Positions 1 through 64,000 of a stretch of 64,000 nt of DNA are shown here, one piece after another. The notes beneath the pieces were generated by a model. The model was not told where the DNA came from. It did not search any database and worked only from the letters and a program-made list of their open reading frames with translations. Numbering within the stretch: position 1 is the first letter of the stretch; every line of letters begins with the position of its first letter. The position numbers and the translations under genes are program-made. The stretch is from Enterococcus sp. DIV0212c (GTDB taxonomy: Bacteria > Bacillota > Bacilli > Lactobacillales > Enterococcaceae): positions 74,487 through 138,486 of the forward strand of contig NZ_JAFREN010000012.1 in assembly GCF_017377505.1 (NCBI RefSeq). The letters are read 5' to 3'.

Positions 1-165
1 AAAAAATTTATTTCAGGTATGCTTGTAGGAACAGCCGTTACTTGTGCTGCAGTTGTCGGATTCGCGGCTACTATCAAAAAAACAGTGCTTGACCCAATCG
101 AAGAAAAAGAAGATATGATCGAGGAAAACCGTAAAAAAGCAATGCGTAAACGCATTTCCCGATAA
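1..165 (+). CDS. DUF3042 family protein (5' end cut by window)
   Basis: The open frame runs from base 1 to TAA at 163-165 and gives 54 residues beginning KKFISGMLVGTAV, then VKK-like and EEKEDMIEENRKKAMRKR. This matches the small DUF3042 proteins of lactobacilli and enterococci, which are about 55 residues, so probably only the ATG lies outside the window. One N-terminal hydrophobic segment (about residues 4-24) is followed by a charged helical tail, so it is likely a membrane-anchored small protein. Its function is unknown. It faces the next gene convergently, separated by a double-hairpin repeat at 185-284. Confidence 0.8.
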   Translation, partial: KKFISGMLVGTAVTCAAVVGFAATIKKTVLDPIEEKEDMIEENRKKAMRKRISR

Positions 166-184
166 AATGTAGTATAGAAAAGAA

Positions 185-284
185 GTTGGGACAGAAGCTT
201 ATTTCTCGGGATTGCTTCTGCTCCCAACGTTTATCCGGATTCCATGTGAGTGGGATATGACTCGAAGAGTTATGTCCCACTCAC
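185..284 (+). repeat. Modular two-hairpin intergenic repeat, copy 1
   Basis: Two adjacent dyads. The first is GTTGGGACAGAAGC ... GCTTCTGCTCCCAAC (185-228). The second is GTGAGTGGGATATGACTC, loop gaa, GAGTTATGTCCCACTCAC (246-284), an 18-bp stem with only two G-T pairs. A diverged copy lies inverted at 9365-9532 with the same module order. It sits between convergent genes and probably acts as a bidirectional terminator. Its right arm reaches into the 3' end of the oxidoreductase gene and supplies that gene's stop codon. Confidence 0.75.
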
Positions 285-2132
285 TTTTGTTGTTCTATTC
301 TCTTCAAAAATACTTTCAGCAATCACATCTGCTTCTCTTAAATTCCAAGGATCTGTTCCGGGTCTTGCCGTTGCAGCTGTCAGCCAGTGAACACCTTCTG
401 TTGGAATACCGTAACAATATAATCCAGTAACAGGCTCTCCTAATTTGGAGTATATTTGATTTGTTTTTCGATCAACTGAAAGTGCGCCTGTTCGGTAAAT
501 TTCACCTGACGATAATTCTAATACGTGTAAACTAGCTATTTGATCTCTTAAAAGCTGTTTCACTAAAGGATTCAAACTATACTGATTCGCCGTTTTGGGT
601 AATCTAGCCTCAATTAAAAAATGAGTTTTATATTTGTTCATAGGAAATCTTTTCGAGTACCCCACATAACTACCTGCTTCAGTCTCTATCTTCATTTCCG
701 GACCAATCAACGTTAAGATTCCAGCTTTGATCAGCGCTTTTAATTCGGCTATTCTTTCTAAAGGAGGTCCTATCGATAAAAAGGAATTCAACGGCGTAAA
801 CCAATCCCACAACCATTTTTTGCACTCTTCATCAGAAAATAATTCATGATCCAACATAAAACGAACCTCATCACGTAAATCTTTTAAGCTATCCAAAGCA
901 GCCGCAAAAGGTCCTGATAGTGTCCCTTTCTTCGCCATTATCAGATCCCAGTTTAAATACTCGAGGATAAAGTCTTGAAACGATTCCTCTTCTTCTAATT
1001 GTTGATCTGGATGCTGAACAGTCGACCAATTCCAAAAATCCTTTTTGTTGATTCCATATTTTTCTAGAACAGATTCAGCCCCTTTGGTTCGGATAAATTC
1101 CTCACTGAATCTCGCTTGGTTTACTTTAGGATAATTGGCAGCTACCAATGCGGAATAATAAGCAAATTCCACTTCTTTTTTTAAAAGCTCAAAAAATTGC
1201 TCAGCAGAAAATTGTTCTTTCCGCTTAAATTTATTTAAACTTTTTTCTTTTAAAAAACGCGGCTGATACTCTTGTCCATAGCCTTTTTGATTTCTTCCTC
1301 TGGCATGATAAGGAATCCCTCGACCAGATCCAGCAATGATTTGAGGTTCTCTTCCTGATGGATGATAAACTAATTCCCCATTTTGTTCTTCAAAAAAACC
1401 ACCACGCTCACTGGTCAGTAAAGTAAGGTAATCATCAAAAACTAACCCCAAACCTCGAACCAAGACTGGTTTATTTTCTGTAATTGCTTCAAGATATGCG
1501 TCTGCTGCATTTTTAGGGGAAGAATAAAATAATCGATGCTCACTTGCATAAGTCGCCAACTCTTTCTCATTGCCGATCAATTCATTTTCCTGATGCCCCA
1601 ACGCTAAAACAACAGTATCAACAGTGGTTTCCACTGCTTTTGTATAAACTAAAAACTTAGACTCTTGCATCTTCACCGCTCGGACTGTATCTTTGAAAAA
1701 TTTGACCGATGTTTGTTCCGTCATTCTTGATTGAATATATTCATAGAACCACTTTTGATATAACCCGTAAAAAACGCGTGAACAGTGATCATTGGGACCT
1801 AGATTTTCACATTCTTCCAGTAACGCTACTCTGTTTTCAAAATTATGTTTTTTTATAAAACTCACAGCTTCTCTTTGCGCCCATTCATGTAAGTTTGGCC
1901 CTTTAGCTATAGGACCTTTCGTACTTAACGTTTCATCTGTAAATAAAGTGACATGAGAGGCAACTGAATTCATCAATAAAGATAGAGGCTGGTCTTCCCG
2001 CCACACCTTTCCTCCTGGACCGTATGGATCAAACATTGTAATTTGAATGACCTGTTCTCCTCTTGACCATTCGACAATTCTTTCTAAAACGGAAAGTCCT
2101 CGTGGTCCACCACCAACAATTGCAATTTTCAT
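270..2132 (-). CDS. FAD/NAD(P)-binding protein (NAD_binding_9 type)
   Basis: A 620-residue cytosolic flavoprotein-like protein of unknown substrate. The N-terminus MKIAIVGGGPRGLSVLERI is a Rossmann dinucleotide-binding GxGxxG-type motif (residues 7-12), followed by the PYGPGGKVWR stretch typical of the FAD/NAD(P)-binding PF13454 group. I chose the ATG at 2132 because AAAGGAGG lies 6 nt upstream. The longer frame to 2189 starts inside the upstream gene and has no ribosome binding site. The last codons (KVSGT and stop) lie within the hairpin repeat at 246-284. It follows the DUF488 gene by 28 bp, so the two are probably co-transcribed. Confidence 0.8.
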   Translation of the reverse strand: MKIAIVGGGPRGLSVLERIVEWSRGEQVIQITMFDPYGPGGKVWREDQPLSLLMNSVASHVTLFTDETLSTKGPIAKGPNLHEWAQREAVSFIKKHNFENRVALLEECENLGPNDHCSRVFYGLYQKWFYEYIQSRMTEQTSVKFFKDTVRAVKMQESKFLVYTKAVETTVDTVVLALGHQENELIGNEKELATYASEHRLFYSSPKNAADAYLEAITENKPVLVRGLGLVFDDYLTLLTSERGGFFEEQNGELVYHPSGREPQIIAGSGRGIPYHARGRNQKGYGQEYQPRFLKEKSLNKFKRKEQFSAEQFFELLKKEVEFAYYSALVAANYPKVNQARFSEEFIRTKGAESVLEKYGINKKDFWNWSTVQHPDQQLEEEESFQDFILEYLNWDLIMAKKGTLSGPFAAALDSLKDLRDEVRFMLDHELFSDEECKKWLWDWFTPLNSFLSIGPPLERIAELKALIKAGILTLIGPEMKIETEAGSYVGYSKRFPMNKYKTHFLIEARLPKTANQYSLNPLVKQLLRDQIASLHVLELSSGEIYRTGALSVDRKTNQIYSKLGEPVTGLYCYGIPTEGVHWLTAATARPGTDPWNLREADVIAESIFEENRTTKVSGT

Positions 2133-2160
2133 TCTTTCCCTCCTTTCAAACGATTTTATC

Positions 2161-2529
2161 TTATTTATTTGCCTTTTCATGATCTTCAATCAATTCTTTT
2201 AAGACAACTGCATTGTTATATTTTTCCTCTTTTGCACTATAAATCAGAGTGACCGCAGCATGTTCTTTCACTATTTCCAACAATTGTTGAAATGCTTCGT
2301 TGGTTTCACCAGATTCCAGTTCAGCTATATATTTTTCTTTAAATTTTGGATACTTATCTGGTTCGTGATTAAACCATTGCCTTAGTTCTTTACTGGGCGC
2401 AACTTTTTTCAACCACAAATCCAATTGTTCTTTTTCTTTTGACATTCCCCTAGGCCACAAGCGATCGACCAATACTCGGTAACCATCACTACTATCTATT
2501 TTTTCATAAGCACGTTTTATTTGAAGCAT
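2161..2529 (-). CDS. DUF488 family protein
   Basis: 122 residues. The central SSDGYRVLVDRLWPRG stretch, HEPDKYPKFKEKY and the TLIYSAKEEKYNNA tail are hallmarks of the DUF488 family, small soluble proteins of unknown function often found beside redox genes. ATG at 2529 is preceded by GAGG with 8 nt spacing. The GTG three codons earlier overlaps that Shine-Dalgarno and is unlikely. It heads a two-gene unit with the downstream FAD/NAD(P)-binding protein. Confidence 0.85.
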   Translation of the reverse strand: MLQIKRAYEKIDSSDGYRVLVDRLWPRGMSKEKEQLDLWLKKVAPSKELRQWFNHEPDKYPKFKEKYIAELESGETNEAFQQLLEIVKEHAAVTLIYSAKEEKYNNAVVLKELIEDHEKANK

Positions 2530-2608
2530 TTTTGTCACCTCATCTTTATTTTATCGTAATTAACCAAAAAAGAAACCATTTACGATTTTGATGCAGAAAC
2601 AAAAAACA

Positions 2609-2656
2609 CAGAGAAGTAAACGTCGTCCATCATTGGAACCATCGTTTGCTTCTCTG
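2609..2656 (-). terminator. Terminator of the glucokinase operon
   Basis: Arms CAGAGAAGTAAACG and CGTTTGCTTCTCTG pair over 14 positions with one mismatch. On the minus strand the stem is followed by a T-rich run (2590-2606), directly after the rhodanese-like gene. Confidence 0.8.
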
Positions 2657-2667
2657 CGCTTTATTTA

Positions 2668-3066
2668 TTAAATATTTTTCTTCTTCGTTTTTCCGCTCCA
2701 GCCTTCATAGCCGCCTTTTAAAATATAAAGATCTTTATAGCCATTTTTACGTAATTGATTTGCTGTACGAATACTTAATGATTTTTTTTGATCGTAAAGA
2801 TAGACAGGTTGATCTTTACGAATTGAATTCAATGTTGTTTTGATCGTTGTATACGGCATGTTGCGCGCACCAAGAATATGACCTGCATCAAATGAGTCTT
2901 TTTCACGGACATCAATGATTTGAGCTTTTCTCATACCTTCTTTAAATTCTTCTTCTGTAATCGTTTTGGCTGAGCGTTTTGCCATGATTCTAAGATATAG
3001 CTCGTTGATCCCCATTGCTAGTAAAATTGTTATTAAAATTCCATTGATAATCCATAAAACGTTCAT
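2668..3066 (-). CDS. Membrane-anchored rhodanese-like protein, no catalytic Cys
   Basis: 132 residues. An N-terminal membrane segment (about residues 4-24) is followed by one rhodanese fold (IIDVREKDSFDAGHILGARNMP, then the C-terminal LKGGYEGWSG). The position of the catalytic cysteine in the active-site loop is LYDQKKSLS, and the whole protein has no cysteine, so it cannot act as a sulfurtransferase by the usual mechanism. A sulfur-independent binding or scaffolding role at the membrane is more likely. It is the last gene of the operon and lies 15 bp after glcK. The same neighbourhood is common in lactic acid bacteria. Confidence 0.85.
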   Translation of the reverse strand: MNVLWIINGILITILLAMGINELYLRIMAKRSAKTITEEEFKEGMRKAQIIDVREKDSFDAGHILGARNMPYTTIKTTLNSIRKDQPVYLYDQKKSLSIRTANQLRKNGYKDLYILKGGYEGWSGKTKKKNI

Positions 3067-3081
3067 TCCAAAATCCCTTTC

Positions 3082-4053
3082 TTACTCTTTCTCCATAAAT
3101 TGTAATGCTAATGATGCAGCACCAATAACGCCGGCTTCATTGCCTAACTCGGCAAGCTTGACTTGCGTGCTATTACGAACTTCTGGGAAAGTAAATTCTT
3201 CAAAATATGTTTGGACACGGCTGCGCAAAAATTCACCCGCAGCAGAAACACCACCGCCAATAACCACACTAGACGGATTCAAGGTATTTCCTACATTACC
3301 GATTGCAAGACCTAAGAAATAACACACACGATCCACTACCATCAAAGCAAATGGATCATCTGTTTGAGCATAGTCAAAAACATCTTTACTTGAAACATCT
3401 TGACCATCATCGATCGCTTGTTTTAACTGAGAATCACCCGCATATTCTTCTGACATATGACGAGCAACCCGAACAACACCTGTCGCACTAGAAACCGTTT
3501 CTAAACAACCACGTTTGCCGCAAGTACATTCAAACCCGCCAGGATCAACGGTTACGTGACCAATTTCGCCAGCACAACCATTCACGCCATGTAATAAATT
3601 ACCTTCAGCGATAATACCGCCGCCAACGCCTGTACCAAGTGTGATAAAAACAACATCTGGATTGTTTTCGCCAGCACCTTTCCAGCGTTCGCCTAAAGCC
3701 GCTACATTGGCATCATTATCTAAAACAAACGGAATCCCTGTTGCTTCTTCGATTTGTGCTTTTACATTTTGCTTTTTCGTCCAGTTAAGATTATATGCCC
3801 CAACTACTGTTCCTTTTTTAATATCTACACTACCGGGAGTTCCCATGCCGATTCCGATAAAATCTTCATGTTTCATCTCATAAAGAGAAATGCGGTGATT
3901 GATTGATTCGATGATATCTGGCACAATATGTCGCCCTTCATCCAAAATATTGGTTTCAATACTCCATTTTTGCTGAACATCTCCATCAGTTGTTAAAATC
4001 GCAAACTTAATCGTTGTTCCGCCTAAATCAATCCCAATCAATTTCTTATCCAT
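3082..4053 (-). CDS. glcK: ROK-family glucokinase
   Basis: 323 residues. It phosphorylates glucose to glucose-6-phosphate with ATP in the cytosol. IDLGGTTIKFA (residues 8-18) is the phosphate-binding loop, LDNDAN (111-116) holds the catalytic Asp, and the zinc site typical of ROK kinases is GH at 165-166 plus CTCGKRGC (C176, C178, C183). The ATG at 4053 directly follows the TAA of yqgQ with no gap, and GAAAGGA lies upstream, so translation is probably coupled. This is the classical Gram-positive yqgP-yqgQ-glcK arrangement. Confidence 0.95.
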   Translation of the reverse strand: MDKKLIGIDLGGTTIKFAILTTDGDVQQKWSIETNILDEGRHIVPDIIESINHRISLYEMKHEDFIGIGMGTPGSVDIKKGTVVGAYNLNWTKKQNVKAQIEEATGIPFVLDNDANVAALGERWKGAGENNPDVVFITLGTGVGGGIIAEGNLLHGVNGCAGEIGHVTVDPGGFECTCGKRGCLETVSSATGVVRVARHMSEEYAGDSQLKQAIDDGQDVSSKDVFDYAQTDDPFALMVVDRVCYFLGLAIGNVGNTLNPSSVVIGGGVSAAGEFLRSRVQTYFEEFTFPEVRNSTQVKLAELGNEAGVIGAASLALQFMEKE

Positions 4054-4272
4054 TTACTCGGTTCCTTTCTCAGTCGCTCTGCTTTCTTCAATTCGATGTT
4101 CTCTTTGCAACACACTTCTCGCATGGAGATACGTGTCTCTATCAATCAAGTGACCTTCATAAATATTTTTTAATTCAATCATCATCAGCTCGATATCATA
4201 TATTCTAGCACCTACATAAATGTAAATACCGAATTGTTTAAATAACTGTTGCACATCATATAACGTTTCCAT
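4054..4272 (-). CDS. yqgQ: YqgQ family protein (DUF910)
   Basis: 72 residues starting METLYDVQQLFKQFG, with YDIELMMIELKNIYEGHLID in the middle. This is the YqgQ/DUF910 family, a small helical protein of unknown function found almost always between a rhomboid protease and glucokinase, as here. I chose ATG 4272 because AAGGAAG precedes it by 8 nt. The frame extends eight codons further upstream but overlaps the rhomboid gene without a ribosome binding site. Confidence 0.88.
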   Translation of the reverse strand: METLYDVQQLFKQFGIYIYVGARIYDIELMMIELKNIYEGHLIDRDTYLHARSVLQREHRIEESRATEKGTE

Positions 4273-4288
4273 TAAATGCACTTCCTTA

Positions 4289-4999
4289 TTATACAAGTAA
4301 ACCGAATTTTTTAAAACCCAGGAGTAGACAAACCACTAATAGAAATACAAAAATGATCCCAGAAATAATTCGTTCATGGATATTAAACTCATCAGAACGA
4401 TCTGGCACAGCTAAAGCAGACGCTACTAAAAGCCCGCCAATCAAGCCGCCAATATGTCCCATGATATCCACAGAACTGCTAAATAAATTAAAAATCAAGT
4501 TGATTCCGATAAATGTCGCATAGCGCTGAACCATAAACGAGATTGCTGGATTGTTTCTAAAATGACGCCCTAAAATCACAAAGGCTCCAAATAAACCAAA
4601 TAATGATGTACTCGCTCCTGCTGAAATACTAAGCGGTGAACCAAAAGTAAAACTAACAATATTCCCCGCAATTCCACTTAATAAATAAATAACAAGATAG
4701 CGCCAATGACCATAAATACTTTCAACTTGTGAACCAACATAATAAAGTGTCACCATATTCACTGCAAAATGCAACCAGCCAATATGTAAAAACATTGGGG
4801 TAAAGAAACGCCAATATTCCTGTAGATTAAGAATTTCTCCACGAGACATCGCTCCCCAACGAATCAAGACCATACTATTTTCTGAACCGCCAGAAATCTC
4901 CATCCCTAGAAAAACAATTGTCGTGATTCCAAGTAAAATATACGTGATCAAAGGCTGCTTCAATATTCTTTTGATTTTCATTTGTGTTTGATAATTCAT
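4289..4999 (-). CDS. Rhomboid family intramembrane serine protease
   Basis: 236 residues with six to seven predicted membrane helices. The catalytic dyad is visible: Ser130 in GAST (128-131) and His182 in the GHIGGLIGG helix. HFAVN (77-81) supplies the conserved His and Asn of helix 2, and WR (63-64) lies in loop 1. It cleaves membrane-spanning substrates within the bilayer. The substrate here is unknown. This is the YqgP/GluP-type neighbourhood. AGGAGG precedes ATG 4999. Confidence 0.93.
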   Translation of the reverse strand: MNYQTQMKIKRILKQPLITYILLGITTIVFLGMEISGGSENSMVLIRWGAMSRGEILNLQEYWRFFTPMFLHIGWLHFAVNMVTLYYVGSQVESIYGHWRYLVIYLLSGIAGNIVSFTFGSPLSISAGASTSLFGLFGAFVILGRHFRNNPAISFMVQRYATFIGINLIFNLFSSSVDIMGHIGGLIGGLLVASALAVPDRSDEFNIHERIISGIIFVFLLVVCLLLGFKKFGLLV

Positions 5000-5008
5000 A
5001 TATTCCTC

Positions 5009-5548
5009 CTAGCTGATAAATAATCGTTTCACAGGTAAATCAAAGGATTCCACCTGCCAACTTTCCTGAATCTGTTCACTAAATACCAAACTACATGTTT
5101 CTCCTTGGTACTGTTGGAGGAAACGATCATAATAACCTCCGCCAAAACCAATACGAAACCCCTCATGCGTAAACACAATTCCGGGTACAACTAACAAATC
5201 GATTATTTCAGCCGAAACTTCTGGTGCAGCGACAGGTTCTTCTACGCCAAATGCTGTTTTTTCAAAAATCGTTTCTGGCTCAACTAAGTGAAACGTCAAC
5301 TTTCTATCTTTCGTTGCTATTGGCATCAGCATTTGTTTTCCTTCTGAGCAACCTTTAGACAACAAAATATGGGTATTGAATTCAAAATCCAGCGGCTTGG
5401 TAATTGCAATTGTTTGCGCTTTTTCCCAACACGGATCATTGAACAAAGATTGACTGATTTCACGCTCTTTTTGCTCTTTTAGCGTTGGATGGTCATGCAG
5501 CCATTTTAAGTTCCTTAATCCCAATTTTCTTAAACGTGCTTTCTCCAC
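5009..5548 (-). CDS. 5-formyltetrahydrofolate cyclo-ligase
   Basis: 179 residues. It converts 5-formyl-THF to 5,10-methenyl-THF with ATP. The family signature IGFGGGYYDRFL and the preceding LVVPGIVFTHEGFRIG are present near the C-terminus, and the N-terminal basic EKARLRKLGLRNL binds nucleotide in relatives. The likely start is GTG at 5548, 8 nt after AGGAGG. The in-frame TTG two codons upstream lies too close to the Shine-Dalgarno. It is the first gene of the minus-strand operon ending at the rhodanese-like gene. Confidence 0.92.
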   Translation of the reverse strand: MEKARLRKLGLRNLKWLHDHPTLKEQKEREISQSLFNDPCWEKAQTIAITKPLDFEFNTHILLSKGCSEGKQMLMPIATKDRKLTFHLVEPETIFEKTAFGVEEPVAAPEVSAEIIDLLVVPGIVFTHEGFRIGFGGGYYDRFLQQYQGETCSLVFSEQIQESWQVESFDLPVKRLFIS

Positions 5549-5568
5549 ATCCAACCCCTCCTAATTTA

Positions 5569-5596
5569 AAAATACAACAGGCTCCTTTTGTCTCAA
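5569..5596 (-). promoter_or_regulatory. Possible promoter of the cyclo-ligase/glcK operon
   Basis: On the minus strand TTGAGA (5591-5596) and TATTTT (5569-5574) are separated by 16 nt. The -10 lies only about 20 nt before the start codon, so this is a weak prediction. Confidence 0.35.
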
Positions 5597-5740
5597 CAGA
5601 GTTTCTCTTTTTTCCGAGAAATGAACCCTTGCAGCTAGAAAGAAAATTTCACCACAATCTATCGTTTTATTTACTTTCTTTGCATCTTTTAACCTTACTC
5701 TGTAGTTTATAGAAAAATAGTCCAAATAGCAAACAGATTT

Positions 5741-6673
5741 CTAGTTTTCTATCGTAAAATCTAGTCTTTTTTGCAGCCAATTACTGATTGCTTTATATAC
5801 CTCGTTTTTTTCATCTTCTAACAAAATTTCATGACGTAACTCTGCAAACAAAACAAGGGATACATCCTTTATTCCAGCCTTGTCTAAATCTTTTGCGACC
5901 TTTCGAGGTCCTTTGCCGAAATCACCGACAGGATCTTGCTCACCACTAATAACTAAGATCGATAAATTTTGATCGATCTTCTCTGCCCAGCCAGTACGAT
6001 TAGCTCCGTCAACTAAGCGAAATAGTGTATAGAAGCCATTATTTGTAAACGTGAAACCTGTTAACGGATCATTTTCATAGCGTCTAACATTGTCCTGACT
6101 TTTACTCAGCCAATTAAATCTACCTGCTTCTGGAAATTGTTTGCTAAAATCACCGAATGCTAATTGATCCAGCCGTTCATTTGTTTTTTCCGGCGCAGTT
6201 AAGTTCAACGTATTCGTTAAAGAGAGCGCTACAGGTAGCAAGGTAGCTTTTTTCCCCGTTCCCATAAAAATGGCTCCACTTATTTCTGGTTTATAGAATT
6301 GCAAATAATTACGCAATGCAAAAGAACCCATACTATGCCCCAACATAAAATGAGGTAGCTTCGGATAATGTTCTGTTATCCATTCCTTGATCTGATGAAT
6401 ATCTTTCAATACAAAAGATACTGGGTCTCCTTTACCAAAATAGCCATGTTTTGTAGCATCTTTGGCAACAGATTCACCATGGCCCAAATGGTCATGACCA
6501 ACAACGACATAGCCTAGACCATTCAAATATTCAGCAAAATCATGATAACGTTCGATATATTCCGCCATTCCATGAATAATCTGAACAACTCCAATAGCTT
6601 CTTGTTCAGGTTCCCAACAGATAAAATGGCTCATTGTTTTTTGATCCGATGACAAAAAAGTATTATGCAGCAT
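5741..6673 (-). CDS. Alpha/beta hydrolase, monoacylglycerol lipase/lysophospholipase-like
   Basis: 310 residues of the Hydrolase_4 family. IHGMAEYIERY gives the oxyanion region, GHDHLGHGES (59-68) is the diagnostic motif, and GHSMG (112-116) holds the nucleophile Ser114. The acid is in GEQDPVGD and the base is His in ELRHEIL. It probably hydrolyses acyl glycerols or lysophospholipids. The start at 6673 has GAGG 7 nt upstream. A 44-codon upstream extension has low-complexity composition and no ribosome binding site. It is transcribed divergently from the next gene. Confidence 0.88.
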   Translation of the reverse strand: MLHNTFLSSDQKTMSHFICWEPEQEAIGVVQIIHGMAEYIERYHDFAEYLNGLGYVVVGHDHLGHGESVAKDATKHGYFGKGDPVSFVLKDIHQIKEWITEHYPKLPHFMLGHSMGSFALRNYLQFYKPEISGAIFMGTGKKATLLPVALSLTNTLNLTAPEKTNERLDQLAFGDFSKQFPEAGRFNWLSKSQDNVRRYENDPLTGFTFTNNGFYTLFRLVDGANRTGWAEKIDQNLSILVISGEQDPVGDFGKGPRKVAKDLDKAGIKDVSLVLFAELRHEILLEDEKNEVYKAISNWLQKRLDFTIEN

Positions 6674-6793
6674 ATTCGTACCTCTTCTCAATTGATAGTT
6701 TTTATTATAAAGTATTCTTAGTAAATGAAATAGTGAAATGAGCGTTTTCTTTTTTATTTTTACAGCCTTAGAACGTACTGAAAGGAGAAACAA

Positions 6794-7333
6794 ATGAAAA
6801 TCCAACTGATTGGAGCATCTGGTACTGGAAAAAGTACTTTAGGAAAATATATCGCCAAAAAAGAACAAATAAAATGGATCGATACAGATCACTACCTTTG
6901 GAAAGACGATACCTTTACAGAAAATCAACCAATTGCTCAGCGCTTAAAAATGTATCAAACTGATCGAGAAAAGTTTGAGCAATTTATCGTTTCCGGCTCT
7001 GTATTTTCTTGGAATCCTAATGGTTTCGCTGATCGAGATTTATTAGTCTTTCTCACTTTAGATGAAACACACCGATTCCAACGATTGATCAAAAGAGAAA
7101 TAACTCGAGCTGGAGAAGATTCCCTTTGGCTAGATGAAAACGGTAATCAGACAAATGATTTTTTAGATTGGTGTAAAACGTATTATACAGCGAAAGATCA
7201 CTCAAAAATCGGAACCTTTGCTGAACACAGTTACCAAATCCAACACTCTAATAGTCCTGTTTTAAAGATAAATAGTGATCAACCATTAGAAGATCTCTAT
7301 CAAATAATCATGCAGACCCTTAAAAAATACTAA
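6794..7333 (+). CDS. P-loop nucleoside/nucleotide kinase-like protein
   Basis: 179 residues. Walker A GASGTGKST (7-15) lies at the N-terminus, IDTDHYLW follows as the substrate-side acidic motif, and FIVSGSVFSWN and LLVFLTLDE form the core strand. It resembles adenylate-kinase-like or topology-modulation-protein-like small P-loop kinases. The substrate cannot be read from the sequence. GAAAGGAG precedes ATG. It is one of few plus-strand genes here and ends in a bidirectional terminator. Confidence 0.75.
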   Translation: MKIQLIGASGTGKSTLGKYIAKKEQIKWIDTDHYLWKDDTFTENQPIAQRLKMYQTDREKFEQFIVSGSVFSWNPNGFADRDLLVFLTLDETHRFQRLIKREITRAGEDSLWLDENGNQTNDFLDWCKTYYTAKDHSKIGTFAEHSYQIQHSNSPVLKINSDQPLEDLYQIIMQTLKKY

Positions 7334-7388
7334 AAAAAGCCTTTTATAACTTGTTTTTAAACAGCGGTCGTAAAAGGCTTTTTTTTAT
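7333..7388. terminator. Bidirectional terminator between convergent genes
   Basis: AAAAAGCCTTTTA and TAAAAGGCTTTTT form a long A/T-flanked stem with T-runs on both strands. It serves the P-loop kinase gene and the Na/Pi transporter gene, and overlaps the last codon of the latter. Confidence 0.85.
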
Positions 7389-9118
7389 TCTTGTGGTTGT
7401 AATGTAATAACAGGATTTACTGAGTTTTCAACGGTGATTTCTTCTGTTCCATAGCGTTCCCCTAAAACATACTTCGCCATGTGAATCGCCCGATCGCTCA
7501 TTCGTTCTAAATTAGAGGCGGTATCAATAAACAACACACCATCGGCAGCACGACCTTTGCCGCTATTCATGATCGAAATATATTTTTTACGAAGCAATTT
7601 GACCATTTGATCAATTTGTTCTTCCCGATTCAACATATGTTCCGCCATTTTTTTATCATCATTTTCAAAAACGATCAAGGAATCCCGAATATTCTTCAAC
7701 ACTTTTTCAAATAGATCTACGACATCTTCGTCATATAATATCAACGTGTCTCTATCAGAAACTTTGCCGGCTTTTTTCTCTTTGGCTTTTTGTTTTTTTT
7801 CAAGATGAATTGCTTCGTTCAGATTTTGAATAATGTTGCGGCAATGATCACCGATTCGCTCTAAGTCTTTTGTAAATTCCAACATCATCGTTTGTTCATG
7901 ACTTTCTGAAATTGTTAACTCTGTAGCTGAAAGCTGGACTAAATACTCTGTCAAACGATTATCCATATCATTGATTGCCGTTTCATACTGATGAGCGTTT
8001 TCCTTATCAATAGTATCTTGCTTTTCATAATAGGCTTTCGTTGCTTCAAAAGCTCCTAAGACATATTCACCCATTTGCAACAATTCGATCTTCGCCTGAT
8101 TCAATGCTAATGTTGCTGAATTTTGAATGATCGATTCATTGAGATTGGATGGTTTAAAATCAATACTTTTGTCTTTTCCTGGAATGATTTTTCGTACAAG
8201 CAACTCGATTTTATCAATAAACCAAAATTGAATCAGCAAGTTTGATACATTAAACAACCCATGCGCAACCGCAATCTGCATTGCTGGTTTTAAATGTAAC
8301 ACATCAGAAATACGCACCACGACCGCTGTAAATGGTGTTAGAAGCGTTGTAAAGATAATCGCACCTACTAGATTGAAAATCACGTGAGACGCTGCAGTCC
8401 GCTTAGCAGCAACGCTGACGCCTAAAGCTGCAATAACTGCTGTGATCGTCGTACCAATATTATCTCCAAACAAAATCGGCAATACTGATTCGATCGCTAA
8501 GCTTCCTTGACTATACAATTGTTGTAAAATACCGATCGTTGCGCTGGAACTTTGTAAAACCATCGTAAGTAATGTCCCGATTCCAACCCCTAAAACAGGA
8601 TGATGAGATACATCAACCATCAAATCAGCGAATTGAGGTAAATCACTTAAAGGCGCCATACCATCACCCATTAATTTTAACCCGTAAAATAAACAACCGA
8701 AGCCAAATAAAATCTGTCCGACATTATTCACTCTTTCTCTTTTTGAAAAGAAAAGTAAAATCGAACCGATACCCATGATCGGTAATGAATACGAACTTAA
8801 ATTAAATCCGATGATAAAAGCTGTCACAGTAGTTCCTACATTGGCTCCCATAATAACACCGATTGCTTGGCGTAAAGACATAAACCCAACACTGACCAGT
8901 CCTACAGTCAGCACAGTCGTACCTGAACTACTTTGAATAATGGCCGTAACGATCAATCCAGCTAAAACTGACCGTAGTGGTGTAGAAGTAAACGTATTTA
9001 AAATTTCCCGTAATGAATCTCCAGCAGATTTCTGCAGACCATCTCCCATATACTTCATACCAAATAGGAAAATCCCTAATCCTCCGAGAAAAGGAAATAA
9101 CATTTCTTGATAGGACAC
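7385..9118 (-). CDS. Na/Pi cotransporter family protein with C-terminal PhoU domain
   Basis: 577 residues. There are two inverted Na_Pi_cotrans repeats, each with the QSSS motif: QSSSGTT at 62-68 and QSSSATIG near 188. They are followed by a cytoplasmic PhoU-like helical domain (about 345-560, with FTKDLERIGDHCRNI and TASNLERMSDRAIHMAKY, the metal-binding E/DxxD-type helices). It likely imports phosphate with sodium, and the PhoU part is thought to modulate transport. The start is GTG at 9118, with AAAGGAGG upstream. Confidence 0.92.
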   Translation of the reverse strand: MSYQEMLFPFLGGLGIFLFGMKYMGDGLQKSAGDSLREILNTFTSTPLRSVLAGLIVTAIIQSSSGTTVLTVGLVSVGFMSLRQAIGVIMGANVGTTVTAFIIGFNLSSYSLPIMGIGSILLFFSKRERVNNVGQILFGFGCLFYGLKLMGDGMAPLSDLPQFADLMVDVSHHPVLGVGIGTLLTMVLQSSSATIGILQQLYSQGSLAIESVLPILFGDNIGTTITAVIAALGVSVAAKRTAASHVIFNLVGAIIFTTLLTPFTAVVVRISDVLHLKPAMQIAVAHGLFNVSNLLIQFWFIDKIELLVRKIIPGKDKSIDFKPSNLNESIIQNSATLALNQAKIELLQMGEYVLGAFEATKAYYEKQDTIDKENAHQYETAINDMDNRLTEYLVQLSATELTISESHEQTMMLEFTKDLERIGDHCRNIIQNLNEAIHLEKKQKAKEKKAGKVSDRDTLILYDEDVVDLFEKVLKNIRDSLIVFENDDKKMAEHMLNREEQIDQMVKLLRKKYISIMNSGKGRAADGVLFIDTASNLERMSDRAIHMAKYVLGERYGTEEITVENSVNPVITLQPQE

Positions 9119-9364
9119 ACTTTTTCCTCCTTTATTTGAAAAGCTAGATAGTACATATTATTTCCAATGAACTTGTTCAACTCAGACTAAAAATAGGAAA
9201 ATCTAACTGAGAGTCTTTCCAAAAAATTTAGCTGACAATATTAAAAAATATAAAAACAACTTCTTTTTAAGAGTACAAAAAAACAAGCCTCTTGTAAATA
9301 AAATATTTAATTATTTCACAATAAAGTTGTTATGACGTTAATCTTTAACCAACGAAAAAGAAAA

Positions 9365-9532
9365 GTGAGTGAAACATAACTCTTTGAGTCATATCCCACT
9401 CACTTGGAATCCAGATAAACGGTGGGAGCAGAAGCAATCCCTTCGGAAATAAGCTGAAATTCACAAAAATTTGAAGAGCAATTTTCGTGAATTCCTTCTT
9501 ATTTCTCGGGATTAAACACTTCTGTCCCATCC
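9365..9532 (-). repeat. Modular intergenic repeat, copy 2, with inserted hairpin
   Basis: Read on the minus strand, this matches 185-284 module by module: GGGACAGAAG, then CTTATTTC, GGATTGCTTCTGCTCCCA, CGTTTATC, GGATTCCA and the GTGAGTGGGATATGACTC hairpin. About 65 extra bases inside the first stem form a third hairpin (GAATTCACGAAAATT with AAATTTTTGTGAATTTC). It lies after glpF and probably terminates the glp operon. The rest of 9119-9364 is AT-rich, with nothing else recognised. Confidence 0.75.
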
Positions 9533-9549
9533 TCCACTCTCATATATAA

Positions 9550-10269
9550 TTAAACCATCAGCATGTAAACACCTGACGCTATTGCCGCTCCGATCACAGG
9601 TCCTACGATAGGAACCCAAGAATAACTCCAGTCTGAATCACCTTTCGTTGAAATCGGCAATAATTGATGCGCTAAACGAGGACCAAAATCACGAGCAGGA
9701 TTGATTGCATATCCTGTAGGTCCGCCTAAAGACAAACCAATTGATAAAATCAATGCTCCCACAACTAGAGGATTTAATCCATCAGTAAAACTGTGTTGTG
9801 AAAATGAAAGTAAGCCTAATACTAAAACGAAAGTACCAATCACTTCAGTCACCATATTCGCAGGATAATTGCGAATTGCAGGACCAGTAGCAAACGTCCC
9901 TAAAATTGCGCCTTGGTCTTCTGTTACTTGCCAGTGAGGCAAATACGCTAGCCAAACTAAAACCGCTCCCACAACTGCTCCTAGCACTTGAGCGATAATA
10001 AAAGGTACAACCATACTCCATTCAAAACTTCCGGTCATCGCCATGGCAATCGTCACCGCTGGATTCAAGTGAGCAGGTCCCATATATCCTGCAACATAAA
10101 CTGCAATCGTTACAGCCATCGCCCAACCAAAAGCAATCACGATCCAACCAGATGCCGCAGACTTACTTTTCTTTAAATTAACTCCTGCGCAGACGCCATC
10201 TCCTAAAAGAATCAAAATCATTGTGCCTAAAAACTCACTGAAAATCTGTGTCATATTTGAAGTATCCAT
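9550..10269 (-). CDS. glpF: Glycerol uptake facilitator (aquaglyceroporin)
   Basis: 239 residues with six membrane helices and two half-helix NPA motifs: NPAVT (69-73) and NPARD (190-194). Asp194 after the second NPA is the aquaglyceroporin marker and indicates glycerol rather than water selectivity. It passes glycerol into the cell for GlpK. The ATG lies 1 nt after the glpO stop (TAAAATG), so translation is probably coupled. The Shine-Dalgarno is weak (GAAGG, 11 nt away). It is the last gene of glpK-glpO-glpF. Confidence 0.93.
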   Translation of the reverse strand: MDTSNMTQIFSEFLGTMILILLGDGVCAGVNLKKSKSAASGWIVIAFGWAMAVTIAVYVAGYMGPAHLNPAVTIAMAMTGSFEWSMVVPFIIAQVLGAVVGAVLVWLAYLPHWQVTEDQGAILGTFATGPAIRNYPANMVTEVIGTFVLVLGLLSFSQHSFTDGLNPLVVGALILSIGLSLGGPTGYAINPARDFGPRLAHQLLPISTKGDSDWSYSWVPIVGPVIGAAIASGVYMLMV

Positions 10270-10270
10270 T

Positions 10271-12106
10271 TTACTTCGTCCCTTCTTTTAACGTACTCAA
10301 ATCAGATTCTGCTATTAATCGGTTTAACTCATTTGTATAATATTCTTCTTGTTCTTTAGACCAACTATAATATCGACTCATTTCAGAAACCACACCTTGC
10401 TTGACTTCATCCAACGTATCTCTCATGAAAAGTAAATGATTAGTTCTACGAACGAGATAATCTGCTGGTGTAAGTACCATTTCATTTTCTAAGGCATAAT
10501 GTAGCGCCAAAGTTTCAGCTAAACTTAAATTTGTTACTGCTTCAGTTGTAGCAATTTTTTCAAAAAGTTCAATCACGTTTGATCCATATAAATGAGTAAG
10601 ATATTCTGCTTCTTCTTGCGACAACCCTTTTTCAATACCAATTCTAGCAAGTTTATTCAGTTCATTTTCCACATTTGCCACATCGATATCGCCCCCTGAA
10701 ACGGGGTATGTTTTTGAATCGATCAATTGGAAGTCACAATTAAATTCTTCTTTCAAAATACGTTGAATTTCTTTCAAAGCGCCTTCCGCCATTTTACGAT
10801 AATCTGTGATTTTACCACCAGATAAGGTCAATAAACCATCCTCTGAGCGCTCTAACAAACTACCACGTGAAACTGCTGAAGGATTTTCTTTACTTTCAGC
10901 TAGCGAATCTTCTAAGTGATTTAGGACATTTTCTACATCAAAACGTGTTGCTTCTTGATTTTTGTATTTATCAACAATATCGATCACTTGATCGAAACTT
11001 TCATCAGAGACTTTGCCATTATTACCACCGTTATAATCCGATCCACCATTTTCTGAAATCAACGGTCTAAGACCTGCCCAGCTTGCTTCGATGTCATCGA
11101 TTGTTATGTGAGCTTTAGGATAATGACTATTCACGATTTCCAATAAGTAGTCGACATCTTCTTGTGTAACAGTAGGATGTTCATAGTCACCTTTATAATC
11201 CGTATCTGTCGTTCCAAAATACGTTTTTTTCTCTCTCGGAACTACGAATACCATTCGTCCATCATGTTTGCCTGTATCAAAATAAGTAGGTTGAGGTACA
11301 TGTAATTTACTGCTATCCACAACAAGATGAACCCCTTTTGTCGGACGCATTTGCGGCACTAAATTTTCTTTTGTATCTAAACCGCGAACTTTATCTGACC
11401 AAGGTCCAGTCGTGTTGATGACGATTTTTGCTTTGATTTCAAACTGTTCACCTGTCAGCAGATCTTCTGCTTTTACACCAATGATTTTACCCTCTTCATT
11501 TTGAATAAAGCCAACCGCTTTGACCTTGCTGACCATCAGACCACCGTCAGATGCGGCACGTTTGATATTTTCAATCACGAGACGAGCATCATTGTTTCTA
11601 AAATCTAGATAAACGCCACCACCTTGTAATCCTTCACTTTTTAGTTGAGGTTCTCTTTCCAATACTTCTTCTTTTGTTAGTGTATAATTTTCATATTTTG
11701 TACCAATCACATTCGCCAAACGGTCGTAAAGATCCATCGCTACTTTAACTGAAAACATATTAAATGTGGCTTTTGGTTCGTCATAAATCGGTAAAAGCAT
11801 GGGATCTGGTTTGGGAATGTGAGGAGCAATTGCCTGAACAACTGCCCGCTCTTGAACTGTATCTGCCACAACTTCTACATCAAAATTTTTCAAATAACGA
11901 ATTCCGCCATGAACTAATTTAGTTGAACGAGATGACGTACCTTCTGCAAAATCCTGCATTTCGATCAGACCTGTTTTCATACCAGAAGCACTAGATTGTA
12001 AGGCAACACCAGCACCTGTGATCCCGCCACCAATAATCAGCAAATCTAATTCTTCAGATTTCATTTTTTCAATTGATGCTTGCCTGTTTTTGATTGAAAA
12101 TGTCAT
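10271..12106 (-). CDS. glpO: Alpha-glycerophosphate oxidase
   Basis: 611 residues. An FAD enzyme that oxidises glycerol-3-phosphate to dihydroxyacetone phosphate with O2 and makes H2O2. Residues DLLIIGGGITGAGVA near 22-36 bind FAD, and GTSSRSTKLVHGGIRYL is the conserved FAD-contacting loop. The central insert (about 350-400, with GGSDYNGGNNG) separates oxidases of lactic acid bacteria from GlpD dehydrogenases. I chose ATG 12106 (MTFSIKNRQ) because it aligns with known GlpO starts. A GTG three codons earlier is possible. It lies between glpK and glpF. Confidence 0.94.
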   Translation of the reverse strand: MTFSIKNRQASIEKMKSEELDLLIIGGGITGAGVALQSSASGMKTGLIEMQDFAEGTSSRSTKLVHGGIRYLKNFDVEVVADTVQERAVVQAIAPHIPKPDPMLLPIYDEPKATFNMFSVKVAMDLYDRLANVIGTKYENYTLTKEEVLEREPQLKSEGLQGGGVYLDFRNNDARLVIENIKRAASDGGLMVSKVKAVGFIQNEEGKIIGVKAEDLLTGEQFEIKAKIVINTTGPWSDKVRGLDTKENLVPQMRPTKGVHLVVDSSKLHVPQPTYFDTGKHDGRMVFVVPREKKTYFGTTDTDYKGDYEHPTVTQEDVDYLLEIVNSHYPKAHITIDDIEASWAGLRPLISENGGSDYNGGNNGKVSDESFDQVIDIVDKYKNQEATRFDVENVLNHLEDSLAESKENPSAVSRGSLLERSEDGLLTLSGGKITDYRKMAEGALKEIQRILKEEFNCDFQLIDSKTYPVSGGDIDVANVENELNKLARIGIEKGLSQEEAEYLTHLYGSNVIELFEKIATTEAVTNLSLAETLALHYALENEMVLTPADYLVRRTNHLLFMRDTLDEVKQGVVSEMSRYYSWSKEQEEYYTNELNRLIAESDLSTLKEGTK

Positions 12107-12123
12107 ACCACTCACTTCTTCCT

Positions 12124-13644
<1,521 letters not shown>

Positions 13645-13723
13645 CTAATTTTAAAAGCGTAGTTGGCCTTCTTCCATTTTTATCTTGTTCTTGAGAGGTT
13701 AACCTATCAAGTTAGCCACTTTT

Positions 13724-13739
13724 TTGAAAACGCTTTATA
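13724..13739 (-). promoter_or_regulatory. Catabolite-responsive element upstream of glpK
   Basis: TTGAAAACGCTTTATA fits the CcpA consensus WTGNAANCGNWNNCW closely. It lies 92 bp before the glpK start, where CcpA-HPr(Ser-P) would repress the glp operon when glucose is present. The site is nearly symmetric, so its strand is nominal. Confidence 0.7.
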
Positions 13740-13854
13740 TTTTATGTATTTATAATAATCGGAAATGGTTTCATAAAAACGTCATCTTTTTTTTTATTTC
13801 AAAAATAAATGAAAGTTTTTCAAGATACGCTTGCTAGATAAGTAAAAATGATAT

Positions 13855-13895
13855 TGTGACTGAGACATAACTCTACGTGCCATATCCCAGCCACA
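13855..13895 (-). terminator. Imperfect hairpin after the Mga-like gene (repeat-family relative)
   Basis: TGTGACTGAGACAT pairs with ATATCCCAGCCACA using several G-T pairs, around the loop AACTCTACGTGCC. The core GAGACATAACTC is shared with the hairpin module of the repeats at 246-284 and 9365-9403. No strong T-run follows, so termination is uncertain. Confidence 0.5.
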
Positions 13896-13906
13896 TTTAA
13901 CATAAC

Positions 13907-15379
13907 TCATCTTTTACCATGTAGTTCGCGAATTTTCATTCTGATTTGATTGATATCATAAGTCGATCCTAATTCGGATAACACATAAACCTCTTTTGCA
14001 GATCGATAATTATTTGGCTTCATGACATTTGTGATCATTAAGTCATATGTCCGTTTGGAATCATAAGGCTCAATCGTTAAACCATTCAAATTTTTCAAGC
14101 TCAAAACTAATACCTGCGTCATTACTTCCTTATACAGATGATCCATCTTCAAATCAATTCCGATACGTGTTTCTCCGACAATCTCAAAATCAATGATTGC
14201 CAGCACACTTAAATACTTCACCAATGACCATTCATGTAAGCTATTACCTTGTTCATACTTCGTATCAAAGCATTCTAAGCTTTTATCTAAAAGAACATGT
14301 GAGAAATCTGCTAATTGATGACTAGAAAGATGCTGTTCTTTTTGCCATATATTTTCCCGATCAAACAACTCCAACTCTCCTTTAAAAAAATACAGCCGGC
14401 TATGAATCTGAGAAAAATAATAAAAAATCTTTTTCTCTAATTCCGGGAAAAATTTTTGCGGACGATAATACAAGATGACATGTTCCAACACAAATGTATC
14501 CGCCAAAGAAGTTGGGGTACGCCGCCCTCGAATCAAACTATACGCAGCAAAATCCGACTGGGCTAAAACCGACATACTCGTTAAAAAAATAAAATGCAGT
14601 AAACTTTCTTCTTCATCGATTTCAAGAGGATAACGACTAAAAAAACGGATCACAAATGCGCGCAATGTTTTGAAAAAAGGATCTTGTTCGTAGCTTTTAC
14701 TTTTGCTATATAATTCTTTAAATACTTTTGACTGAACCAAGATTCTTTTTTTACTGATTGTCAGCCACAAGCTAATTTTCAATTTGCTATATTCTTCAAA
14801 TGAAAGAGACAACGCCTTTTCCAAAGCTTCGATGATTCTAGAATTTTGAACAGTCAGTGTTTTTTCTCGATGAACCTCATAAGGGGTTAAAAACCAATAA
14901 ATTTGAAAATAAAAATAACGAATCTGCAGTTCTTCCCCTTTTAATTGTCCATTACGGATTCTAAGCTCAAACTCTTGCAGCAACTGATTTAATTCTTTGA
15001 TTTTTCTGAATAACGAAGACTCACTGATCATAAATTTGGTCGTTAATTGAGCAATCGTAAATTCTTGATAATGAAATAAATGATCAATCAGCTGAAACTT
15101 GATCGAAGCCCGAACATAATCATCTAAAACCTTACTGACAGAAAACTGATCTGACATGTGGAGCGCCACCCATTGTCCATCATAAAATAACGAACAATCT
15201 TTTTCATAGGGTTTCAAATAATAGCCTAGCTCTTTTAAATCACTTTCAAAAGAAGCCTTTGAGACACCTAAATAATCCAATAGCTCTGTATCAGCTATAC
15301 GCCCGCCAGCTAAAATTACTTTTCTCAAAATACCAATTTCTCTTGCTTCTTTTTTATCAAGTAATTCTTCAATCTTCAT
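13907..15379 (-). CDS. Mga-family (helix-turn-helix) transcriptional regulator
   Basis: 490 residues. The N-terminus holds an HTH (ARIADTELLDYLGVSKASFESDLKEL region, about 25-55) and a second Mga-type HTH (TIAQLTTKFMISESSLFRKI, about 108-130), followed by a long helical region like the PRD-derived part of Mga/AtxA proteins. It probably controls nearby genes in response to carbohydrate state. ATG 15379 lies inside the end of the upstream oxidoreductase gene (11-nt overlap), and GGAG is 8 nt before it, so both are made from one message. Confidence 0.75.
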   Translation of the reverse strand: MKIEELLDKKEAREIGILRKVILAGGRIADTELLDYLGVSKASFESDLKELGYYLKPYEKDCSLFYDGQWVALHMSDQFSVSKVLDDYVRASIKFQLIDHLFHYQEFTIAQLTTKFMISESSLFRKIKELNQLLQEFELRIRNGQLKGEELQIRYFYFQIYWFLTPYEVHREKTLTVQNSRIIEALEKALSLSFEEYSKLKISLWLTISKKRILVQSKVFKELYSKSKSYEQDPFFKTLRAFVIRFFSRYPLEIDEEESLLHFIFLTSMSVLAQSDFAAYSLIRGRRTPTSLADTFVLEHVILYYRPQKFFPELEKKIFYYFSQIHSRLYFFKGELELFDRENIWQKEQHLSSHQLADFSHVLLDKSLECFDTKYEQGNSLHEWSLVKYLSVLAIIDFEIVGETRIGIDLKMDHLYKEVMTQVLVLSLKNLNGLTIEPYDSKRTYDLMITNVMKPNNYRSAKEVYVLSELGSTYDINQIRMKIRELHGKR

Positions 15380-16703
15380 CTGCTTCACTCCATAAACCAG
15401 CTAAAGCCAACTGGTTCGTTATATCTAGAACGTTAGAAAAATAAGGATGATACAAAAAATCTTTTTGGTAAAACTCTTCCAATGTTTGCCCCATTTGAAT
15501 ACCAAGAGCAAGTGTGTTGATTTTTTCTAAGATATTAGCTTTTGAAACTAATTGAGCACCTAGAATTTTATGGCTGTCTACTTCATAAATAATTTTCCCG
15601 GTGATTTTTTCATTCCCTAAAAATGAGGAACTGTATTGTTCAACCTGTGAGGCGGCAATTGGCTGCTCATGAAATAACCCTTCTGCTTCGGTCAAACCTG
15701 TACTTGCTATATAATAATCGACAAGTTTTGTCCCAATCGTGCGAATCGACCCAACAAATGGCGTTGTGGATTCTACAAGATTTTGAGCAACAACCAAGCC
15801 CGTTCTTACTGCATTGTTCACTAATGGGATATAAAATGATTCATTCGACAAACTATACGGTACTTGAATACAATCACCAATTGCAAACACATCTGCTTGA
15901 GAGGTTTCTAAGTATTCATTCACAATAACAGTCTGATCTGTATGTGTTTTGATAGCTTCATCTAAATAACCCAAATCAGGCCGTACATTCATCGCAAAAA
16001 TAGCAGAGTCACATAATAAGTGAGATTTTTTCGTCTCAATTATCAGCCCGTCTTCTGTATCGTTTATTTTTTCTACAGTCTCATCAAAATGAAAAACGAC
16101 TCCTTTGGCTCCTAGTTCTTCTTGGACTGGCTGAATCATTTCTTGATCAAAATACTTAAATAATAAGTAATCCATCCGCTCAAACAAATGCACTTCTTTT
16201 CCTTTTTTCACCAATGTATCGGCTGCTTCTGCTCCGATCTGACCACCGCCGATCAAGGCTACTTTATCACTTGTTTCCAATTGCTCGATTGCTTGTATAA
16301 CGCCAGGTAAAAATTTATATTTTAAAACCTTTTCCGAATCACTGCCCAGAATTTTCTGTGACCATTGACTTGAACCAGTCGCTAAAATCAGTTTATCAAA
16401 CGACATAAGAGATTCTGTCTCTTGTGTCTCACATTTGATGGTATGCTGCTTTGAATCCATACTGACTACTTTTGTATTTAATAATAAGTGAATGTCTTTG
16501 TCTGCCAATTGTTTTTCTGAAATAAATTGAGCTTCTTCGACAGGTTCAATCACTTCATTAAAATAAAGATTGATCCCACCTGGTAAATAACCAACTGTTT
16601 GTTGTTTTTCAATTAAATAAATTTCAGCTTTAGGGTGTTTTTTCCTAGTCGCTAACGCAGCAGATACTCCGGCAAAAGAAGCGCCAATAATCACAACTTT
16701 CAA
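15369..16703 (-). CDS. NADH oxidase/peroxidase-like flavoprotein lacking Cys42 and His10
   Basis: 444 residues with the full pyridine nucleotide-disulfide oxidoreductase fold: FAD motif VVIIGASFAG (3-12), NAD motif VALIGGGQIGAEAAD (about 147-161), FAIGDC (FAD ribityl-binding), and a C-terminal dimer domain. In NADH oxidase and peroxidase, Cys42 and His10 form the redox centre. Here the aligned positions are Gly42 (LPGGINLYF) and Phe10, so the usual Cys-sulfenate chemistry is impossible. FAD and NAD(P)H binding is likely retained. It is co-transcribed with the Mga-like gene and lies beside glp, where GlpO makes H2O2. The substrate is unknown. Confidence 0.8.
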   Translation of the reverse strand: MKVVIIGASFAGVSAALATRKKHPKAEIYLIEKQQTVGYLPGGINLYFNEVIEPVEEAQFISEKQLADKDIHLLLNTKVVSMDSKQHTIKCETQETESLMSFDKLILATGSSQWSQKILGSDSEKVLKYKFLPGVIQAIEQLETSDKVALIGGGQIGAEAADTLVKKGKEVHLFERMDYLLFKYFDQEMIQPVQEELGAKGVVFHFDETVEKINDTEDGLIIETKKSHLLCDSAIFAMNVRPDLGYLDEAIKTHTDQTVIVNEYLETSQADVFAIGDCIQVPYSLSNESFYIPLVNNAVRTGLVVAQNLVESTTPFVGSIRTIGTKLVDYYIASTGLTEAEGLFHEQPIAASQVEQYSSSFLGNEKITGKIIYEVDSHKILGAQLVSKANILEKINTLALGIQMGQTLEEFYQKDFLYHPYFSNVLDITNQLALAGLWSEADED

Positions 16704-16808
16704 AGTCCATCCTTCTTTCTAATGAATAAAACGTTTTCCTAAAGAATATCATATGCTTAATCACAACGCATAGAGATACGCTGATTTTATTAGTTATTTT
16801 AATAAAAA

Positions 16809-16852
16809 AACGATCTGCTTACTCAACAGATAATTGAGTAGACAGACCGTTT
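16809..16852 (-). terminator. Terminator of the LCP gene
   Basis: AACGATCTGCTTACTCA pairs with TGAGTAGACAGACCGTT with internal mismatches. On the minus strand the stem is followed by TTTTTTTATT. Confidence 0.85.
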
Positions 16853-16867
16853 ATATTTAATTACATA

Positions 16868-17782
16868 TTAATTTCCCTTAAGAAAAGCTTGGATTGCTTC
16901 AGCATTCTGCTGCTCATCTAGCTCAATAACACTACCAGACTCCGTGTAATCATTGAAGTTCCATGAACCTTCTACCGGAACTGAAAGTGATTCTAATGAT
17001 TTTACTTTTCCAGATAAGAAATCTTTAGCTAAATCGATCAAGAGGTTAGTCGGGACATTGGTATCGATTTTACCAACTAGTTTTCCTGCAACTTGTGGCA
17101 ATTCCCATACTGGAATCAAATCTTTTGACTGATCGATCAATGCATCCATGACTTGTTGCTGACGTCTTATACGACCAAAATCTCCTTCTTCATCCATTCT
17201 AAAACGTGCATATTGTAATAAGCTATTTCCATGCAACGTCTGCTTGCCTTTAAATATATCGACACCATCTAGATTAATATCTTTTTCAGCTTCGATCGTG
17301 ACTCCTTTTGGATATAGCTCGTCAATAATATCGCTGAACTCTTTAAAATCCATCACCACATAATAATTGATTGGTAAATTAAAATTACTCTTCAGTACAT
17401 CTTTTGTCATTTGTGCACCACCGTAAGCGTATGCTGCATTTATTTTATCTAGTCCGCCATCAGGAAATGTTACATAACTGTCTCTCATGATCGAAATCAA
17501 TTTAGGCTGTTTCGTTTTTCCATCATAGTGCGCGACCATAAGCGTATCTGAACGACCTTGATCCTCGTCGTCATCTCTCGAATCATTTCCGACTACCATC
17601 ACAGTCAGTTCTTTATCGCTTGTTTGCTCATCACCAGTAAAATTTTGGTTTTTATCAGAAAGTTTTGCTTCACTTTTTTCTTTCGCTGTTTGAAATGAGA
17701 TCGCGGCATAACAGCCTGCACTAACGACCACTAAGAGAATAGATAATAACGTAATAATTCCTATTTTTACAGATTTTTTCAT
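16868..17782 (-). CDS. LCP (LytR-CpsA-Psr) family cell-wall polymer ligase
   Basis: 304 residues. One N-terminal membrane anchor (about 7-29) is followed by an extracellular LCP domain: VVGNDSRDDDEDQGRSDTLM, SIMRDSYV, and RRQQQVMDALI near the C-terminus. The Arg and Asp residues of the Mg2+/pyrophosphate site are present. LCP proteins attach teichoic acids or capsule to peptidoglycan. The ATG at 17782 has GAAAGGA upstream. An M-box Mg2+ riboswitch with its own terminator lies in the leader (17823-18075), so transcription is likely raised when Mg2+ is low. Confidence 0.92.
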   Translation of the reverse strand: MKKSVKIGIITLLSILLVVVSAGCYAAISFQTAKEKSEAKLSDKNQNFTGDEQTSDKELTVMVVGNDSRDDDEDQGRSDTLMVAHYDGKTKQPKLISIMRDSYVTFPDGGLDKINAAYAYGGAQMTKDVLKSNFNLPINYYVVMDFKEFSDIIDELYPKGVTIEAEKDINLDGVDIFKGKQTLHGNSLLQYARFRMDEEGDFGRIRRQQQVMDALIDQSKDLIPVWELPQVAGKLVGKIDTNVPTNLLIDLAKDFLSGKVKSLESLSVPVEGSWNFNDYTESGSVIELDEQQNAEAIQAFLKGN

Positions 17783-17822
17783 TGTTGATTCCTTTCTACA
17801 ACTCGAATGTTTTGCGGTGTAC

Positions 17823-17855
17823 AAAAAAACCTCCACCAAGAACACTCAGCGAAGG
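17823..17855 (-). terminator. Expression-platform terminator of the M-box
   Basis: On the minus strand CCTTCGCT pairs with GGTGGAGG (8 bp with wobbles) around a 10-nt loop, followed directly by seven T. Its left arm CTTCGCTGAGT can alternatively pair with ACTCAACGAAG near 17920-17931 in the aptamer (10 of 11), a classical antiterminator choice. Confidence 0.7.
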
Positions 17856-17864
17856 GATTAGATT

Positions 17865-18075
17865 ACAGGGGTTAAAACTCACGACGACCGCCAGTTATTT
17901 ACAACTTACCTAGATCTTCTCTTCGTTGAGTTTTAGCACTATATAACGTAAAAAGCATTGCTTTTAGCTGCTTTGAAAATCGCCTTAATTCGACGACTTT
18001 TGTCCTACCCGTGCCTGTCTTTCGACATTTCTGAGCAGCAGCCTATGTTTATATAGGAGCCTCACCTAACAAGTA
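17865..18075 (-). promoter_or_regulatory. M-box (ykoK) Mg2+ riboswitch aptamer
   Basis: Read on the minus strand, the conserved M-box blocks appear in order: GTTAGGTGAGGCTCCTAT at the 5' end, GGCTGCTGC, GAAATGTCGAAAGAC, GGGTAGGACAAAAGTCGTCGA, AAGGCGATTTT, CAGCTAAAAGCAATGCTTTT and ATATAGTGCTAAAACTCAACGA. AAAACTCA can pair with TGAGTTTT downstream (closing stem), freeing the terminator when Mg2+ is bound. M-boxes normally precede mgtE, mgtA or corA genes. The next gene here is an LCP protein. Confidence 0.9.
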
Positions 18076-18090
18076 TTTAATTCATTTTAC

Positions 18091-18119
18091 ACTATAAGCG
18101 TATCGCCTCACAAAGTCAA
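18091..18119 (-). promoter_or_regulatory. Promoter of the M-box/LCP transcript
   Basis: TTGACT (18114-18119), 17-nt spacer, TATAGT (18091-18096) on the minus strand. The predicted start is about 10 nt before the M-box. The remaining 18120-18393 shows nothing else recognisable. Confidence 0.75.
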
Positions 18120-18393
18120 ATTAAAATTGGATAAATTCCCGCTAAAAACAATTAACTAGAAAATAAAAACTGCTGATTAGTCATACACTTACACAGCCCA
18201 TTCAGCTAATTACAATGATAAAATCACAAACAATCTTTATGGTTTCTTAAACATTTTTGCTTTTTTATTGATACTTTAATTAGATATCTGCTCACAACCA
18301 ACGTGATCTTTTGCCTATATCTCATGATTTAGATAGACATTTTCAGTAATATCTGTTTCAATGTTTAGAAGAACATACCTTTGGAGGTTATAA

Positions 18394-18891
18394 ATGGATA
18401 ATTTTTTAGAGAAACAGCAAGAATTCTTTTTTAATTTTTTAACCGATAGCATTGATAACTTTTTATTAGATCACTCGGATGAAACATTTTATGCGTTTGC
18501 ATTGGACTGCAATATCCATGAAGAAGGTGAGATAAATCTCTGCTTTAATACGACAGAACTTTGGCAAGAAACCACCGATTACTATACAGCTAAAGGTTAT
18601 AACAATCAACAAATCGAACAAATGAAGTACAATGCCGGCGACTGGGACGAAGATCAACGTTTTACTTCTCTTCATTTATTTGATGATTGGGTGGAAGATG
18701 ATGAAGATATTGAAACTGTTCTTGAATGGCTTTGTCAGCAAATACTGCTCTTACTAGAAAGTGAGACTTTTCAGCGCATTCCTAAAACAGACGATTTCAA
18801 ACTGTTAGTTTATGATCATGATGAAGATCCGTCCGACTCACACGATCGATTTGAAAAAATATCAGTTATTGACTATTTTCAAATCGACTAA
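18394..18891 (+). CDS. DUF4303 family protein
   Basis: 165 residues, very acidic and soluble. FYAFALDCNIHEEGEINLCFNT is the DUF4303 core, and YNAGDWDEDQRF and WLCQQILLLLESETFQ follow. DUF4303 proteins are small, often stand-alone, and some lie next to polymorphic toxins as possible immunity proteins. No toxin gene is seen nearby. TTTGGAGG precedes ATG. A hairpin follows at 18910-18953. Confidence 0.8.
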   Translation: MDNFLEKQQEFFFNFLTDSIDNFLLDHSDETFYAFALDCNIHEEGEINLCFNTTELWQETTDYYTAKGYNNQQIEQMKYNAGDWDEDQRFTSLHLFDDWVEDDEDIETVLEWLCQQILLLLESETFQRIPKTDDFKLLVYDHDEDPSDSHDRFEKISVIDYFQID

Positions 18892-18909
18892 CAAACAAGA
18901 GAATCAAAA

Positions 18910-18953
18910 ATATGACGCGGACCTAACTCTGTGAGTCATCTTCCCCGTCATAT
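18910..18953 (+). terminator. Hairpin after the DUF4303 gene (repeat-family relative)
   Basis: ATATGACG pairs with CGTCATAT, then a weaker inner part AACTC tgt GAGTC. The loop core resembles the hairpin module of the repeats at 246-284, but the outer stem has changed sequence on both arms. Confidence 0.55.
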
Positions 18954-19020
18954 TAGAAATTCGATAGCTAGTAAAAGCAAAAACAACTCATTTTGCTCTG
19001 TCCTCTACAGCACTTATCTA

Positions 19021-19413
19021 CTATAATTTAAAGTCTAATTCTTCGATGTTGAAAAGTGTGGTCAAAATTTTATTCACTTTTTCAAATAAAGCTTTTTTGT
19101 CGATCATTTGGTCCGTCGTTTCAATCGTTGTGTTTTCACTGAAATACGTTAAATGATCATATTCTTCTTTAAGTGTAACTTGGTGATCTCCTTTTTTATA
19201 AAGAATAAAATCATCTAAAACATCTGTTTCGTATTCTCTTTTGTACCCATTTTTTAAAACAATCGTTGTAATCAAAGAGTTGACTGATAACTCATCTAAA
19301 GGCATTGTTTGTTCATCGATCATCAAAGTATAATTTTCATCTTCAATAATTCCACAAGCATTGCAACCTCCATCCAATAAATTGACCGTTTTGGTGAGTA
19401 TCGCTTTTTTCAT
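19021..19413 (-). CDS. Hypothetical protein with CNAC motif
   Basis: 130 residues, no family recognised. There is no signal peptide or membrane helix. The N-terminal LLDGGCNACG has two close cysteines that could bind metal or form a disulfide. The rest is acidic with mixed strand/helix character. AAAGGAT lies 9 nt before ATG 19413. It stands alone between the DUF4303 gene and the first WxL cluster. Confidence 0.6.
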   Translation of the reverse strand: MKKAILTKTVNLLDGGCNACGIIEDENYTLMIDEQTMPLDELSVNSLITTIVLKNGYKREYETDVLDDFILYKKGDHQVTLKEEYDHLTYFSENTTIETTDQMIDKKALFEKVNKILTTLFNIEELDFKL

Positions 19414-19530
19414 TTTTACAGATCCTTTCCTTAGCTTCCATTATTTCTTTACATATTATAGCAAAGAATGACACCTAATGAAGCCTTGAATAGGTTAAAA
19501 AATGGTTAGCGTATAAATAACTTGATCAAT

Positions 19531-19576
19531 AAAAACAGCTTATTTTTTGGTTAAATCCAGAAAATAGGCTGTTTTT
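19531..19576. terminator. Terminator of WxL cluster 1
   Basis: AAAAACAGC ... GCTGTTTTT with an inner ATTTT/AAAAT stem, directly after the DUF916/DUF3324 gene. T-runs occur on both strands. Confidence 0.8.
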
Positions 19577-19581
19577 ATTAA

Positions 19582-20628
19582 TTAATTCTGTTTTTTCTTA
19601 CGCCACAAAATATATCCTTGAATAAGGACGAGTAAAGCTAATAAAACAATCACTAAAATCAACCACATAGGAACTTTACTTACAACCTTAGTTTCTTTAT
19701 TTTCTTCATTGATTACCTTCGCTTGTTCCCTAGTAATCTCAAATTCATTTTCAAATGCCCATTTTTTCCCCTCTTGATTGATCAGCGTTTTACTAATATA
19801 TTTTCCGGGTTGTAACTGTCTTTTGATTGGCACTGGAAAATCCATCACAGAATCTGGCGCCATTTCCAACGCTTCTTTTTCCAACTTGATCAAAGGAGTC
19901 TCTTCCCCTTTTTTTCGAATTTCAAATTTTAGGTTCATTTTCTTTGAAATTGCTGCATTTTTATTGCGAATCGCATGAATCACTGATATTTTTTTTCCTT
20001 GTTTGGATTTCGCTACTTTTACTGAATCCATTTCATAATCAGGTAAAACCGATGTATCTGTCTCGTTCAAGACAACACCGACAACATAATGAAATCGCTG
20101 ATTGATGGTCACATCTTTATTTTTAGTTTCACTTTCAGGTAAATTTTTGGTAAAACGCAGTCCACCTACAATAACACCATCATATTTTTCCTTTGGCATT
20201 TTCAAATGAAAACGAGCAATTTTCGTTTCATATGGTTGCAAAGAAATATTCGTCTCAAGTACCTTGATCAACGATTCAAAAGGATACTTCAAGCTTTTAT
20301 CTTTAACCCCTCTTAAAGTGTAATCGATCATTCCCTCTTCCGTAGTCGTTGCGTTCAACGCATTGACTGAAATAGAAATTGGCTCATCTTCTGGATTGAC
20401 TAACTTAACTTGCAACTCTTGTTCTGCTTCTGGCAATATTCGCAAATCAAAATATGATTTGTTGAGATCAACTTGATTCTGCGGAATAACTGCTTGTACA
20501 TAAAAACTGTTTGTTTCTTCACTCTTTTCTTGCGCCAAAACAACTTTTGTATTCAATAAACTAAATAAAAATATAATTGCAATAGGAAAAAATGTATAAC
20601 GAATGTTTAACCGAAAGCACCCTCTCAT
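19582..20628 (-). CDS. WxL-interacting protein (DUF916-DUF3324), cluster 1
   Basis: 348 residues. Signal peptide (1 to about 33, ending VVLAQ), then DUF916 (about 38-155, with SYFDLRILPEAEQELQVKLVN), DUF3324 (about 165-300), one membrane helix (about 318-340) and a KKKQN cytoplasmic tail. Such proteins bind WxL proteins and peptidoglycan at the outer face of the membrane. AAAGGAG precedes ATG 20628. It follows the small WxL gene after an internal terminator hairpin. It is a paralogue of 37215-38291. Confidence 0.9.
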   Translation of the reverse strand: MRGCFRLNIRYTFFPIAIIFLFSLLNTKVVLAQEKSEETNSFYVQAVIPQNQVDLNKSYFDLRILPEAEQELQVKLVNPEDEPISISVNALNATTTEEGMIDYTLRGVKDKSLKYPFESLIKVLETNISLQPYETKIARFHLKMPKEKYDGVIVGGLRFTKNLPESETKNKDVTINQRFHYVVGVVLNETDTSVLPDYEMDSVKVAKSKQGKKISVIHAIRNKNAAISKKMNLKFEIRKKGEETPLIKLEKEALEMAPDSVMDFPVPIKRQLQPGKYISKTLINQEGKKWAFENEFEITREQAKVINEENKETKVVSKVPMWLILVIVLLALLVLIQGYILWRKKKQN

Positions 20629-20654
20629 TTAATTCACTCCTTTCATTTAATCAG

Positions 20655-20696
20655 AAAAAAAGAGTGGAATAAAATACTGCTCATCCCACTCTTTTT
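20655..20696 (-). terminator. Internal terminator between WxL gene and its anchor gene
   Basis: AAAAAGAGTGG ... CCCACTCTTTTT with a 17-nt loop. On the minus strand a T-run follows. Located inside the cluster, it could lower anchor-protein transcription relative to the WxL protein. Confidence 0.75.
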
Positions 20697-20712
20697 AGAT
20701 CACGCTTTAATT

Positions 20713-21315
20713 CTATGGCGCATCAGCCAATGTCCAGTCGATCGTAGAGGTATGTTTACCAAGTGTTGCCATTGCTGCTGGCACTTCTAGTGTCACGCCT
20801 GTGTTTTCAGCATCTGGCCAAGTGAATGTCCATGTTCCAGCACCTGCTCCTGCTGCAGCAGTTGCAAATGGTGTCGCAGTTGCAGCTCCGCTCGTTAATT
20901 TGACTGTATTAACTGGTGTTGGTGCATCTGCATCACTATTTGTGCCTGCTTGTGTATTTTTAAAATTCAAGCTGGCATTCGGTAAAGAAGCCGCAGCGGA
21001 ACTGTTTTTAAAACCATTTAATTTTCCACTAAGTTTCCAGCCGGCATTTGTTCCGCGAGCATCAGAAACAACCACATTGATCGTATCAGGATTTGTCGGA
21101 ATATAAGAAGCATCATTTACTGAGATTGTTTGTGACGCATAGCTGATTGTAGAAACAGCTTCTAAAGTTAAAGCTCCTGGTGTAAATGTAACATCCAAAT
21201 CAGTTGCTTTATTAATATCAGCAGCTGATGCAGATTGACCTAAAAATAATGTACCAAAAACAATCGATAAGAGTAAAACTTTGGAACCAGTGTTAACGAA
21301 CGTTGTATTTTTCAT
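20713..21315 (-). CDS. WxL domain surface protein, cluster 1
   Basis: 200 residues. Signal peptide (about 1-32, ASAAD cleavage region) followed by a WxL domain covering the rest of the protein. Both diagnostic motifs are present: GWKLSGKL (first WxL) and IDWTLADAP (second WxL, at the C-terminus). WxL domains bind peptidoglycan non-covalently and display proteins on the surface. Composition is rich in A, T and N, as usual for the family. Middle gene of the cluster. Confidence 0.93.
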   Translation of the reverse strand: MKNTTFVNTGSKVLLLSIVFGTLFLGQSASAADINKATDLDVTFTPGALTLEAVSTISYASQTISVNDASYIPTNPDTINVVVSDARGTNAGWKLSGKLNGFKNSSAAASLPNASLNFKNTQAGTNSDADAPTPVNTVKLTSGAATATPFATAAAGAGAGTWTFTWPDAENTGVTLEVPAAMATLGKHTSTIDWTLADAP

Positions 21316-21349
21316 TTTCTACACCCTTTCTTTATTAAAAAATCCTATT

Positions 21350-23848
21350 TTATTTGGCACCGACAGAAACAATGGTTCTACCACTTGCCGCTGACTCAGT
21401 ACCAAGTGTTGCCGCTGTATTAAAGGTAATCGACGTACCAGCTGCTAATTGACGACCAGAAATATCTAGTGAAAACGTGCCGTCTGCATTAACGGGTGTT
21501 TCTTCATAAACATTTCCAGGGAACCTCACTCTCACTTTAAATTGAGTCCCTTCTGGAGGATTAACAATCTTAACAGTTCCTTTGATTGCTGTATCACCAA
21601 CAAAAATTGGTGCTACAACTGGTGTAGGCACAACATAACCTTCTAAAGATGGGATCTTACCGACTGCAAAAACTACGCTATCACTTTCTTTCCCTTTTAA
21701 AGATTGAGCATGTTCTGCAACGGTTACTAATCTCAGTGGATTACCTTCTTTCAAGTTTTTATCTGCTACAGGAATCGAAAAAGTACCATCATTTTCAATC
21801 GCTACTTTTCTCACAGAACCATCAGAAAATTGGACTTGCATAAATAATTTAGTCCCTGTAGGAACATTTGTTAACGCAATTGAACCTGTGATCACTTTAC
21901 TTCCTTCATTAACAGTTTTGAATTGCGGTTTTGGAACTTGATAGTTTTTCAACGGATCCACGATAACTTGTTTGATTTCTGGTTCACTGACATTTGTTCG
22001 TTTACCATCACTCGCTTCAACAGTTACTTTCAATGAGTCGTTCCCTTGAGGTTGATACTTACCAAATGGAATCGTAAAGCTGCCATCTTCATTGATTGAA
22101 GCAGTTAAATTAGTGCCATCAGGTAATGCCACTTTGGCAGTAAAAGTCACACCATTTGGAATAGGCTGAGTTAGATCAACACTTCCACTAAGACTAAGTG
22201 CACCTTCTAAAACATCACCAATCACTGGTTTTGCAACCACATAATGTAAAAATGGATCAGCTAAGACTTGTTTGATTTCCGGTTCACTGACTTTGGTTTG
22301 TTTTCCATTACTTGCTTCAATCACTACTTTTAATTGATCATTACTTTGTGGTTGATAGTTACCAAATGGAATCGTAAAACTACCATCACTATTTACTGTA
22401 CCAGTCAGATTAGTTCCATCTGGCAACTCGACTTTCGCTTTAAAAACCACGCCTTCTGGTACTGGTTGAATGATTGGTACATTTCCTTTGAGACTTGTCA
22501 TACCTTCTATAACATCCTCAACAACTGGTTTTGCAACTGGGTATTTCACAAATGGATCCGCTATTACTTGTTTAATTTCTGGTTCACTAGTTTTGCTATA
22601 TTGACCTACACTTGCTTCAATTACAATTTTTAGCTGATCATTTCCTTGAGCTTCGTAGTCGCCAAACGGAATTGCAAATGTTCCATCTTCATTCACCGTT
22701 CCAGATAAAATCGTTCCATTAGGCAATTCAAGTTTCGCTTTAAAACTCACACCTTGTGGAACCGGCTGTGTAATCACTACACTTCCATTAAGACTCGTTA
22801 CACCTTCTAAAACATCTTCAACAACTGGTTTTGCAACTGGGTACTCAGCTAACGGATCTTCCTCCACCTTATCAAAATAAAGATTGATGGCATCACCATT
22901 TGCATGAATCGTATTCAATAATTCTAAATCGATGACGGGTTTATTCACTGCCATCGCAGTAACTTTCGCTTTTTCAGCCGTTACATCAGATACTTTAGTA
23001 GAAAAATCGAAATCAACATCTCCAAGTACATTGGCTTGTAACGCCTGTGTTAATACATCAGATGTGCCATTAGCTATTTTCCCTACAAGATCAAGTAACC
23101 CATTAACAGCTGGTTTTAGTAAATTCAGCACAGGATTCAATATTGCCAAAAGTCCAGTAAATTTTAATCCGTCTACTGCTTCTTTTAATGGATTAAATAA
23201 ATTAGCATACGTTGAACGAACATATTGTCCTAACCCATCCGTAAAATCGACCATGACATATTTTCCATCTGGTGACAATTCGCCTTCAACTGAAGCATGA
23301 TAGCTGCCTAAATCTTGAAGAGAATTAAGCCCTTCAAACGCTTTTTCCAATGAGTCTAGTTGTAAGCCTAAAGGTTTTGCCAACCCAAGTAATTTAGTCA
23401 CTAAACCGCCTACATTTAAAATCAAATCCTTGACCACAGGAACATCCCCAGGAACAATAGGAAGAAGTTTGGCATTCGCATTGATTACAATTGGTCCATC
23501 GATCTTACCCCGTAATTCTTCTGGAATCGCAAAAACAATAACCTTTGGCGATATTAAACCAACATCAGCAACGGCTGTTCCTTTAAACGAAAGGTCTAAA
23601 TCATATGTAGAATCTTCATTTTTTTCCAACTTGACACCATCGTTGATGATTGTTCCATTGTTGGAAGATAATTGTGTTCCTTTTAAAATACTGACGTCTG
23701 CTAAATCCGCAGCATTTGCCGACTCAGCAGCACTCACTTCATACTCACTATTGTCCCTAAAAAATAACAGTGAATTCGGAATGACTGCGGCAGATAGTAA
23801 AGCTGTAGTCCCCACTAACGTAATTATAGAACGATAACGCTTTTTCAT
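21350..23848 (-). CDS. Large secreted surface protein with five ~100-residue repeats, cluster 1
   Basis: 832 residues. Signal peptide (1 to about 40), a unique 290-residue region rich in hydrophobic leucine-containing helices (about 45-330), then five Ig-like units of 100 residues (331-430, 431-530, 531-630, 631-731, 732-832). The first three are nearly identical (DP..YPVAKPVVEDV at the start, SEPEIKQV at the end). There is no LPxTG anchor and no WxL motif, and the protein ends IVSVGAK, so surface retention must depend on partners such as the neighbouring WxL proteins. AGGAGG precedes ATG 23848. Likely adhesin or structural component; the ligand is unknown. Confidence 0.85.
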   Translation of the reverse strand: MKKRYRSIITLVGTTALLSAAVIPNSLLFFRDNSEYEVSAAESANAADLADVSILKGTQLSSNNGTIINDGVKLEKNEDSTYDLDLSFKGTAVADVGLISPKVIVFAIPEELRGKIDGPIVINANAKLLPIVPGDVPVVKDLILNVGGLVTKLLGLAKPLGLQLDSLEKAFEGLNSLQDLGSYHASVEGELSPDGKYVMVDFTDGLGQYVRSTYANLFNPLKEAVDGLKFTGLLAILNPVLNLLKPAVNGLLDLVGKIANGTSDVLTQALQANVLGDVDFDFSTKVSDVTAEKAKVTAMAVNKPVIDLELLNTIHANGDAINLYFDKVEEDPLAEYPVAKPVVEDVLEGVTSLNGSVVITQPVPQGVSFKAKLELPNGTILSGTVNEDGTFAIPFGDYEAQGNDQLKIVIEASVGQYSKTSEPEIKQVIADPFVKYPVAKPVVEDVIEGMTSLKGNVPIIQPVPEGVVFKAKVELPDGTNLTGTVNSDGSFTIPFGNYQPQSNDQLKVVIEASNGKQTKVSEPEIKQVLADPFLHYVVAKPVIGDVLEGALSLSGSVDLTQPIPNGVTFTAKVALPDGTNLTASINEDGSFTIPFGKYQPQGNDSLKVTVEASDGKRTNVSEPEIKQVIVDPLKNYQVPKPQFKTVNEGSKVITGSIALTNVPTGTKLFMQVQFSDGSVRKVAIENDGTFSIPVADKNLKEGNPLRLVTVAEHAQSLKGKESDSVVFAVGKIPSLEGYVVPTPVVAPIFVGDTAIKGTVKIVNPPEGTQFKVRVRFPGNVYEETPVNADGTFSLDISGRQLAAGTSITFNTAATLGTESAASGRTIVSVGAK
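21959..22858 (-). repeat. Three tandem 300-bp repeats inside the surface protein gene
   Basis: Codons 331-630 are three in-frame 300-bp units with high similarity. Recombination between units could change protein length between strains. Confidence 0.85.
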
Positions 23849-24293
23849 AATTGCCTCCTTTTGATATAGATAAACATGTAATACATGATTGCATTGTAAA
23901 GAATACTATCTATATAATTTTATTTCAAATAATTAGATTGTAATTCTTGTTTAAAAAGATATTTAAATGGTTAAAATTACACGACTTTTTTATTTACTAA
24001 AAACCTCTCGTAAAATACTTGTTTTTTATTTCCAAAATCAAGAATCATTCTTGTGGTTTTCATTTAGAAATCACTGTATTTTTTTCAAATAGTCAAACGA
24101 GAAACAATAAATTCAAAATTATTTATAGAAGGGAAATATCGCTTTTTAAGAAAATAAAATAACGATGATTTTTTATATAAAAATATCTTTATTTTAATTT
24201 ATTACAGAGAAGCAAAATACCCTACTTAGCTTGAATATCCCTTCCTATGTTAGAATAAGGATACGGTAGCTTACTAATAAAGGAGGTCACATT
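23849..24293. other. AT-rich intergenic region between divergent genes
   Basis: A possible minus-strand promoter lies at 23900-23928. Otherwise only AT-rich sequence is seen. The first 12 bases hold the Shine-Dalgarno of the surface protein gene. Confidence 0.5.
23900..23928 (-). promoter_or_regulatory. Possible promoter of WxL cluster 1
   Basis: TTGAAA (23923-23928), 17-nt spacer, TATTCT (23900-23905) on the minus strand, about 50 nt before the start codon. Confidence 0.4.
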
Positions 24294-24833
24294 ATGGACT
24301 ATCAAGAAATACTTACATTCTGGTTTGAAGAATGTGAACCTAGTCAGTGGTTCAAAAAAGATTTTACTTTTGATGCTCTTATTAAAGAGAAATTTTCAAC
24401 GATCCATACCCAAGTAGCCCAAGGAGAAAAATCAATTTGGCGGAAAACCATTGAAGGACGTTTAGCTGAAATTATTGTATTAGATCAATTTTCTCGGAAC
24501 TTATTTAGAGATGATCCACAATCTTTTGCGTATGACGGTATGGCTTTGGTGTTAACACAAGAAGCGATGGCTACAGGAGAATTGGACCGATTAACTACTC
24601 AGGAACGGGCATTTTTATTTATGCCATTGATGCATTCTGAATCTTTAGTTATTCATGAAGAAGCATTAAAACGCTTTGCTGAAAAAGGAATGGAACACAA
24701 TCTTGAGTTTGAAAATAAACACCGCGATATTTTAGTTCGCTTTGGCCGCTATCCACATCGCAATGAGATATTAGGCAGATCCTCAACAGAAGAAGAAATT
24801 ACCTTTTTAAAAGAACCTGGATCTTCATTTTAA
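24294..24833 (+). CDS. DUF924 family protein
   Basis: 179 residues. The N-terminal ILTFWFEECEPSQWFKKD and the core GRLAEIIVLDQFSRNLFRD are signatures of DUF924, an all-helical TPR-like family of unknown function found widely in bacteria. RYPHRNEILGRSSTEEE near the C-terminus is also conserved. AAAGGAGG precedes ATG. It is monocistronic, with a hairpin terminator behind it. Confidence 0.9.
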   Translation: MDYQEILTFWFEECEPSQWFKKDFTFDALIKEKFSTIHTQVAQGEKSIWRKTIEGRLAEIIVLDQFSRNLFRDDPQSFAYDGMALVLTQEAMATGELDRLTTQERAFLFMPLMHSESLVIHEEALKRFAEKGMEHNLEFENKHRDILVRFGRYPHRNEILGRSSTEEEITFLKEPGSSF

Positions 24834-24846
24834 TAATAAAAAAAGC

Positions 24847-24893
24847 GAGCCTGAAAGAAAACTAAAAATCAGTTTTGGTTTTGTTTCAGGCTC
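24847..24893. terminator. Terminator after the DUF924 gene
   Basis: GAGCCTGAAA pairs perfectly with TTTCAGGCTC, with an inner AAAACT/AGTTTT stem. The T-run is clearer on the minus strand. Confidence 0.7.
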
Positions 24894-25216
24894 TAAATCA
24901 AAAGAAATGACGAAAAAAAATATAGATACTTTTCACATTTTAGTTAAATTTATTTAAATCCGGAGATTCAATTTTAAAGTTATTTTATTCATTTCATTCA
25001 TCGAACAACGAACTAAACACAGAATAAATCGAGCTTAAAATATCAAATGTAATCTTACTAATTGATAATCAATCATCTTACATATACAAACAAATACTTC
25101 ATAAAGCAATCCTCATTCTTAAACTCAGTCAATTCAGTAAATTTCTTCTTGCTATTCATTCATTGTTATTAAAAAAACTCCACAAAGAAATCACACCAAT
25201 CCAAGTAAAAAAAGGC
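24894..25216. other. AT-rich intergenic region, nothing recognised
   Basis: No open frame with a ribosome binding site and no strong dyad was seen between the DUF924 terminator and the promoter at 25217. Confidence 0.5.
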
Positions 25217-25245
25217 TTGACTAGAATATAAATAAAACATATTAT
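25217..25245 (+). promoter_or_regulatory. Promoter of the coiled-coil protein gene
   Basis: TTGACT (25217-25222), 17-nt spacer, TATTAT (25240-25245), about 44 nt before the TTG start. Confidence 0.7.
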
Positions 25246-25288
25246 TTAAAAGAATTTAAAATATTATGAATAGAAAGAAGATAAATTT

Positions 25289-25969
25289 TTGAAAACTATA
25301 GTTAAGAATAAACCGTTACTAACAATTGTAAGTATTTTATTGATCAGTACATTTACACTCTTTAGTTTAAAATCTGCTGCGGATAAAATCGTATTATGGG
25401 GCGGTGAAGAAAACGTTGAAAAAATCAATAACAACCTAGATCAATTAGATACTATGCTAAGTTCAAAAGAAAAAAAGATTACTGATTTAGAAACTCAACT
25501 TAGCCAAAGAAATGGTCAAGCAACACAAACTGAAGCTGAGTTAGCAAACCTAAAAACTCAAGTGACAAATTTAACTAATGATAAAAATCAAATCCAAGGA
25601 ACGATCACATCTCTACAATCACAGTTAACAAGTAAAAATGGAGAAATCCAACAAAAAATCGCTGAACTACAGCAAAAAGATAGCCAAATTCAGCAAAAAA
25701 TAGAAGAAGGAAAACAAAAAGAAGCCGCTAAGCAACTAGAAGTTGATGCAAAAAACAAAGAAATCGTAACATTGAACCAAAAAATCAGTGATATAACCAA
25801 TGAAAAAAATACACTTCAAGCTCAATACAACGATTCTCAGCGCAAACTAGCCGACGCAACAAATCAAATTAGCAGCCTACAAGACTACGTTAAAAAACTA
25901 GAAAAAGCAAAAGATGATACTGCTTCCTTAACTGCTAAATCCGATAAAATCATTAATCAACACAAATAA
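25289..25969 (+). CDS. Secreted or membrane-tethered coiled-coil protein
   Basis: 226 residues, no family recognised. A hydrophobic N-terminal segment (about 8-30, signal peptide or anchor) is followed by an almost continuous coiled coil (about 45-220) rich in Q, K, E and N with repeated LETQL, LTNDKNQI, QQKDSQIQQK. It has no cysteine and no wall anchor. The start is TTG at 25289; no ATG or GTG in frame lies upstream, and the Shine-Dalgarno (AGAAAGAAG) is weak. A good promoter precedes it. Possible envelope spacer or adhesin-like rod. Confidence 0.7.
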   Translation: MKTIVKNKPLLTIVSILLISTFTLFSLKSAADKIVLWGGEENVEKINNNLDQLDTMLSSKEKKITDLETQLSQRNGQATQTEAELANLKTQVTNLTNDKNQIQGTITSLQSQLTSKNGEIQQKIAELQQKDSQIQQKIEEGKQKEAAKQLEVDAKNKEIVTLNQKISDITNEKNTLQAQYNDSQRKLADATNQISSLQDYVKKLEKAKDDTASLTAKSDKIINQHK

Positions 25970-25981
25970 TCCATAAAAAAT

Positions 25982-26022
25982 AGAGCCCTGAAAAATCTAA
26001 AAAACAGTTTTGTCAGGACTCT
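25982..26022. terminator. Bidirectional terminator between convergent genes
   Basis: AGAGCCCTGA pairs with TCAGGACTCT with mismatches. The loop contains CTAAAAAACAGTTTT, like the hairpin at 24847-24893. It serves the coiled-coil gene and the esterase gene. Confidence 0.7.
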
Positions 26023-26035
26023 ATATTTAATAAGA

Positions 26036-26797
26036 TTATCTAACTAATTCTTTCTCAAAAAAATCTGACACACTATCCATCATTTCTCCTTTGACTAAGT
26101 GTCCTTCACCCTCGCCTGTCATAAACTGGCTATTCTCAGCATAAGGCTCATCCTTGATCATTTGATAAAAATCAGCCATATCTTCATAAGGAATTTTAGG
26201 GTCTTGCGTTCCATGCCAAAATAAAACCGGACGCTTCGCTAACTTTTCAGGGACTTTAGAAAGATCATAATTTTCTACCCAACTAAGCAATAACGGTAAA
26301 TCATTCGGCACAAAAAAGTCCATTTCGGCCGATCGTTCCATCACTCGTTCGATATATCGTAATGGTTTTGGTGTTCCCATCATACAAGCCGCAACTTTAA
26401 TTTCTGGATGCTGAGTTAATAACGCACATGTCGTGATCCCTCCCATCGAAACACCACCAACGCCAATTTTTCCATCCTCGATCAACTCTTGTTTCTCAAA
26501 ATGACGCACTAACTGTGCAAACTCGATAACATTGTATTGAATACTCGACCAAAATGTCACTGAAGGAATCGGTGATATCGGTCCTGTTTTTCGCTCACCA
26601 TGATTCATCGCATCAGGCAAAATCACACGCATCCCTTTTTTAGCTAATTTTCTAGCTTGAGTCAATGATAATTCCTTCGCTGACTGCCAGCCATGATAAT
26701 AAATGATTAATGGTAATGCCTTATTTTTATTCTCTTCTGAAACAACTTCCAAGACTGGAATTTTTTTGATATATCTATGCCGAATACTGATTTTCAT
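26036..26797 (-). CDS. Alpha/beta hydrolase, YitV-type esterase
   Basis: 253 residues, cytosolic. YYHGWQS (oxyanion region), LPDAMNHGERK and GVSMGG (nucleophile Ser) match the prolyl-oligopeptidase-like esterases of the B. subtilis YitV group. The acid is Asp in HGTQDPKIPY, and the base is His in GEGEGHLVKG. Likely a small-ester hydrolase. AAGGAGAG precedes ATG 26797. Confidence 0.85.
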   Translation of the reverse strand: MKISIRHRYIKKIPVLEVVSEENKNKALPLIIYYHGWQSAKELSLTQARKLAKKGMRVILPDAMNHGERKTGPISPIPSVTFWSSIQYNVIEFAQLVRHFEKQELIEDGKIGVGGVSMGGITTCALLTQHPEIKVAACMMGTPKPLRYIERVMERSAEMDFFVPNDLPLLLSWVENYDLSKVPEKLAKRPVLFWHGTQDPKIPYEDMADFYQMIKDEPYAENSQFMTGEGEGHLVKGEMMDSVSDFFEKELVR

Positions 26798-26983
26798 ATC
26801 ATTCTCTCCTTAAAAAGGTACCTTATTCACCTAATTATACACCTTATACATCATGATACTACTATCTTTTCACTCACAGTCATTTCTCAAAGAATCCAGA
26901 TATATTCTCACGCTTCTCCTATTTTGGCTCTCCTTAACAAAATAAACTCACTAAACAAGTCAGACTTTGATGTTTAGAAAAAG

Positions 26984-27895
26984 CTATTTATATTTCAATC
27001 TTCTTCTTCTCCTCTTTATGACAACTCTTAATCGAAGTAAGGTAAGAATAACAATGATAACTCCTAAAGTTCGAATGAAAATTCTCGTGAGCAATCCGAG
27101 AAATCCCTCTTTACTTTTGGTTACTTTGTACGTATTATTTATTGTATTTAATGCATCCATTGTGATGTTGTAGCTTGTTTTTCCTTCGTTCAAAATATCG
27201 CAAGCATCTGCGTAATTTCCAAACCCATCACTAGCTCTAAGATACATCTTTCCTTCGATAGCTGTTCGATTTAGCTCAATAATAAATGAACCCTTTTGAT
27301 TGGCTGTAACTTCTTGGTAATGATATTCATCATTATCGGTATAAAAAAGTTCGATTTGATATGTATTTTTTGATGCTGGCATTTTAATTTCACCAGAAAC
27401 CTGATTATTTTTTTTATCAAAATTGACCTCTGAAAAAAAGATTGTCGGCTGATTACTACTAACTAAATATGGGACATTTTTGTAATGATAAATAACACCC
27501 TCTTCTGAAGTAAAACATAAATCAGTTGAATAGATACCGACTTTATCTGTTTTCACAGGATTATTTTCATAATACATATCTCTAATCTTGATTTTCTCCC
27601 GATAATAAATCGTTTCAATAAAGCCACTATAAACAGTTGTCGGACCGTTCAAAACAAACTGTGAAAAACTTTGATATGGACTGTTAGCAAAAGGAAATAC
27701 TAGATAAATTTCACCTTTCTTCTTCTCGCTATTTGTTGTTTTTCCATTTAAAATCTGTTTACGAGAATACCGACTTGTTAAATCAGTAGAAGAATCAAAA
27801 CTTGATTCTGTCGAAGACTCCCCAACTTCCTCTCCATTACAGATACTAGGTAAAAATAAAATGAATAGACTAATAACCAACATGATCTTTTTCAT
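26984..27895 (-). CDS. Membrane-anchored extracytoplasmic protein of unknown function
   Basis: 303 residues. Signal peptide (1 to about 22, ending ICNG), a Ser/Thr/Glu-rich linker (SSTESSFDSSTD), a beta-rich extracellular domain (about 60-250, with EGKMYLRASDGFGNYADACDI resembling an Ig-like end), one membrane helix (about 273-293) and a strongly basic tail (KRRRRRLKYK). The layout resembles DUF916/DUF3324 anchor proteins, but the domain sequence is not recognised. GAAGGAG precedes ATG 27895. Confidence 0.65.
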   Translation of the reverse strand: MKKIMLVISLFILFLPSICNGEEVGESSTESSFDSSTDLTSRYSRKQILNGKTTNSEKKKGEIYLVFPFANSPYQSFSQFVLNGPTTVYSGFIETIYYREKIKIRDMYYENNPVKTDKVGIYSTDLCFTSEEGVIYHYKNVPYLVSSNQPTIFFSEVNFDKKNNQVSGEIKMPASKNTYQIELFYTDNDEYHYQEVTANQKGSFIIELNRTAIEGKMYLRASDGFGNYADACDILNEGKTSYNITMDALNTINNTYKVTKSKEGFLGLLTRIFIRTLGVIIVILTLLRLRVVIKRRRRRLKYK

Positions 27896-28069
27896 GAAAA
27901 ACTCCTTCAACAATCTTGTGAAGAATCAATAACAAAATAATACCTAACAGATATTTTAATGAAATGTTCTTTAATACTGGATGTTTAAAATAACTAAAGT
28001 TACTCTCTATAAATTATAAAGAAAACCTCGCATAAAGCCAAGTTTATTTTCAATTTTTCTTTTTACAAA

Positions 28070-28111
28070 TAAAAAAAACGCTAAACTCTTATTCAATAAA
28101 AGTCTAGCGCT
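28070..28111 (-). terminator. Terminator of rpmG
   Basis: CGCTAAACT ... AGTCTAGCG with one mismatch. On the minus strand it is followed by TTTTTTTT. Confidence 0.85.
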
Positions 28112-28124
28112 ATAATTCAAAACC

Positions 28125-28274
28125 TTATTTTGTTTCACGGTGTAAAGTAACTTTTCTTTCACGTGGGCAATATTTTTGCTTTTCCAAACGATCAGGATTG
28201 TTACGTTTATTTTTGCTTGTTAGGTAGTTACGTTCTTTACAAGAAGTACATTCTAAAGTAATGTTTACGCGCAT
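28125..28274 (-). CDS. rpmG: 50S ribosomal protein L33
   Basis: 49 residues beginning [17 protein letters not shown] and ending [15 protein letters not shown], the typical L33 length and sequence. The first zinc knuckle CTSC (9-12) is intact, while the second is CPRE, as in other L33 paralogues with incomplete zinc ligands. It binds 23S rRNA near the E site. GGAGGG lies 7 nt before ATG 28274. It is the last gene after the PBP gene, with its own terminator. Confidence 0.96.
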
Positions 28275-28401
28275 GTGTTTTCCCTCCTATATCTAATTTC
28301 GAATTTCTAAGATATTTCTTAGCCTCAAATATCATATCATGTTTGTGCATGAATTTCTACCCTTTTTATGAAATTTGTAAAGGAAAACTACTTTACAAAT
28401 C

Positions 28402-30522
28402 TTATTGTTGCTTATAATCAGCATAAGCATTGACGATTGCTGTAACCATTGATTGGTTCGGTCTAGTACTTTCACTCGTTAAATGAGGTAAGACCACACT
28501 CACCGCAATTTCTGGATCATCTACTGGTGCATACGCAACAACGTTACTATTAACCGTAACATTATTTCCTACATTGGTCTCAGCAGTACCCGTTTTGGCA
28601 GCAATATCAAGCTTAGCGCCTTGCATATAACGACCAGTAGTAAATATTCCATTTCCATGTACAACGTCATAAAAACCTTGTTGAATGATTTTCATTTGTT
28701 CTGATGAAATATCTACTTTGTTGAGTTCTTTAGGTTTTATTTCTTCCTTTAGGTCACCGATTGTTCCATCTGATTTGTTATCATAGATTCCTTCAACCAA
28801 GCGTGGTGCAACACGAGTTCCACCGTTTGCTACAGTTGAAACATATTGGGCCAACTGCATTGCTGTATAAGTGTCATACTGACCAAAAGACAAATCAAGT
28901 AAGTGTCCTGGCATAGGTGCATATTTAGGATCATCGAACGCTGTATTAGATATTCCTGTTGTCTCTCCTGGTAAATCAATGCCAGTAGATACGCCCATTC
29001 CATATTCACCGAATGTCTTACGTAAAACATCAAACAATGTTGAATCCCCAGTTTGATACGGTAATATCATATTATATTGATAGTCTGTTTTCATCATCTT
29101 CAAAACTAATTTCATCATATACGCATTTGATGAATATTCTAACGCTTGTTCCGCACTAAGTTGAATTTGATTACCAAGAACCTTGTTAAATACAGAAGAT
29201 TTCTGCTCACTTCCATAGATTTGTAGCGGCTCGTCAATCAATACATCATTTCCTGAAATCACGCCTTGCTCGTACCCTGCTGAAATAGTCGCTCCTTTTA
29301 CTACTGATCCTGGCTCAAAAGCTTTATTGATCGTAGCTAGTGGATTAGACGTCAACTCATTAGTCGCCTTATCACGATCCAACGCCACCATTGCCATAAC
29401 AGCGCCTGTTTTAGGATTCATTACAACAACATATGCGCCATCAGAATGAGCCGCATTTCCTGTAGCCAACAGTTGTTGATACTGCTCTTTAACAACCTCT
29501 TCGATTTTATTTTGAAAATCCAAATCGATCGTCATTTTTAGGTTTTCACCTTTTTTACCTTCTGAAATTGGTGTCTGTGTAACAATTTTTCCATTACTAT
29601 CTAGAGTTACTTCTGATTCTGACTTACGCCCTTGCAGGATATCCTCGTATTGTTTTTCTAAATAGCTAGTCCCAACACGGTCGTTTGGTTCGTAGCCTTT
29701 TGCTAAATACTCATCTGCTTCTTCTGCAGGCAAACCTGCTTTTTCAGAAGATACTTGTCCTAGAATACTTTTCAATTCATTCCCACGAGGATAATCTCGA
29801 TCCCAGTCCATACCTGTAGATACACCAGCGATTTCTGATGTGTGCTCGCCAATTATTGCAATTTCATCTTGGGTCACACCTTCATTTTTGATAAAAGCCG
29901 TGTTCAATTCTTGTACAGCATTCATCCGCTTAAAGATCGTTGCAGCCTTTAGCGTCTGCTCATCAAAATTGATTTCTTCTGGCGTTACTTTATCCACTGT
30001 CAGTACATACAAGGTTCCTTGATCTGTGATCTTATTACCTTTTTCATCTAACTGATCTTTATCTGTTAAACGCTTTTGGGCTGCTTTTAAATTTTCAGGA
30101 TCTGCTAACCAATAATCTTTTTTGTCTCGCTCTGTTAATTCATCTGCAGGTACATCGATCAGCTCATTTACTTTACGTGCAATCGGTAAAAGATCTTTTG
30201 TTTGAACCTTTTTCCCACGTGTATACGTAATAGCTAAATTCGCTTTATTTCCAACTAATAGATTTCCTTTAGCATCATAAATTTGTCCCCTTGGCGCACT
30301 GCTTTTGATTTTCAACGTCGAGTTTGCATCAGCTTTTTGTGCATACTGCTGTCCTTCAGCAATTTGTAAATAGCCCAATCGAACGATCAACGCTACAAAC
30401 AAGCCAAAAATCACAAAGAACAATAAATTTAACCGAAACGGTATATGGGATTTTTTATTCTTATGCGTGATTGGTTCTTCATTATCTTTTTTTAATTTAT
30501 CTAGAAAACTCATTCTTTTCAT
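28402..30522 (-). CDS. Class B penicillin-binding protein (PBP2B-like)
   Basis: 706 residues. A cytoplasmic tail, one membrane helix (about 29-50), a PBP dimerisation domain (about 73-330) and a transpeptidase domain with all three motifs: SVVK (406-409, Ser406 acylated by beta-lactams), SSN (464-466) and KTG (643-645). It cross-links septal peptidoglycan. The rpmG, thrS and L,D-transpeptidase neighbours match the E. faecalis PBP2B locus. AAGGA lies 9 nt before ATG 30522. A later ATG (three codons in) is a possible alternative. Confidence 0.93.
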   Translation of the reverse strand: MKRMSFLDKLKKDNEEPITHKNKKSHIPFRLNLLFFVIFGLFVALIVRLGYLQIAEGQQYAQKADANSTLKIKSSAPRGQIYDAKGNLLVGNKANLAITYTRGKKVQTKDLLPIARKVNELIDVPADELTERDKKDYWLADPENLKAAQKRLTDKDQLDEKGNKITDQGTLYVLTVDKVTPEEINFDEQTLKAATIFKRMNAVQELNTAFIKNEGVTQDEIAIIGEHTSEIAGVSTGMDWDRDYPRGNELKSILGQVSSEKAGLPAEEADEYLAKGYEPNDRVGTSYLEKQYEDILQGRKSESEVTLDSNGKIVTQTPISEGKKGENLKMTIDLDFQNKIEEVVKEQYQQLLATGNAAHSDGAYVVVMNPKTGAVMAMVALDRDKATNELTSNPLATINKAFEPGSVVKGATISAGYEQGVISGNDVLIDEPLQIYGSEQKSSVFNKVLGNQIQLSAEQALEYSSNAYMMKLVLKMMKTDYQYNMILPYQTGDSTLFDVLRKTFGEYGMGVSTGIDLPGETTGISNTAFDDPKYAPMPGHLLDLSFGQYDTYTAMQLAQYVSTVANGGTRVAPRLVEGIYDNKSDGTIGDLKEEIKPKELNKVDISSEQMKIIQQGFYDVVHGNGIFTTGRYMQGAKLDIAAKTGTAETNVGNNVTVNSNVVAYAPVDDPEIAVSVVLPHLTSESTRPNQSMVTAIVNAYADYKQQ

Positions 30523-30636
30523 TTATCCTAGTCCTTCCATATGAGAAAAGTCTTGCTCCTCTATTGTAACGAAAAAATGCAAAAAAAAATAGAGGGAATC
30601 CTCGTACTAAGAAAATATTTAATTTTTAATGAATAA

Positions 30637-30668
30637 AAATGGACAAAGCGAGATTGCCTTGTCCATTT
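30637..30668 (-). terminator. Terminator of thrS
   Basis: AAATGGACAA pairs with TTGTCCATTT, with inner GC. On the minus strand the stem is followed by a T-run. Confidence 0.85.
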
Positions 30669-30674
30669 CTTTAA

Positions 30675-32615
30675 TTATCTTCTGCTATAATTTGCTACAT
30701 CAGCGACCATACTATCGACAAAGATATTTAAATCGATGACTTCTGTTTCCTTGCTGCCATAACGGCGGATATTAACAGTTGCATCATCCATCTCTTTATC
30801 GCCGACAACGATTTGATATGGAATTTTTTGTGTTTGAGATGCGCGGATCTTATAACCCATTTTTTCATTACGATCATCTACTTCGATACGTAATCCTTGC
30901 TCTTGTAGACGTTTTTTCACTTCATATGCATAATCTGAATGTGCATCAACAGATACAGGAATAATAGTTGCTTGAATTGGTGCCAACCAAGTCGGGAAAG
31001 CGCCTTTGTAAACTTCAGTCAAGTAAGCTACAAAACGTTCCATTGTCGATACGATCCCTCTGTGGATAACTAACGGACGATGTGTATTTTCGCCATCTTC
31101 ACCAACATAAGTCAAATCAAAACGTTCTGGTAATAGTGCATCGATTTGGATTGTAGATAATGTTTCTTCCATACCCAATGCAGTTTTTACTTGAACATCA
31201 AGTTTCGGACCATAAAAGGCCGCTTCACCTTCTGCTTCAAAATAATCAATACCTGCTTCGTCAGCTGCTTCTTTGATCATTGTTTCAGATCTTTCCCACA
31301 TTGCATCATCGTCAAAATATTTTTCTTTGTTGTTTGGATCTCTTAAACTTAAACGGAAACGATAATCTGTCACATCAAAATCAGCGTAAACTTCTACCAT
31401 TAATTTCAATGTACGTAGAAATTCTTCTTTGATTTGATCTGGACGAACAAATGTATGACCATCATTTAATGTCATTTCACGCACACGTTGTAATCCTGAT
31501 AAAGCCCCAGATTTTTCATAACGGTGCATCATCCCAAGTTCAGCGATTCTAATTGGTAGTTCACGGTAACTGTGGATATCATTTTTATAAACCATCATAT
31601 GATGTGGACAGTTCATTGGACGAAGGACTAACATTTCGCCATCTCCCATATCCATTGGTGGGAACATATCCTCATGATAGTGATCCCAGTGACCAGATCT
31701 CTTATAAAACTCAACGTTGGCCATGATCGGTGTATACACATGTTGATAACCTAAGCTGATTTCTTTATCTGTGATATAACGCTCGATTGTACGTCGAATT
31801 GTCGCACCTTTAGGTAACCAGAAAGGCAAGCCTGAACCCACATCTGGGTTAAGCATAAATAAATCAAGCTCTTTCCCTAATTTACGATGGTCACGCTCTT
31901 TGGCTTCTTCACGCATTTTGATAAATTCTTTTAAATCTTTCTTGTCAAAGAAAGCTGTACCGTAGATTCGTTGCATCATTTGGTTATTAGAGTTTCCTCT
32001 CCAATAAGCCCCAGCTACTGATAATAATTGGAATACTTGGATACGTCCAGTTGATGGTACGTGAACGCCACGGCATAAATCAACGAAATCGCCTTGGTCA
32101 TAAACAGTAATCACTTCATCTTCTGGAAGCTCTGAAATCAATTCAACTTTGTAAGGATCATCTGCAAATAATTCCAATGCTTCACTCTTAGAAACTACTT
32201 TACGAACAATTGGATTATTTTCTTTTACGATTTTCATCATTTCAGCTTCAATTGCTGGTAAATCTTCTGCTGTTACGGGGTTTTCACCATTATCTGTATC
32301 GTAGTAAAAACCAGAATCAATGGCTGGACCTACACCGAACTTGATTTTTGGGAATAAACGACGTAAGGCATTAGCCATTAAGTGAGCGGACGAATGACGT
32401 AAAATACCTAGTGCATCCTCATGATCTGGTGTTACGATTTCAATGCTTCCATCTTCTTCGATTGGACGAGTTAAATCTATTAATGTACCATTGAATTTCC
32501 CTGCTAAGGCTTTTTTAGCTAAACTGTTACTGATGCTTTTAGCGATGTCTAACGTTGATGAGCCAGCCTCAAATTCTTTGACTGCGCCATCTGGAAAAGT
32601 AATTTTGATTGACAT
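30675..32615 (-). CDS. thrS: Threonyl-tRNA synthetase
   Basis: 646 residues. TGS domain (1 to about 61), editing domain with [16 protein letters not shown] (about 73-88), class II core with MNCPHHM (zinc-binding Cys) and LRPMNCP, motif 2 [11 protein letters not shown], motif 3 and a C-terminal anticodon-binding domain. It charges tRNA-Thr. AAAGGAGG lies 7 nt before ATG 32615. A T-box leader precedes it. The open frame upstream of this ATG runs through the leader and is not coding. Confidence 0.97.
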
Positions 32616-32704
32616 TTTTGTTTCCTCCTTTAGTAAATTATGATTGAAGAGATCGCTTTGTTCACTTTGTTTGAGTCGGCTTTTTAATTTTACAAAAAAC
32701 AAAA

Positions 32705-32960
32705 AGTCCTAGCACCTGATAGTAATATCAGATACTAGGACGAATATTTCGTGGTTCCACCTATTTTTAAACACAGCAAACAGCCATGTTCCTCAAGCGT
32801 GTTAACGGTACGGCCGCCTTTGTTTCAACAAAGGTTGGAAAAAGTGGTCATTCCTTGTGCGGGTCTGGAAAATTTTCAGCCAAGATTTTCCTCTCTAAAA
32901 GACTGCTTGCAAGTTCAGTTGTCTTTCTCATCAATCATTTATGTGTTAATTTAAACACTT
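32705..32960 (-). promoter_or_regulatory. T-box leader of thrS (tRNA-Thr sensing)
   Basis: On the minus strand, AGAGAGGAAAATC begins stem I. GAATGACCACTTT offers ACC (Thr, at 32846-32848) as the likely specifier codon. GGTGGAACCACG (centred near 32756) is the T-box sequence that pairs with the tRNA acceptor end. The terminator GTCCTAGCACCTGATAGTA ... TATCAGATACTAGGAC (32705-32741) is followed by a T-run. Uncharged tRNA-Thr would stabilise the antiterminator. Confidence 0.93.
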
Positions 32961-32994
32961 CTTCAAATAAAAAGCAAGCATTTCTTAAAAATGA

Positions 32995-33174
32995 TTACTT
33001 TTTCCATTGTCCACCTTGCGCATAGCGGTCTTTTTTCATTTCATTTACGATAACATGAATATTTTCTTGCGGCGCTCCTGTATTTCTAGATACAACTTCT
33101 GTGATTTCTTTGACCATGTTTGTTAATTGTTCTTCACTTCGTCCTTCGATTAATTCTACGTGAATAAACGGCAT
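32995..33174 (-). CDS. 4-oxalocrotonate tautomerase family protein
   Basis: 59 residues (usual length about 60). [13 protein letters not shown] gives the catalytic Pro1 after Met removal. The Arg in EGRS and the C-terminal YAQGG match the family. Such hexameric enzymes catalyse keto-enol tautomerisation; the substrate in this organism is unknown. GAGGG lies 8 nt before ATG 33174. It ends about 35 bp before the thrS T-box and is shorter than a casual ORF search would report. Confidence 0.9.
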
Positions 33175-33346
33175 AAGCTTTCCCTCTTTTCATTTTTTCA
33201 TTTCACCATTATTTTACCACCAATTACGTATTAAAGAACATTTTATTCTTTAGCACTCAAAATAAACATTGATGCATCTTAATTCATAAATACTTTTTCT
33301 CCATGATAAAAAGTTCTATTAATTACCTTTCCGCATTTTTCATCTA

Positions 33347-33374
33347 AAAAAAGAAGCCCAAATGGACTTCTTTT
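33347..33374 (-). terminator. Terminator of the L,D-transpeptidase gene
   Basis: AAAAGAAGCCC aaat GGACTTCTTTT with one bulge. On the minus strand it is followed by a T-run. Confidence 0.75.
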
Positions 33375-33382
33375 AATTATTT

Positions 33383-34855
33383 TTAAGCTGGTTCCCCATA
33401 ATCAACAGGTTTATCAAATTCTCCGGGTGCACTGTCATAGATATGTCCATAAACAATTACCGGCATTCCTGCATATGCTCCATTAAAGATTTGAGCAACA
33501 GCAGCTCCTGGTGTATTGATACAGCCATTACTTCCGAAGTTCGTTTTATAAGCTTCTTTGTTCCCAAAGTATTCTGCTTTATAATCTGCATCGTGAATAC
33601 CAATTTGTGTCACTACACCGCCAAAGCTCTTCAACGGCATCCAGTATTTTACTGGTACACTGTATTTTGAACCGTCCAACATTTCGCCTTCTAGTTTTGT
33701 ATCTGTATCTTTATACAAAATCGTATGGAAACCTGGAACTGTGGCTGTTCCTTTGTTATAACGACCTGTGATAACATCCGTTTCAACAACTTTTACACCA
33801 TCTTTAAAGAAATACATTTTTTGATCATTTAAGTCAATTTCTACATAATCTTTATTTACGGTTGATGATTGCGTTACATCCCCATCAATTGGTACTGTTA
33901 TCGCTTCGGTATCTTTATCACTATTGATTGCTTGAACAAGTAAGTCTCTCGTTTGCGGCATATTGATATCCCAACCGTAGCTACCGTTGTTTTTATACTT
34001 AGTTGTTACACCATGAACATTTTTAAAGATGATTGGTTTAAAGATTGAACCATATTTTTGATTGGTTTGTTCCACCCAAGCATAAACTTTATTCGGATCA
34101 ACATTTCCCGCTGTATCCATAAATGATTGTAATTCTTCTTTTGTCAGTGCTAGCTTTTCACCATTGATATCCAATGTAATGGCTTTATTTTCTTTTTTCG
34201 ATAACACAGCTATTTTTTCTTGCAGGCCTTTATCTTCTTTGGTCACTGCTGGCTTTTGATAAAATTCTTTTACATCATAAACATAATTGCCTTTGTTTGC
34301 TTCAACATCTTTTAATACTTGATTCATCAATACTTCTTTATCGACCGTTGTCCCAAGTTGCTCTGGTACGATTTGATATGAACCATCGACTTTTTCGATT
34401 TTAGCATCTTGACTAGGTGTTCCTTCTTCAAAAGTGAGTGCATTTAATTTATTTTTTAATTCTGTTTTGTAGTCTTCATTGATTGGTAAGCTGATCGAAT
34501 GATCTCCAATGTTTTGCTTTAAATATTCTTCTGTGATTTCATACTTCTCAGGTAATTCGATTTTTTCTTCTTTGTCATTCACTTTGATAATGACAGATTC
34601 TGCTTTATTCAGCTCTTCCAGTTTCTTTTTCGCATCTTTAGCGTTTAATAAACTGATATCAACACCATTTGCCTTCGCTGTGATAAAGAAGTGTGATTGA
34701 AAATAGACAAGCCCGCCAGTAAATACTAATGCTAAACAAATCAGCAAACCAACTACTGGGACTAGCCATTTCTTCTTTTTCTTATTAGAGTGATTATTAT
34801 TTTGTGGCGCCCTTGCATTTTTTGCTGAGCGGCTAACTGATTCTTCATTTTCCAT
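33383..34855 (-). CDS. L,D-transpeptidase (YkuD) with PG-binding_4 domains
   Basis: 490 residues. Basic cytoplasmic tail, membrane anchor (about 29-50), two PG-binding_4-like domains (about 90-310) and a YkuD catalytic domain (about 345-470) with IGIHD, then SNGCINTPG (catalytic Cys445). It forms 3-3 cross-links in peptidoglycan and bypasses D,D-transpeptidases. The size and neighbours match the Ldt of E. faecium and E. faecalis. AAGGAAG lies 8 nt before ATG 34855. Confidence 0.93.
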   Translation of the reverse strand: MENEESVSRSAKNARAPQNNNHSNKKKKKWLVPVVGLLICLALVFTGGLVYFQSHFFITAKANGVDISLLNAKDAKKKLEELNKAESVIIKVNDKEEKIELPEKYEITEEYLKQNIGDHSISLPINEDYKTELKNKLNALTFEEGTPSQDAKIEKVDGSYQIVPEQLGTTVDKEVLMNQVLKDVEANKGNYVYDVKEFYQKPAVTKEDKGLQEKIAVLSKKENKAITLDINGEKLALTKEELQSFMDTAGNVDPNKVYAWVEQTNQKYGSIFKPIIFKNVHGVTTKYKNNGSYGWDINMPQTRDLLVQAINSDKDTEAITVPIDGDVTQSSTVNKDYVEIDLNDQKMYFFKDGVKVVETDVITGRYNKGTATVPGFHTILYKDTDTKLEGEMLDGSKYSVPVKYWMPLKSFGGVVTQIGIHDADYKAEYFGNKEAYKTNFGSNGCINTPGAAVAQIFNGAYAGMPVIVYGHIYDSAPGEFDKPVDYGEPA

Positions 34856-35322
34856 TGCGCTATCTTCCTTTTTTATGATTTATATGTTTACTTTGATTTA
34901 ATGCTTTTCCCTGTTTTAAAAATAAAATAAAGAGGATGGAACAAAAGTTACTTCTGATTCCACCACTTACCTAGATTACATGTGATTGAGACATGATTGT
35001 CTGAATATTCTTATATTCATTCTTATCAGTAACTTTAATTTAAAGCTAGTTTAGTTAACTTTCCCTCAATCTTCAATTAATTTGCTTACATATGAGAAAA
35101 AATTCATGTTTTTTATGTATAAATGCTGGATTTTAACTTTTTCTACTAAACAGGAAATAACAGCCATCAAAATTTGATACAGTGCACCTATCATTCTACC
35201 ACACATCGTGGCGAGGAAAAAAGACTATTCGCCAATATCTTTGACAAAATTCTAATTTATTTACAATAAACTTTAAACTCTAGGTTGAAGATCACCCTTT
35301 TTATCTAAAAGATGGATTTTTT
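34856..35322. other. Intergenic region with one weak hairpin
   Basis: A weak dyad near 34935-34970 (GGATGGAAC ... GATTCCACC) resembles the GGAACAAAA-type enterococcal terminator hairpins. The rest is AT-rich, with no credible open frame. Confidence 0.4.
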
Positions 35323-36174
35323 TTAATAAGCAACGCTGAAATCTTTCGCATATTTCATGACTTTTTCTGCTGTTTTTTGATCGTAAACTAAGTTATTCTT
35401 TTCCGAAAATAGCTGAGCATAATGATCAAATTGCTTTTGTAATGAAAGCAATGCTGACCAAGCTGCAGAAATACTTGAGACATCCATTGTTTTTAAGATT
35501 GCTTCATATTGTTCTTTGACCAAGTAATTAGATAAATACTTGTAGTTTTTGCCCACACTAAAATGATAGCCTTGCTCTGACCCGACATGCCAAGAGAGTA
35601 AGCGTAATAATTCTTTTTGACAATTTTCATTTAAATGATCTGCTGCATAAAACAATTCATTACGGCACAATCCTTTGACAACATATGTACTGACCCACCA
35701 AAATTCATTGCAGCAATCTGAAAATTCTGCCTGTCCAGGACGTTTGACCCAATAATCTTGATCAGTCGCTTCTGTTAACTTCGGTAATATTTGTACTTTA
35801 TCCAATAAAATCTCCGCTAAACGATCCCCTTCATTCCAATTATCCGCTTGCTCTTTTGGACAAAGAGTCAAATCTATCCGATTGCCATCTTCAAACAACA
35901 TTAAATAAGTGAATTTCCCATTTCTTTCTGGCGGAAACAAAACCATATTTTCTGGAGTCTGCATTATTAATCGCGGTCCAAATCTATCGATCCATGACGA
36001 GTCTTGAACTAATGCTTCTACTGATTCAACAATATAAACGATGTCATAATCTTGAAATAAGTCTTTGGGCGCGTTCTTATTGGTTCGTGAACCGGTTATG
36101 CCCACAGCCAGAACATTAGAGTCATTTTTGGCTACATCTAAAATCAATTGGAACATTTCTTCTTCCGTTCTCAT
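35323..36174 (-). CDS. ANT(6)-like aminoglycoside 6-adenylyltransferase
   Basis: 283 residues of the Adenyl_transf (PF04439) family. VGITGSRTN and DLFQDYDIVYIV form the nucleotidyltransferase GS...DxD site. LPPERN-like LFPPERNGKFTYLMLFEDGNRIDLTLC adds the third acidic residue, and EFWWVSTYVVKGLCRNE is the conserved C-domain helix. ANT(6) enzymes adenylate streptomycin. The length (283) is close to AadK/AadE. The chromosomal context without mobile elements suggests an intrinsic gene; actual resistance is not shown. GGAGG lies 5 nt before ATG 36174. Confidence 0.85.
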   Translation of the reverse strand: MRTEEEMFQLILDVAKNDSNVLAVGITGSRTNKNAPKDLFQDYDIVYIVESVEALVQDSSWIDRFGPRLIMQTPENMVLFPPERNGKFTYLMLFEDGNRIDLTLCPKEQADNWNEGDRLAEILLDKVQILPKLTEATDQDYWVKRPGQAEFSDCCNEFWWVSTYVVKGLCRNELFYAADHLNENCQKELLRLLSWHVGSEQGYHFSVGKNYKYLSNYLVKEQYEAILKTMDVSSISAAWSALLSLQKQFDHYAQLFSEKNNLVYDQKTAEKVMKYAKDFSVAY

Positions 36175-36331
36175 AAGTTCCTCCATTTTTCTCTTTTACA
36201 TAAAGTATAAAACAAGTCAGACAATTATGTTATACTTTCCCTTAAAAACGTTAAAAAACTTTAAAAAAAGTAACTACACACACTATTCCGCTTTTTTATC
36301 TATTACACTAGATAAGAAAGGTTGTGGTGTT

Positions 36332-36913
36332 ATGAAATGGGTGAAACGAATTATGTTGATTATTATAAGTTTAGGCATTATGTATACTGGGCTGATATTT
36401 TTCTTGATTTTAAGCGGAACAAAAGACCAAGCGACAACAACGCCTGATACTGTACTTATTTTAGGTGCACAGGTAAAGGGTTCTTCAAAAGAAAATGCCT
36501 ATCCAAGTACTGTTTTAAAAGAACGATTGGATGCAGCTATTCCTTATTTAAAAGAACATCCTAATGCAACAGCTATCGTTTGCGGTGGACAAGGCTCTGA
36601 TGAACCTGATAGTGAAGCCAATGTAATGGCTGAATATTTAAGAGTAAACGGGATTTCGCAAAAGCAGATATTAACTGAAGATACATCTACACGTACCAAA
36701 GAAAATATTCAAAATGCACAAAAGAAACAAACGCTGGGCAATACCGTTATTATTACCAGTGATTTTCACATGTACCGCTCTAAATTACTAGCAAAACGTT
36801 TAGGAATTTCTAAAATAAGCGGACTTCCTTCGGTTTCTAAATCTTCTGCTAAATTCAAAACCTATGTTAGAGAAATCTGTGCTCTAGGATACGGGCTGCT
36901 TTTTGATCATTAA
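36332..36913 (+). CDS. YdcF family membrane protein
   Basis: 193 residues. One N-terminal membrane helix (about 7-28) and a YdcF/DUF218 domain: VLILGAQVKGSS, STVLKERLDAAIPYL, AIVCGGQGSDE, STRTKENIQNA, and TSDFHMYRSKLLAKRLG. The domain acts on the outside; it is thought to bind nucleotide- or lipid-linked substrates, but its reaction is not known. ATG 36332 is chosen for its membrane-helix start; AAGG lies 10 nt upstream. The frame extends 89 codons upstream but reads antisense into the ANT(6) gene. Confidence 0.82.
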   Translation: MKWVKRIMLIIISLGIMYTGLIFFLILSGTKDQATTTPDTVLILGAQVKGSSKENAYPSTVLKERLDAAIPYLKEHPNATAIVCGGQGSDEPDSEANVMAEYLRVNGISQKQILTEDTSTRTKENIQNAQKKQTLGNTVIITSDFHMYRSKLLAKRLGISKISGLPSVSKSSAKFKTYVREICALGYGLLFDH

Positions 36914-37017
36914 TTTTGAAAATTTATTTATGTAAGGACTATTTGTTAGGTAATTTTTCTCAGATCGTTTTCCAAGTACGATTCCTCTTCTTTTGACACT
37001 ACTTCTGAGAAAAAAAA

Positions 37018-37088
37018 GTACCCGTCCTTTGGGGAAGGACGGGAAAGGAGTTAAAAATGAAAAAGTGTTTTGTTAGGGTTGTTGTTGG
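37018..37088 (+). other. Hairpin, strong Shine-Dalgarno and 14-codon mini-ORF
   Basis: CCCGTCCTT tggggaaggacggg forms a 9-bp GC-rich stem (37021-37043). Directly after it come AAAGGAG and, 7 nt on, ATG at 37057 opening MKKCFVRVVVGIFI and a stop that overlaps TATATAATA. The peptide is short, basic-hydrophobic and unlike anything known to me. It could be a leader peptide, a signalling peptide or a non-coding element. It lies between convergent genes. Confidence 0.45.
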
Positions 37089-37214
37089 TATATTTATATA
37101 ATACTAGGCAACTATGAAGAAAATGTGATGTTTTTTCTTATTTTTATTAAATAAAAACTGAAAAACTTTTTCTTTATATTAACCTGTAGCATCAAACTAT
37201 AAAGTCACCTATCA

Positions 37215-38291
37215 CTAAGATTTATCTAAGTTCTTTTTTAGTTCATCATATTTTTCCTGTTGCATTTTTTGTTCATTTTTTATTTTTTGATTAAAATAGT
37301 AAATAATCCCTAAAATCACCGCTAGAACTCCTGCGCCTATTCCAACAACAACAATCCATGGAAACTGATTTTTTTGATCTGGAGGTAAATTGATTGCCGT
37401 GGCATTATATTTTTTGGCCTCTTTTTCCTTTATTTCAAATGTTCTCTCCCATGTCCAATCTTTATACCCATCATTTGCTTTGATTTTTACCGTATAATTT
37501 CCTGCGACAAAAGGCTGCTCCTTCAAATCGATTTTGTAATTAAAATTCGTATTTGGCGCCATAGTTAAGGATTCTTGATGATTTTCATAGCGCGGCTTTT
37601 CTTCCTCTTCATAATAAAGTTTGGCATCCACTTGTAGTTTTTTGATCATTGCGGCTTTTTTATTTTGAATATTCATAATAACTGCATTATTGCCGTTTAT
37701 TTGTGTCGCTTTAACTTCGTTTAGCGCTAATTCTGGCTTAATTTCCTTGTCTGTCTCGCTCAGTAAAACACCCACAACATAAGAAAAACGATTACCGACT
37801 GCCAAAGCGCCCTCACTTTTTGCTTCTTTCGCTTCTTTTTGTTCAAAATAGAGACCACCTAAAACATATCCATCAAAAGAATCTTTTGGAATATTTATAA
37901 CGCATTCAACGATTTTATTTGATTTTTTTGGCAGAATGATCTCTTTAGGAATCGAGGCAATTTCACTAAATGTAAAAGTTGCTGACGAATCCTTTTTTGT
38001 ATCGTTATAAGAATAATCAACAACTCCATTATCATTTGTGATCGCGGCATTTGCTGAAGCATAAACAGTAATATCCTCGTCTGTATCATTTGTTAGCTCT
38101 ACGCTAAGTGTCTGAGTCTCGCCTGGCACCACTCTTAAATCAAAATAACTGATTTCCTTACTGCGTTGGTTCTCTGGTAAAATTGCTTTAACACTAAAAT
38201 CGATTTCACTCGCATGGCCGACTGATCCGATAATGAATGAGAACAATAAAAAAATAATAGCAAATAAAAACATCGAAAATTTCCGATTCAT
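37215..38291 (-). CDS. WxL-interacting protein (DUF916-DUF3324), cluster 2
   Basis: 358 residues. Signal peptide (1 to about 28, VGHAS), DUF916 (about 33-150, with ISYFDLRVVPGETQTLSVEL), DUF3324 (about 160-300), a membrane helix (about 311-332) and a long charged cytoplasmic tail (KIKNEQKMQQEKYDELKKNLDKS). Same role as its paralogue at 19582-20628: binds WxL proteins and peptidoglycan. AAAGGAG precedes ATG 38291. It is separated from the WxL gene by a hairpin at 38326-38364. Confidence 0.9.
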   Translation of the reverse strand: MNRKFSMFLFAIIFLLFSFIIGSVGHASEIDFSVKAILPENQRSKEISYFDLRVVPGETQTLSVELTNDTDEDITVYASANAAITNDNGVVDYSYNDTKKDSSATFTFSEIASIPKEIILPKKSNKIVECVINIPKDSFDGYVLGGLYFEQKEAKEAKSEGALAVGNRFSYVVGVLLSETDKEIKPELALNEVKATQINGNNAVIMNIQNKKAAMIKKLQVDAKLYYEEEEKPRYENHQESLTMAPNTNFNYKIDLKEQPFVAGNYTVKIKANDGYKDWTWERTFEIKEKEAKKYNATAINLPPDQKNQFPWIVVVGIGAGVLAVILGIIYYFNQKIKNEQKMQQEKYDELKKNLDKS

Positions 38292-38325
38292 AGTTAAAAC
38301 TCCTTTATAACACCTTATAATTACA

Positions 38326-38364
38326 CTGAAAAGAACACTATTCATAAAAACAGGTTCTTTTCAG
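38326..38364. terminator. Hairpin between WxL gene and anchor gene, cluster 2
   Basis: CTGAAAAGAAC pairs perfectly with GTTCTTTTCAG. It lies at the same place as the internal terminator of cluster 1 but lacks a clear T-run, so it may be an RNA-processing or stability element. Confidence 0.5.
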
Positions 38365-38418
38365 CATATTAACTATATAATCACGTTTCTCAAATCCTAA
38401 AATCAGATAACTTATCAA

Positions 38419-39156
38419 TTACAGTGGACTATCATTCAATGTCCAAGTCAGTGTCGTCTTATATTGATCATTTGCCACTTTTGATGTTGCGTTAGGTACG
38501 GTCAATTTGACCCCTTGTGCGGCTCCGGCTCCTGATCCAAATGCTAGTGTCCAAGTGCCCATCCCTGTAGAAAGTGCTGCCGTTGCAACTGGAGAAGAAG
38601 CTGCACCTGTGGGATCTAGTGCTACAGGTACCGTTATCGGTGCTAGTGCGATCAATTCCGTAGAGTTCGGTGTTGCAGCGACTAAACTCATTTGAGCATT
38701 CGTTAATACCGCCGGTGTGCTATCAGCTGTTTGAAATTGACCATTTTGCTTAACGGTTAGTTTCCAGCCAAGATTTAACCCACGTTTATCCGTTACTTGA
38801 GCATAGTTAGGAACACTGATCAAAGTAGAAAGTGAATTTTCAACTTGATCCAACTGAGCATAATAAGTTGCATCTGCCGTTTGAATCACTTTAGTCCCAA
38901 AATGAAAATTAGATACATAATCCAAACTCAATGGTCCACCTGTTCCTGGTTGATGCGGGTCACCTGGGTTAGGAGTGACGGGCGAAGTAGGATCTGTTGG
39001 ATTAACGGGTGGTGTTATGGTTGTATCTTGAGAGAAACTAATATCTGCATTTGACGTTAAAGACCCCACATTAACTGCTTCTCCAACTGCTCCTCCAACA
39101 AAACCAAACGAAATAAGTACAGCAACTGTAGAGAAAGAACCTATGATCTTTTTCAT
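38419..39156 (-). CDS. WxL domain surface protein, cluster 2
   Basis: 245 residues. Signal peptide (about 1-25), a Pro/Thr-rich linker (PPVNPTDPTSPVTPNPGDP region, about 48-72) and a WxL domain with GWKLTVKQ (first motif) and LTWTLNDSPL at the C-terminus. Binds peptidoglycan non-covalently. GAAGGAAG precedes ATG 39156. Middle gene of cluster 2, with the proline-rich linker absent from the cluster 1 paralogue. Confidence 0.93.
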   Translation of the reverse strand: MKKIIGSFSTVAVLISFGFVGGAVGEAVNVGSLTSNADISFSQDTTITPPVNPTDPTSPVTPNPGDPHQPGTGGPLSLDYVSNFHFGTKVIQTADATYYAQLDQVENSLSTLISVPNYAQVTDKRGLNLGWKLTVKQNGQFQTADSTPAVLTNAQMSLVAATPNSTELIALAPITVPVALDPTGAASSPVATAALSTGMGTWTLAFGSGAGAAQGVKLTVPNATSKVANDQYKTTLTWTLNDSPL

Positions 39157-39187
39157 TTTTACTTCCTTCTTTCCATTTTTATTTTAA

Positions 39188-39208
39188 CTTCTTATTTTTT
39201 ATAAGAAG
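39188..39208. other. Short AT hairpin between the two WxL genes
   Basis: CTTCTTAT, five T, ATAAGAAG. A weak dyad that may modulate readthrough. Confidence 0.35.
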
Positions 39209-39219
39209 CAAAAGCCAGA

Positions 39220-41400
39220 TTATAAAGGAGCGTCTGATAATATCCATTGTAATTGTGCGGTATATGATTCATTTACATTGATATTTATACTAGGAGTAAG
39301 GTTTAAAAAAACACCATTTTGCTGATTCCATGAAATAACGACATTATTATTATCAGGAGACGTGTATGCATACGCTTCTGAAGCAATGACGGTTATTGGC
39401 GTATCTTGACCATTTTTTCGATAAACAAACGCTTGATTGATAGTTTTATTTGTCGTTGTGGATTTCATCGGCTGGTTTTCTCTGACAAGTAAGTGCCATT
39501 GACTTTTTGCTACGCGACCATCAGCCACGATCAAAGAAGTATCTACTATACTTGGACTATACGTCGTTGTTTTGGTTGGCACAGGTATATTTTTAAAGGA
39601 AATTTGTTGCGGCGATTGAACAAAACGTAATGTGCCATCTCCTACTGAGATCGAGTTTGCATTATTTTTTGGTGTAATCGCTATGCCACCACCGTCAGCT
39701 CCACCAACAACACTAGAAAAAGGCAACGATTGTCCGGTCATATTTTGAGCTACAATCCCTGTATACTGCAGTTTAAAACTTGTATTTGGCTGTGTAAAAT
39801 TATTTACGGGTAGAGAATTCTGATAATACCAATACTGCATGTTTAAATTAGAGTCTGTTAAAAGCTGTGTTCCTAAGACTGGTGTTTGTACACCTGTGTT
39901 TGAAGTTCTGGTCAGCGTCACTGGGCTTAATTGTGTTATTCCATTTGGAACATACGCTTTTAACATCTGCTGACTCCACGTTGCTGGCTGATTGGTCAAC
40001 GTTGTTGTTAATGTATAACGAATTGTTTGACCCGTAACCACAGAAGGAGCCGCTTCCCAATTTCCTTGCGCATTTAATCTTTCAACCGTCTGTACAACTG
40101 AAATAGTTGGCGTTAAATAGGGAATCGTTTGATTGTAACTTGTGCTCGTCACTAAAACCAAACCAGTTCTGTTACTTAATCCTTGAACAGATAAACTGAC
40201 CGTTTCTCCACCATTAAACATCGGCAAATTTGAAAACTGAAAACTGCCATTTGCATTTAGTGGCGTGGTATATACTGCTCCTCCATTTATTTGCAGTGCG
40301 ACTTGATAAGTACCTGCATTCGTTTGTACTGCTGTCCCTGAAAGTTGAGTAGCACCTGGCGTTGCTGCAATGGATGTCACTGGTTGGATTGGCCAACTCA
40401 CAGCTTGTATGGCAGAAGATGGACTTTGAATGTAATTACTTGTTGTCTTTGATTGGGCAATAATAAGTGCTGAAACACTATCACCATATTGTAAAGCTGA
40501 AGCTAAAACTGTGCTGAAATTTCCAGATGTATCAACTGGTATACTGTTAATTATTATTGGCGCAGAAGTTCCATCAGAACGTGTAATAGTTAATTGAACG
40601 GCATAGATATATGCACTATTTTGAGTTTGTTGGATCTTACCGCTCACAGTCGATTGTAAATTTAGAAGTGGGCTATTCAAGATAGGCGCTGTGACAATAG
40701 GAACCCCTGTCCCTATTGACATTGAGGGTAACGCAATAACACCTGACTGTGAAACATTACCTAAAACTAAATTTATAATATTCAATCCATCCGTTGATGA
40801 ACCAAAGACCCCTTTGATAGGATAGTTTACACCATTACTTGCGGGAGGAATCGTGATGCCGTTTTGGTACAAAGCTGCTACGTCAAAACTGAAACTAACT
40901 GCCCAGCGGCTACCTAATAAACTGACAGTGTTAGTAGGAAATGTTACATAGACTGAATTGTAAGTACTACTATACGCCAAAGAAAATCCATGTGTAGTAT
41001 CGTGAATATCATACGATCTACTTCCAACGAGTGCAGCTGGAAGCGTAGCTGTTCCTGTTAGTAGTGATAAAAAACTCTGTTGTTTTGCAGTACTGCCATT
41101 GATTTGATTTGCTATTTCAGCGGGTAATTGAAGCATGATTATAGGTTGTCCACCTAACGATAAATCTAATGTAGGTGTATAAGTATATGTCATTGTGATA
41201 ATCGATTGTCCAGTACTACCAGTTGCGTAAGTTCCGCTAAGGGCACCTGACCCTACAGTAACCAAACGTTCTTGGATATCATTCACCATCTCAGGTTGCT
41301 CATTCACCATTTCATCTTCTGCGAAAGCTTGATACACATTGATCTGTAGAATACTCAATATCAATCCTACAAAAAATAGAAATAACCATTTACGTTTCAC
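39220..41400 (-). CDS. Large WxL domain surface protein, cluster 2
   Basis: 726 residues. Signal peptide (about 1-27, YQAFAED), a long Ser/Thr/Gln-rich beta region with Ig-like units (about 240-430), and a C-terminal WxL domain with SQWHLLV and LQWILSDAPL. It is expected to sit on the wall by its WxL domain and to work with the small WxL protein and the DUF916/DUF3324 protein encoded downstream. GTG at 41400 has GGGAGG 7 nt upstream. The ATG five codons earlier overlaps that site. Adhesion or matrix binding is a family-based guess. Confidence 0.85.
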   Translation of the reverse strand: MKRKWLFLFFVGLILSILQINVYQAFAEDEMVNEQPEMVNDIQERLVTVGSGALSGTYATGSTGQSIITMTYTYTPTLDLSLGGQPIIMLQLPAEIANQINGSTAKQQSFLSLLTGTATLPAALVGSRSYDIHDTTHGFSLAYSSTYNSVYVTFPTNTVSLLGSRWAVSFSFDVAALYQNGITIPPASNGVNYPIKGVFGSSTDGLNIINLVLGNVSQSGVIALPSMSIGTGVPIVTAPILNSPLLNLQSTVSGKIQQTQNSAYIYAVQLTITRSDGTSAPIIINSIPVDTSGNFSTVLASALQYGDSVSALIIAQSKTTSNYIQSPSSAIQAVSWPIQPVTSIAATPGATQLSGTAVQTNAGTYQVALQINGGAVYTTPLNANGSFQFSNLPMFNGGETVSLSVQGLSNRTGLVLVTSTSYNQTIPYLTPTISVVQTVERLNAQGNWEAAPSVVTGQTIRYTLTTTLTNQPATWSQQMLKAYVPNGITQLSPVTLTRTSNTGVQTPVLGTQLLTDSNLNMQYWYYQNSLPVNNFTQPNTSFKLQYTGIVAQNMTGQSLPFSSVVGGADGGGIAITPKNNANSISVGDGTLRFVQSPQQISFKNIPVPTKTTTYSPSIVDTSLIVADGRVAKSQWHLLVRENQPMKSTTTNKTINQAFVYRKNGQDTPITVIASEAYAYTSPDNNNVVISWNQQNGVFLNLTPSININVNESYTAQLQWILSDAPL

Positions 41401-41772
41401 ACTGATGCCTCCCATCGACTAGCAATCGTTTAGTAAATTTATTTTTAACATTTTCAGGTAATAAAAAAATATAATTTCAAAAGTATTATATGTTAAAAAA
41501 AACAAAATTTTATTTCATTACATTGATTTTATACTGCGGCTAAAATAAAGTAAAATATTTGCGATGTTTTAAGTAAAAACACTATTTTAAAAAAGCTAAA
41601 GATAAAAATAAAAGCTAGCCTCATCTATCCCTTGATAAGACTAGCTACAATTATTCTACTGATAGAATGATATAATCTATCGCTATGTTTGAACACAATT
41701 AGTTACTAAAAGACAATTATTAAAACCTAAACTACTTCAAATTCTCAAATTTTTCGATAAAATGCTAAATAT

Positions 41773-41801
41773 TTGAGAATTTAAACAAAAAATGCTATTA
41801 T
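41773..41801 (+). promoter_or_regulatory. Orphan plus-strand promoter
   Basis: TTGAGA (41773-41778), 17-nt spacer, TATTAT (41796-41801). No plus-strand gene follows; a terminator begins 32 nt later. Confidence 0.55.
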
Positions 41802-41807
41802 ACTATT

Positions 41808-41873
41808 GTTCTTAGTTTTTTCATATTGTGTTTCCCTTCATATAGTGTGTGTATGAAGGGTTTATTTTTTTTT
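41808..41873 (+). ncRNA. Candidate ~65-nt small RNA
   Basis: It lies between an orphan promoter and an intrinsic terminator (CCCTTCATA, 9-nt loop, TATGAAGGG, then TTTATTTTTTTTT at 41834-41873). The reverse strand of the same stretch carries a Shine-Dalgarno-like GAAGGG and a MKKLRTIV mini-ORF (41798-41824), so a minus-strand peptide is the alternative. The rest of 41401-41924 has only weak dyads (for example AGCTAGCCT ... AGACTAGCT near 41613). Confidence 0.5.
41834..41873 (+). terminator. Plus-strand intrinsic terminator
   Basis: A 9-bp perfect stem CCCTTCATA/TATGAAGGG followed by a run of T. Confidence 0.8.
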
Positions 41874-41891
41874 AATAGAGAAAATCAAAAA

Positions 41892-41917
41892 AGAACCCTT
41901 AATAAAATAAGGATTCT
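41892..41917 (-). terminator. Terminator of yebC
   Basis: AGAACCCTTA ... TAAGGATTCT with one mismatch. On the minus strand it is followed by TTTTT. Confidence 0.8.
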
Positions 41918-41924
41918 CTCTTTC

Positions 41925-42644
41925 TTACTCACCTAAATCAACGTTATGATAAACCTTTTGAACATCATCAAGATCTTCTAAAACATCAATCATGCGTTCG
42001 AATTGTTCTAAATCTTCTCCAGTTAATTCTACATCATTTTGTGCAATCATTTCTAATTCTGCTACTGAAAATTCTTCGATCCCTTTTTCTTTTAGCACTT
42101 CTTGCACCGCATGTAAATCTTCTGGCTCTGTATAAACAATGATTTGGCCTTCTTCTTCGGTAACATCACGAACATCAATGTCTTTTTCCATCAAATATTC
42201 AAGAATTTCATCAGCATCATCGCCTGCAAACCCAATCACGCCTGTATGATCGAACATATAAGCTACAGCTCCGCTGACACCCATATTTCCACCATTTTTA
42301 CCAAATGCCGCACGAACATCTGAAGCTGTACGGTTTACGTTATTTGTCAAAGCATCAACGATGACCATTGAACCATTTGGCCCAAATCCTTCATAACGTA
42401 ATTCAGAATACTGCTCATCGCCAGATCCTTTAGCTTTTTCGATTGCTCGATCGATGATATGTTTTGGAACATTATATGTTTTTGCGCGCTCGATAACAAA
42501 TCTTAATTTTTGATTTGCTTGAGGGTCAGGATCACCCGATTTCGCTGCTACGTAAATTTCAATTCCGAATTTTGCATAAACTCGACTGTTATTTGCGTCT
42601 TTGGCAGCTTTTTTCTCTTTAATATTTGCCCACTTACGACCCAT
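41925..42644 (-). CDS. yebC: YebC/PmpR family regulator
   Basis: 239 residues. [20 protein letters not shown] starts the YebC domain; [46 protein letters not shown] and [15 protein letters not shown] are the family's strongest blocks. Members are DNA-binding regulators, and some act as translation factors for poly-proline stretches. Full length (about 240). A weak Shine-Dalgarno (GTGAG) precedes ATG 42644. Own terminator. Confidence 0.95.
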
Positions 42645-42737
42645 ATTCTCACTTCGCTTTCATTCATTATTATTTTTGATTATAGCGCCTTTCTTATTAT
42701 ACTTGGCAAACGGACTTTTGTTAAGTGTTTTTTGCTT

Positions 42738-43907
42738 TTAAGAGATACGAATTGGGAAACGACCAAAACTTTGTTCTAAAATATGGTTATTTCCTAACTG
42801 ATAAAGCTGATTACTGCGAATATCCAATGCTAACTGGGCAGTCAAATTCTTAGAAACTTTTGTGATCAGCGGCAATTCTAGCTTCTTTTTCTCTTCTCGC
42901 AAAAAACGTTGTCCTTGTTCAGTGAAGCCCAGAACTTGTATATGACTATGATTCCAAGAGTTTTCTATTTCCTGTTGTTTCACATTATTTAAAATGTAAG
43001 TCGCCAATCGTTGCAGACGCGTCCATGTGTAACGTTTTGTTTTAGCCTGTTCCATAAAAGCTTGAAAAGAGTCAGAAACCTTAGCCGCTTCTTGCAGACG
43101 ATATTCAACGCCTTCTTTCATTTGATAAATCGCTTGTAATTCAGTGATCGAACTGCTGATCAACTTATATTTTAATAAGGGCCAATAATTTTCCCAAGAA
43201 ACGGTAGGTGAATTCGCTAAATCGATTGCTACTTGCTCAGGCAGTACTTGTTTGATTTGCTCTAATTCATCTGAAAAAACGGCTCTTCTGATTGCCGTTG
43301 CACTAGCAAATTCTTGATAGATCTTAGTATCATGATAACCAGCTTGTTCTCGTCTTAATGGGTATAAAGTCATCGGCTTTTCATACGCGGCATTTTCTTT
43401 TGCATAGCTTAAACCTAAAATATGATTTGGTGAAGAAAAATCTAACCCATTATTTGGATAAAGCTTGCGAAAAACTTCTGTCATTTGCTGTGGATAACTC
43501 ATTCCGTTGTTTTTGATTGTCTGATAAGCTTGATTGATTTCTATCTGATGATTGTTCACAAAGTCCCCAAAGCGTCCATAATCCATCTCTGTTTGATTGT
43601 CAGTACCAAAACATAAAGCCTCACAATGCAGAGCTTGAAGTAGTTTTACTCCACCAGCAGCAAAGTAATCGGCTGATTGTACAGCATATGCAAACGGTAA
43701 TTCTATGACTAAATCAACACCATGATTCAACGCTTCATTTGCTCGTGTCCATTTGTCGATAATCGCAGGCTCACCTCGTTGCAAGAAATTTCCACTCATC
43801 ACAGCAATCACAACTTCTGCACCACTCATTTCCCGTGCCTTCTTTGCATGGTATTGGTGCCCATTATGAAAAGGATTGTATTCAACAATAATGCCGCAAC
43901 TTTTCAT
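42738..43907 (-). CDS. tmcAL: tRNA(Met) cytidine acetate ligase
   Basis: 389 residues of the YlbM/TmcAL family. [16 protein letters not shown] holds the HxGH nucleotidyltransferase motif (14-17). [23 protein letters not shown] and [17 protein letters not shown] are conserved. It makes N4-acetylcytidine at the elongator tRNA-Met anticodon using acetate and ATP. AAGGAG precedes ATG 43907. It follows the methyltransferase gene after a terminator. Confidence 0.93.
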
Positions 43908-43983
43908 TTCTATTCTCCTTCATCCAGATCATTTCTATTAGAATCCCATCATACCATGTTTATTTTATTACGGAAACAAAAGA

Positions 43984-44030
43984 AAAATGAGCGGCTTAAA
44001 CTTTAAAAAAGTTTTGCTCCACTCATTTTT
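43984..44030. terminator. Terminator after the methyltransferase gene
   Basis: AAAAATGAG ... CTCATTTTT, with inner AAACTTTAAAAAAGTTTT. It ends the yqeG-to-methyltransferase operon and separates it from tmcAL. Confidence 0.8.
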
Positions 44031-44033
44031 AGA

Positions 44034-44771
44034 TTACTTTTTACAAACAAAAAACCAGCGTCTGCTCTCTTCTGTTGGTGCATCATCTGTGAAATCCGCA
44101 TAAACTTCAACATTCATAAACCCAGCACTTTCCAACATCATCAGATAATTTTCCATTGTATAGGTTCGTTCTTGATGTAGCTCATCTTGCCGAACAAACA
44201 CTTCGTCATTTTCATGTTCTTTTACAAAAAATGTAAGGAAATGTTCAATACTATGTTCTTTTTCACCGGGATAACTATCCCATAAAAAAGCAAATTCTTC
44301 GGTTTGATAATGATAGCTGTATTCAGGAAATACTTTATCTACTTGGTAGGTCGAATGAACATCAAAAATAAAGACACCCTTATCTTCTAAGGCTTGATAA
44401 ACGTCATCAAATACTTGTTGAACTTCCTGACGATTTTCCATGTAACACAATGAATCAGAAAAACAAGTAATCGCATGGTATTGACCCATTTCAGATAAAT
44501 CCATCATATTACCTTGGACAAACTGAACATGAACCTCTTCTTCTGCCGCACGTTTACTAGCCATCATCAACATTTCTTCTGACAAATCTAAGGCCGTAAC
44601 AGTGAAGCCTGCTTTAGCAAAATTCACAGCTAATGCTCCGGTCCCACAAGCCATTTCTAAAACATCCATTTTACCTTCTGGTAAATGACGTTTTGAAAAC
44701 TCTAGCCATTGATCATACAAACTATCATCCATTACTTCATCGTAAACAAATGCAAATGTTTCGTATGCCAT
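44034..44771 (-). CDS. Class I SAM-dependent methyltransferase
   Basis: 245 residues. VLEMACGTGALAVNFA is motif I, ALDLSEEMLMMA motif II, and HAITCFSDSLCYM motif IV. It is in the conserved position after rsfS in Firmicutes, but its substrate is unknown. ATG 44771 overlaps the end of rsfS region (the stop of rsfS is at 44773), so translation is probably coupled. The Shine-Dalgarno is weak (CGAG), in line with coupling. Confidence 0.9.
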   Translation of the reverse strand: MAYETFAFVYDEVMDDSLYDQWLEFSKRHLPEGKMDVLEMACGTGALAVNFAKAGFTVTALDLSEEMLMMASKRAAEEEVHVQFVQGNMMDLSEMGQYHAITCFSDSLCYMENRQEVQQVFDDVYQALEDKGVFIFDVHSTYQVDKVFPEYSYHYQTEEFAFLWDSYPGEKEHSIEHFLTFFVKEHENDEVFVRQDELHQERTYTMENYLMMLESAGFMNVEVYADFTDDAPTEESRRWFFVCKK

Positions 44772-44772
44772 A

Positions 44773-45126
44773 TTACTCGACCCAAGCGTGAAGATCAACC
44801 ATTGGTGCATCTGACCAAAGTTTTTCTAAATTGTAAAAACCACGTTCTGCTGATTGGAATACATGAACGATGATATCACCTAAATCGATTAAGACCCATT
44901 TACCGCCATCTTTTCCTTCGATACGTTTTACTTCTACGTTTGCTTCTTCTTCTTTTTCGATAATTTCTTCCACAATGGCATTGATTTGACGTTCACTTGT
45001 TGCTTGGCAAATCATAAAGTAATCTGCTAAAAGTGAAATCTCATGCACATCTAAAGCGACAATTTCCTCTGCTCGTTTTGAATCAGCTGCTTTTACAGCA
45101 ATTTCTAAAATCTGTTGACTATCTAT
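44773..45126 (-). CDS. rsfS: Ribosomal silencing factor RsfS, apparent AUA start
   Basis: 117 residues. It binds ribosomal protein L14 (uL14) and blocks subunit joining when nutrients are short. The homology begins IDSQQILEIAVKAADSKRAEEIVALDVHEIS and ends WSDAPMVDLHAWVE. The usual Met lies where codon 45124-45126 is ATA, exactly 8 nt after a perfect GGGAGG. The first standard start, GTG at 45048, would remove 26 conserved residues and has no ribosome binding site. An AUA start, or a G-to-A error, is the simplest reading. Confidence 0.85.
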   Translation of the reverse strand: MDSQQILEIAVKAADSKRAEEIVALDVHEISLLADYFMICQATSERQINAIVEEIIEKEEEANVEVKRIEGKDGGKWVLIDLGDIIVHVFQSAERGFYNLEKLWSDAPMVDLHAWVE

Positions 45127-45173
45127 GATGGTTTCCTCCCATTAATTGATCTAATTTTTTTCTCGTTTTTGAA

Positions 45174-45764
45174 TCAGCTTTTATTACTGACCCATTGATT
45201 GTATGTTTCGATGGTCTTTGGATAAATTTTTTGTTCTTGTTCAATAAGATGCAGCAATGTATGTTTTGTTTCATAAGCAACTGCTTCATCCAAATCAACT
45301 AAAGCCAATTCCCGTGCTTCTTTTACCCCTGGAAAATTTCGGCCTGGCTCGATATAATCAGCAACATAAATGATTTTATCTAGCAAACTCATTTTTGCAG
45401 CACCTGTTGTATGGAGACGAATCGCTTCTAAAATCTCTTCGTCATCTATACCTAGTTCCCTTTGAACCATGCTAGCACCAACAAGTCCGTGCCAAATCGC
45501 ATTGCCATAATTTAATAAATCCTGATCATAACCATCCCGTTGGATAATCAATTCAAACTCTTCATCAGGACGTTCTTTAGCATAATCATGAGTCAATGCT
45601 GCAATACTTGCCTTTGCTTCTGAAGCCCCGTATTTAGCCGCTAAAGCTACAGCCATTTCTTCCACACCTAAAACATGTTGAAATCGCCGTTCACTCATAT
45701 GCATCTGGACTTCTTGCATTAATTCTTCTCGTTTAAACGATGTATATTTTCCGCTAAAATCCAT
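45174..45764 (-). CDS. yqeK: YqeK-type HD hydrolase (Ap4A, symmetrical)
   Basis: 196 residues. HVLGVEEMAVALAAKYG, THDYAKE and IRLHTTGAAKMS give the HD-domain metal ligands. YqeK proteins split diadenosine tetraphosphate into two ADP. The start ATG 45764 overlaps nadD by 11 nt, so translation is coupled. It lies before rsfS. Confidence 0.92.
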   Translation of the reverse strand: MDFSGKYTSFKREELMQEVQMHMSERRFQHVLGVEEMAVALAAKYGASEAKASIAALTHDYAKERPDEEFELIIQRDGYDQDLLNYGNAIWHGLVGASMVQRELGIDDEEILEAIRLHTTGAAKMSLLDKIIYVADYIEPGRNFPGVKEARELALVDLDEAVAYETKHTLLHLIEQEQKIYPKTIETYNQWVSNKS

Positions 45765-46398
45765 CTACATACAGCTCCTTTTCTTCTATATAGTGTATCA
45801 CACTATCAGGTAGTAAGTAGCGTGTAGAACAACCATTTTTGATTTTTTCTCTGATTAGAGTTGAACTAATATCCATTTGAGGGACATCCACCCACATGAT
45901 TGGATAAGGCGTAATCGTACCATAGTGAGGACGGCGAATACCGACAAAATTGATCAAAGTCAACAACTCATCGATTTTATGCCACTTTGGTAAATATTCT
46001 ACCATGTCTCCACCAATGATAAAATAGTAATCTGTATCTGGATTATTTTGAGTTAAAGCTTTCATCGTATCATAAGTGTAACTTTTTCCCTTACGGAACA
46101 ATTCGATGGGCTCAACAGCTAAGTTATGATTATCAGCAATCGCAAGTTCTAGCATTGCCAATCGGTGTTTACTATCGATCGTCTTTTTTTCATCTACATG
46201 AGGCGGTAAATAAGTAGGCATCAAATAGACTTTGTCTAACCCAAGCTGTTGTTGCACTTGGTCAGCCATCACTAAATGTGCCAAATGAACAGGATTAAAA
46301 TTTCCGCCTAATATTCCTACCTGTTTACGCTTTTGAAAAAGCTCTGCTTCTTCCACAATTACTTCTGCTTTTAATGCTGCATTCGTATTTGTCCCCAT
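45754..46398 (-). CDS. nadD: Nicotinate-nucleotide adenylyltransferase
   Basis: 214 residues. GILGGNFNPVHLAH (28-41) holds the T/HxGH-type nucleotidyltransferase site, and DISSTLIREKI (C-terminal) is the ISSTxxR signature. It makes deamido-NAD from nicotinate mononucleotide and ATP. An N-terminal extension of about 26 residues precedes the usual start; the ATG has GGAGG upstream. Follows yhbY. Confidence 0.95.
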   Translation of the reverse strand: MGTNTNAALKAEVIVEEAELFQKRKQVGILGGNFNPVHLAHLVMADQVQQQLGLDKVYLMPTYLPPHVDEKKTIDSKHRLAMLELAIADNHNLAVEPIELFRKGKSYTYDTMKALTQNNPDTDYYFIIGGDMVEYLPKWHKIDELLTLINFVGIRRPHYGTITPYPIMWVDVPQMDISSTLIREKIKNGCSTRYLLPDSVIHYIEEKELYVDGF

Positions 46399-46417
46399 TT
46401 TTTCTTACCTCCAAGTT

Positions 46418-46729
46418 TTAAATTGCTTTAACTTCTTTAGAGATTTTTTGATATTTTTCGTTAGATGATGGTTTAAATAAAACTAATACACGGCCGATGA
46501 TTTGAACGATATCGCAATGAATATCTGCTTTTAACGCTTCTGCTACATCTTCAGCGATTTCATCAGTATTTTGTAGTAATGTGACTTTGATCAATTCACG
46601 TTTTTCCAATGCTTCATTAATCTGTACCACCATCGCAGAATTCAAGCCGCCTTTACCAATTTGAAAAATCGGTTGTAAATGGTGCGCTTGACTACGTAAA
46701 AAACGCTTTTGTTTTCCTCTTAAATCCAC
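46418..46729 (-). CDS. yhbY: YhbY family RNA-binding protein
   Basis: 103 residues (CRS1-YhbY/CRM domain). LRGKQKRFLRSQAHHLQPIFQIGKGGL, with GxxG-type GKGG, and KVTLLQNTDEI are typical. It binds pre-50S particles and may help ribosome assembly. GTG at 46729 has AAGGA 6 nt upstream. Between yqeH and nadD. Confidence 0.93.
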   Translation of the reverse strand: MDLRGKQKRFLRSQAHHLQPIFQIGKGGLNSAMVVQINEALEKRELIKVTLLQNTDEIAEDVAEALKADIHCDIVQIIGRVLVLFKPSSNEKYQKISKEVKAI

Positions 46730-46760
46730 TAAATTTCCTTCTCTCTGTTCTAACTTATGA

Positions 46761-47876
46761 TTAAATCAACGCTTTTCTTCTTAACACATCGACGCCTTTA
46801 GGTGCCCAGCCCGCGACTACACATGGTTCTGTTACTGTAATCCAGCCAAGTCCCGCAAATACGATATCTGTTTTTTCTTTGATCGAAAATTCAAAACGAA
46901 CCAACTGTGGAAATTCTGCTACTTCATCTGGACGCGGCGGTTGTAATAATCCACCAACATGTTTTTCATAAAAGGCATCTGCTGTAGCTGATTTAGTACG
47001 GTGAATGGATAAATCATTTGATACATAAGCAATAAATGAACTACGTTCCCCTTGAACAAAATCAAAGCGAGCTAAACCACCTAAAAATAGCGTCTGTTCA
47101 GCATTCAACTGATATACTTTTGGTTTGATTTCTTTTTGTGGCGCAATGATTTTTAAATCTTTTTTACCTAAGTAATGCGCCATTTGATGACGATGAATGA
47201 TTCCTGGTGTGTCGATCAAGAAATGTCCGTCATCCAAAGGAATTTCAATTTTATCTAAAGTTGTTCCTGGAAATTGCGACGTTGTGATTACATCTTGAAC
47301 GCCAGCAGTCTGCTTAATGATTTGATTGATCAACGTTGATTTCCCAACATTTGTCACACCCACCACGTAAACATCCTTACCATCACGATATTTTTCAATC
47401 GTTTCAAGCAAGTTTTCCATTTCTCCTGATTTCTTAGCACTTGTCAACAAAACATCAACAGGACGTAAGCCTTCTTCATGAGCACGCTCTCTCATCCATT
47501 GGATCATTTTAGGTTTCTTTAATGATTTTGGTAAGATATCGACTTTGTTTCCTACCATCAATACTGGATTATCTCCAATAAAACGATGTAGTCCCGGAAT
47601 CAACGAACCATTAAAATCAAAAATATCAACCACGTTCACGATCAACGCATCTTCTTTGCCTAATTCATTTAATAGGCGTAAAAAATCATCGTCTGTCAAA
47701 TGAACGTCTTGAATATCATTATAATGTCTTAGACGAAAACAGCGTTGGCAATAAACTTCCCCTGTCTCCATCCCTTTCTCAAAAGCAGCCTTTGGCGTAT
47801 AGCCTAATTCATCTGGCTGATCTGTTTGAATGATTGCACCGCAACCGATGCAATGAATTGCTTCTTGCTCGCTCAT
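46761..47876 (-). CDS. yqeH: Ribosome biogenesis GTPase YqeH
   Basis: 371 residues. N-terminal zinc finger CIGCG ... CQRCF, then a circularly permuted GTPase: NKVD (G4) comes before GVTNVGKST (G1) and DTPG (G3), as in the YqeH/YawG family. Needed for 30S assembly. ATG 47876 overlaps the yqeG stop as ATGA, so the genes are translationally coupled. Confidence 0.95.
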   Translation of the reverse strand: MSEQEAIHCIGCGAIIQTDQPDELGYTPKAAFEKGMETGEVYCQRCFRLRHYNDIQDVHLTDDDFLRLLNELGKEDALIVNVVDIFDFNGSLIPGLHRFIGDNPVLMVGNKVDILPKSLKKPKMIQWMRERAHEEGLRPVDVLLTSAKKSGEMENLLETIEKYRDGKDVYVVGVTNVGKSTLINQIIKQTAGVQDVITTSQFPGTTLDKIEIPLDDGHFLIDTPGIIHRHQMAHYLGKKDLKIIAPQKEIKPKVYQLNAEQTLFLGGLARFDFVQGERSSFIAYVSNDLSIHRTKSATADAFYEKHVGGLLQPPRPDEVAEFPQLVRFEFSIKEKTDIVFAGLGWITVTEPCVVAGWAPKGVDVLRRKALI

Positions 47877-48400
47877 TCTAGTCCGCCTTTCCATATCATA
47901 TCTGGATGTTTCTTCGCTAAATGTTTCATGATTTTACGTTCAAAAAAACGATTGATCCTAGTATTCCAACCATCCGTGTCAACAATTGGACGAACTAAAA
48001 TATTTCTGATCCCAGCAGCATTAGCCCCACGAATATCGGTCATGACCTGGTCTCCTACCATTACCAATTCTTCTGGTTTCATATGTAGTTTTTTTTCAGC
48101 TTCTCTAAATCCTCTCGTTGATGGTTTTAACGCTCTAGATACATATTCTAAATCAAATTTCTCTACTGCGCGTTTTATACGACTAGATTTATTATTTGAA
48201 ACGACCACAACTGGAATCCCGGCATTTTTCATTTCCAGAATCCATGTCAGTAATTCTTCGGTCCCATCTGGATTATCCCAAGCAATCAGCGTATTGTCCA
48301 AATCGGTCAATACAGCTTTGATTCCTAATTTTTTTAACTGGTTCGGTGTGATTTTATAAATCGCATCAACCATCCAAGTTGGTTTATATTTTGAAAACAT
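47873..48400 (-). CDS. yqeG: YqeG family HAD phosphatase
   Basis: 175 residues. DLDNTLIAWD is HAD motif I, VVVSNNKSSRIKRAV motif II and VMVGDQVMTDIRGANAAG motif III/IV. Its phosphatase substrate is not established for the family. AAGGAG precedes ATG 48400. First gene of the ribosome/NAD operon; a terminator-like hairpin lies just upstream (48422-48444). Confidence 0.94.
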   Translation of the reverse strand: MFSKYKPTWMVDAIYKITPNQLKKLGIKAVLTDLDNTLIAWDNPDGTEELLTWILEMKNAGIPVVVVSNNKSSRIKRAVEKFDLEYVSRALKPSTRGFREAEKKLHMKPEELVMVGDQVMTDIRGANAAGIRNILVRPIVDTDGWNTRINRFFERKIMKHLAKKHPDMIWKGGLE

Positions 48401-48421
48401 ATAATCTCCTTAATAGTAAAA

Positions 48422-48444
48422 GAGGAGCAACTTACTAGCTCCTC
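48422..48444 (-). terminator. Terminator-like hairpin before yqeG
   Basis: GAGGAGC, 9-nt loop, GCTCCTC; on the minus strand TTTTACT follows, 21 bp before the yqeG start. It could be an attenuator or stop readthrough from upstream. Confidence 0.6.
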
Positions 48445-48565
48445 ATTCTGTCATTCGTTTCTTGATTATACGCTATTTTTCATAAAATTTCATCTATTTA
48501 TTTCTTTAAAGCAAAAACAAGCTTCTATAAACGAAAACTAACTTCTCCATTAATGAATTACATCA

Positions 48566-48610
48566 TAAAAAAGAGGGAAGTAAAACTAAAAACTAGTTTT
48601 ATTTCCCTCT
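48566..48610 (-). terminator. Terminator of the secreted-protein gene
   Basis: AGAGGGAA ... TTCCCTCT, with inner TAAAACTA/TAGTTTTA; TTTTTT follows on the minus strand. Confidence 0.88.
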
Positions 48611-48717
48611 TAACATGCATGTAAGTAGCCAAACTCACTGCTTTATAATATTTAAAATGTCAATTCTAGTTCATTAAACCATCCACATAAAAGGTAAGCT
48701 ATTTATTTTAATAAATT

Positions 48718-49158
48718 TTACTTAATAAAGAAATAGTCTACTGCAATGTTAGGATTGTTTTTATCTGCAAAAAATAAGATTAGGGAGCTGCTTTTCAATA
48801 CTTTTTCAGCTTTTATAAAATACATGTTGTCAATCCCACCAATTTTTTCCAACTCTACATTTTTCACATTATAAACTCCTGTACCTTTATGATCCACTTC
48901 AGCAATTTTTAAATCATATTTTGGGTCTAGTTTACTAACAGAAGCTAAAATAAATAAGCTTCCACTATTTTCTTTTACTACTCTCGTATAATTTACATCA
49001 GATTGAGTAAATAAAGAGTGGTTCGTTGTCGGAAATACTACCTCATTTTTAATTGCTTGACTGCTTTGTACAGCAGAAGCCTCAGTTGGTGTTACATGTA
49101 GCAGACTACCAAAAATCAATAGTCCTGCCAAGCTACTTAAAAGTGCCAATTTTTTCAT
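48718..49158 (-). CDS. Small secreted protein of unknown function
   Basis: 146 residues. Signal peptide (about 1-28, HVTPTEASA), then a beta-rich domain of about 118 residues (NYTRVVKENSGSLFILASVSKLDP, GSSSLILFFADKNNPNIAVDYFF-like end). No family recognised, no cysteine, no wall anchor. GGAGG precedes ATG 49158. Monocistronic with its own terminator, between the ribosome operon and the fatty acid operon. Confidence 0.65.
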   Translation of the reverse strand: MKKLALLSSLAGLLIFGSLLHVTPTEASAVQSSQAIKNEVVFPTTNHSLFTQSDVNYTRVVKENSGSLFILASVSKLDPKYDLKIAEVDHKGTGVYNVKNVELEKIGGIDNMYFIKAEKVLKSSSLILFFADKNNPNIAVDYFFIK

Positions 49159-49384
49159 CTTTTTTCCTCCATTATTTTTAATTTAAACTTGAATATCTTT
49201 CAAGTTCAAAAGCTACTATACCAGAAAAATAACATCATAAAATGATTAGAAGCCATTTATCATATAGATTTAACAGATTAGAAATGTATGAAATATATTA
49301 AAAAAAGATTAAATAAACAAGATAAAATAATTATCTTAAATCTAAAAGAATACTCAACAAAATATAACTATTTGTTATAAATGC

Positions 49385-49411
49385 AAAAAAAGAGCATTGC
49401 TAAAATGCTCT
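49385..49411 (-). terminator. Terminator of the fab-acc operon, overlapping the accA stop
   Basis: AGAGCATT ... AATGCTCT; the accA stop TAG lies in the loop, and TTTTTTT follows on the minus strand. Confidence 0.85.
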
Positions 49412-50185
49412 AAAACGATTATACCGATTGCTCAATAATGTTTCTTGATCTAATTCTGATAACTCTGTTAATTTTTGTATAAGGGATTTTTGAATCAATC
49501 GACTTTTTTGTCCTTGATCTAAAGGTTCGCTATTTACTTCTTCTGGAATGATTTTATCAATGACACTTAACTCTTTTAGCTCTTTTGGCGTAATTTTCAT
49601 TAATTCTGCGGCTTCTTTGGCACGACTACCGTCTTTCCATAAAATTGAAGCAAATCCTTCAGGAGATAAGATTGCATAAATCGTATGTTCAAGCATCCAA
49701 ACTTCATCTGCCACAGCAAGTGCCAACGCACCACCACTTCCGCCTTCTCCGATGATAATTGCAATGATTGGTACACTTAAGTCAGACATTTCTAACAAAT
49801 TTCTAGCAATTGCTTCTCCTTCACCGCGTTCTTCTGCTTCTATGCCGCAATAAGCACCAGCTGTATTAATAAACGTAACGACAGGGCGACCAAATTTTTC
49901 TGCTTGTTTCATCAAACGTAATGCTTTACGATAACCTTCTGGATGTGGTGCGCCAAAATTACGGTCAATATTTTCAGGTAGATTACGTCCTTTTTGAATA
50001 CCGACAACCGTTACAGGTTTTTCTTCTAACGTTGCAACACCACCGACAACTGCTAAATCGTCTCCGAAGTAACGGTCGCCATGAAATTCTATAAAATCAT
50101 TAAATATAACATCAATATATTCTAACGTTGTATAACGATCCTGAGCTCTAGCTAGGGTGACAATATCATTGGCTGTTTTTTCCAT
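49400..50185 (-). CDS. accA: Acetyl-CoA carboxylase, carboxyltransferase alpha subunit
   Basis: 261 residues. [38 protein letters not shown] and [20 protein letters not shown] are the carboxyltransferase alpha blocks. With AccD it moves the carboxyl group from biotin to acetyl-CoA to form malonyl-CoA. ATG 50185 lies 2 nt after the accD stop (AGGGTGG upstream); a GTG four codons earlier is less likely. Last gene of the operon; its stop codon lies inside the terminator stem-loop. Confidence 0.95.
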
Positions 50186-50187
50186 AT

Positions 50188-51054
50188 CTATTTCCACCCT
50201 TTCATCGTGTGAATCTGAACCAATTGGCTGAGCGTTTCTCTCAGTTGATTTCTAGGAACAATTTTATCCACAAATCCATGCTCTAATAAAAATTCTGCTT
50301 TTTGGAAATTTTCCGGTAACTCTTGGCGAATCGTTTGTTCAATTACACGTCGGCCAGCAAAACCGATCAAACTTTGTGGTTCTGCTAAAATAATATCGCC
50401 TTCCATCGCAAAACTAGCCGTAACTCCGCCTGTAGTAGGATCTGTCAAAACCGTCACATAAAATAAACCAGCATTACTGTGACGTTTCACAGCACTTGAG
50501 ATTTTTGCCATCTGCATTAATGAAAGTATCCCTTCTTGCATCCTAGCTCCACCTGAAGCTGTAAATACAATGACAGGTAATCGTTGTTCAGTTGCCCGTT
50601 CAAACAAACGAGTGATCTTTTCACCGACAATTGTCCCCATACTTCCCATAATAAAGTTAGCATCCATCACACCAATACAAATTTCTTGCCCATCAATCTT
50701 AGCTTTTCCTGTTAAAACCGCTTCGTGCAATTCTGTTTTTTCCTGCATTTTAGCGATTTTATCCAAATAATTTGGAAAATCTAATGGATCTTTTGTGACT
50801 AACTCTGTATCCCATTCTTCAAAACTCTTTTCATCCACAGTCAACGCAAGACGTTCCCAAGCACCAATTCTAAAGCTATAACTACAATAAGGGCAGACTT
50901 TTTCTGCCCCCATATCTTTTGTATACAGCGTGCGTTTACAGCAAGGACATTTTGCCCACATGTTATCAGGAACAGCAGGTTTTTTGACAGAAGATTGATC
51001 ATCTGCGCGATTCGGATTGATTCGAATGTAGTTTTTCTTTTTAAATAAAGCCAT
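50188..51054 (-). CDS. accD: Acetyl-CoA carboxylase, carboxyltransferase beta subunit
   Basis: 288 residues. Zinc ribbon CPCC ... CPYC (Cys36, 39, 54, 57) at the N-terminus, then the crotonase-fold domain with [20 protein letters not shown] and [14 protein letters not shown]. Partner of AccA. AAGGAG precedes ATG 51054, 15 nt from the accC end. Confidence 0.96.
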
Positions 51055-51068
51055 ACACCTGCTCCTTT

Positions 51069-52439
51069 TTAATTATCGCTATCTGGTTCCCAATTTGGTA
51101 AAAATGTTTCTTGTAAAAAACTTGTATCATATTCTCCAGCGAGCACGTTCTCATGAGTAATCAAATCTAACTGAAACTCTGAATTTGTAATAATGCCTTC
51201 GGTCACAATCTCATTTAACGCCCGTTGCATCTTCATCAAAGCATCCATGCGATCGTCTCCATGAACAATCACCTTTGCAATCATTGAATCATAGTAAGGC
51301 GGAATTGTATAACCTGAATACATCGCACTATCTACACGTAGTCCCATACCTCCGCTTGGAAGTAGTAAGTTTTTAATTTTCCCTGGTGAAGGAGCAAAAT
51401 TAAATGCAGGATTTTCTGCATTGATTCGACATTCAATTGCATGTCCTGTAATAGTGACATCCTCTTGTGTATAAGCTAGTTTTTCGCCTGAGGCAATCTT
51501 CAGCTGCGCTTTGACAAGGTCAATGCCTGTAACCATTTCTGTCACAGGATGCTCAACTTGAATTCGGGTATTCATTTCCATAAAATAAAACTCACCAGAC
51601 TGATCCATTAAAAATTCGATCGTTCCAGCATTTTCATAATGAACAGCTTTGGCTGCACGTACAGCCGTTTCACCTAATAATTGACGTTTTTCCGGAGAAA
51701 TTGCAATTGATGGCGATTCTTCCAGAACCTTTTGATTATTTCTTTGTAAAGAACAATCACGCTCACCTAAATGGATCACATGCCCATATTGATCACCTAA
51801 AATTTGAACTTCAATATGACGGGCTGGATAAATAATTTTTTCTAAGTACATATCATCATTGCCAAAAGCCGCTTTTGCTTCTTGTTGTGCTGAGGTAAAA
51901 TGCTGAGGTAGTTCTTCTTTGCTCATTACTTTGCGAATCCCTTTACCACCACCACCAGCTGCTGCTTTCAACATAACTGGATAACCGATATTATCAGCGA
52001 TCGTTAAAGCTTCTTCAACAGAACTGATCACACCAGTACTTCCAGGAATAACTGGAACGTTGGCTTTTTGCATCAATTCACGGGCATTGATTTTATTCCC
52101 CATTGCATCGATAGTAGCAGCTTTTGGGCCTATAAATGTAATATTACACTCTTCACACATTGCCGCAAATTGACTGTTTTCTGATAAGAAACCAAATCCC
52201 GGATGAATTGCTTCAGCATTTGTTACGATAGCTGCACTCAGTACACTCTGCACATTTAAATATGAATCCGCAGCTTTTGCTGGTCCAATACAAATAGCTT
52301 CATCTGCAAGCTGTGTGTGTAACGCTTCTTTATCTGCTTCTGAGTATACCGCAACGGTCTGTACACCTAATTCACGACATGCACGAATGATCCGAACTGC
52401 GATTTCTCCTCTATTTGCAATTAAAACTTTTGAAAACAT
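51069..52439 (-). CDS. accC: Acetyl-CoA carboxylase, biotin carboxylase subunit
   Basis: 456 residues. [22 protein letters not shown], the ATP-grasp glycine loop [31 protein letters not shown], and [16 protein letters not shown] are present. It carboxylates the biotin on AccB using ATP and bicarbonate. AGGTGA lies just before ATG 52439. Follows fabZ by 7 nt. Confidence 0.97.
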
Positions 52440-52446
52440 AGCTCAC

Positions 52447-52869
52447 CTATCCAATCATAAAGGTCAATTCTGCTTCCGCTACTTTTTTCCCGTTCACAGT
52501 CGCAGTTCCTTTGCCGATGCCGGCTATTGATTTTACTTTCATAATTTCTACTTCTAACATCAACGTATCACCTGGAACAACTTTTTGTCTAAATTTAGCT
52601 TTATCGATACCGCCAAAATAAGCTGTCTTACCTTTGAAATCAGGCATAGACAATAAGGCTACCGCTCCTGCTTGAGCAAGCGCTTCAAGAATTAAAACAC
52701 CTGGCATAACAGGCTCTCCTGGGAAATGTCCTTGAAAAAAAGGTTCATTGATCGTAACATTTTTCTTTGCGATAACTTTTTCACCCACAACGATTTCTTC
52801 GACTGTATCTAACAGTAGGAAAGGATAACGATGGGGAATAATTTCTTTAATCTCTTCAATATTCATCAT
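52447..52869 (-). CDS. fabZ: 3-hydroxyacyl-ACP dehydratase
   Basis: 140 residues. [12 protein letters not shown] (His48) and LEALAQ (Glu62) are the catalytic pair of the FabZ hot-dog fold. Removes water from 3-hydroxyacyl-ACP to give trans-2-enoyl-ACP. The E. faecalis chromosome has a second, isomerising homologue (FabN) elsewhere; position in the main operon suggests this is FabZ. The ATG shares one base with the accB stop (TAATG). Confidence 0.95.
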
Positions 52870-53366
52870 TACACTCCCTTAGATACGCGGAAAATTGGTT
52901 GATTAAATTCAACAACATCTTCATTTTGTATCAAGACTTCCGTAATCACACCATCAACTGTTGAAGTGATCTCATTCATAAGCTTCATCGCTTCAACAAT
53001 ACAAACGACATCGCCTTTTTTCACTGAATCACCAACTTTTTTGAAGTGCTCTTTATCAGGTGCTGGTTTTAAATACACCACACCAACAATTGGCGAAACA
53101 ATCTCTTCTGTATTTTTTGGTTTTGTCTCAGGTTTTACAGCTTCATTAGTAGTTTCTTTTATGTCTACTATACGATTGATAATTTCTGTTGTTTCTTGAT
53201 TTGTTGTATTGTTATCAACGACTTGTTTTCCTTCACCAGTAAATGTTTTTTGTGTCACTTTATTTTTATTCATGTAAAGACCAAACGAACCTTCTTTAAG
53301 ATCAAATTCAGTTAATGTCGATTGGTCAAACTGCGTTAGTAATTCTTTCACTTCATTAATATTCAT
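52869..53366 (-). CDS. accB: Biotin carboxyl carrier protein of acetyl-CoA carboxylase
   Basis: 165 residues. C-terminal biotinyl domain with EAMKLMNEI; Lys128 carries biotin. A Thr/Asn/Glu-rich linker (about 45-85) follows the N-terminal helices. The carrier shuttles carboxylate between AccC and AccAD. Lies 1 nt after fabF. Confidence 0.96.
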
Positions 53367-53367
53367 T

Positions 53368-54603
53368 TTAATCCTCCCAACGTTTTAAACAAAGTACTGC
53401 ATTATGACCACCAAAGCCGAAAGAATTTGTTAATGCATACTCAAATTCATGTTTTTGACTTTCATTCGTAACAATATTTATTTCAATTGCTTCATCAAGC
53501 TGATCAACATTAATTGTTGGTGGAATAAATTGATGTTGTAATGCATTCAATGTTGCAATAGCTTCAATACCGCCAGTTGCACCTAATGCATGTCCTGTCA
53601 TACTTTTCGTACTGCTGACACGAACATTTTTAGCCGCTTCTCCCAGTGCTGTTTGAATTGCTTTTGTTTCTGCAACATCATTTGAAGGTGTACTTGTTCC
53701 ATGAGCATTGATATAACCAATTTTGTCAGTATCGATAGCAGCTTCTTCAATCGCTAATTTCATCGCTTTGGCAGCGCCGCTTCCATCTGGTTTTGGTGAA
53801 GTCATATGGTAGGCATCACAGTTTGAACCATAGCCAACGATTTCACCTAAAATCTTCGCTCCTCTTTTTTGAGCATGTTCTAAAGATTCTAGAACTAAAA
53901 TCCCAGCTCCTTCGCCCATTACAAATCCACTGCGGTCTTTGTCAAAAGGGATCGATCCTCTAGTTGGATCTTCCGCAGAAGTAACAGCTGTTAATGAAGC
54001 AAAACCTGCAATCCCGATTTCAGTGATAGATGCTTCTGTTCCCCCTGCTAATAATACGTCTGAATAACCATGTTTGATATTTCTAAACGCTTCGCCAATC
54101 GAATTATTCGCCGTAGCACAAGCAGTGACTGTTGCCGTACAAGTTCCTCTAGCTCCTACACGTAAAGCAATATTACCTGCAGCCATATTTCCAATTGCCA
54201 TTGGTATAAATAAAGGCGCTACCCTTTTAGGACCTTTTTCACGCATTCTAGTCACTTGATCTTGGATCGTTTGAAGTCCTCCGATACCAGATCCTACCAT
54301 CACACCAAAACGGTCAACATCTATTTGTTCGATATCTAGTTTACTCATTTCCATCGCTTCTAAAGCCGCATAAATACCAAATAGAGAAAATAAATCCATC
54401 CGTTTAGCATCTTTTTTTGCAAAATACTTATCAAAAGGAAAATCCTTTACTTCTGCAGCTAATGTAATGCCCGTTTCGCTTGCATCAAATTTAGTAATCG
54501 GACCAATTCCGTTTTTTCCTGTTTGTAAACTTTCTAAAAAGGTTTCTGCGTCATTCCCGATTGGGGATGCTACACCATAACCTGTAATAACTACGCGATT
54601 CAT
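53368..54603 (-). CDS. fabF: 3-oxoacyl-ACP synthase II
   Basis: 411 residues. Thiolase fold with Cys162 in TACATA, NAHGTSTPSND and TGHALGATGG giving the two catalytic histidines, and GFGGHNAVL at the end. Condenses malonyl-ACP with acyl-ACP. AAAGGAG precedes ATG 54603. Confidence 0.97.
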   Translation of the reverse strand: MNRVVITGYGVASPIGNDAETFLESLQTGKNGIGPITKFDASETGITLAAEVKDFPFDKYFAKKDAKRMDLFSLFGIYAALEAMEMSKLDIEQIDVDRFGVMVGSGIGGLQTIQDQVTRMREKGPKRVAPLFIPMAIGNMAAGNIALRVGARGTCTATVTACATANNSIGEAFRNIKHGYSDVLLAGGTEASITEIGIAGFASLTAVTSAEDPTRGSIPFDKDRSGFVMGEGAGILVLESLEHAQKRGAKILGEIVGYGSNCDAYHMTSPKPDGSGAAKAMKLAIEEAAIDTDKIGYINAHGTSTPSNDVAETKAIQTALGEAAKNVRVSSTKSMTGHALGATGGIEAIATLNALQHQFIPPTINVDQLDEAIEINIVTNESQKHEFEYALTNSFGFGGHNAVLCLKRWED

Positions 54604-54630
54604 TCAACTGCTCCTTTCCAAGCTTGTTCA

Positions 54631-55368
54631 TTAGCCATGCATGACTAAACCACCATCTACATTTAAGACCTGGCCTGTAACATATGGGCTTTTTGCCAAA
54701 AAGATAGCTGCATTTGCAATATCTTCTACTTGACCAAATTTTTGTAGTGGAATTTGCTGATTCATTTGTTCTTTGACTTTATCAGATAAAACATCTGTCA
54801 TCTCAGTTTCAATAAAACCTGGTGCAATGGCATTACATGTGATTCCACGGGCAGCAACTTCTCTTGCCACAGACTTTGTAAAACCAATGACTCCAGCTTT
54901 ACTTGCCGCATAGTTGGCTTGACCGATATTGCCAATCAATCCAGAAACACTAGACATGTTGATGATTCTTCCGCTACGTTGTTTCATCATTCGTTTGATT
55001 GCTTGTTGTGTCATATTGAATGTTCCAGTTAAATTGATTTGAATACAACTGGTAAAATCTTCTTCTGACATTCTCAATAACAATTTATCATTCGTGATTC
55101 CTGCATTGTTGATTAGGATATCAATCGAACCTAAACTATCTATTGTGGCTTGGATCATTTGTCCAGCAGATTCAAAACTGGCGATATCTCCAGAAATACC
55201 AATACATTTAACACCAAAAGATTCTACTTCTGCGATTAATTCAGCACTAATCTCTCCACGCCCATTAAGTACAACATTTGCTCCTTCTTTTGCAAATGCT
55301 AAAGCAACAGCTTTACCAATTCCTCGTGTGCTTCCTGTGACAAATACGTTTTTCCCTTTAAGTTCCAT
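54631..55368 (-). CDS. fabG: 3-oxoacyl-ACP reductase
   Basis: 245 residues, short-chain dehydrogenase fold. VTGSTRGIGKAVAL binds NADPH; the Ser in NMSSVSG, YAASK (Tyr, Lys) form the catalytic triad; NNAG is conserved. Reduces 3-oxoacyl-ACP. GGGAGG precedes ATG 55368, right after fabD. Confidence 0.97.
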   Translation of the reverse strand: MELKGKNVFVTGSTRGIGKAVALAFAKEGANVVLNGRGEISAELIAEVESFGVKCIGISGDIASFESAGQMIQATIDSLGSIDILINNAGITNDKLLLRMSEEDFTSCIQINLTGTFNMTQQAIKRMMKQRSGRIINMSSVSGLIGNIGQANYAASKAGVIGFTKSVAREVAARGITCNAIAPGFIETEMTDVLSDKVKEQMNQQIPLQKFGQVEDIANAAIFLAKSPYVTGQVLNVDGGLVMHG

Positions 55369-55371
55369 TCG

Positions 55372-56301
55372 TTACCTCCCATTCAAAAGAGCTTCAGTTT
55401 CAGATAATGTTTTCTCATCTTCAACCCGAGCTGTTTTCATTTCTTTATCGATCTTTTTAATAAAACCAGTCAATGTTTTACCTGGCCCAACTTCTATAAT
55501 TGCATCAACATTCATTTTTTTGATTGTTTCGATACTATCAGCAAAACGAACAGCAGACATTACTTGTTTTTCTAATAATTCTTTTATTTCTGCTTGCTCC
55601 ATTACTTGTGCTGTAGTATTACTGATCACAGGAATCGTCATTTCTGCAAAATTTATTTTTTCAAGCTCAATTGCTAATTTTTCGGAAGCAGGTTTTAGCA
55701 AAGCTGTATGGAAAGGTCCACTGACTTTTAAAGGAATCATTCGCTTCACACCAGCTTCCGTTAATAATTCCACCGCTTTATCGACTGCAAGTGTTTCTCC
55801 GCCAATAACGATTTGCTGAGGTGTATTATGATTTGCTGGTGAAACAATCCCAAGAGCACTTGCTTCTAGACAACATTCTTCAATCAATGAACGCTCGGCA
55901 TTCATTACTGCAACCATTTTCCCAGTGCCAGTTGGTGCTGCTTCAGCCATCAACTGTCCTCTTTTTGCCACTAATTGAACAGCTTCTTTAAATGAAATCG
56001 CCCCACTAGCAACAAGCGCGCTATATTCGCCTAAGCTTAGTCCAGCTACAATTTCAGGCTGATAACCTTTAGACTGTAAAAGACGATAAAAAGCAATACT
56101 AACAGTTAAAATAGCTGGTTGTGTATACATCGTTTCATTTAATTTGTCATTTTCAGTAAAGCAAAGCTCTGCCATATCATATCCTAGAACATCACTTGCT
56201 TCTCGAAATGTTTCTTGAACAATTTCCTCTTGATCAAATAATTCCTTACCCATACCGATATATTGAGCACCTTGCCCACTAAATACAAAAGCTGTTTTCA
56301 T
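55372..56301 (-). CDS. fabD: Malonyl-CoA:ACP transacylase
   Basis: 309 residues. FSGQGAQYIGMGKEL at the N-terminus, GLSLGEYSAL with nucleophile Ser89 (the usual GHSLG has Leu in place of His), and SGPFHTALL with the catalytic His. Moves malonyl from CoA to ACP. AAGGAG precedes ATG 56301. An upstream extension of 31 codons into the repeat region is not coding. The 330-bp gap to fabK holds the tandem repeats. Confidence 0.95.
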   Translation of the reverse strand: MKTAFVFSGQGAQYIGMGKELFDQEEIVQETFREASDVLGYDMAELCFTENDKLNETMYTQPAILTVSIAFYRLLQSKGYQPEIVAGLSLGEYSALVASGAISFKEAVQLVAKRGQLMAEAAPTGTGKMVAVMNAERSLIEECCLEASALGIVSPANHNTPQQIVIGGETLAVDKAVELLTEAGVKRMIPLKVSGPFHTALLKPASEKLAIELEKINFAEMTIPVISNTTAQVMEQAEIKELLEKQVMSAVRFADSIETIKKMNVDAIIEVGPGKTLTGFIKKIDKEMKTARVEDEKTLSETEALLNGR

Positions 56302-56316
56302 TCCTTTACTCCTTAC

Positions 56317-56562
56317 TTTAAAAGCGCAGCAGGCTCGTTCAGACTTGACAGAAAAATAGGAAAACATGATTGAGGTGTTTTTTACCTCATTCAAGTTTTA
56401 TCTTTTTCCCGAAAGGCTAGCCTGCGAAGCTAGATAGTTTTAAAAGCTGAATGAGCTGTTTAGTCTCGACTGAAAAACAGGAAAAATTGATTGTGACGTT
56501 CTTTGTCACATTCTATTTTTATCTTTTTTCCGAAGAGCTAGCCCGTGAAGCTGGATAATTTT
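56317..56562 (-). repeat. Two tandem ~121-bp structured repeats between fabK and fabD
   Basis: Period 121-122 bp: each unit begins TTTAAAAGC, then GAAAAA(T/C)AGGAAAA, a hairpin, TTTTATCTTTTT, CCGAA and GCTAGCC. Identity is partial, but the first hairpin changes on both arms (GAGGT/ACCTC in unit 1, GTGAC/GTCAC in unit 2), so structure is conserved. A third unit starts at 56560 and breaks off. Confidence 0.8.
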
Positions 56563-56631
56563 AAAAACTAAATAAGCCCTATAAGCTCAATAAAATTTAA
56601 TCTATTTACAAGTCAATTTGAATCTATTTTT

Positions 56632-57588
56632 CTATAGCCATTGACTACATTTAGCTGCCATAATTTCTTTTGTTTCAATAATATAAGAATCAATAATTTC
56701 TTTTGCAGTTTCTTCTTTTTTTACAAGTCCTGCAATTTGTCCAGCCATGATTGATCCATGATCCACATCACCTTCTACAACTGCCTTACGCAAAGCACCT
56801 TGTCCCAATTCATCAAATTTCACTAAATCAGGTACCTCAGTTCTCAGTTCGATCTTTTCTAATCGATCATACTCGTTGGTCAATTTATTTTTAATTGCCC
56901 GGACAGGATGACCAAAATGCTGACAAGTAACCGTGGTATCAATATCTCTAGCTTTAATGATTCTGGCTTTATAATTTTCATGTACTGTACATTCTTTTGC
57001 GACTAAAAAACGAGTACCCACTTGAATCGCTTGCGCACCTAACATCAATACAGCTGCCATTCCTCTACCATCACCAATTCCACCTGCCGCAATTACTGGA
57101 ATCGTCAGAGCATCAACAACTTGCGGTACCATACTCATTGTCGTTAATTTGCCAATATGTCCCCCAGCTTCCATTCCTTCAACAACGACTGCATCTGCTC
57201 CGATTTTCTCCATACGAACGCCCAATGCAACAGAAGGAACCACTGGAATTACTTTAATATTATGTTCTTTAAAACGAGCCATGTATTTACTCGGATTTCC
57301 TGCTCCAGTTGTAACTACGGGAACATTTTCTTCACAAACTAAATCCACGATATCTTGGGCAAATGGAGAAAGGAGCATAATATTGACTCCAAATGGTTTA
57401 TCTGTGATTTCTTTGATTTTTTTGATTTCAGCTTGAACAACATCCTTGGGTGCATTACCGCCTGCAATGATTCCAAGACCGCCTGCCTCAGAAACTGCAC
57501 CTGCTAATGAAGCATCTGCAATCCAAGCCATTCCTCCTTGAAAAATCGGGTATTTAATTCCAAGTAACTCACATATCTTTGATTGCAT
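56632..57588 (-). CDS. fabK: Enoyl-ACP reductase II (FMN)
   Basis: 318 residues, nitronate monooxygenase-like TIM barrel. YPIFQGGMAWIADASLAGAVSEAGGLG, GADAVVVEGMEAGGHIG and AAGGIGDGRG (FMN/phosphate binding) are present. It performs the NADH-dependent last reduction of each elongation cycle in place of FabI. ATG 57588 has AAGGA 8 nt upstream; the MSFM start three codons earlier lies within that site. Confidence 0.95.
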   Translation of the reverse strand: MQSKICELLGIKYPIFQGGMAWIADASLAGAVSEAGGLGIIAGGNAPKDVVQAEIKKIKEITDKPFGVNIMLLSPFAQDIVDLVCEENVPVVTTGAGNPSKYMARFKEHNIKVIPVVPSVALGVRMEKIGADAVVVEGMEAGGHIGKLTTMSMVPQVVDALTIPVIAAGGIGDGRGMAAVLMLGAQAIQVGTRFLVAKECTVHENYKARIIKARDIDTTVTCQHFGHPVRAIKNKLTNEYDRLEKIELRTEVPDLVKFDELGQGALRKAVVEGDVDHGSIMAGQIAGLVKKEETAKEIIDSYIIETKEIMAAKCSQWL

Positions 57589-57612
57589 AAACGACATCCT
57601 TCAAACAATAGA

Positions 57613-57666
57613 ATAATTAATAAAAAAGGACTGGAACAAAACTCTATAAGTTTAGTACCAGCCTTT
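57613..57666 (-). terminator. Internal terminator between acpP and fabK
   Basis: AAAGG(A)CTGG pairs with CCAGCCTTT with one bulged A; on the minus strand TTTTTTATTAATT follows. A second dyad (GACTCTC ... GAGAATC) lies just before, at about 57690-57735. Confidence 0.75.
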
Positions 57667-57771
57667 CTAATTTCAACTAACGGTGTGAAAAAAGCTAGAC
57701 TCTCCAGCAATTGTTGAGACTCACAGAGAATCTTGCTCATCCAACGTTTTATTTTTACCTAATCGCTTTAA

Positions 57772-57999
57772 TTATTCTGCTTTTTGTTTTTCTACGTATG
57801 TTACTAAATCTTGAACAGTAGTGATACCATCTTCAGATTCGATTTTTATATCGAAAGCATCTTCGATTTCATTGATGATTTGGAATAAGTCTAAGCTATC
57901 CGCATCTAATTCTTCTTGAATGTTTGTTGTTAATTTTACTTCCTCAGGCTCTTTACCTAATTCTTCTACAATAATTGCTTGAATTTTTTCGAATACCAT
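57772..57999 (-). CDS. acpP: Acyl carrier protein
   Basis: 75 residues. [19 protein letters not shown] has Ser35 in the DSL motif for phosphopantetheine attachment; strongly acidic. Carries growing acyl chains. GGAGG precedes ATG 57999. Followed by an internal terminator before fabK. Confidence 0.97.
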
Positions 58000-58048
58000 G
58001 TGTATATTCCTCCAATAATTTTCTTTTTTAGTTTATATAGTTACAGTT

Positions 58049-59008
58049 TTACAGCGTTAAGAGGATCGAACCCCACGTTAAACCGCCGCCGTAGCCTGTT
58101 AACACAATTTTTTGATTGGAGCCTAATTGAAGCACTCCTTTTTCTACTGATTCATCCAGTAATAACGGGATACTTGCAGCAGAGGTGTTGCCGTTATGTT
58201 CCATATTTGTGAGAAATTTTTCTCTTGGAACTTTGAGTTTTTTTGATATTTTTTCGATGATGCGTTTGTTTGCTTGGTGCAGCAATAAATAATCTACATC
58301 CTCTTCCACAATTTCCCGAATGTTGCTTGTCACATCATTCAGTGAAAAATCATAAATATCTCTGCCAGCCATTTGCAGATAACCAGAACTTTCAGATGTC
58401 CCAGTATAAAAAGGACTCTTATTTTCTAAATAACCAGAAGTTAAAGATCGAGCTCTTTGCCCATCAGCCTGCAGTTTTTCGTTTAGAAAATGTTCTTCGT
58501 CACTTGCTTCTAGTAATACACCAGCTGCGCCATCACCAAACAATACAGCCGTACTGCGGTCACTCCAATCAAGGACTTTAGATAATGTTTCGCCACCGAT
58601 GACCATGCCTAATTTTTTCCCAGTACGAATCAATTTCTCACCCATACTTAATGCATAGACAAAGCCAGTACAAGCAGCGCTGATATCAAAAGCCAAAGCC
58701 TGAGTAGCTAAAATACTACCTTGAACAAGACAAGCGACTGAAGGTGTACCATAATCTGGTGTCATCGTTGCGACAAGGATAAAATCCAAATCTTCTGCAT
58801 TTTTCCCAGATTTTTCTAATAGCTTTTCAGCTACTTTAATACATAAGTCCGAAGTATTCTCATCAGTGACAATATTTCTTGATTCGATACCAGTTCGACT
58901 GGAAATCCATTCATCAGAAGTATCCATCATTGTTGAAAGCTGTTGATTCGATACTGCATTTTCAGGAACATATCGGCTCGTACAAGTTATTTTTGCATAT
59001 TGATTCAT
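58049..59008 (-). CDS. fabH: 3-oxoacyl-ACP synthase III
   Basis: 319 residues. Cys113 in SAACTGF, His in LLLHQANKRI and Asn in NGNTSAAS form the Cys-His-Asn triad. Starts fatty acid synthesis from acyl-CoA and malonyl-ACP. ATG 59008 has GAGGA 5 nt upstream and lies 14 nt after the fabT stop. Confidence 0.97.
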   Translation of the reverse strand: MNQYAKITCTSRYVPENAVSNQQLSTMMDTSDEWISSRTGIESRNIVTDENTSDLCIKVAEKLLEKSGKNAEDLDFILVATMTPDYGTPSVACLVQGSILATQALAFDISAACTGFVYALSMGEKLIRTGKKLGMVIGGETLSKVLDWSDRSTAVLFGDGAAGVLLEASDEEHFLNEKLQADGQRARSLTSGYLENKSPFYTGTSESSGYLQMAGRDIYDFSLNDVTSNIREIVEEDVDYLLLHQANKRIIEKISKKLKVPREKFLTNMEHNGNTSAASIPLLLDESVEKGVLQLGSNQKIVLTGYGGGLTWGSILLTL

Positions 59009-59022
59009 CTTGGTCCTCACTT

Positions 59023-59463
59023 TTATTTATATTCCTTTAAGAAATCATGAAGATTCTTCAATGCTTTTAATAAAGCTTGTTCTTCAGCTTTATCCATTCC
59101 GCTTAAAATTGTCTTGACCATTTCTCTATGGAAGTGCTGATGAACACGAAAAAGTAATTTTCCTTTTTTCGTCAAACCTAACTTAACAACTCGACGATCA
59201 TCTTCACTTCGTATGCGTTCAACATAACCTTTTTTCACAAGATTATTGATCGCTACTGTCAATGTACCTACAGTAATCGACAATTCCTTTGCAACCTCAG
59301 AAGATGTCTTTTTTTTATACATCCCAATTGCTTCAATTGTGTGCATTTCAGTAATGGATAAGTCATTGAATTGTGATTTCTTCAACTCAGATTCTTCAAT
59401 AGTCAAGATATCATTAAAGACACTAACGAGATAATCGTTGACCGTTTCTAAATTAGGTTCCAT
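59023..59463 (-). CDS. fabT: MarR-family repressor of fatty acid synthesis
   Basis: 146 residues. Winged helix with SSEVAKELSITVGTLTVAINNLVKKGYV (about 56-83, HTH and recognition helix) and RSEDDRRVVKLGLTKKG (wing). FabT represses the fab operon when bound to long-chain acyl-ACP. ATG 59463 is chosen because MEPNLETVNDYL aligns with known FabT starts; an ATG six codons upstream is the alternative. Operator sites overlap its promoter. Confidence 0.92.
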   Translation of the reverse strand: MEPNLETVNDYLVSVFNDILTIEESELKKSQFNDLSITEMHTIEAIGMYKKKTSSEVAKELSITVGTLTVAINNLVKKGYVERIRSEDDRRVVKLGLTKKGKLLFRVHQHFHREMVKTILSGMDKAEEQALLKALKNLHDFLKEYK

Positions 59464-59485
59464 ATTGTGTGCACCATCCATATAC

Positions 59486-59514
59486 TTTGATTATCAAATC
59501 ATTTGATGTTCAAA
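59486..59514 (-). promoter_or_regulatory. Two tandem FabT operators
   Basis: TTTGATTATCAAA (59486-59498) and TTTGATGTTCAAA (59502-59514), 16 nt apart, match the FabT box. They cover the fabT start region and overlap the -10, so bound FabT would block transcription. Confidence 0.8.
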
Positions 59515-59542
59515 CTATATCGCATATGAAAAAAGATTGCAA
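59514..59542 (-). promoter_or_regulatory. Promoter of fabT
   Basis: TTGCAA (59537-59542), 17-nt spacer, TATAGT (59514-59519) on the minus strand, next to the FabT boxes. Confidence 0.7.
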
Positions 59543-59693
59543 GCAAAAGTTTTAATATTTAATTTTTCTTAAACAAGAAATGACTCAAATTAGTTGTTTT
59601 ACCTTGATAAAAAAGGAAATTCCAGATTAATATTTTCAATTTAGTTTTTTTAAATATTTGACTGTCCACACTGAATTCACCATCATTTAATTT

Positions 59694-59710
59694 AGTTTGA
59701 ATATCAAACT
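59694..59710. promoter_or_regulatory. Third, distant FabT-box-like palindrome
   Basis: AGTTTGAATATCAAACT is the best symmetric copy of the box in the region, about 180 bp upstream of the promoter operators. The rest of 59543-59928 shows nothing else. Confidence 0.6.
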
Positions 59711-59928
59711 ATTTTTCGATAAGAGCACAAACAAACTCCTTTTAAAACTTGAAAAATGACACAACTGTCTTTCACTTAATTATTGTCAGCACAAAATAAT
59801 TCCTTAATGCCTCACAGAAACACTGTTCAAAACGGTTACTAAACACTCAACTGACGAGTTTGGTTTTTACTAGTTCTAATACGTCTAAAAAATAGCGATC
59901 AAGATGATATCAAAAACTACGTAAATAA

Positions 59929-59970
59929 AAAAATCCTGTGGCGTACAAAATTGTACGCCACAGGATTTTT
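59929..59970. terminator. Terminator of the DUF1827 gene
   Basis: A perfect 20-bp stem (AAAAATCCTGTGGCGTACAA and its complement) with T-runs on both strands. Confidence 0.9.
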
Positions 59971-60017
59971 GATTATTGTCATTAATTTTGTTAAATACTT
60001 ACTGAAATTTTTTCTAA

Positions 60018-60248
60018 TTATTGAATTAAATCATAGATTTCCATTGCTACGATATCAATATTATCAAATTGATAACTTTGCTGAGAATCAGATTCTGTCA
60101 ATTCAAATGTTTCAGTAGATTTATCATAATTTACGATGCATTTTTCTACACCTTCGCGTTCAAAACGACGAACTTGAATTTCGTTGTCTGTTGCTTCAGT
60201 CATCGCTTCAAGTCTTTTAATAATCGCCACAAGTTGTGAATGTTTCAT
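60018..60248 (-). CDS. DUF1827 family protein
   Basis: 76 residues, soluble. VRRFEREGVEKCIVNYD and TFELTESDSQQSYQFDNIDIVAMEIYDLIQ match the DUF1827 family found in enterococci and streptococci. Function unknown. GGGAGG precedes ATG 60248. Single gene upstream of fabT, with a strong terminator. Confidence 0.88.
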   Translation of the reverse strand: MKHSQLVAIIKRLEAMTEATDNEIQVRRFEREGVEKCIVNYDKSTETFELTESDSQQSYQFDNIDIVAMEIYDLIQ

Positions 60249-60348
60249 AAATGGGCCTCCCTTTACAAACTAGTTCTGTACCATTGTATCAAAACATTGT
60301 CATTCTTGCATGATTTTTCGTCATTTTTTTTAATTTTTTTGCTGTTCT

Positions 60349-61242
60349 TTAATCTTTGGTAGTTGGTTGCTTTCCATCTTCCCACCACAGCTTGATCAAA
60401 GCTTGTGTTCCGTCGTTCTCAAACCCTTTATTAGCAAGCTTTTCATAGAGTTCTGCAGCTAAATTAGTCGATGGTAACTCAAGATTCATTTTCTTAGCTT
60501 CATCTAAGGCAATTTTTAAATCTTTTATAAAATGCTTTACAAAAAAGCCTGGTGAATAATCTTCTTTCAATATTCTCGGACTGTAGTTACTTAATGACCA
60601 ATTCATTGCACTTCCGCCAGACAACGTTTCAATGACCTTATCCAAGTCCAAGCCAGCTTTATTTGCATAAACCATCATCTCTGTCATTCCAGTCATTGTA
60701 CCCGCAATCATGATTTGATTGGCCATTTTTGTGTGCTGTCCTTTTCCTGCTGAACCATGAAGGGTAAACGTTTTTCCAAATGTCTTAAAAATAGGTAAAA
60801 CTTGATCATAAGCAACTTGCTCTCCACCAACCATAATCGTCAGTGTCCCATTGATAGCTCCCAGATCTCCTCCAGATACTGGAGCATCTAAAGCCATACC
60901 ACCTAATTGATTTGCTTGTGTCGCTATTTTTTTAGCTAATGTTGGAGTACTTGTTGTTAGATCAACGAGTATTTTTCTTGTGATATCTTCTTTAAAAATA
61001 CCATTTGCGCCAAAATAGATTGCTTCAACATCGTTTGGAAAACCAACCATCGTAAAAATTATATCGCTATCTGCTGTTATATCAGCTGGTGTATCTTTCC
61101 AGACAGCTCCTTCGGCTACTAACCCATCAGTTTTACTTTTTGTTCGATTATAGACATTCACACTCAATCCTTGTTTCATCATATTTCTAACAATTGCAGC
61201 ACCCATAACTCCTGTTCCAATAAATCCAATTTTCGGCATCAT
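60349..61242 (-). CDS. 3-hydroxyisobutyrate dehydrogenase family oxidoreductase
   Basis: 297 residues. Rossmann motif IGFIGTGVMGAAIVRN (NAD(P)), DAPVSGGDLGAINGTLTIMVGG (substrate-binding signature) and GKGQHTKMANQI with the catalytic Lys. Beta-hydroxyacid dehydrogenase; the substrate is not clear. ATG 61242 has AGGAGG 8 nt upstream; the ATG at 61248 is too close to it. Confidence 0.9.
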   Translation of the reverse strand: MMPKIGFIGTGVMGAAIVRNMMKQGLSVNVYNRTKSKTDGLVAEGAVWKDTPADITADSDIIFTMVGFPNDVEAIYFGANGIFKEDITRKILVDLTTSTPTLAKKIATQANQLGGMALDAPVSGGDLGAINGTLTIMVGGEQVAYDQVLPIFKTFGKTFTLHGSAGKGQHTKMANQIMIAGTMTGMTEMMVYANKAGLDLDKVIETLSGGSAMNWSLSNYSPRILKEDYSPGFFVKHFIKDLKIALDEAKKMNLELPSTNLAAELYEKLANKGFENDGTQALIKLWWEDGKQPTTKD

Positions 61243-61271
61243 GATCATAGCCTCCTATTTTTCTTTAATAA

Positions 61272-61311
61272 AAAACTTCTATTCTTAGTATAAACCAAGA
61301 ATAGAAGTTTT
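61272..61311 (-). terminator. Terminator of the glycolipid synthase pair
   Basis: AAAACTTCTATTCTT pairs with AAGAATAGAAGTTTT over 15 bp; a T-run follows on the minus strand. Confidence 0.9.
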
Positions 61312-61316
61312 AACAT

Positions 61317-62540
61317 TTATTTTCTTAAAGACGTAAATTTGACTTTAATTCGTTCGATAGAAGCTGCAGTTTCTTTTTCTAAAGAAATCTGATCATAATA
61401 CTGAATCATATCTTCGTAAAATTCAAGCATCACATTACCAAAACGAGTTGCTGATATTTCGTAAAGCTTTTCCTTTAAAACAGCTTCATCTGGTTGAATA
61501 CCAGATTCAACATAATCAATAAAAGTCGATGCAAAATCTGCGTCAGTTTTAAAAGTCCGTCCCAAACTTTCATGATCAAACAAATTATTCAAATAGGCAT
61601 TGCCTTCCACAACACAAGGAAGACCAGATGCCATCGCTTCAGTATATGTTAATCCTTGCGTTTCTGAAGTCGAAGCACTGACAAAATAATCAGCAGCCTT
61701 ATAATAAATAGCTACTTTATCGTTAGGAACTTCACCAATAAATTGTATATTATCGCTTATCCCCAACTCTTCACCCAAACAGCGAAGCTTATCGACATAA
61801 GGTCCGTCACCAACAATAACAAAACATGCATTGGGAAAGCGCTCAATTATAGCTGGTAATCCATTTACAATTGCTTGAATATTTTTTTCATATGAAATAC
61901 GACTTAAGGACAGTAACATAATATTGTCATCAGTTAGCCCTAATTCTTTGCGAAGCTCTTTATTCATTTCAACCGTTATATCAGGTCTTTCGAATTTTTT
62001 AATATCAATTCCTGTTGGTATTATTCTCATTGGAGATGTTACGCCATATTCTTTTAATTTATCAATTACTCGTTCACTTGGGCAAACTACACCAGTTGTA
62101 TGGTTTGCAAAAAAACGAGAAAAATACTTCACATGTGTAGGACGCACGACTTTACCTTTAGCAATATAATGTAAATAGTCCTCATACATTGTATGATACG
62201 TATGAATAACAGGAATTTTAAGCTTTTTCCCAACCATTTTTCCCAATAATCCAGCGCCAAATTCTGTATGTGTATGAATCAAATCTAATTCCAGTTCCTT
62301 AGCAATTAAATACGCATACCACATACCTCGTACAACAATTCGTCTATCTTTAAACGACACAAAAGGAACACTTGGCATGCGAATAACATCTTCTTCAAAC
62401 TCTTTTGCATTCGGATCAGTTGTTGTAAATATATAAACTTGATGTCCTTTTTGTTCTAATTCCTCTTTAAGTGTTTTAATAGATGTTGCAACCCCACTAA
62501 CTTGGGGAAAATATGTATCTGTAAAAAAACCAAATTTCAC
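61317..62540 (-). CDS. bgsB: Monoglucosyl-diacylglycerol synthase (BgsB-like)
   Basis: 407 residues, glycosyltransferase family 4. FFTDTYFPQVSGVATSIKTL at the N-terminus, then the C-terminal donor domain with LSRISYEKNIQAIV, EVPNDKVAIYYKAADYFVSASTSETQGLTYTEAMA (EX7E). Closest in type to the 1,2-diacylglycerol 3-glucosyltransferase of Acholeplasma and E. faecalis BgsB. Makes the lipid that anchors lipoteichoic acid. GTG 62540 has GGAGGG upstream. Sits 20 bp after bgsA. Confidence 0.85.
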   Translation of the reverse strand: MKFGFFTDTYFPQVSGVATSIKTLKEELEQKGHQVYIFTTTDPNAKEFEEDVIRMPSVPFVSFKDRRIVVRGMWYAYLIAKELELDLIHTHTEFGAGLLGKMVGKKLKIPVIHTYHTMYEDYLHYIAKGKVVRPTHVKYFSRFFANHTTGVVCPSERVIDKLKEYGVTSPMRIIPTGIDIKKFERPDITVEMNKELRKELGLTDDNIMLLSLSRISYEKNIQAIVNGLPAIIERFPNACFVIVGDGPYVDKLRCLGEELGISDNIQFIGEVPNDKVAIYYKAADYFVSASTSETQGLTYTEAMASGLPCVVEGNAYLNNLFDHESLGRTFKTDADFASTFIDYVESGIQPDEAVLKEKLYEISATRFGNVMLEFYEDMIQYYDQISLEKETAASIERIKVKFTSLRK

Positions 62541-62560
62541 GATGTTCCCCTCCAATGACT

Positions 62561-63607
62561 CTAATTTTCTTGATATATCTGCTCATTTTCCCCACCAGAT
62601 TTTAATCCCAAAACTTTCTCATAAACATCTTTTAACTCATGTCCGATTCGTTCAATACTTTTCTCTTTTGCAACCTCATATCCTGTTTGACAAGTACTTG
62701 GGATATTATCTTCAACGAGTGCTTCAATCAAATAAGCGAATTCTTCATTCGTTTTTCCCATATAACAATTGACTTTGTTTTCAAGCCAACCTTTATAAAC
62801 AGGAATATCTCTCACTAATACCTGTTGTTTGCTTGCTAAAGCCTCCAAAATCACAATACCCTCTGTCTCTTCGTAAGAAGGAAAGAAAAACAAATCAGCA
62901 GCTGAATATGCCCCTTCTATGATATCTCCTCTTATGTACCCAGGAAACTCTACATTTTCAGGATGGTCTTCTTTAACGATTGTGCGAATCGCTTTAGGAA
63001 TCGAGTACATTGGTGTATGTCCAAACCAGATAAAACGATACTCAGGAAATTTTCTAGCTAATTCAACAAAATCAATAATACCTTTTCTTTCAAAGTATAA
63101 ACCTACACAAATAATTATTTTTTGATTTTCTTTTACATTAAAATATTCTCTAAATTTCTCTTCTTTTTCGTTTGATTGTTCAAACCTCTTCAAGTCTATT
63201 CCATTAGAAATTGACGCAATTGGAACTGTTATTCCATAACCTTCCAACAAGTCCTTTGAATAAGGCGTAGGGGTAATCAAATAGTCAGCTTTTGAATAAA
63301 GGCTAACTAAGTACTTCTTAACTAAAGGAGAAATCTGATTCGATCCAATAAATGAATTTCTAAAATCTTCCTCTGTAGAATGTGCATGATAGATCACTTT
63401 TTTTCCCATTTTTTTTGCTTTATTTACCATGTTATGGCTGTTTATCCCATAAGTATTAATATGTAAAATATCATAATCAGTACAATCAGCATCTAGTGTA
63501 TACTCAATCCCAATTTCAGAGAGCGCACGCTTCTGATGGTCTAGCGCTCGTCCTATTCCAGACTTCGCTAATATTTTTTCACCTTCAAAATATAATAGAA
63601 CCTTCAC
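62561..63607 (-). CDS. bgsA: Diglucosyl-diacylglycerol synthase (BgsA-like)
   Basis: 348 residues, glycosyltransferase family 4. YFEGEKILAKSGIGRALDHQKRAL at the N-terminus and FFPSYEETEGIVILEALASKQ (EX7E) in the donor domain. Order with its partner and size match E. faecalis bgsA, which adds the second glucose to make diglucosyl-diacylglycerol, and its Listeria counterpart LafB. GTG 63607 with AGGTGGGG upstream. Confidence 0.85.
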   Translation of the reverse strand: MKVLLYFEGEKILAKSGIGRALDHQKRALSEIGIEYTLDADCTDYDILHINTYGINSHNMVNKAKKMGKKVIYHAHSTEEDFRNSFIGSNQISPLVKKYLVSLYSKADYLITPTPYSKDLLEGYGITVPIASISNGIDLKRFEQSNEKEEKFREYFNVKENQKIIICVGLYFERKGIIDFVELARKFPEYRFIWFGHTPMYSIPKAIRTIVKEDHPENVEFPGYIRGDIIEGAYSAADLFFFPSYEETEGIVILEALASKQQVLVRDIPVYKGWLENKVNCYMGKTNEEFAYLIEALVEDNIPSTCQTGYEVAKEKSIERIGHELKDVYEKVLGLKSGGENEQIYQEN

Positions 63608-63637
63608 GCTGCCCCACCTACACTTTACTTTTTTATT

Positions 63638-63646
63638 ATTATAACA
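63638..63646 (-). promoter_or_regulatory. Extended -10 promoter of bgsA
   Basis: TGTTATAAT (TGnTATAAT) on the minus strand, 30 nt before the bgsA start; no good -35 at 17 nt. Confidence 0.5.
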
Positions 63647-63861
63647 TAGGTTAAAGAGGACTTACTCCATCTAAAGTCCTAGTTCAATCACCTTACAAGT
63701 ATTATATCAAAAAACTACACGGGAAAGTCATTATTCCGCTAAATAGATTCCTTACATGACAAAACTGTTAGATAGAAATAATTAATTCTAACCATTCATT
63801 ATCATTATTCCATCTTTTGCTCATTCTATCAAATAATAAAGTTTTTTTTACTATAAAATAA

Positions 63862-63896
63862 AAAAGAACGAAAACTTATTCAGTCTTCGTTCTTTT
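63862..63896 (-). terminator. Terminator of the rRNA operon
   Basis: AAAAGAACGAA pairs with TTCGTTCTTTT; a T-run follows on the minus strand directly after tRNA-Asn. Confidence 0.88.
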
Positions 63897-63898
63897 AC

Positions 63899-63971
63899 TC
63901 CGGCAGTAGGACTCGAACCTACGACATCATGATTAACAGTCATGCGCTACTACCAACTGAGCTATGCCGGA
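63899..63971 (-). tRNA. tRNA-Asn (GTT)
   Basis: 73 nt. Acceptor arms TCCGGCA and TGCCGGA pair; D-arm AGCTCAGTTGGTAG; anticodon stem CATGA/TCATG with loop CTGTTAA (anticodon GTT); T-arm GTAGGTTCGAGTCCTAC. No encoded CCA. Lies between 5S rRNA and the operon terminator. Confidence 0.97.
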
Positions 63972-63981
63972 ATAACAACTA

Positions 63982-64000
63982 GCGTGGCGACGTCCTACTC
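63982..64000 (-). rRNA. rrf: 5S rRNA, 3' end only
   Basis: Minus-strand GAGTAGGACGTCGCCACGC matches the 3' end of enterococcal 5S rRNA; the rest lies beyond the window. With tRNA-Asn it marks the end of an rRNA operon. Confidence 0.9.

What the first reader, a model, noticed from the sequence alone, without database searches (positions are those of the whole stretch)
17823..18119. Complete M-box Mg2+ riboswitch controls an LCP cell-wall ligase gene, not a Mg2+ transporter
Seen: promoter TTGACT-17-TATAGT, all main M-box sequence blocks in order, a competing antiterminator (ACTCAACGAAG with CTTCGCTGAGT) and a terminator with seven T, then the LCP gene 40 bp on. Known: M-boxes normally control mgtE, mgtA or corA. 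LCP enzymes use Mg2+ in the active site, and teichoic acids hold Mg2+ at the wall. Inference: low Mg2+ raises attachment of anionic polymers as a way to store or trap Mg2+.
Basis: partly seen in the sequence, partly recalled or inferred. Interest (0 to 1): 0.85.

Follow-up and report, generated by a model that had tools for sequence, protein, structure and literature searches.

The report
Magnesium riboswitch controlling wall-building genes
A magnesium-sensing RNA switch, known for controlling magnesium pumps, here sits in front of a gene that ties polymers to the cell wall, and in related enterococci the same switch sits in front of other wall-building genes, including the operon for a penicillin-tolerant enzyme.

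Summary
Window 18080-17912 (minus strand) is a complete M-box (RF00380, 141.7 bits, cut-off 44). A promoter-like site lies before it, an antiterminator/terminator pair behind it, and an LCP gene 40 nt on. It should be an OFF switch: high Mg2+ terminates transcription. The Mg2+ response was not tested.

It is not a one-off. In 105 Enterococcaceae genomes I read the genes after 248 of 251 M-boxes found: 140 lead transport-type genes, 95 lead wall genes (LCP, FtsW/RodA-type SEDS, PAP2, PAP2-LCP fusions, PBP5), 5 an ABC transporter, 8 nothing recognised. In the window's own genome 3 of 5 lead LCP-domain genes.

In 9 of 15 genomes of the E. lactis/E. mundtii genus an M-box leads psr-pbp5, in 6 of these with a SEDS (ftsW) gene first; a named E. 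faecium plasmid has the same order. A palindrome and promoter published in 2026 for E. faecium ftsW match letters in and beside this switch's terminator.

Ten searches of open-access literature showed no paper linking M-boxes to LCP, ftsW or pbp5.

The parts
18091..18119 (-). sigma-70-type promoter, TTGACT-17-TATAGT, about 10 nt before the aptamer
   Evidence: TTGAC(T/A) with TATAGT in 17 of 18 aligned leaders, window included
17912..18080 (-). M-box (Mg2+) riboswitch aptamer, RF00380
   Evidence: 141.7 bits, gathering score 44, full model 1-169
17921..17931 (-). antiterminator 5' arm ACTCAACGAAG, part of the aptamer's 3' closing strand
   Evidence: 10 of 11 pairs with the 3' arm; forming it breaks 5 aptamer pairs
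17844..17854 (-). antiterminator 3' arm CTTCGCTGAGT, shared with the terminator 5' arm
17830..17855 (-). intrinsic terminator hairpin, 11 pairs
17823..17829 (-). T run of the terminator (7 T)
17791..17797 (-). ribosome-binding site AGAAAGG (read by eye)
   Evidence: GAAAGGA is in 17 of the 18 leaders (not in L052)
16868..17782 (-). LCP (LytR-CpsA-Psr) glycopolymer transferase, 304 aa, Psr-like, catalytic motif intact
   Evidence: PF03816 153.9 bits; motif at residues 77-208; best solved relative MsrR 6uex
15369..16703 (-). possible co-transcribed gene, 444 aa pyridine-nucleotide-disulphide oxidoreductase, 164 nt after the LCP gene; no terminator-like site found between
   Evidence: In 15 of the 17 other M-box loci of this LCP gene an ORF of 410-478 aa follows (346 aa in L045, none in L052); compared by length only (list)

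Best explanation
The feature is a true M-box riboswitch that works by transcription attenuation. Transcription starts just upstream. When cytosolic Mg2+ is high the aptamer folds, its 3' strand stays in the aptamer, the terminator forms and RNA polymerase stops before the LCP gene. When Mg2+ is low the aptamer's 3' strand pairs with the terminator's 5' arm and the LCP gene is transcribed. It belongs to a low-Mg2+ cell-envelope regulon of enterococci: accessory copies of LCP ligases, SEDS peptidoglycan polymerases, PAP2-family (carrier-lipid-type) phosphatases and, in the E. lactis/E. mundtii genus and a named E. faecium record, the low-affinity transpeptidase PBP5. These enzymes act on wall precursors carried by undecaprenyl phosphates, or on the wall made from them (general knowledge). 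The likely purpose is to keep wall assembly going when Mg2+ is scarce. Shown by sequence: aptamer, platform, gene order, conservation. Inferred: Mg2+ response in the cell, its direction, operon transcription, purpose.
For: RF00380 141.7 bits. Promoter, terminator and competing antiterminator; the RNA without the terminator 3' arm has the antiterminator in its minimum-energy fold. The leader stands before this LCP gene in 18 of 22 genomes of the genus. 95 of 248 M-boxes read in the family lead wall genes, in 57 of 105 genomes and 6 of 17 genera. All 21 genomes of the genus that have a wall M-box keep at least one M-box LCP with the Asp-form catalytic motif, also where a second M-box LCP is lost or decayed. 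The SEDS pair is extra: the 17 genomes with an M-box SEDS pair have 4 SEDS genes, the other 5 have 2. Terminator-like hairpins follow 85 of 95 wall M-boxes (no shuffle control was run for that scan). Named records: E. plantarum, moraviensis, caccae, ureasiticus, quebecensis, larvae, lactis, mundtii, sp. 669A, sp. 665A, E. faecium plasmid p5_70kb.
Against: No expression or binding data. Without Mg2+ contacts in the energy model, the fold that holds the whole consensus aptamer plus terminator (-63.7 kcal/mol) lies above the free minimum (-71.5, terminator formed) and the antiterminator fold (-69.9), and the leader folds no better than shuffles (z -1.12). 10 of 95 wall leaders gave no strong terminator in the automatic scan (four of these are the window's own LCP class and show the same arms), and a few of the 85 hits lie at other places than in their relatives (L016, L049, L099), so may be chance. 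Four of 22 genomes of the genus have this LCP gene without an M-box. Operons were called from strand and spacing only. PBP5-type genes occur in 81 of 105 genomes, but only 9 were found behind an M-box, not the window genome's own. In E. faecium CroRS acts on the pbp5 operon, and psr and pbp5 are described with promoter regions of their own (PMC13148053, PMC11077988).
Confidence: 0.85

Rival explanations
1. Mg2+ storage: low Mg2+ raises attachment of anionic glycopolymers so that the wall traps Mg2+.
For: An LCP domain is the commonest element behind wall M-boxes: 74 of 95 loci show an LCP catalytic pattern in the DNA held. LCP enzymes are Mg2+-dependent (passages of PMC7831098).
Against: SEDS, PAP2 and PBP5 genes are in the set as well; these make peptidoglycan or recycle carrier lipid and need not add anionic charge. 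More anionic polymer could also compete with the cell for scarce Mg2+ (inference).
Confidence: 0.2
2. Mg2+-sparing replacement: the M-box paralogues are versions that work with less Mg2+ and take over from Mg2+-hungry enzymes, as zinc-free ribosomal proteins do under Zur (analogy recalled).
For: The SEDS pair is additional to two other SEDS genes. In the LCP domains of loci with a PAP2 gene the Asp of R-X-D is Asn in 23 of 23 read (TagU has Asp there). By its spacing to the next Arg this Asp corresponds to D246, one of two Mg2+ ligands of Cps2A (residues from PMC7831098; the match by spacing is mine). PAP2 phosphatases are known as Mg2+-independent, unlike BacA-type UppP (recalled).
Against: The window LCP and 48 of 51 LCP domains in wall loci without a recognised PAP2 gene keep the Asp (the one Asn case shown of the other three, L197, reads like the PAP2-linked type). 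No kinetic data. Asn could equally mean a changed or lost activity.
Confidence: 0.3
3. Leftover or spread element: M-boxes were carried next to wall genes by rearrangement and no longer respond to Mg2+.
For: The LCP copy before the SEDS pair is lost or decayed in four genomes (L087, L095, L096, L097).
Against: Aptamers of wall leaders score about 138-166 bits, within the upper range of all M-boxes found; antiterminator and terminator arms are kept in the window's class and hairpins in most others; the combination occurs in six genera in many gene orders.
Confidence: 0.05
4. The M-box acts on a different neighbour and the LCP gene has its own promoter.
For: A divergent gene starts at 18394.
Against: The M-box reads away from that gene; only 40 nt lie between T run and start codon, and the scan showed no promoter-like site there.
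Confidence: 0.03

Closest known systems
M-box / ykoK leader (Mg2+-I riboswitch, RF00380)
   Same: Aptamer, terminator-antiterminator platform, expected low-Mg2+ ON behaviour
   Different: Leads a cell-wall gene. Known targets are cation transporters, Mg2+ above all (passages of PMC7266159; mgtA in Listeria, passages of PMC12824596)
Psr / LcpA of Enterococcus hirae (ftsW-lcpA-pbp5)
   Same: LCP protein; the window LCP is 51-53% identical to the Psr copies L135 and L139 of the E. lactis/E. mundtii genus; an M-box leads that operon in 9 of 15 genomes there
   Different: The window gene has its own M-box without ftsW and pbp5 and lies on a separate branch of the tree
MsrR (LcpA) of Staphylococcus aureus, 6uex
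   Same: Best solved relative of the window LCP (184 bits; the organism is recalled)
   Different: Whether an M-box is near it was not tested
c-di-AMP (ydaO) riboswitches of wall-remodelling genes
   Same: A riboswitch class tied both to ion transporters and to wall-remodelling genes (passages of PMC3766115 and PMC7266159)
   Different: Different ligand and RNA

Membership tests
M-box riboswitch RF00380 | Covariance score above the curated cut-off over the full model | tested here: met
   141.7 against 44 bits, positions 1-169
M-box riboswitch RF00380 | Aptamer helices intact | tested here: met
   43 of 46 consensus pairs standard
M-box riboswitch RF00380 | Expression platform competing with the aptamer | tested here: met
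   terminator 11 pairs; antiterminator 10 of 11 pairs, sharing arms with both
M-box riboswitch RF00380 | Mg2+-dependent folding and termination | not testable with these tools
   needs probing or in vitro transcription
M-box riboswitch RF00380 | Usual association with Mg2+ transport genes (typical, not defining) | tested here: not met
   this copy leads an LCP gene; 2 of 5 copies in the genome lead P-type ATPases
LCP glycopolymer transferase (PF03816) | Pfam domain above cut-off | tested here: met
   153.9 against 24.6 bits
LCP glycopolymer transferase (PF03816) | Conserved catalytic pattern R-X-D-X20-RD...R-X-R...D-X2-R-X2-RQ (pattern of PMC5059904, slightly loosened) | tested here: met
   regular expression hit at residues 77-208
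LCP glycopolymer transferase (PF03816) | Transfers glycopolymer to peptidoglycan | not testable with these tools
   needs assay
TagU equivalog (NF006897) | Curated cut-off 441 bits | tested here: not met
   151.8 bits
Psr/LcpA orthologue | Lies between ftsW and pbp5 | tested here: not met
   no such neighbours; separate branch from the Psr copies

The most novel reading that the evidence does not exclude
Enterococci run a Mg2+-riboswitch regulon for cell-wall synthesis that includes the ftsW-psr-pbp5 operon of the E. faecium/E. lactis group. Low cytosolic Mg2+ would then raise PBP5, the transpeptidase behind intrinsic beta-lactam tolerance, and the 'palindrome' and 'promoter' published for E. 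faecium ftsW are this switch's terminator region. The founding Psr protein would be a member of a Mg2+ regulon, part of a set of wall enzymes used when Mg2+ is scarce.
Probability: 0.65. Interest if true: 0.92.

Novelty: new variant of a known kind. Interest (0 to 1): 0.82.

Why it matters
It would extend the Mg2+ riboswitch from ion transport to peptidoglycan and glycopolymer assembly. [quoted passage not shown] passage seen). The rescue of wall mutants by Mg2+ in Bacillus subtilis (recalled) suggests a physiological link that this regulon makes testable.

Tried and rejected
Whole-leader folding energy gave no signal over shuffles, so it is not used as evidence. One M-box class first labelled PAP2 turned out to be a PAP2-LCP fusion. 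A strict catalytic pattern found LCP in 48 of 95 wall loci; allowing Asn in place of Asp gave 74 of 95. Of the 21 without a pattern, 13 are loci held with only 1.5 kb of flank; the others are SEDS or SEDS-PAP2 loci and one decayed LCP (L097). The LCP tree (29 of 48 M-box rows kept after near-copies were dropped, 26 rows without M-box; Asn-type LCPs not included) needs 5 changes of the M-box label against 18.5 in shuffles; two long-branch rows (L129, L132) make its deep part unsure.

Limits of the counts: 251 M-boxes is what searches list, and one search ran with stricter filters that lose weak matches. Three were not read (G078:C1:840873, G073:C2:113158, G090:C1:252058). Gene labels come from phmmer against a few reference proteins, not from Pfam for each gene. 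Genes behind the M-box are cut by the end of the DNA held in several loci, among them the window genome's own PAP2-LCP (L002). M-boxes of other families were read only for 16 of the best-scoring loci, so absence of wall M-boxes outside Enterococcaceae is not shown. Of the 80 LCP loci, 37 were scanned for M-boxes: 11 hit, all Enterococcus; 26 did not, among them E. pallens, E. canintestini, E. phoeniculicola, E. diestrammenae, Enterococcus sp. BWB1-3, and Listeria, Vagococcus and Bacillales loci; 43 were not scanned.

Papers: passages were read of PMC3766115, PMC7266159, PMC9495176, PMC11077988, PMC5059904 (also section 14), PMC7701990, PMC13148053 (also section 23), PMC7831098, PMC12824596 and PMC8844918; the other listed papers were judged by listing only.

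Full report
What is there. The marked stretch reads on the minus strand. cmscan places a full-length M-box (RF00380) at 18080-17912 with 141.7 bits against a curated cut-off of 44; 43 of its 46 consensus pairs are standard. A promoter-like TTGACT-17-TATAGT (18119-18091) lies before it, and an 11-pair hairpin (17855-17830) with seven T behind it. The LCP gene (17782-16868; PF03816, 153.9 bits) begins 40 nt after the T run. The aptamer's 3' strand (17931-17921) can pair at 10 of 11 positions with the terminator's 5' arm (17854-17844); 17 of 1000 shuffles of the downstream stretch match as well. The RNA without the terminator's 3' arm has the antiterminator in its minimum-energy fold; the full RNA has the terminator. 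Against this, the fold that keeps the whole consensus aptamer costs 7.8 kcal/mol over the free minimum in a model without Mg2+ contacts, and the leader folds no better than shuffles. The case rests on the covariance score, the shared arms and conservation.

Conservation of this leader. In 18 of 22 genomes of the genus, the window's included, the LCP gene has the M-box core 286-355 nt upstream; the antiterminator arm and the terminator's 5' arm vary little while the stretch between them varies much. Four genomes (L053-L056) have the gene without an M-box core within 1.5 kb. Named members with the M-box are E. moraviensis, E. caccae, E. ureasiticus, E. quebecensis and E. plantarum, whose LCPs are 88-92% identical to the window's. 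The window's genome itself is unnamed.

The set of M-box genes. The window's genome has five M-boxes: two lead P-type ATPases, one this LCP gene, one a second LCP gene followed by two SEDS (FtsW/RodA-type) genes, one a PAP2-LCP gene (that frame is cut by the end of the DNA held, and Pfam was run on a relative's full copy, which has PF01569 and PF03816). In 105 family genomes searches list 95, 103 and 53 M-boxes, 251 in all. I read the genes after 248 (DNA; labels by phmmer, operons by strand and spacing). 140 lead transport-type genes: 99 P-type ATPase alone, 15 MgtC-GNAT-ATPase, 10 GNAT-ATPase, 12 MgtE, 4 other MgtC. 95 lead wall genes, 5 an ABC transporter, 8 nothing recognised. The wall set: LCP 21, PAP2-LCP 14 and one more with PAP2 split over two frames, LCP-SEDS-SEDS 14 (one LCP decayed), SEDS-SEDS-PAP2-LCP 13, SEDS-SEDS 8, SEDS-LCP-PBP5 6, SEDS-SEDS-LCP 5, SEDS 3, LCP-PBP5 3, PAP2 2, SEDS-SEDS-PAP2 2, SEDS-PAP2-LCP 2, SEDS-PAP2 1. 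They occur in 57 of 105 genomes: 21 of 22, 1 of 1, 14 of 20, 13 of 15, 6 of 6 and 2 of 3 in six genera, 0 of 38 in the other eleven (genus sizes). 85 of the 95 have a terminator-like hairpin within 170 nt (no shuffle control). The 16 non-family loci fetched among the best-scoring M-boxes of 198 genomes of the order all lead transport-type genes.

Accessory, yet one copy is kept. In the genus the 17 genomes with an M-box SEDS pair have four SEDS genes and the other 5 have two, so the pair is additional (that the other two are housekeeping FtsW and RodA is assumed). Where the LCP before the SEDS pair is lost or decayed (L087, L095, L096, L097) the window-type M-box copy is intact, and in three of the four genomes where the window-type copy lacks an M-box the LCP-SEDS-SEDS copy is intact. 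All 21 genomes with wall M-boxes keep an M-box LCP with the Asp-form motif; the 22nd, G086, has no wall M-box.

The pbp5 operon. In 9 of 15 genomes of another genus an M-box leads psr-pbp5, with a SEDS gene first in 6. Named members are E. lactis CCM 8412 (ftsW type) and E. mundtii Pe161 (no ftsW recognised). In L155 PBP5 equals the solved PBP5 6mkg at all but two of 678 positions, counted by eye. A named E. faecium plasmid, p5_70kb of strain Dallas 5, has a 138.9-bit M-box before FtsW, LCP and transpeptidase genes; its LCP gene is shorter, 756 nt. G026 has a 2,827,741-base contig, which I recall as the length of E. hirae ATCC 9790, the organism of the original Psr; no call names it. MecA_N-type PBPs occur in 81 of 105 genomes, so most are not behind an M-box.

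A published match. PMC13148053 (2026; passages and section 23 read) reports upstream of E. faecium ftsW a palindrome GAAAAGGT-N5-ACCTTTTC and predicts a promoter TCGAAA-19-TATATT. In L325 these letters, with the same 19-nt spacing, lie at 6286-6316, 18 to 48 nt after the aptamer (6102-6268), in and just behind the hairpin AGGTCAGAA...TTCTGACCT. The distance to the start codon differs: 101 and 76 nt in the paper, 108 and 83 to my start in L155, 156 and 131 to the annotated start in L325. The predicted fold before the terminator's 3' arm pairs the aptamer's 3' strand with TTGTTCGA as an antiterminator; the completed RNA has the terminator. The paper found more operon mRNA in croS variants, and more PBP5 without more operon mRNA in nusG and rpoB variants, so other layers of control exist. 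PMC11077988 (passages) describes promoter regions for psr and pbp5 themselves.

What it probably does. The simplest reading is that enterococci add wall-building capacity when cytosolic Mg2+ falls: SEDS polymerise, PBP5 cross-links, LCP attaches glycopolymers, PAP2 phosphatases can recycle the carrier (general knowledge). A stronger version is that the set spares Mg2+. In 23 of 23 LCP domains of loci with a PAP2 gene the Asp of R-X-D, by spacing a Mg2+ ligand, is Asn; but the window LCP and 48 of 51 LCP domains in the other wall loci keep it, so this cannot be the whole answer.

Novelty. Ten searches of an open-access full-text library showed no paper that links an M-box to LCP, ftsW, psr or pbp5; most hits were judged by title and abstract. 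Subscription papers and databases such as RegPrecise were not searched. PMC3766115, a survey of RNA regulons, says in the passages I saw that M-boxes control metal homeostasis; its supplements were not seen.

Noticed in passing
L102:3157-4734 (-); L006, L140 and others: PAP2 phosphatase fused to an LCP domain (PF01569 + PF03816 in L102) behind an M-box; the LCP part has Asn in place of a Mg2+-binding Asp in 23 of 23 loci read with a PAP2 gene.
   Followed up: partly
L173, L175-L178: An M-box leads a two-gene ABC transporter (585-590 aa permease plus ATPase) in five genomes; substrate unknown.
   Followed up: no
L066-L068, L071-L077 and relatives: M-box operons MgtC - GNAT acetyltransferase - P-type ATPase; the role of the acetyltransferase in Mg2+ supply is unexplained.
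   Followed up: no
L080 (G086:C6): A weaker M-box (94.8 bits) stands before a GntR-type regulator and sugar-PTS-like genes (read by eye).
   Followed up: no
L326 (E. raffinosus plasmid p1_Er676): Two M-boxes (151.2 and 132.7 bits), 4.5 kb from start to start, on a 1.1-Mb plasmid; the record carries no annotation.
   Followed up: no
window 19582-23848 (-): WxL surface-protein cluster (WxLIP, WxL protein, putative adhesin).
   Followed up: no
window 13907-15388 (-): AcpB/EbpR/MafR-family regulator overlapping the end of the flavoprotein gene that follows the LCP gene.
   Followed up: no
window 18394-18891 (+): Divergent DUF4303 gene upstream of the riboswitch.
   Followed up: no
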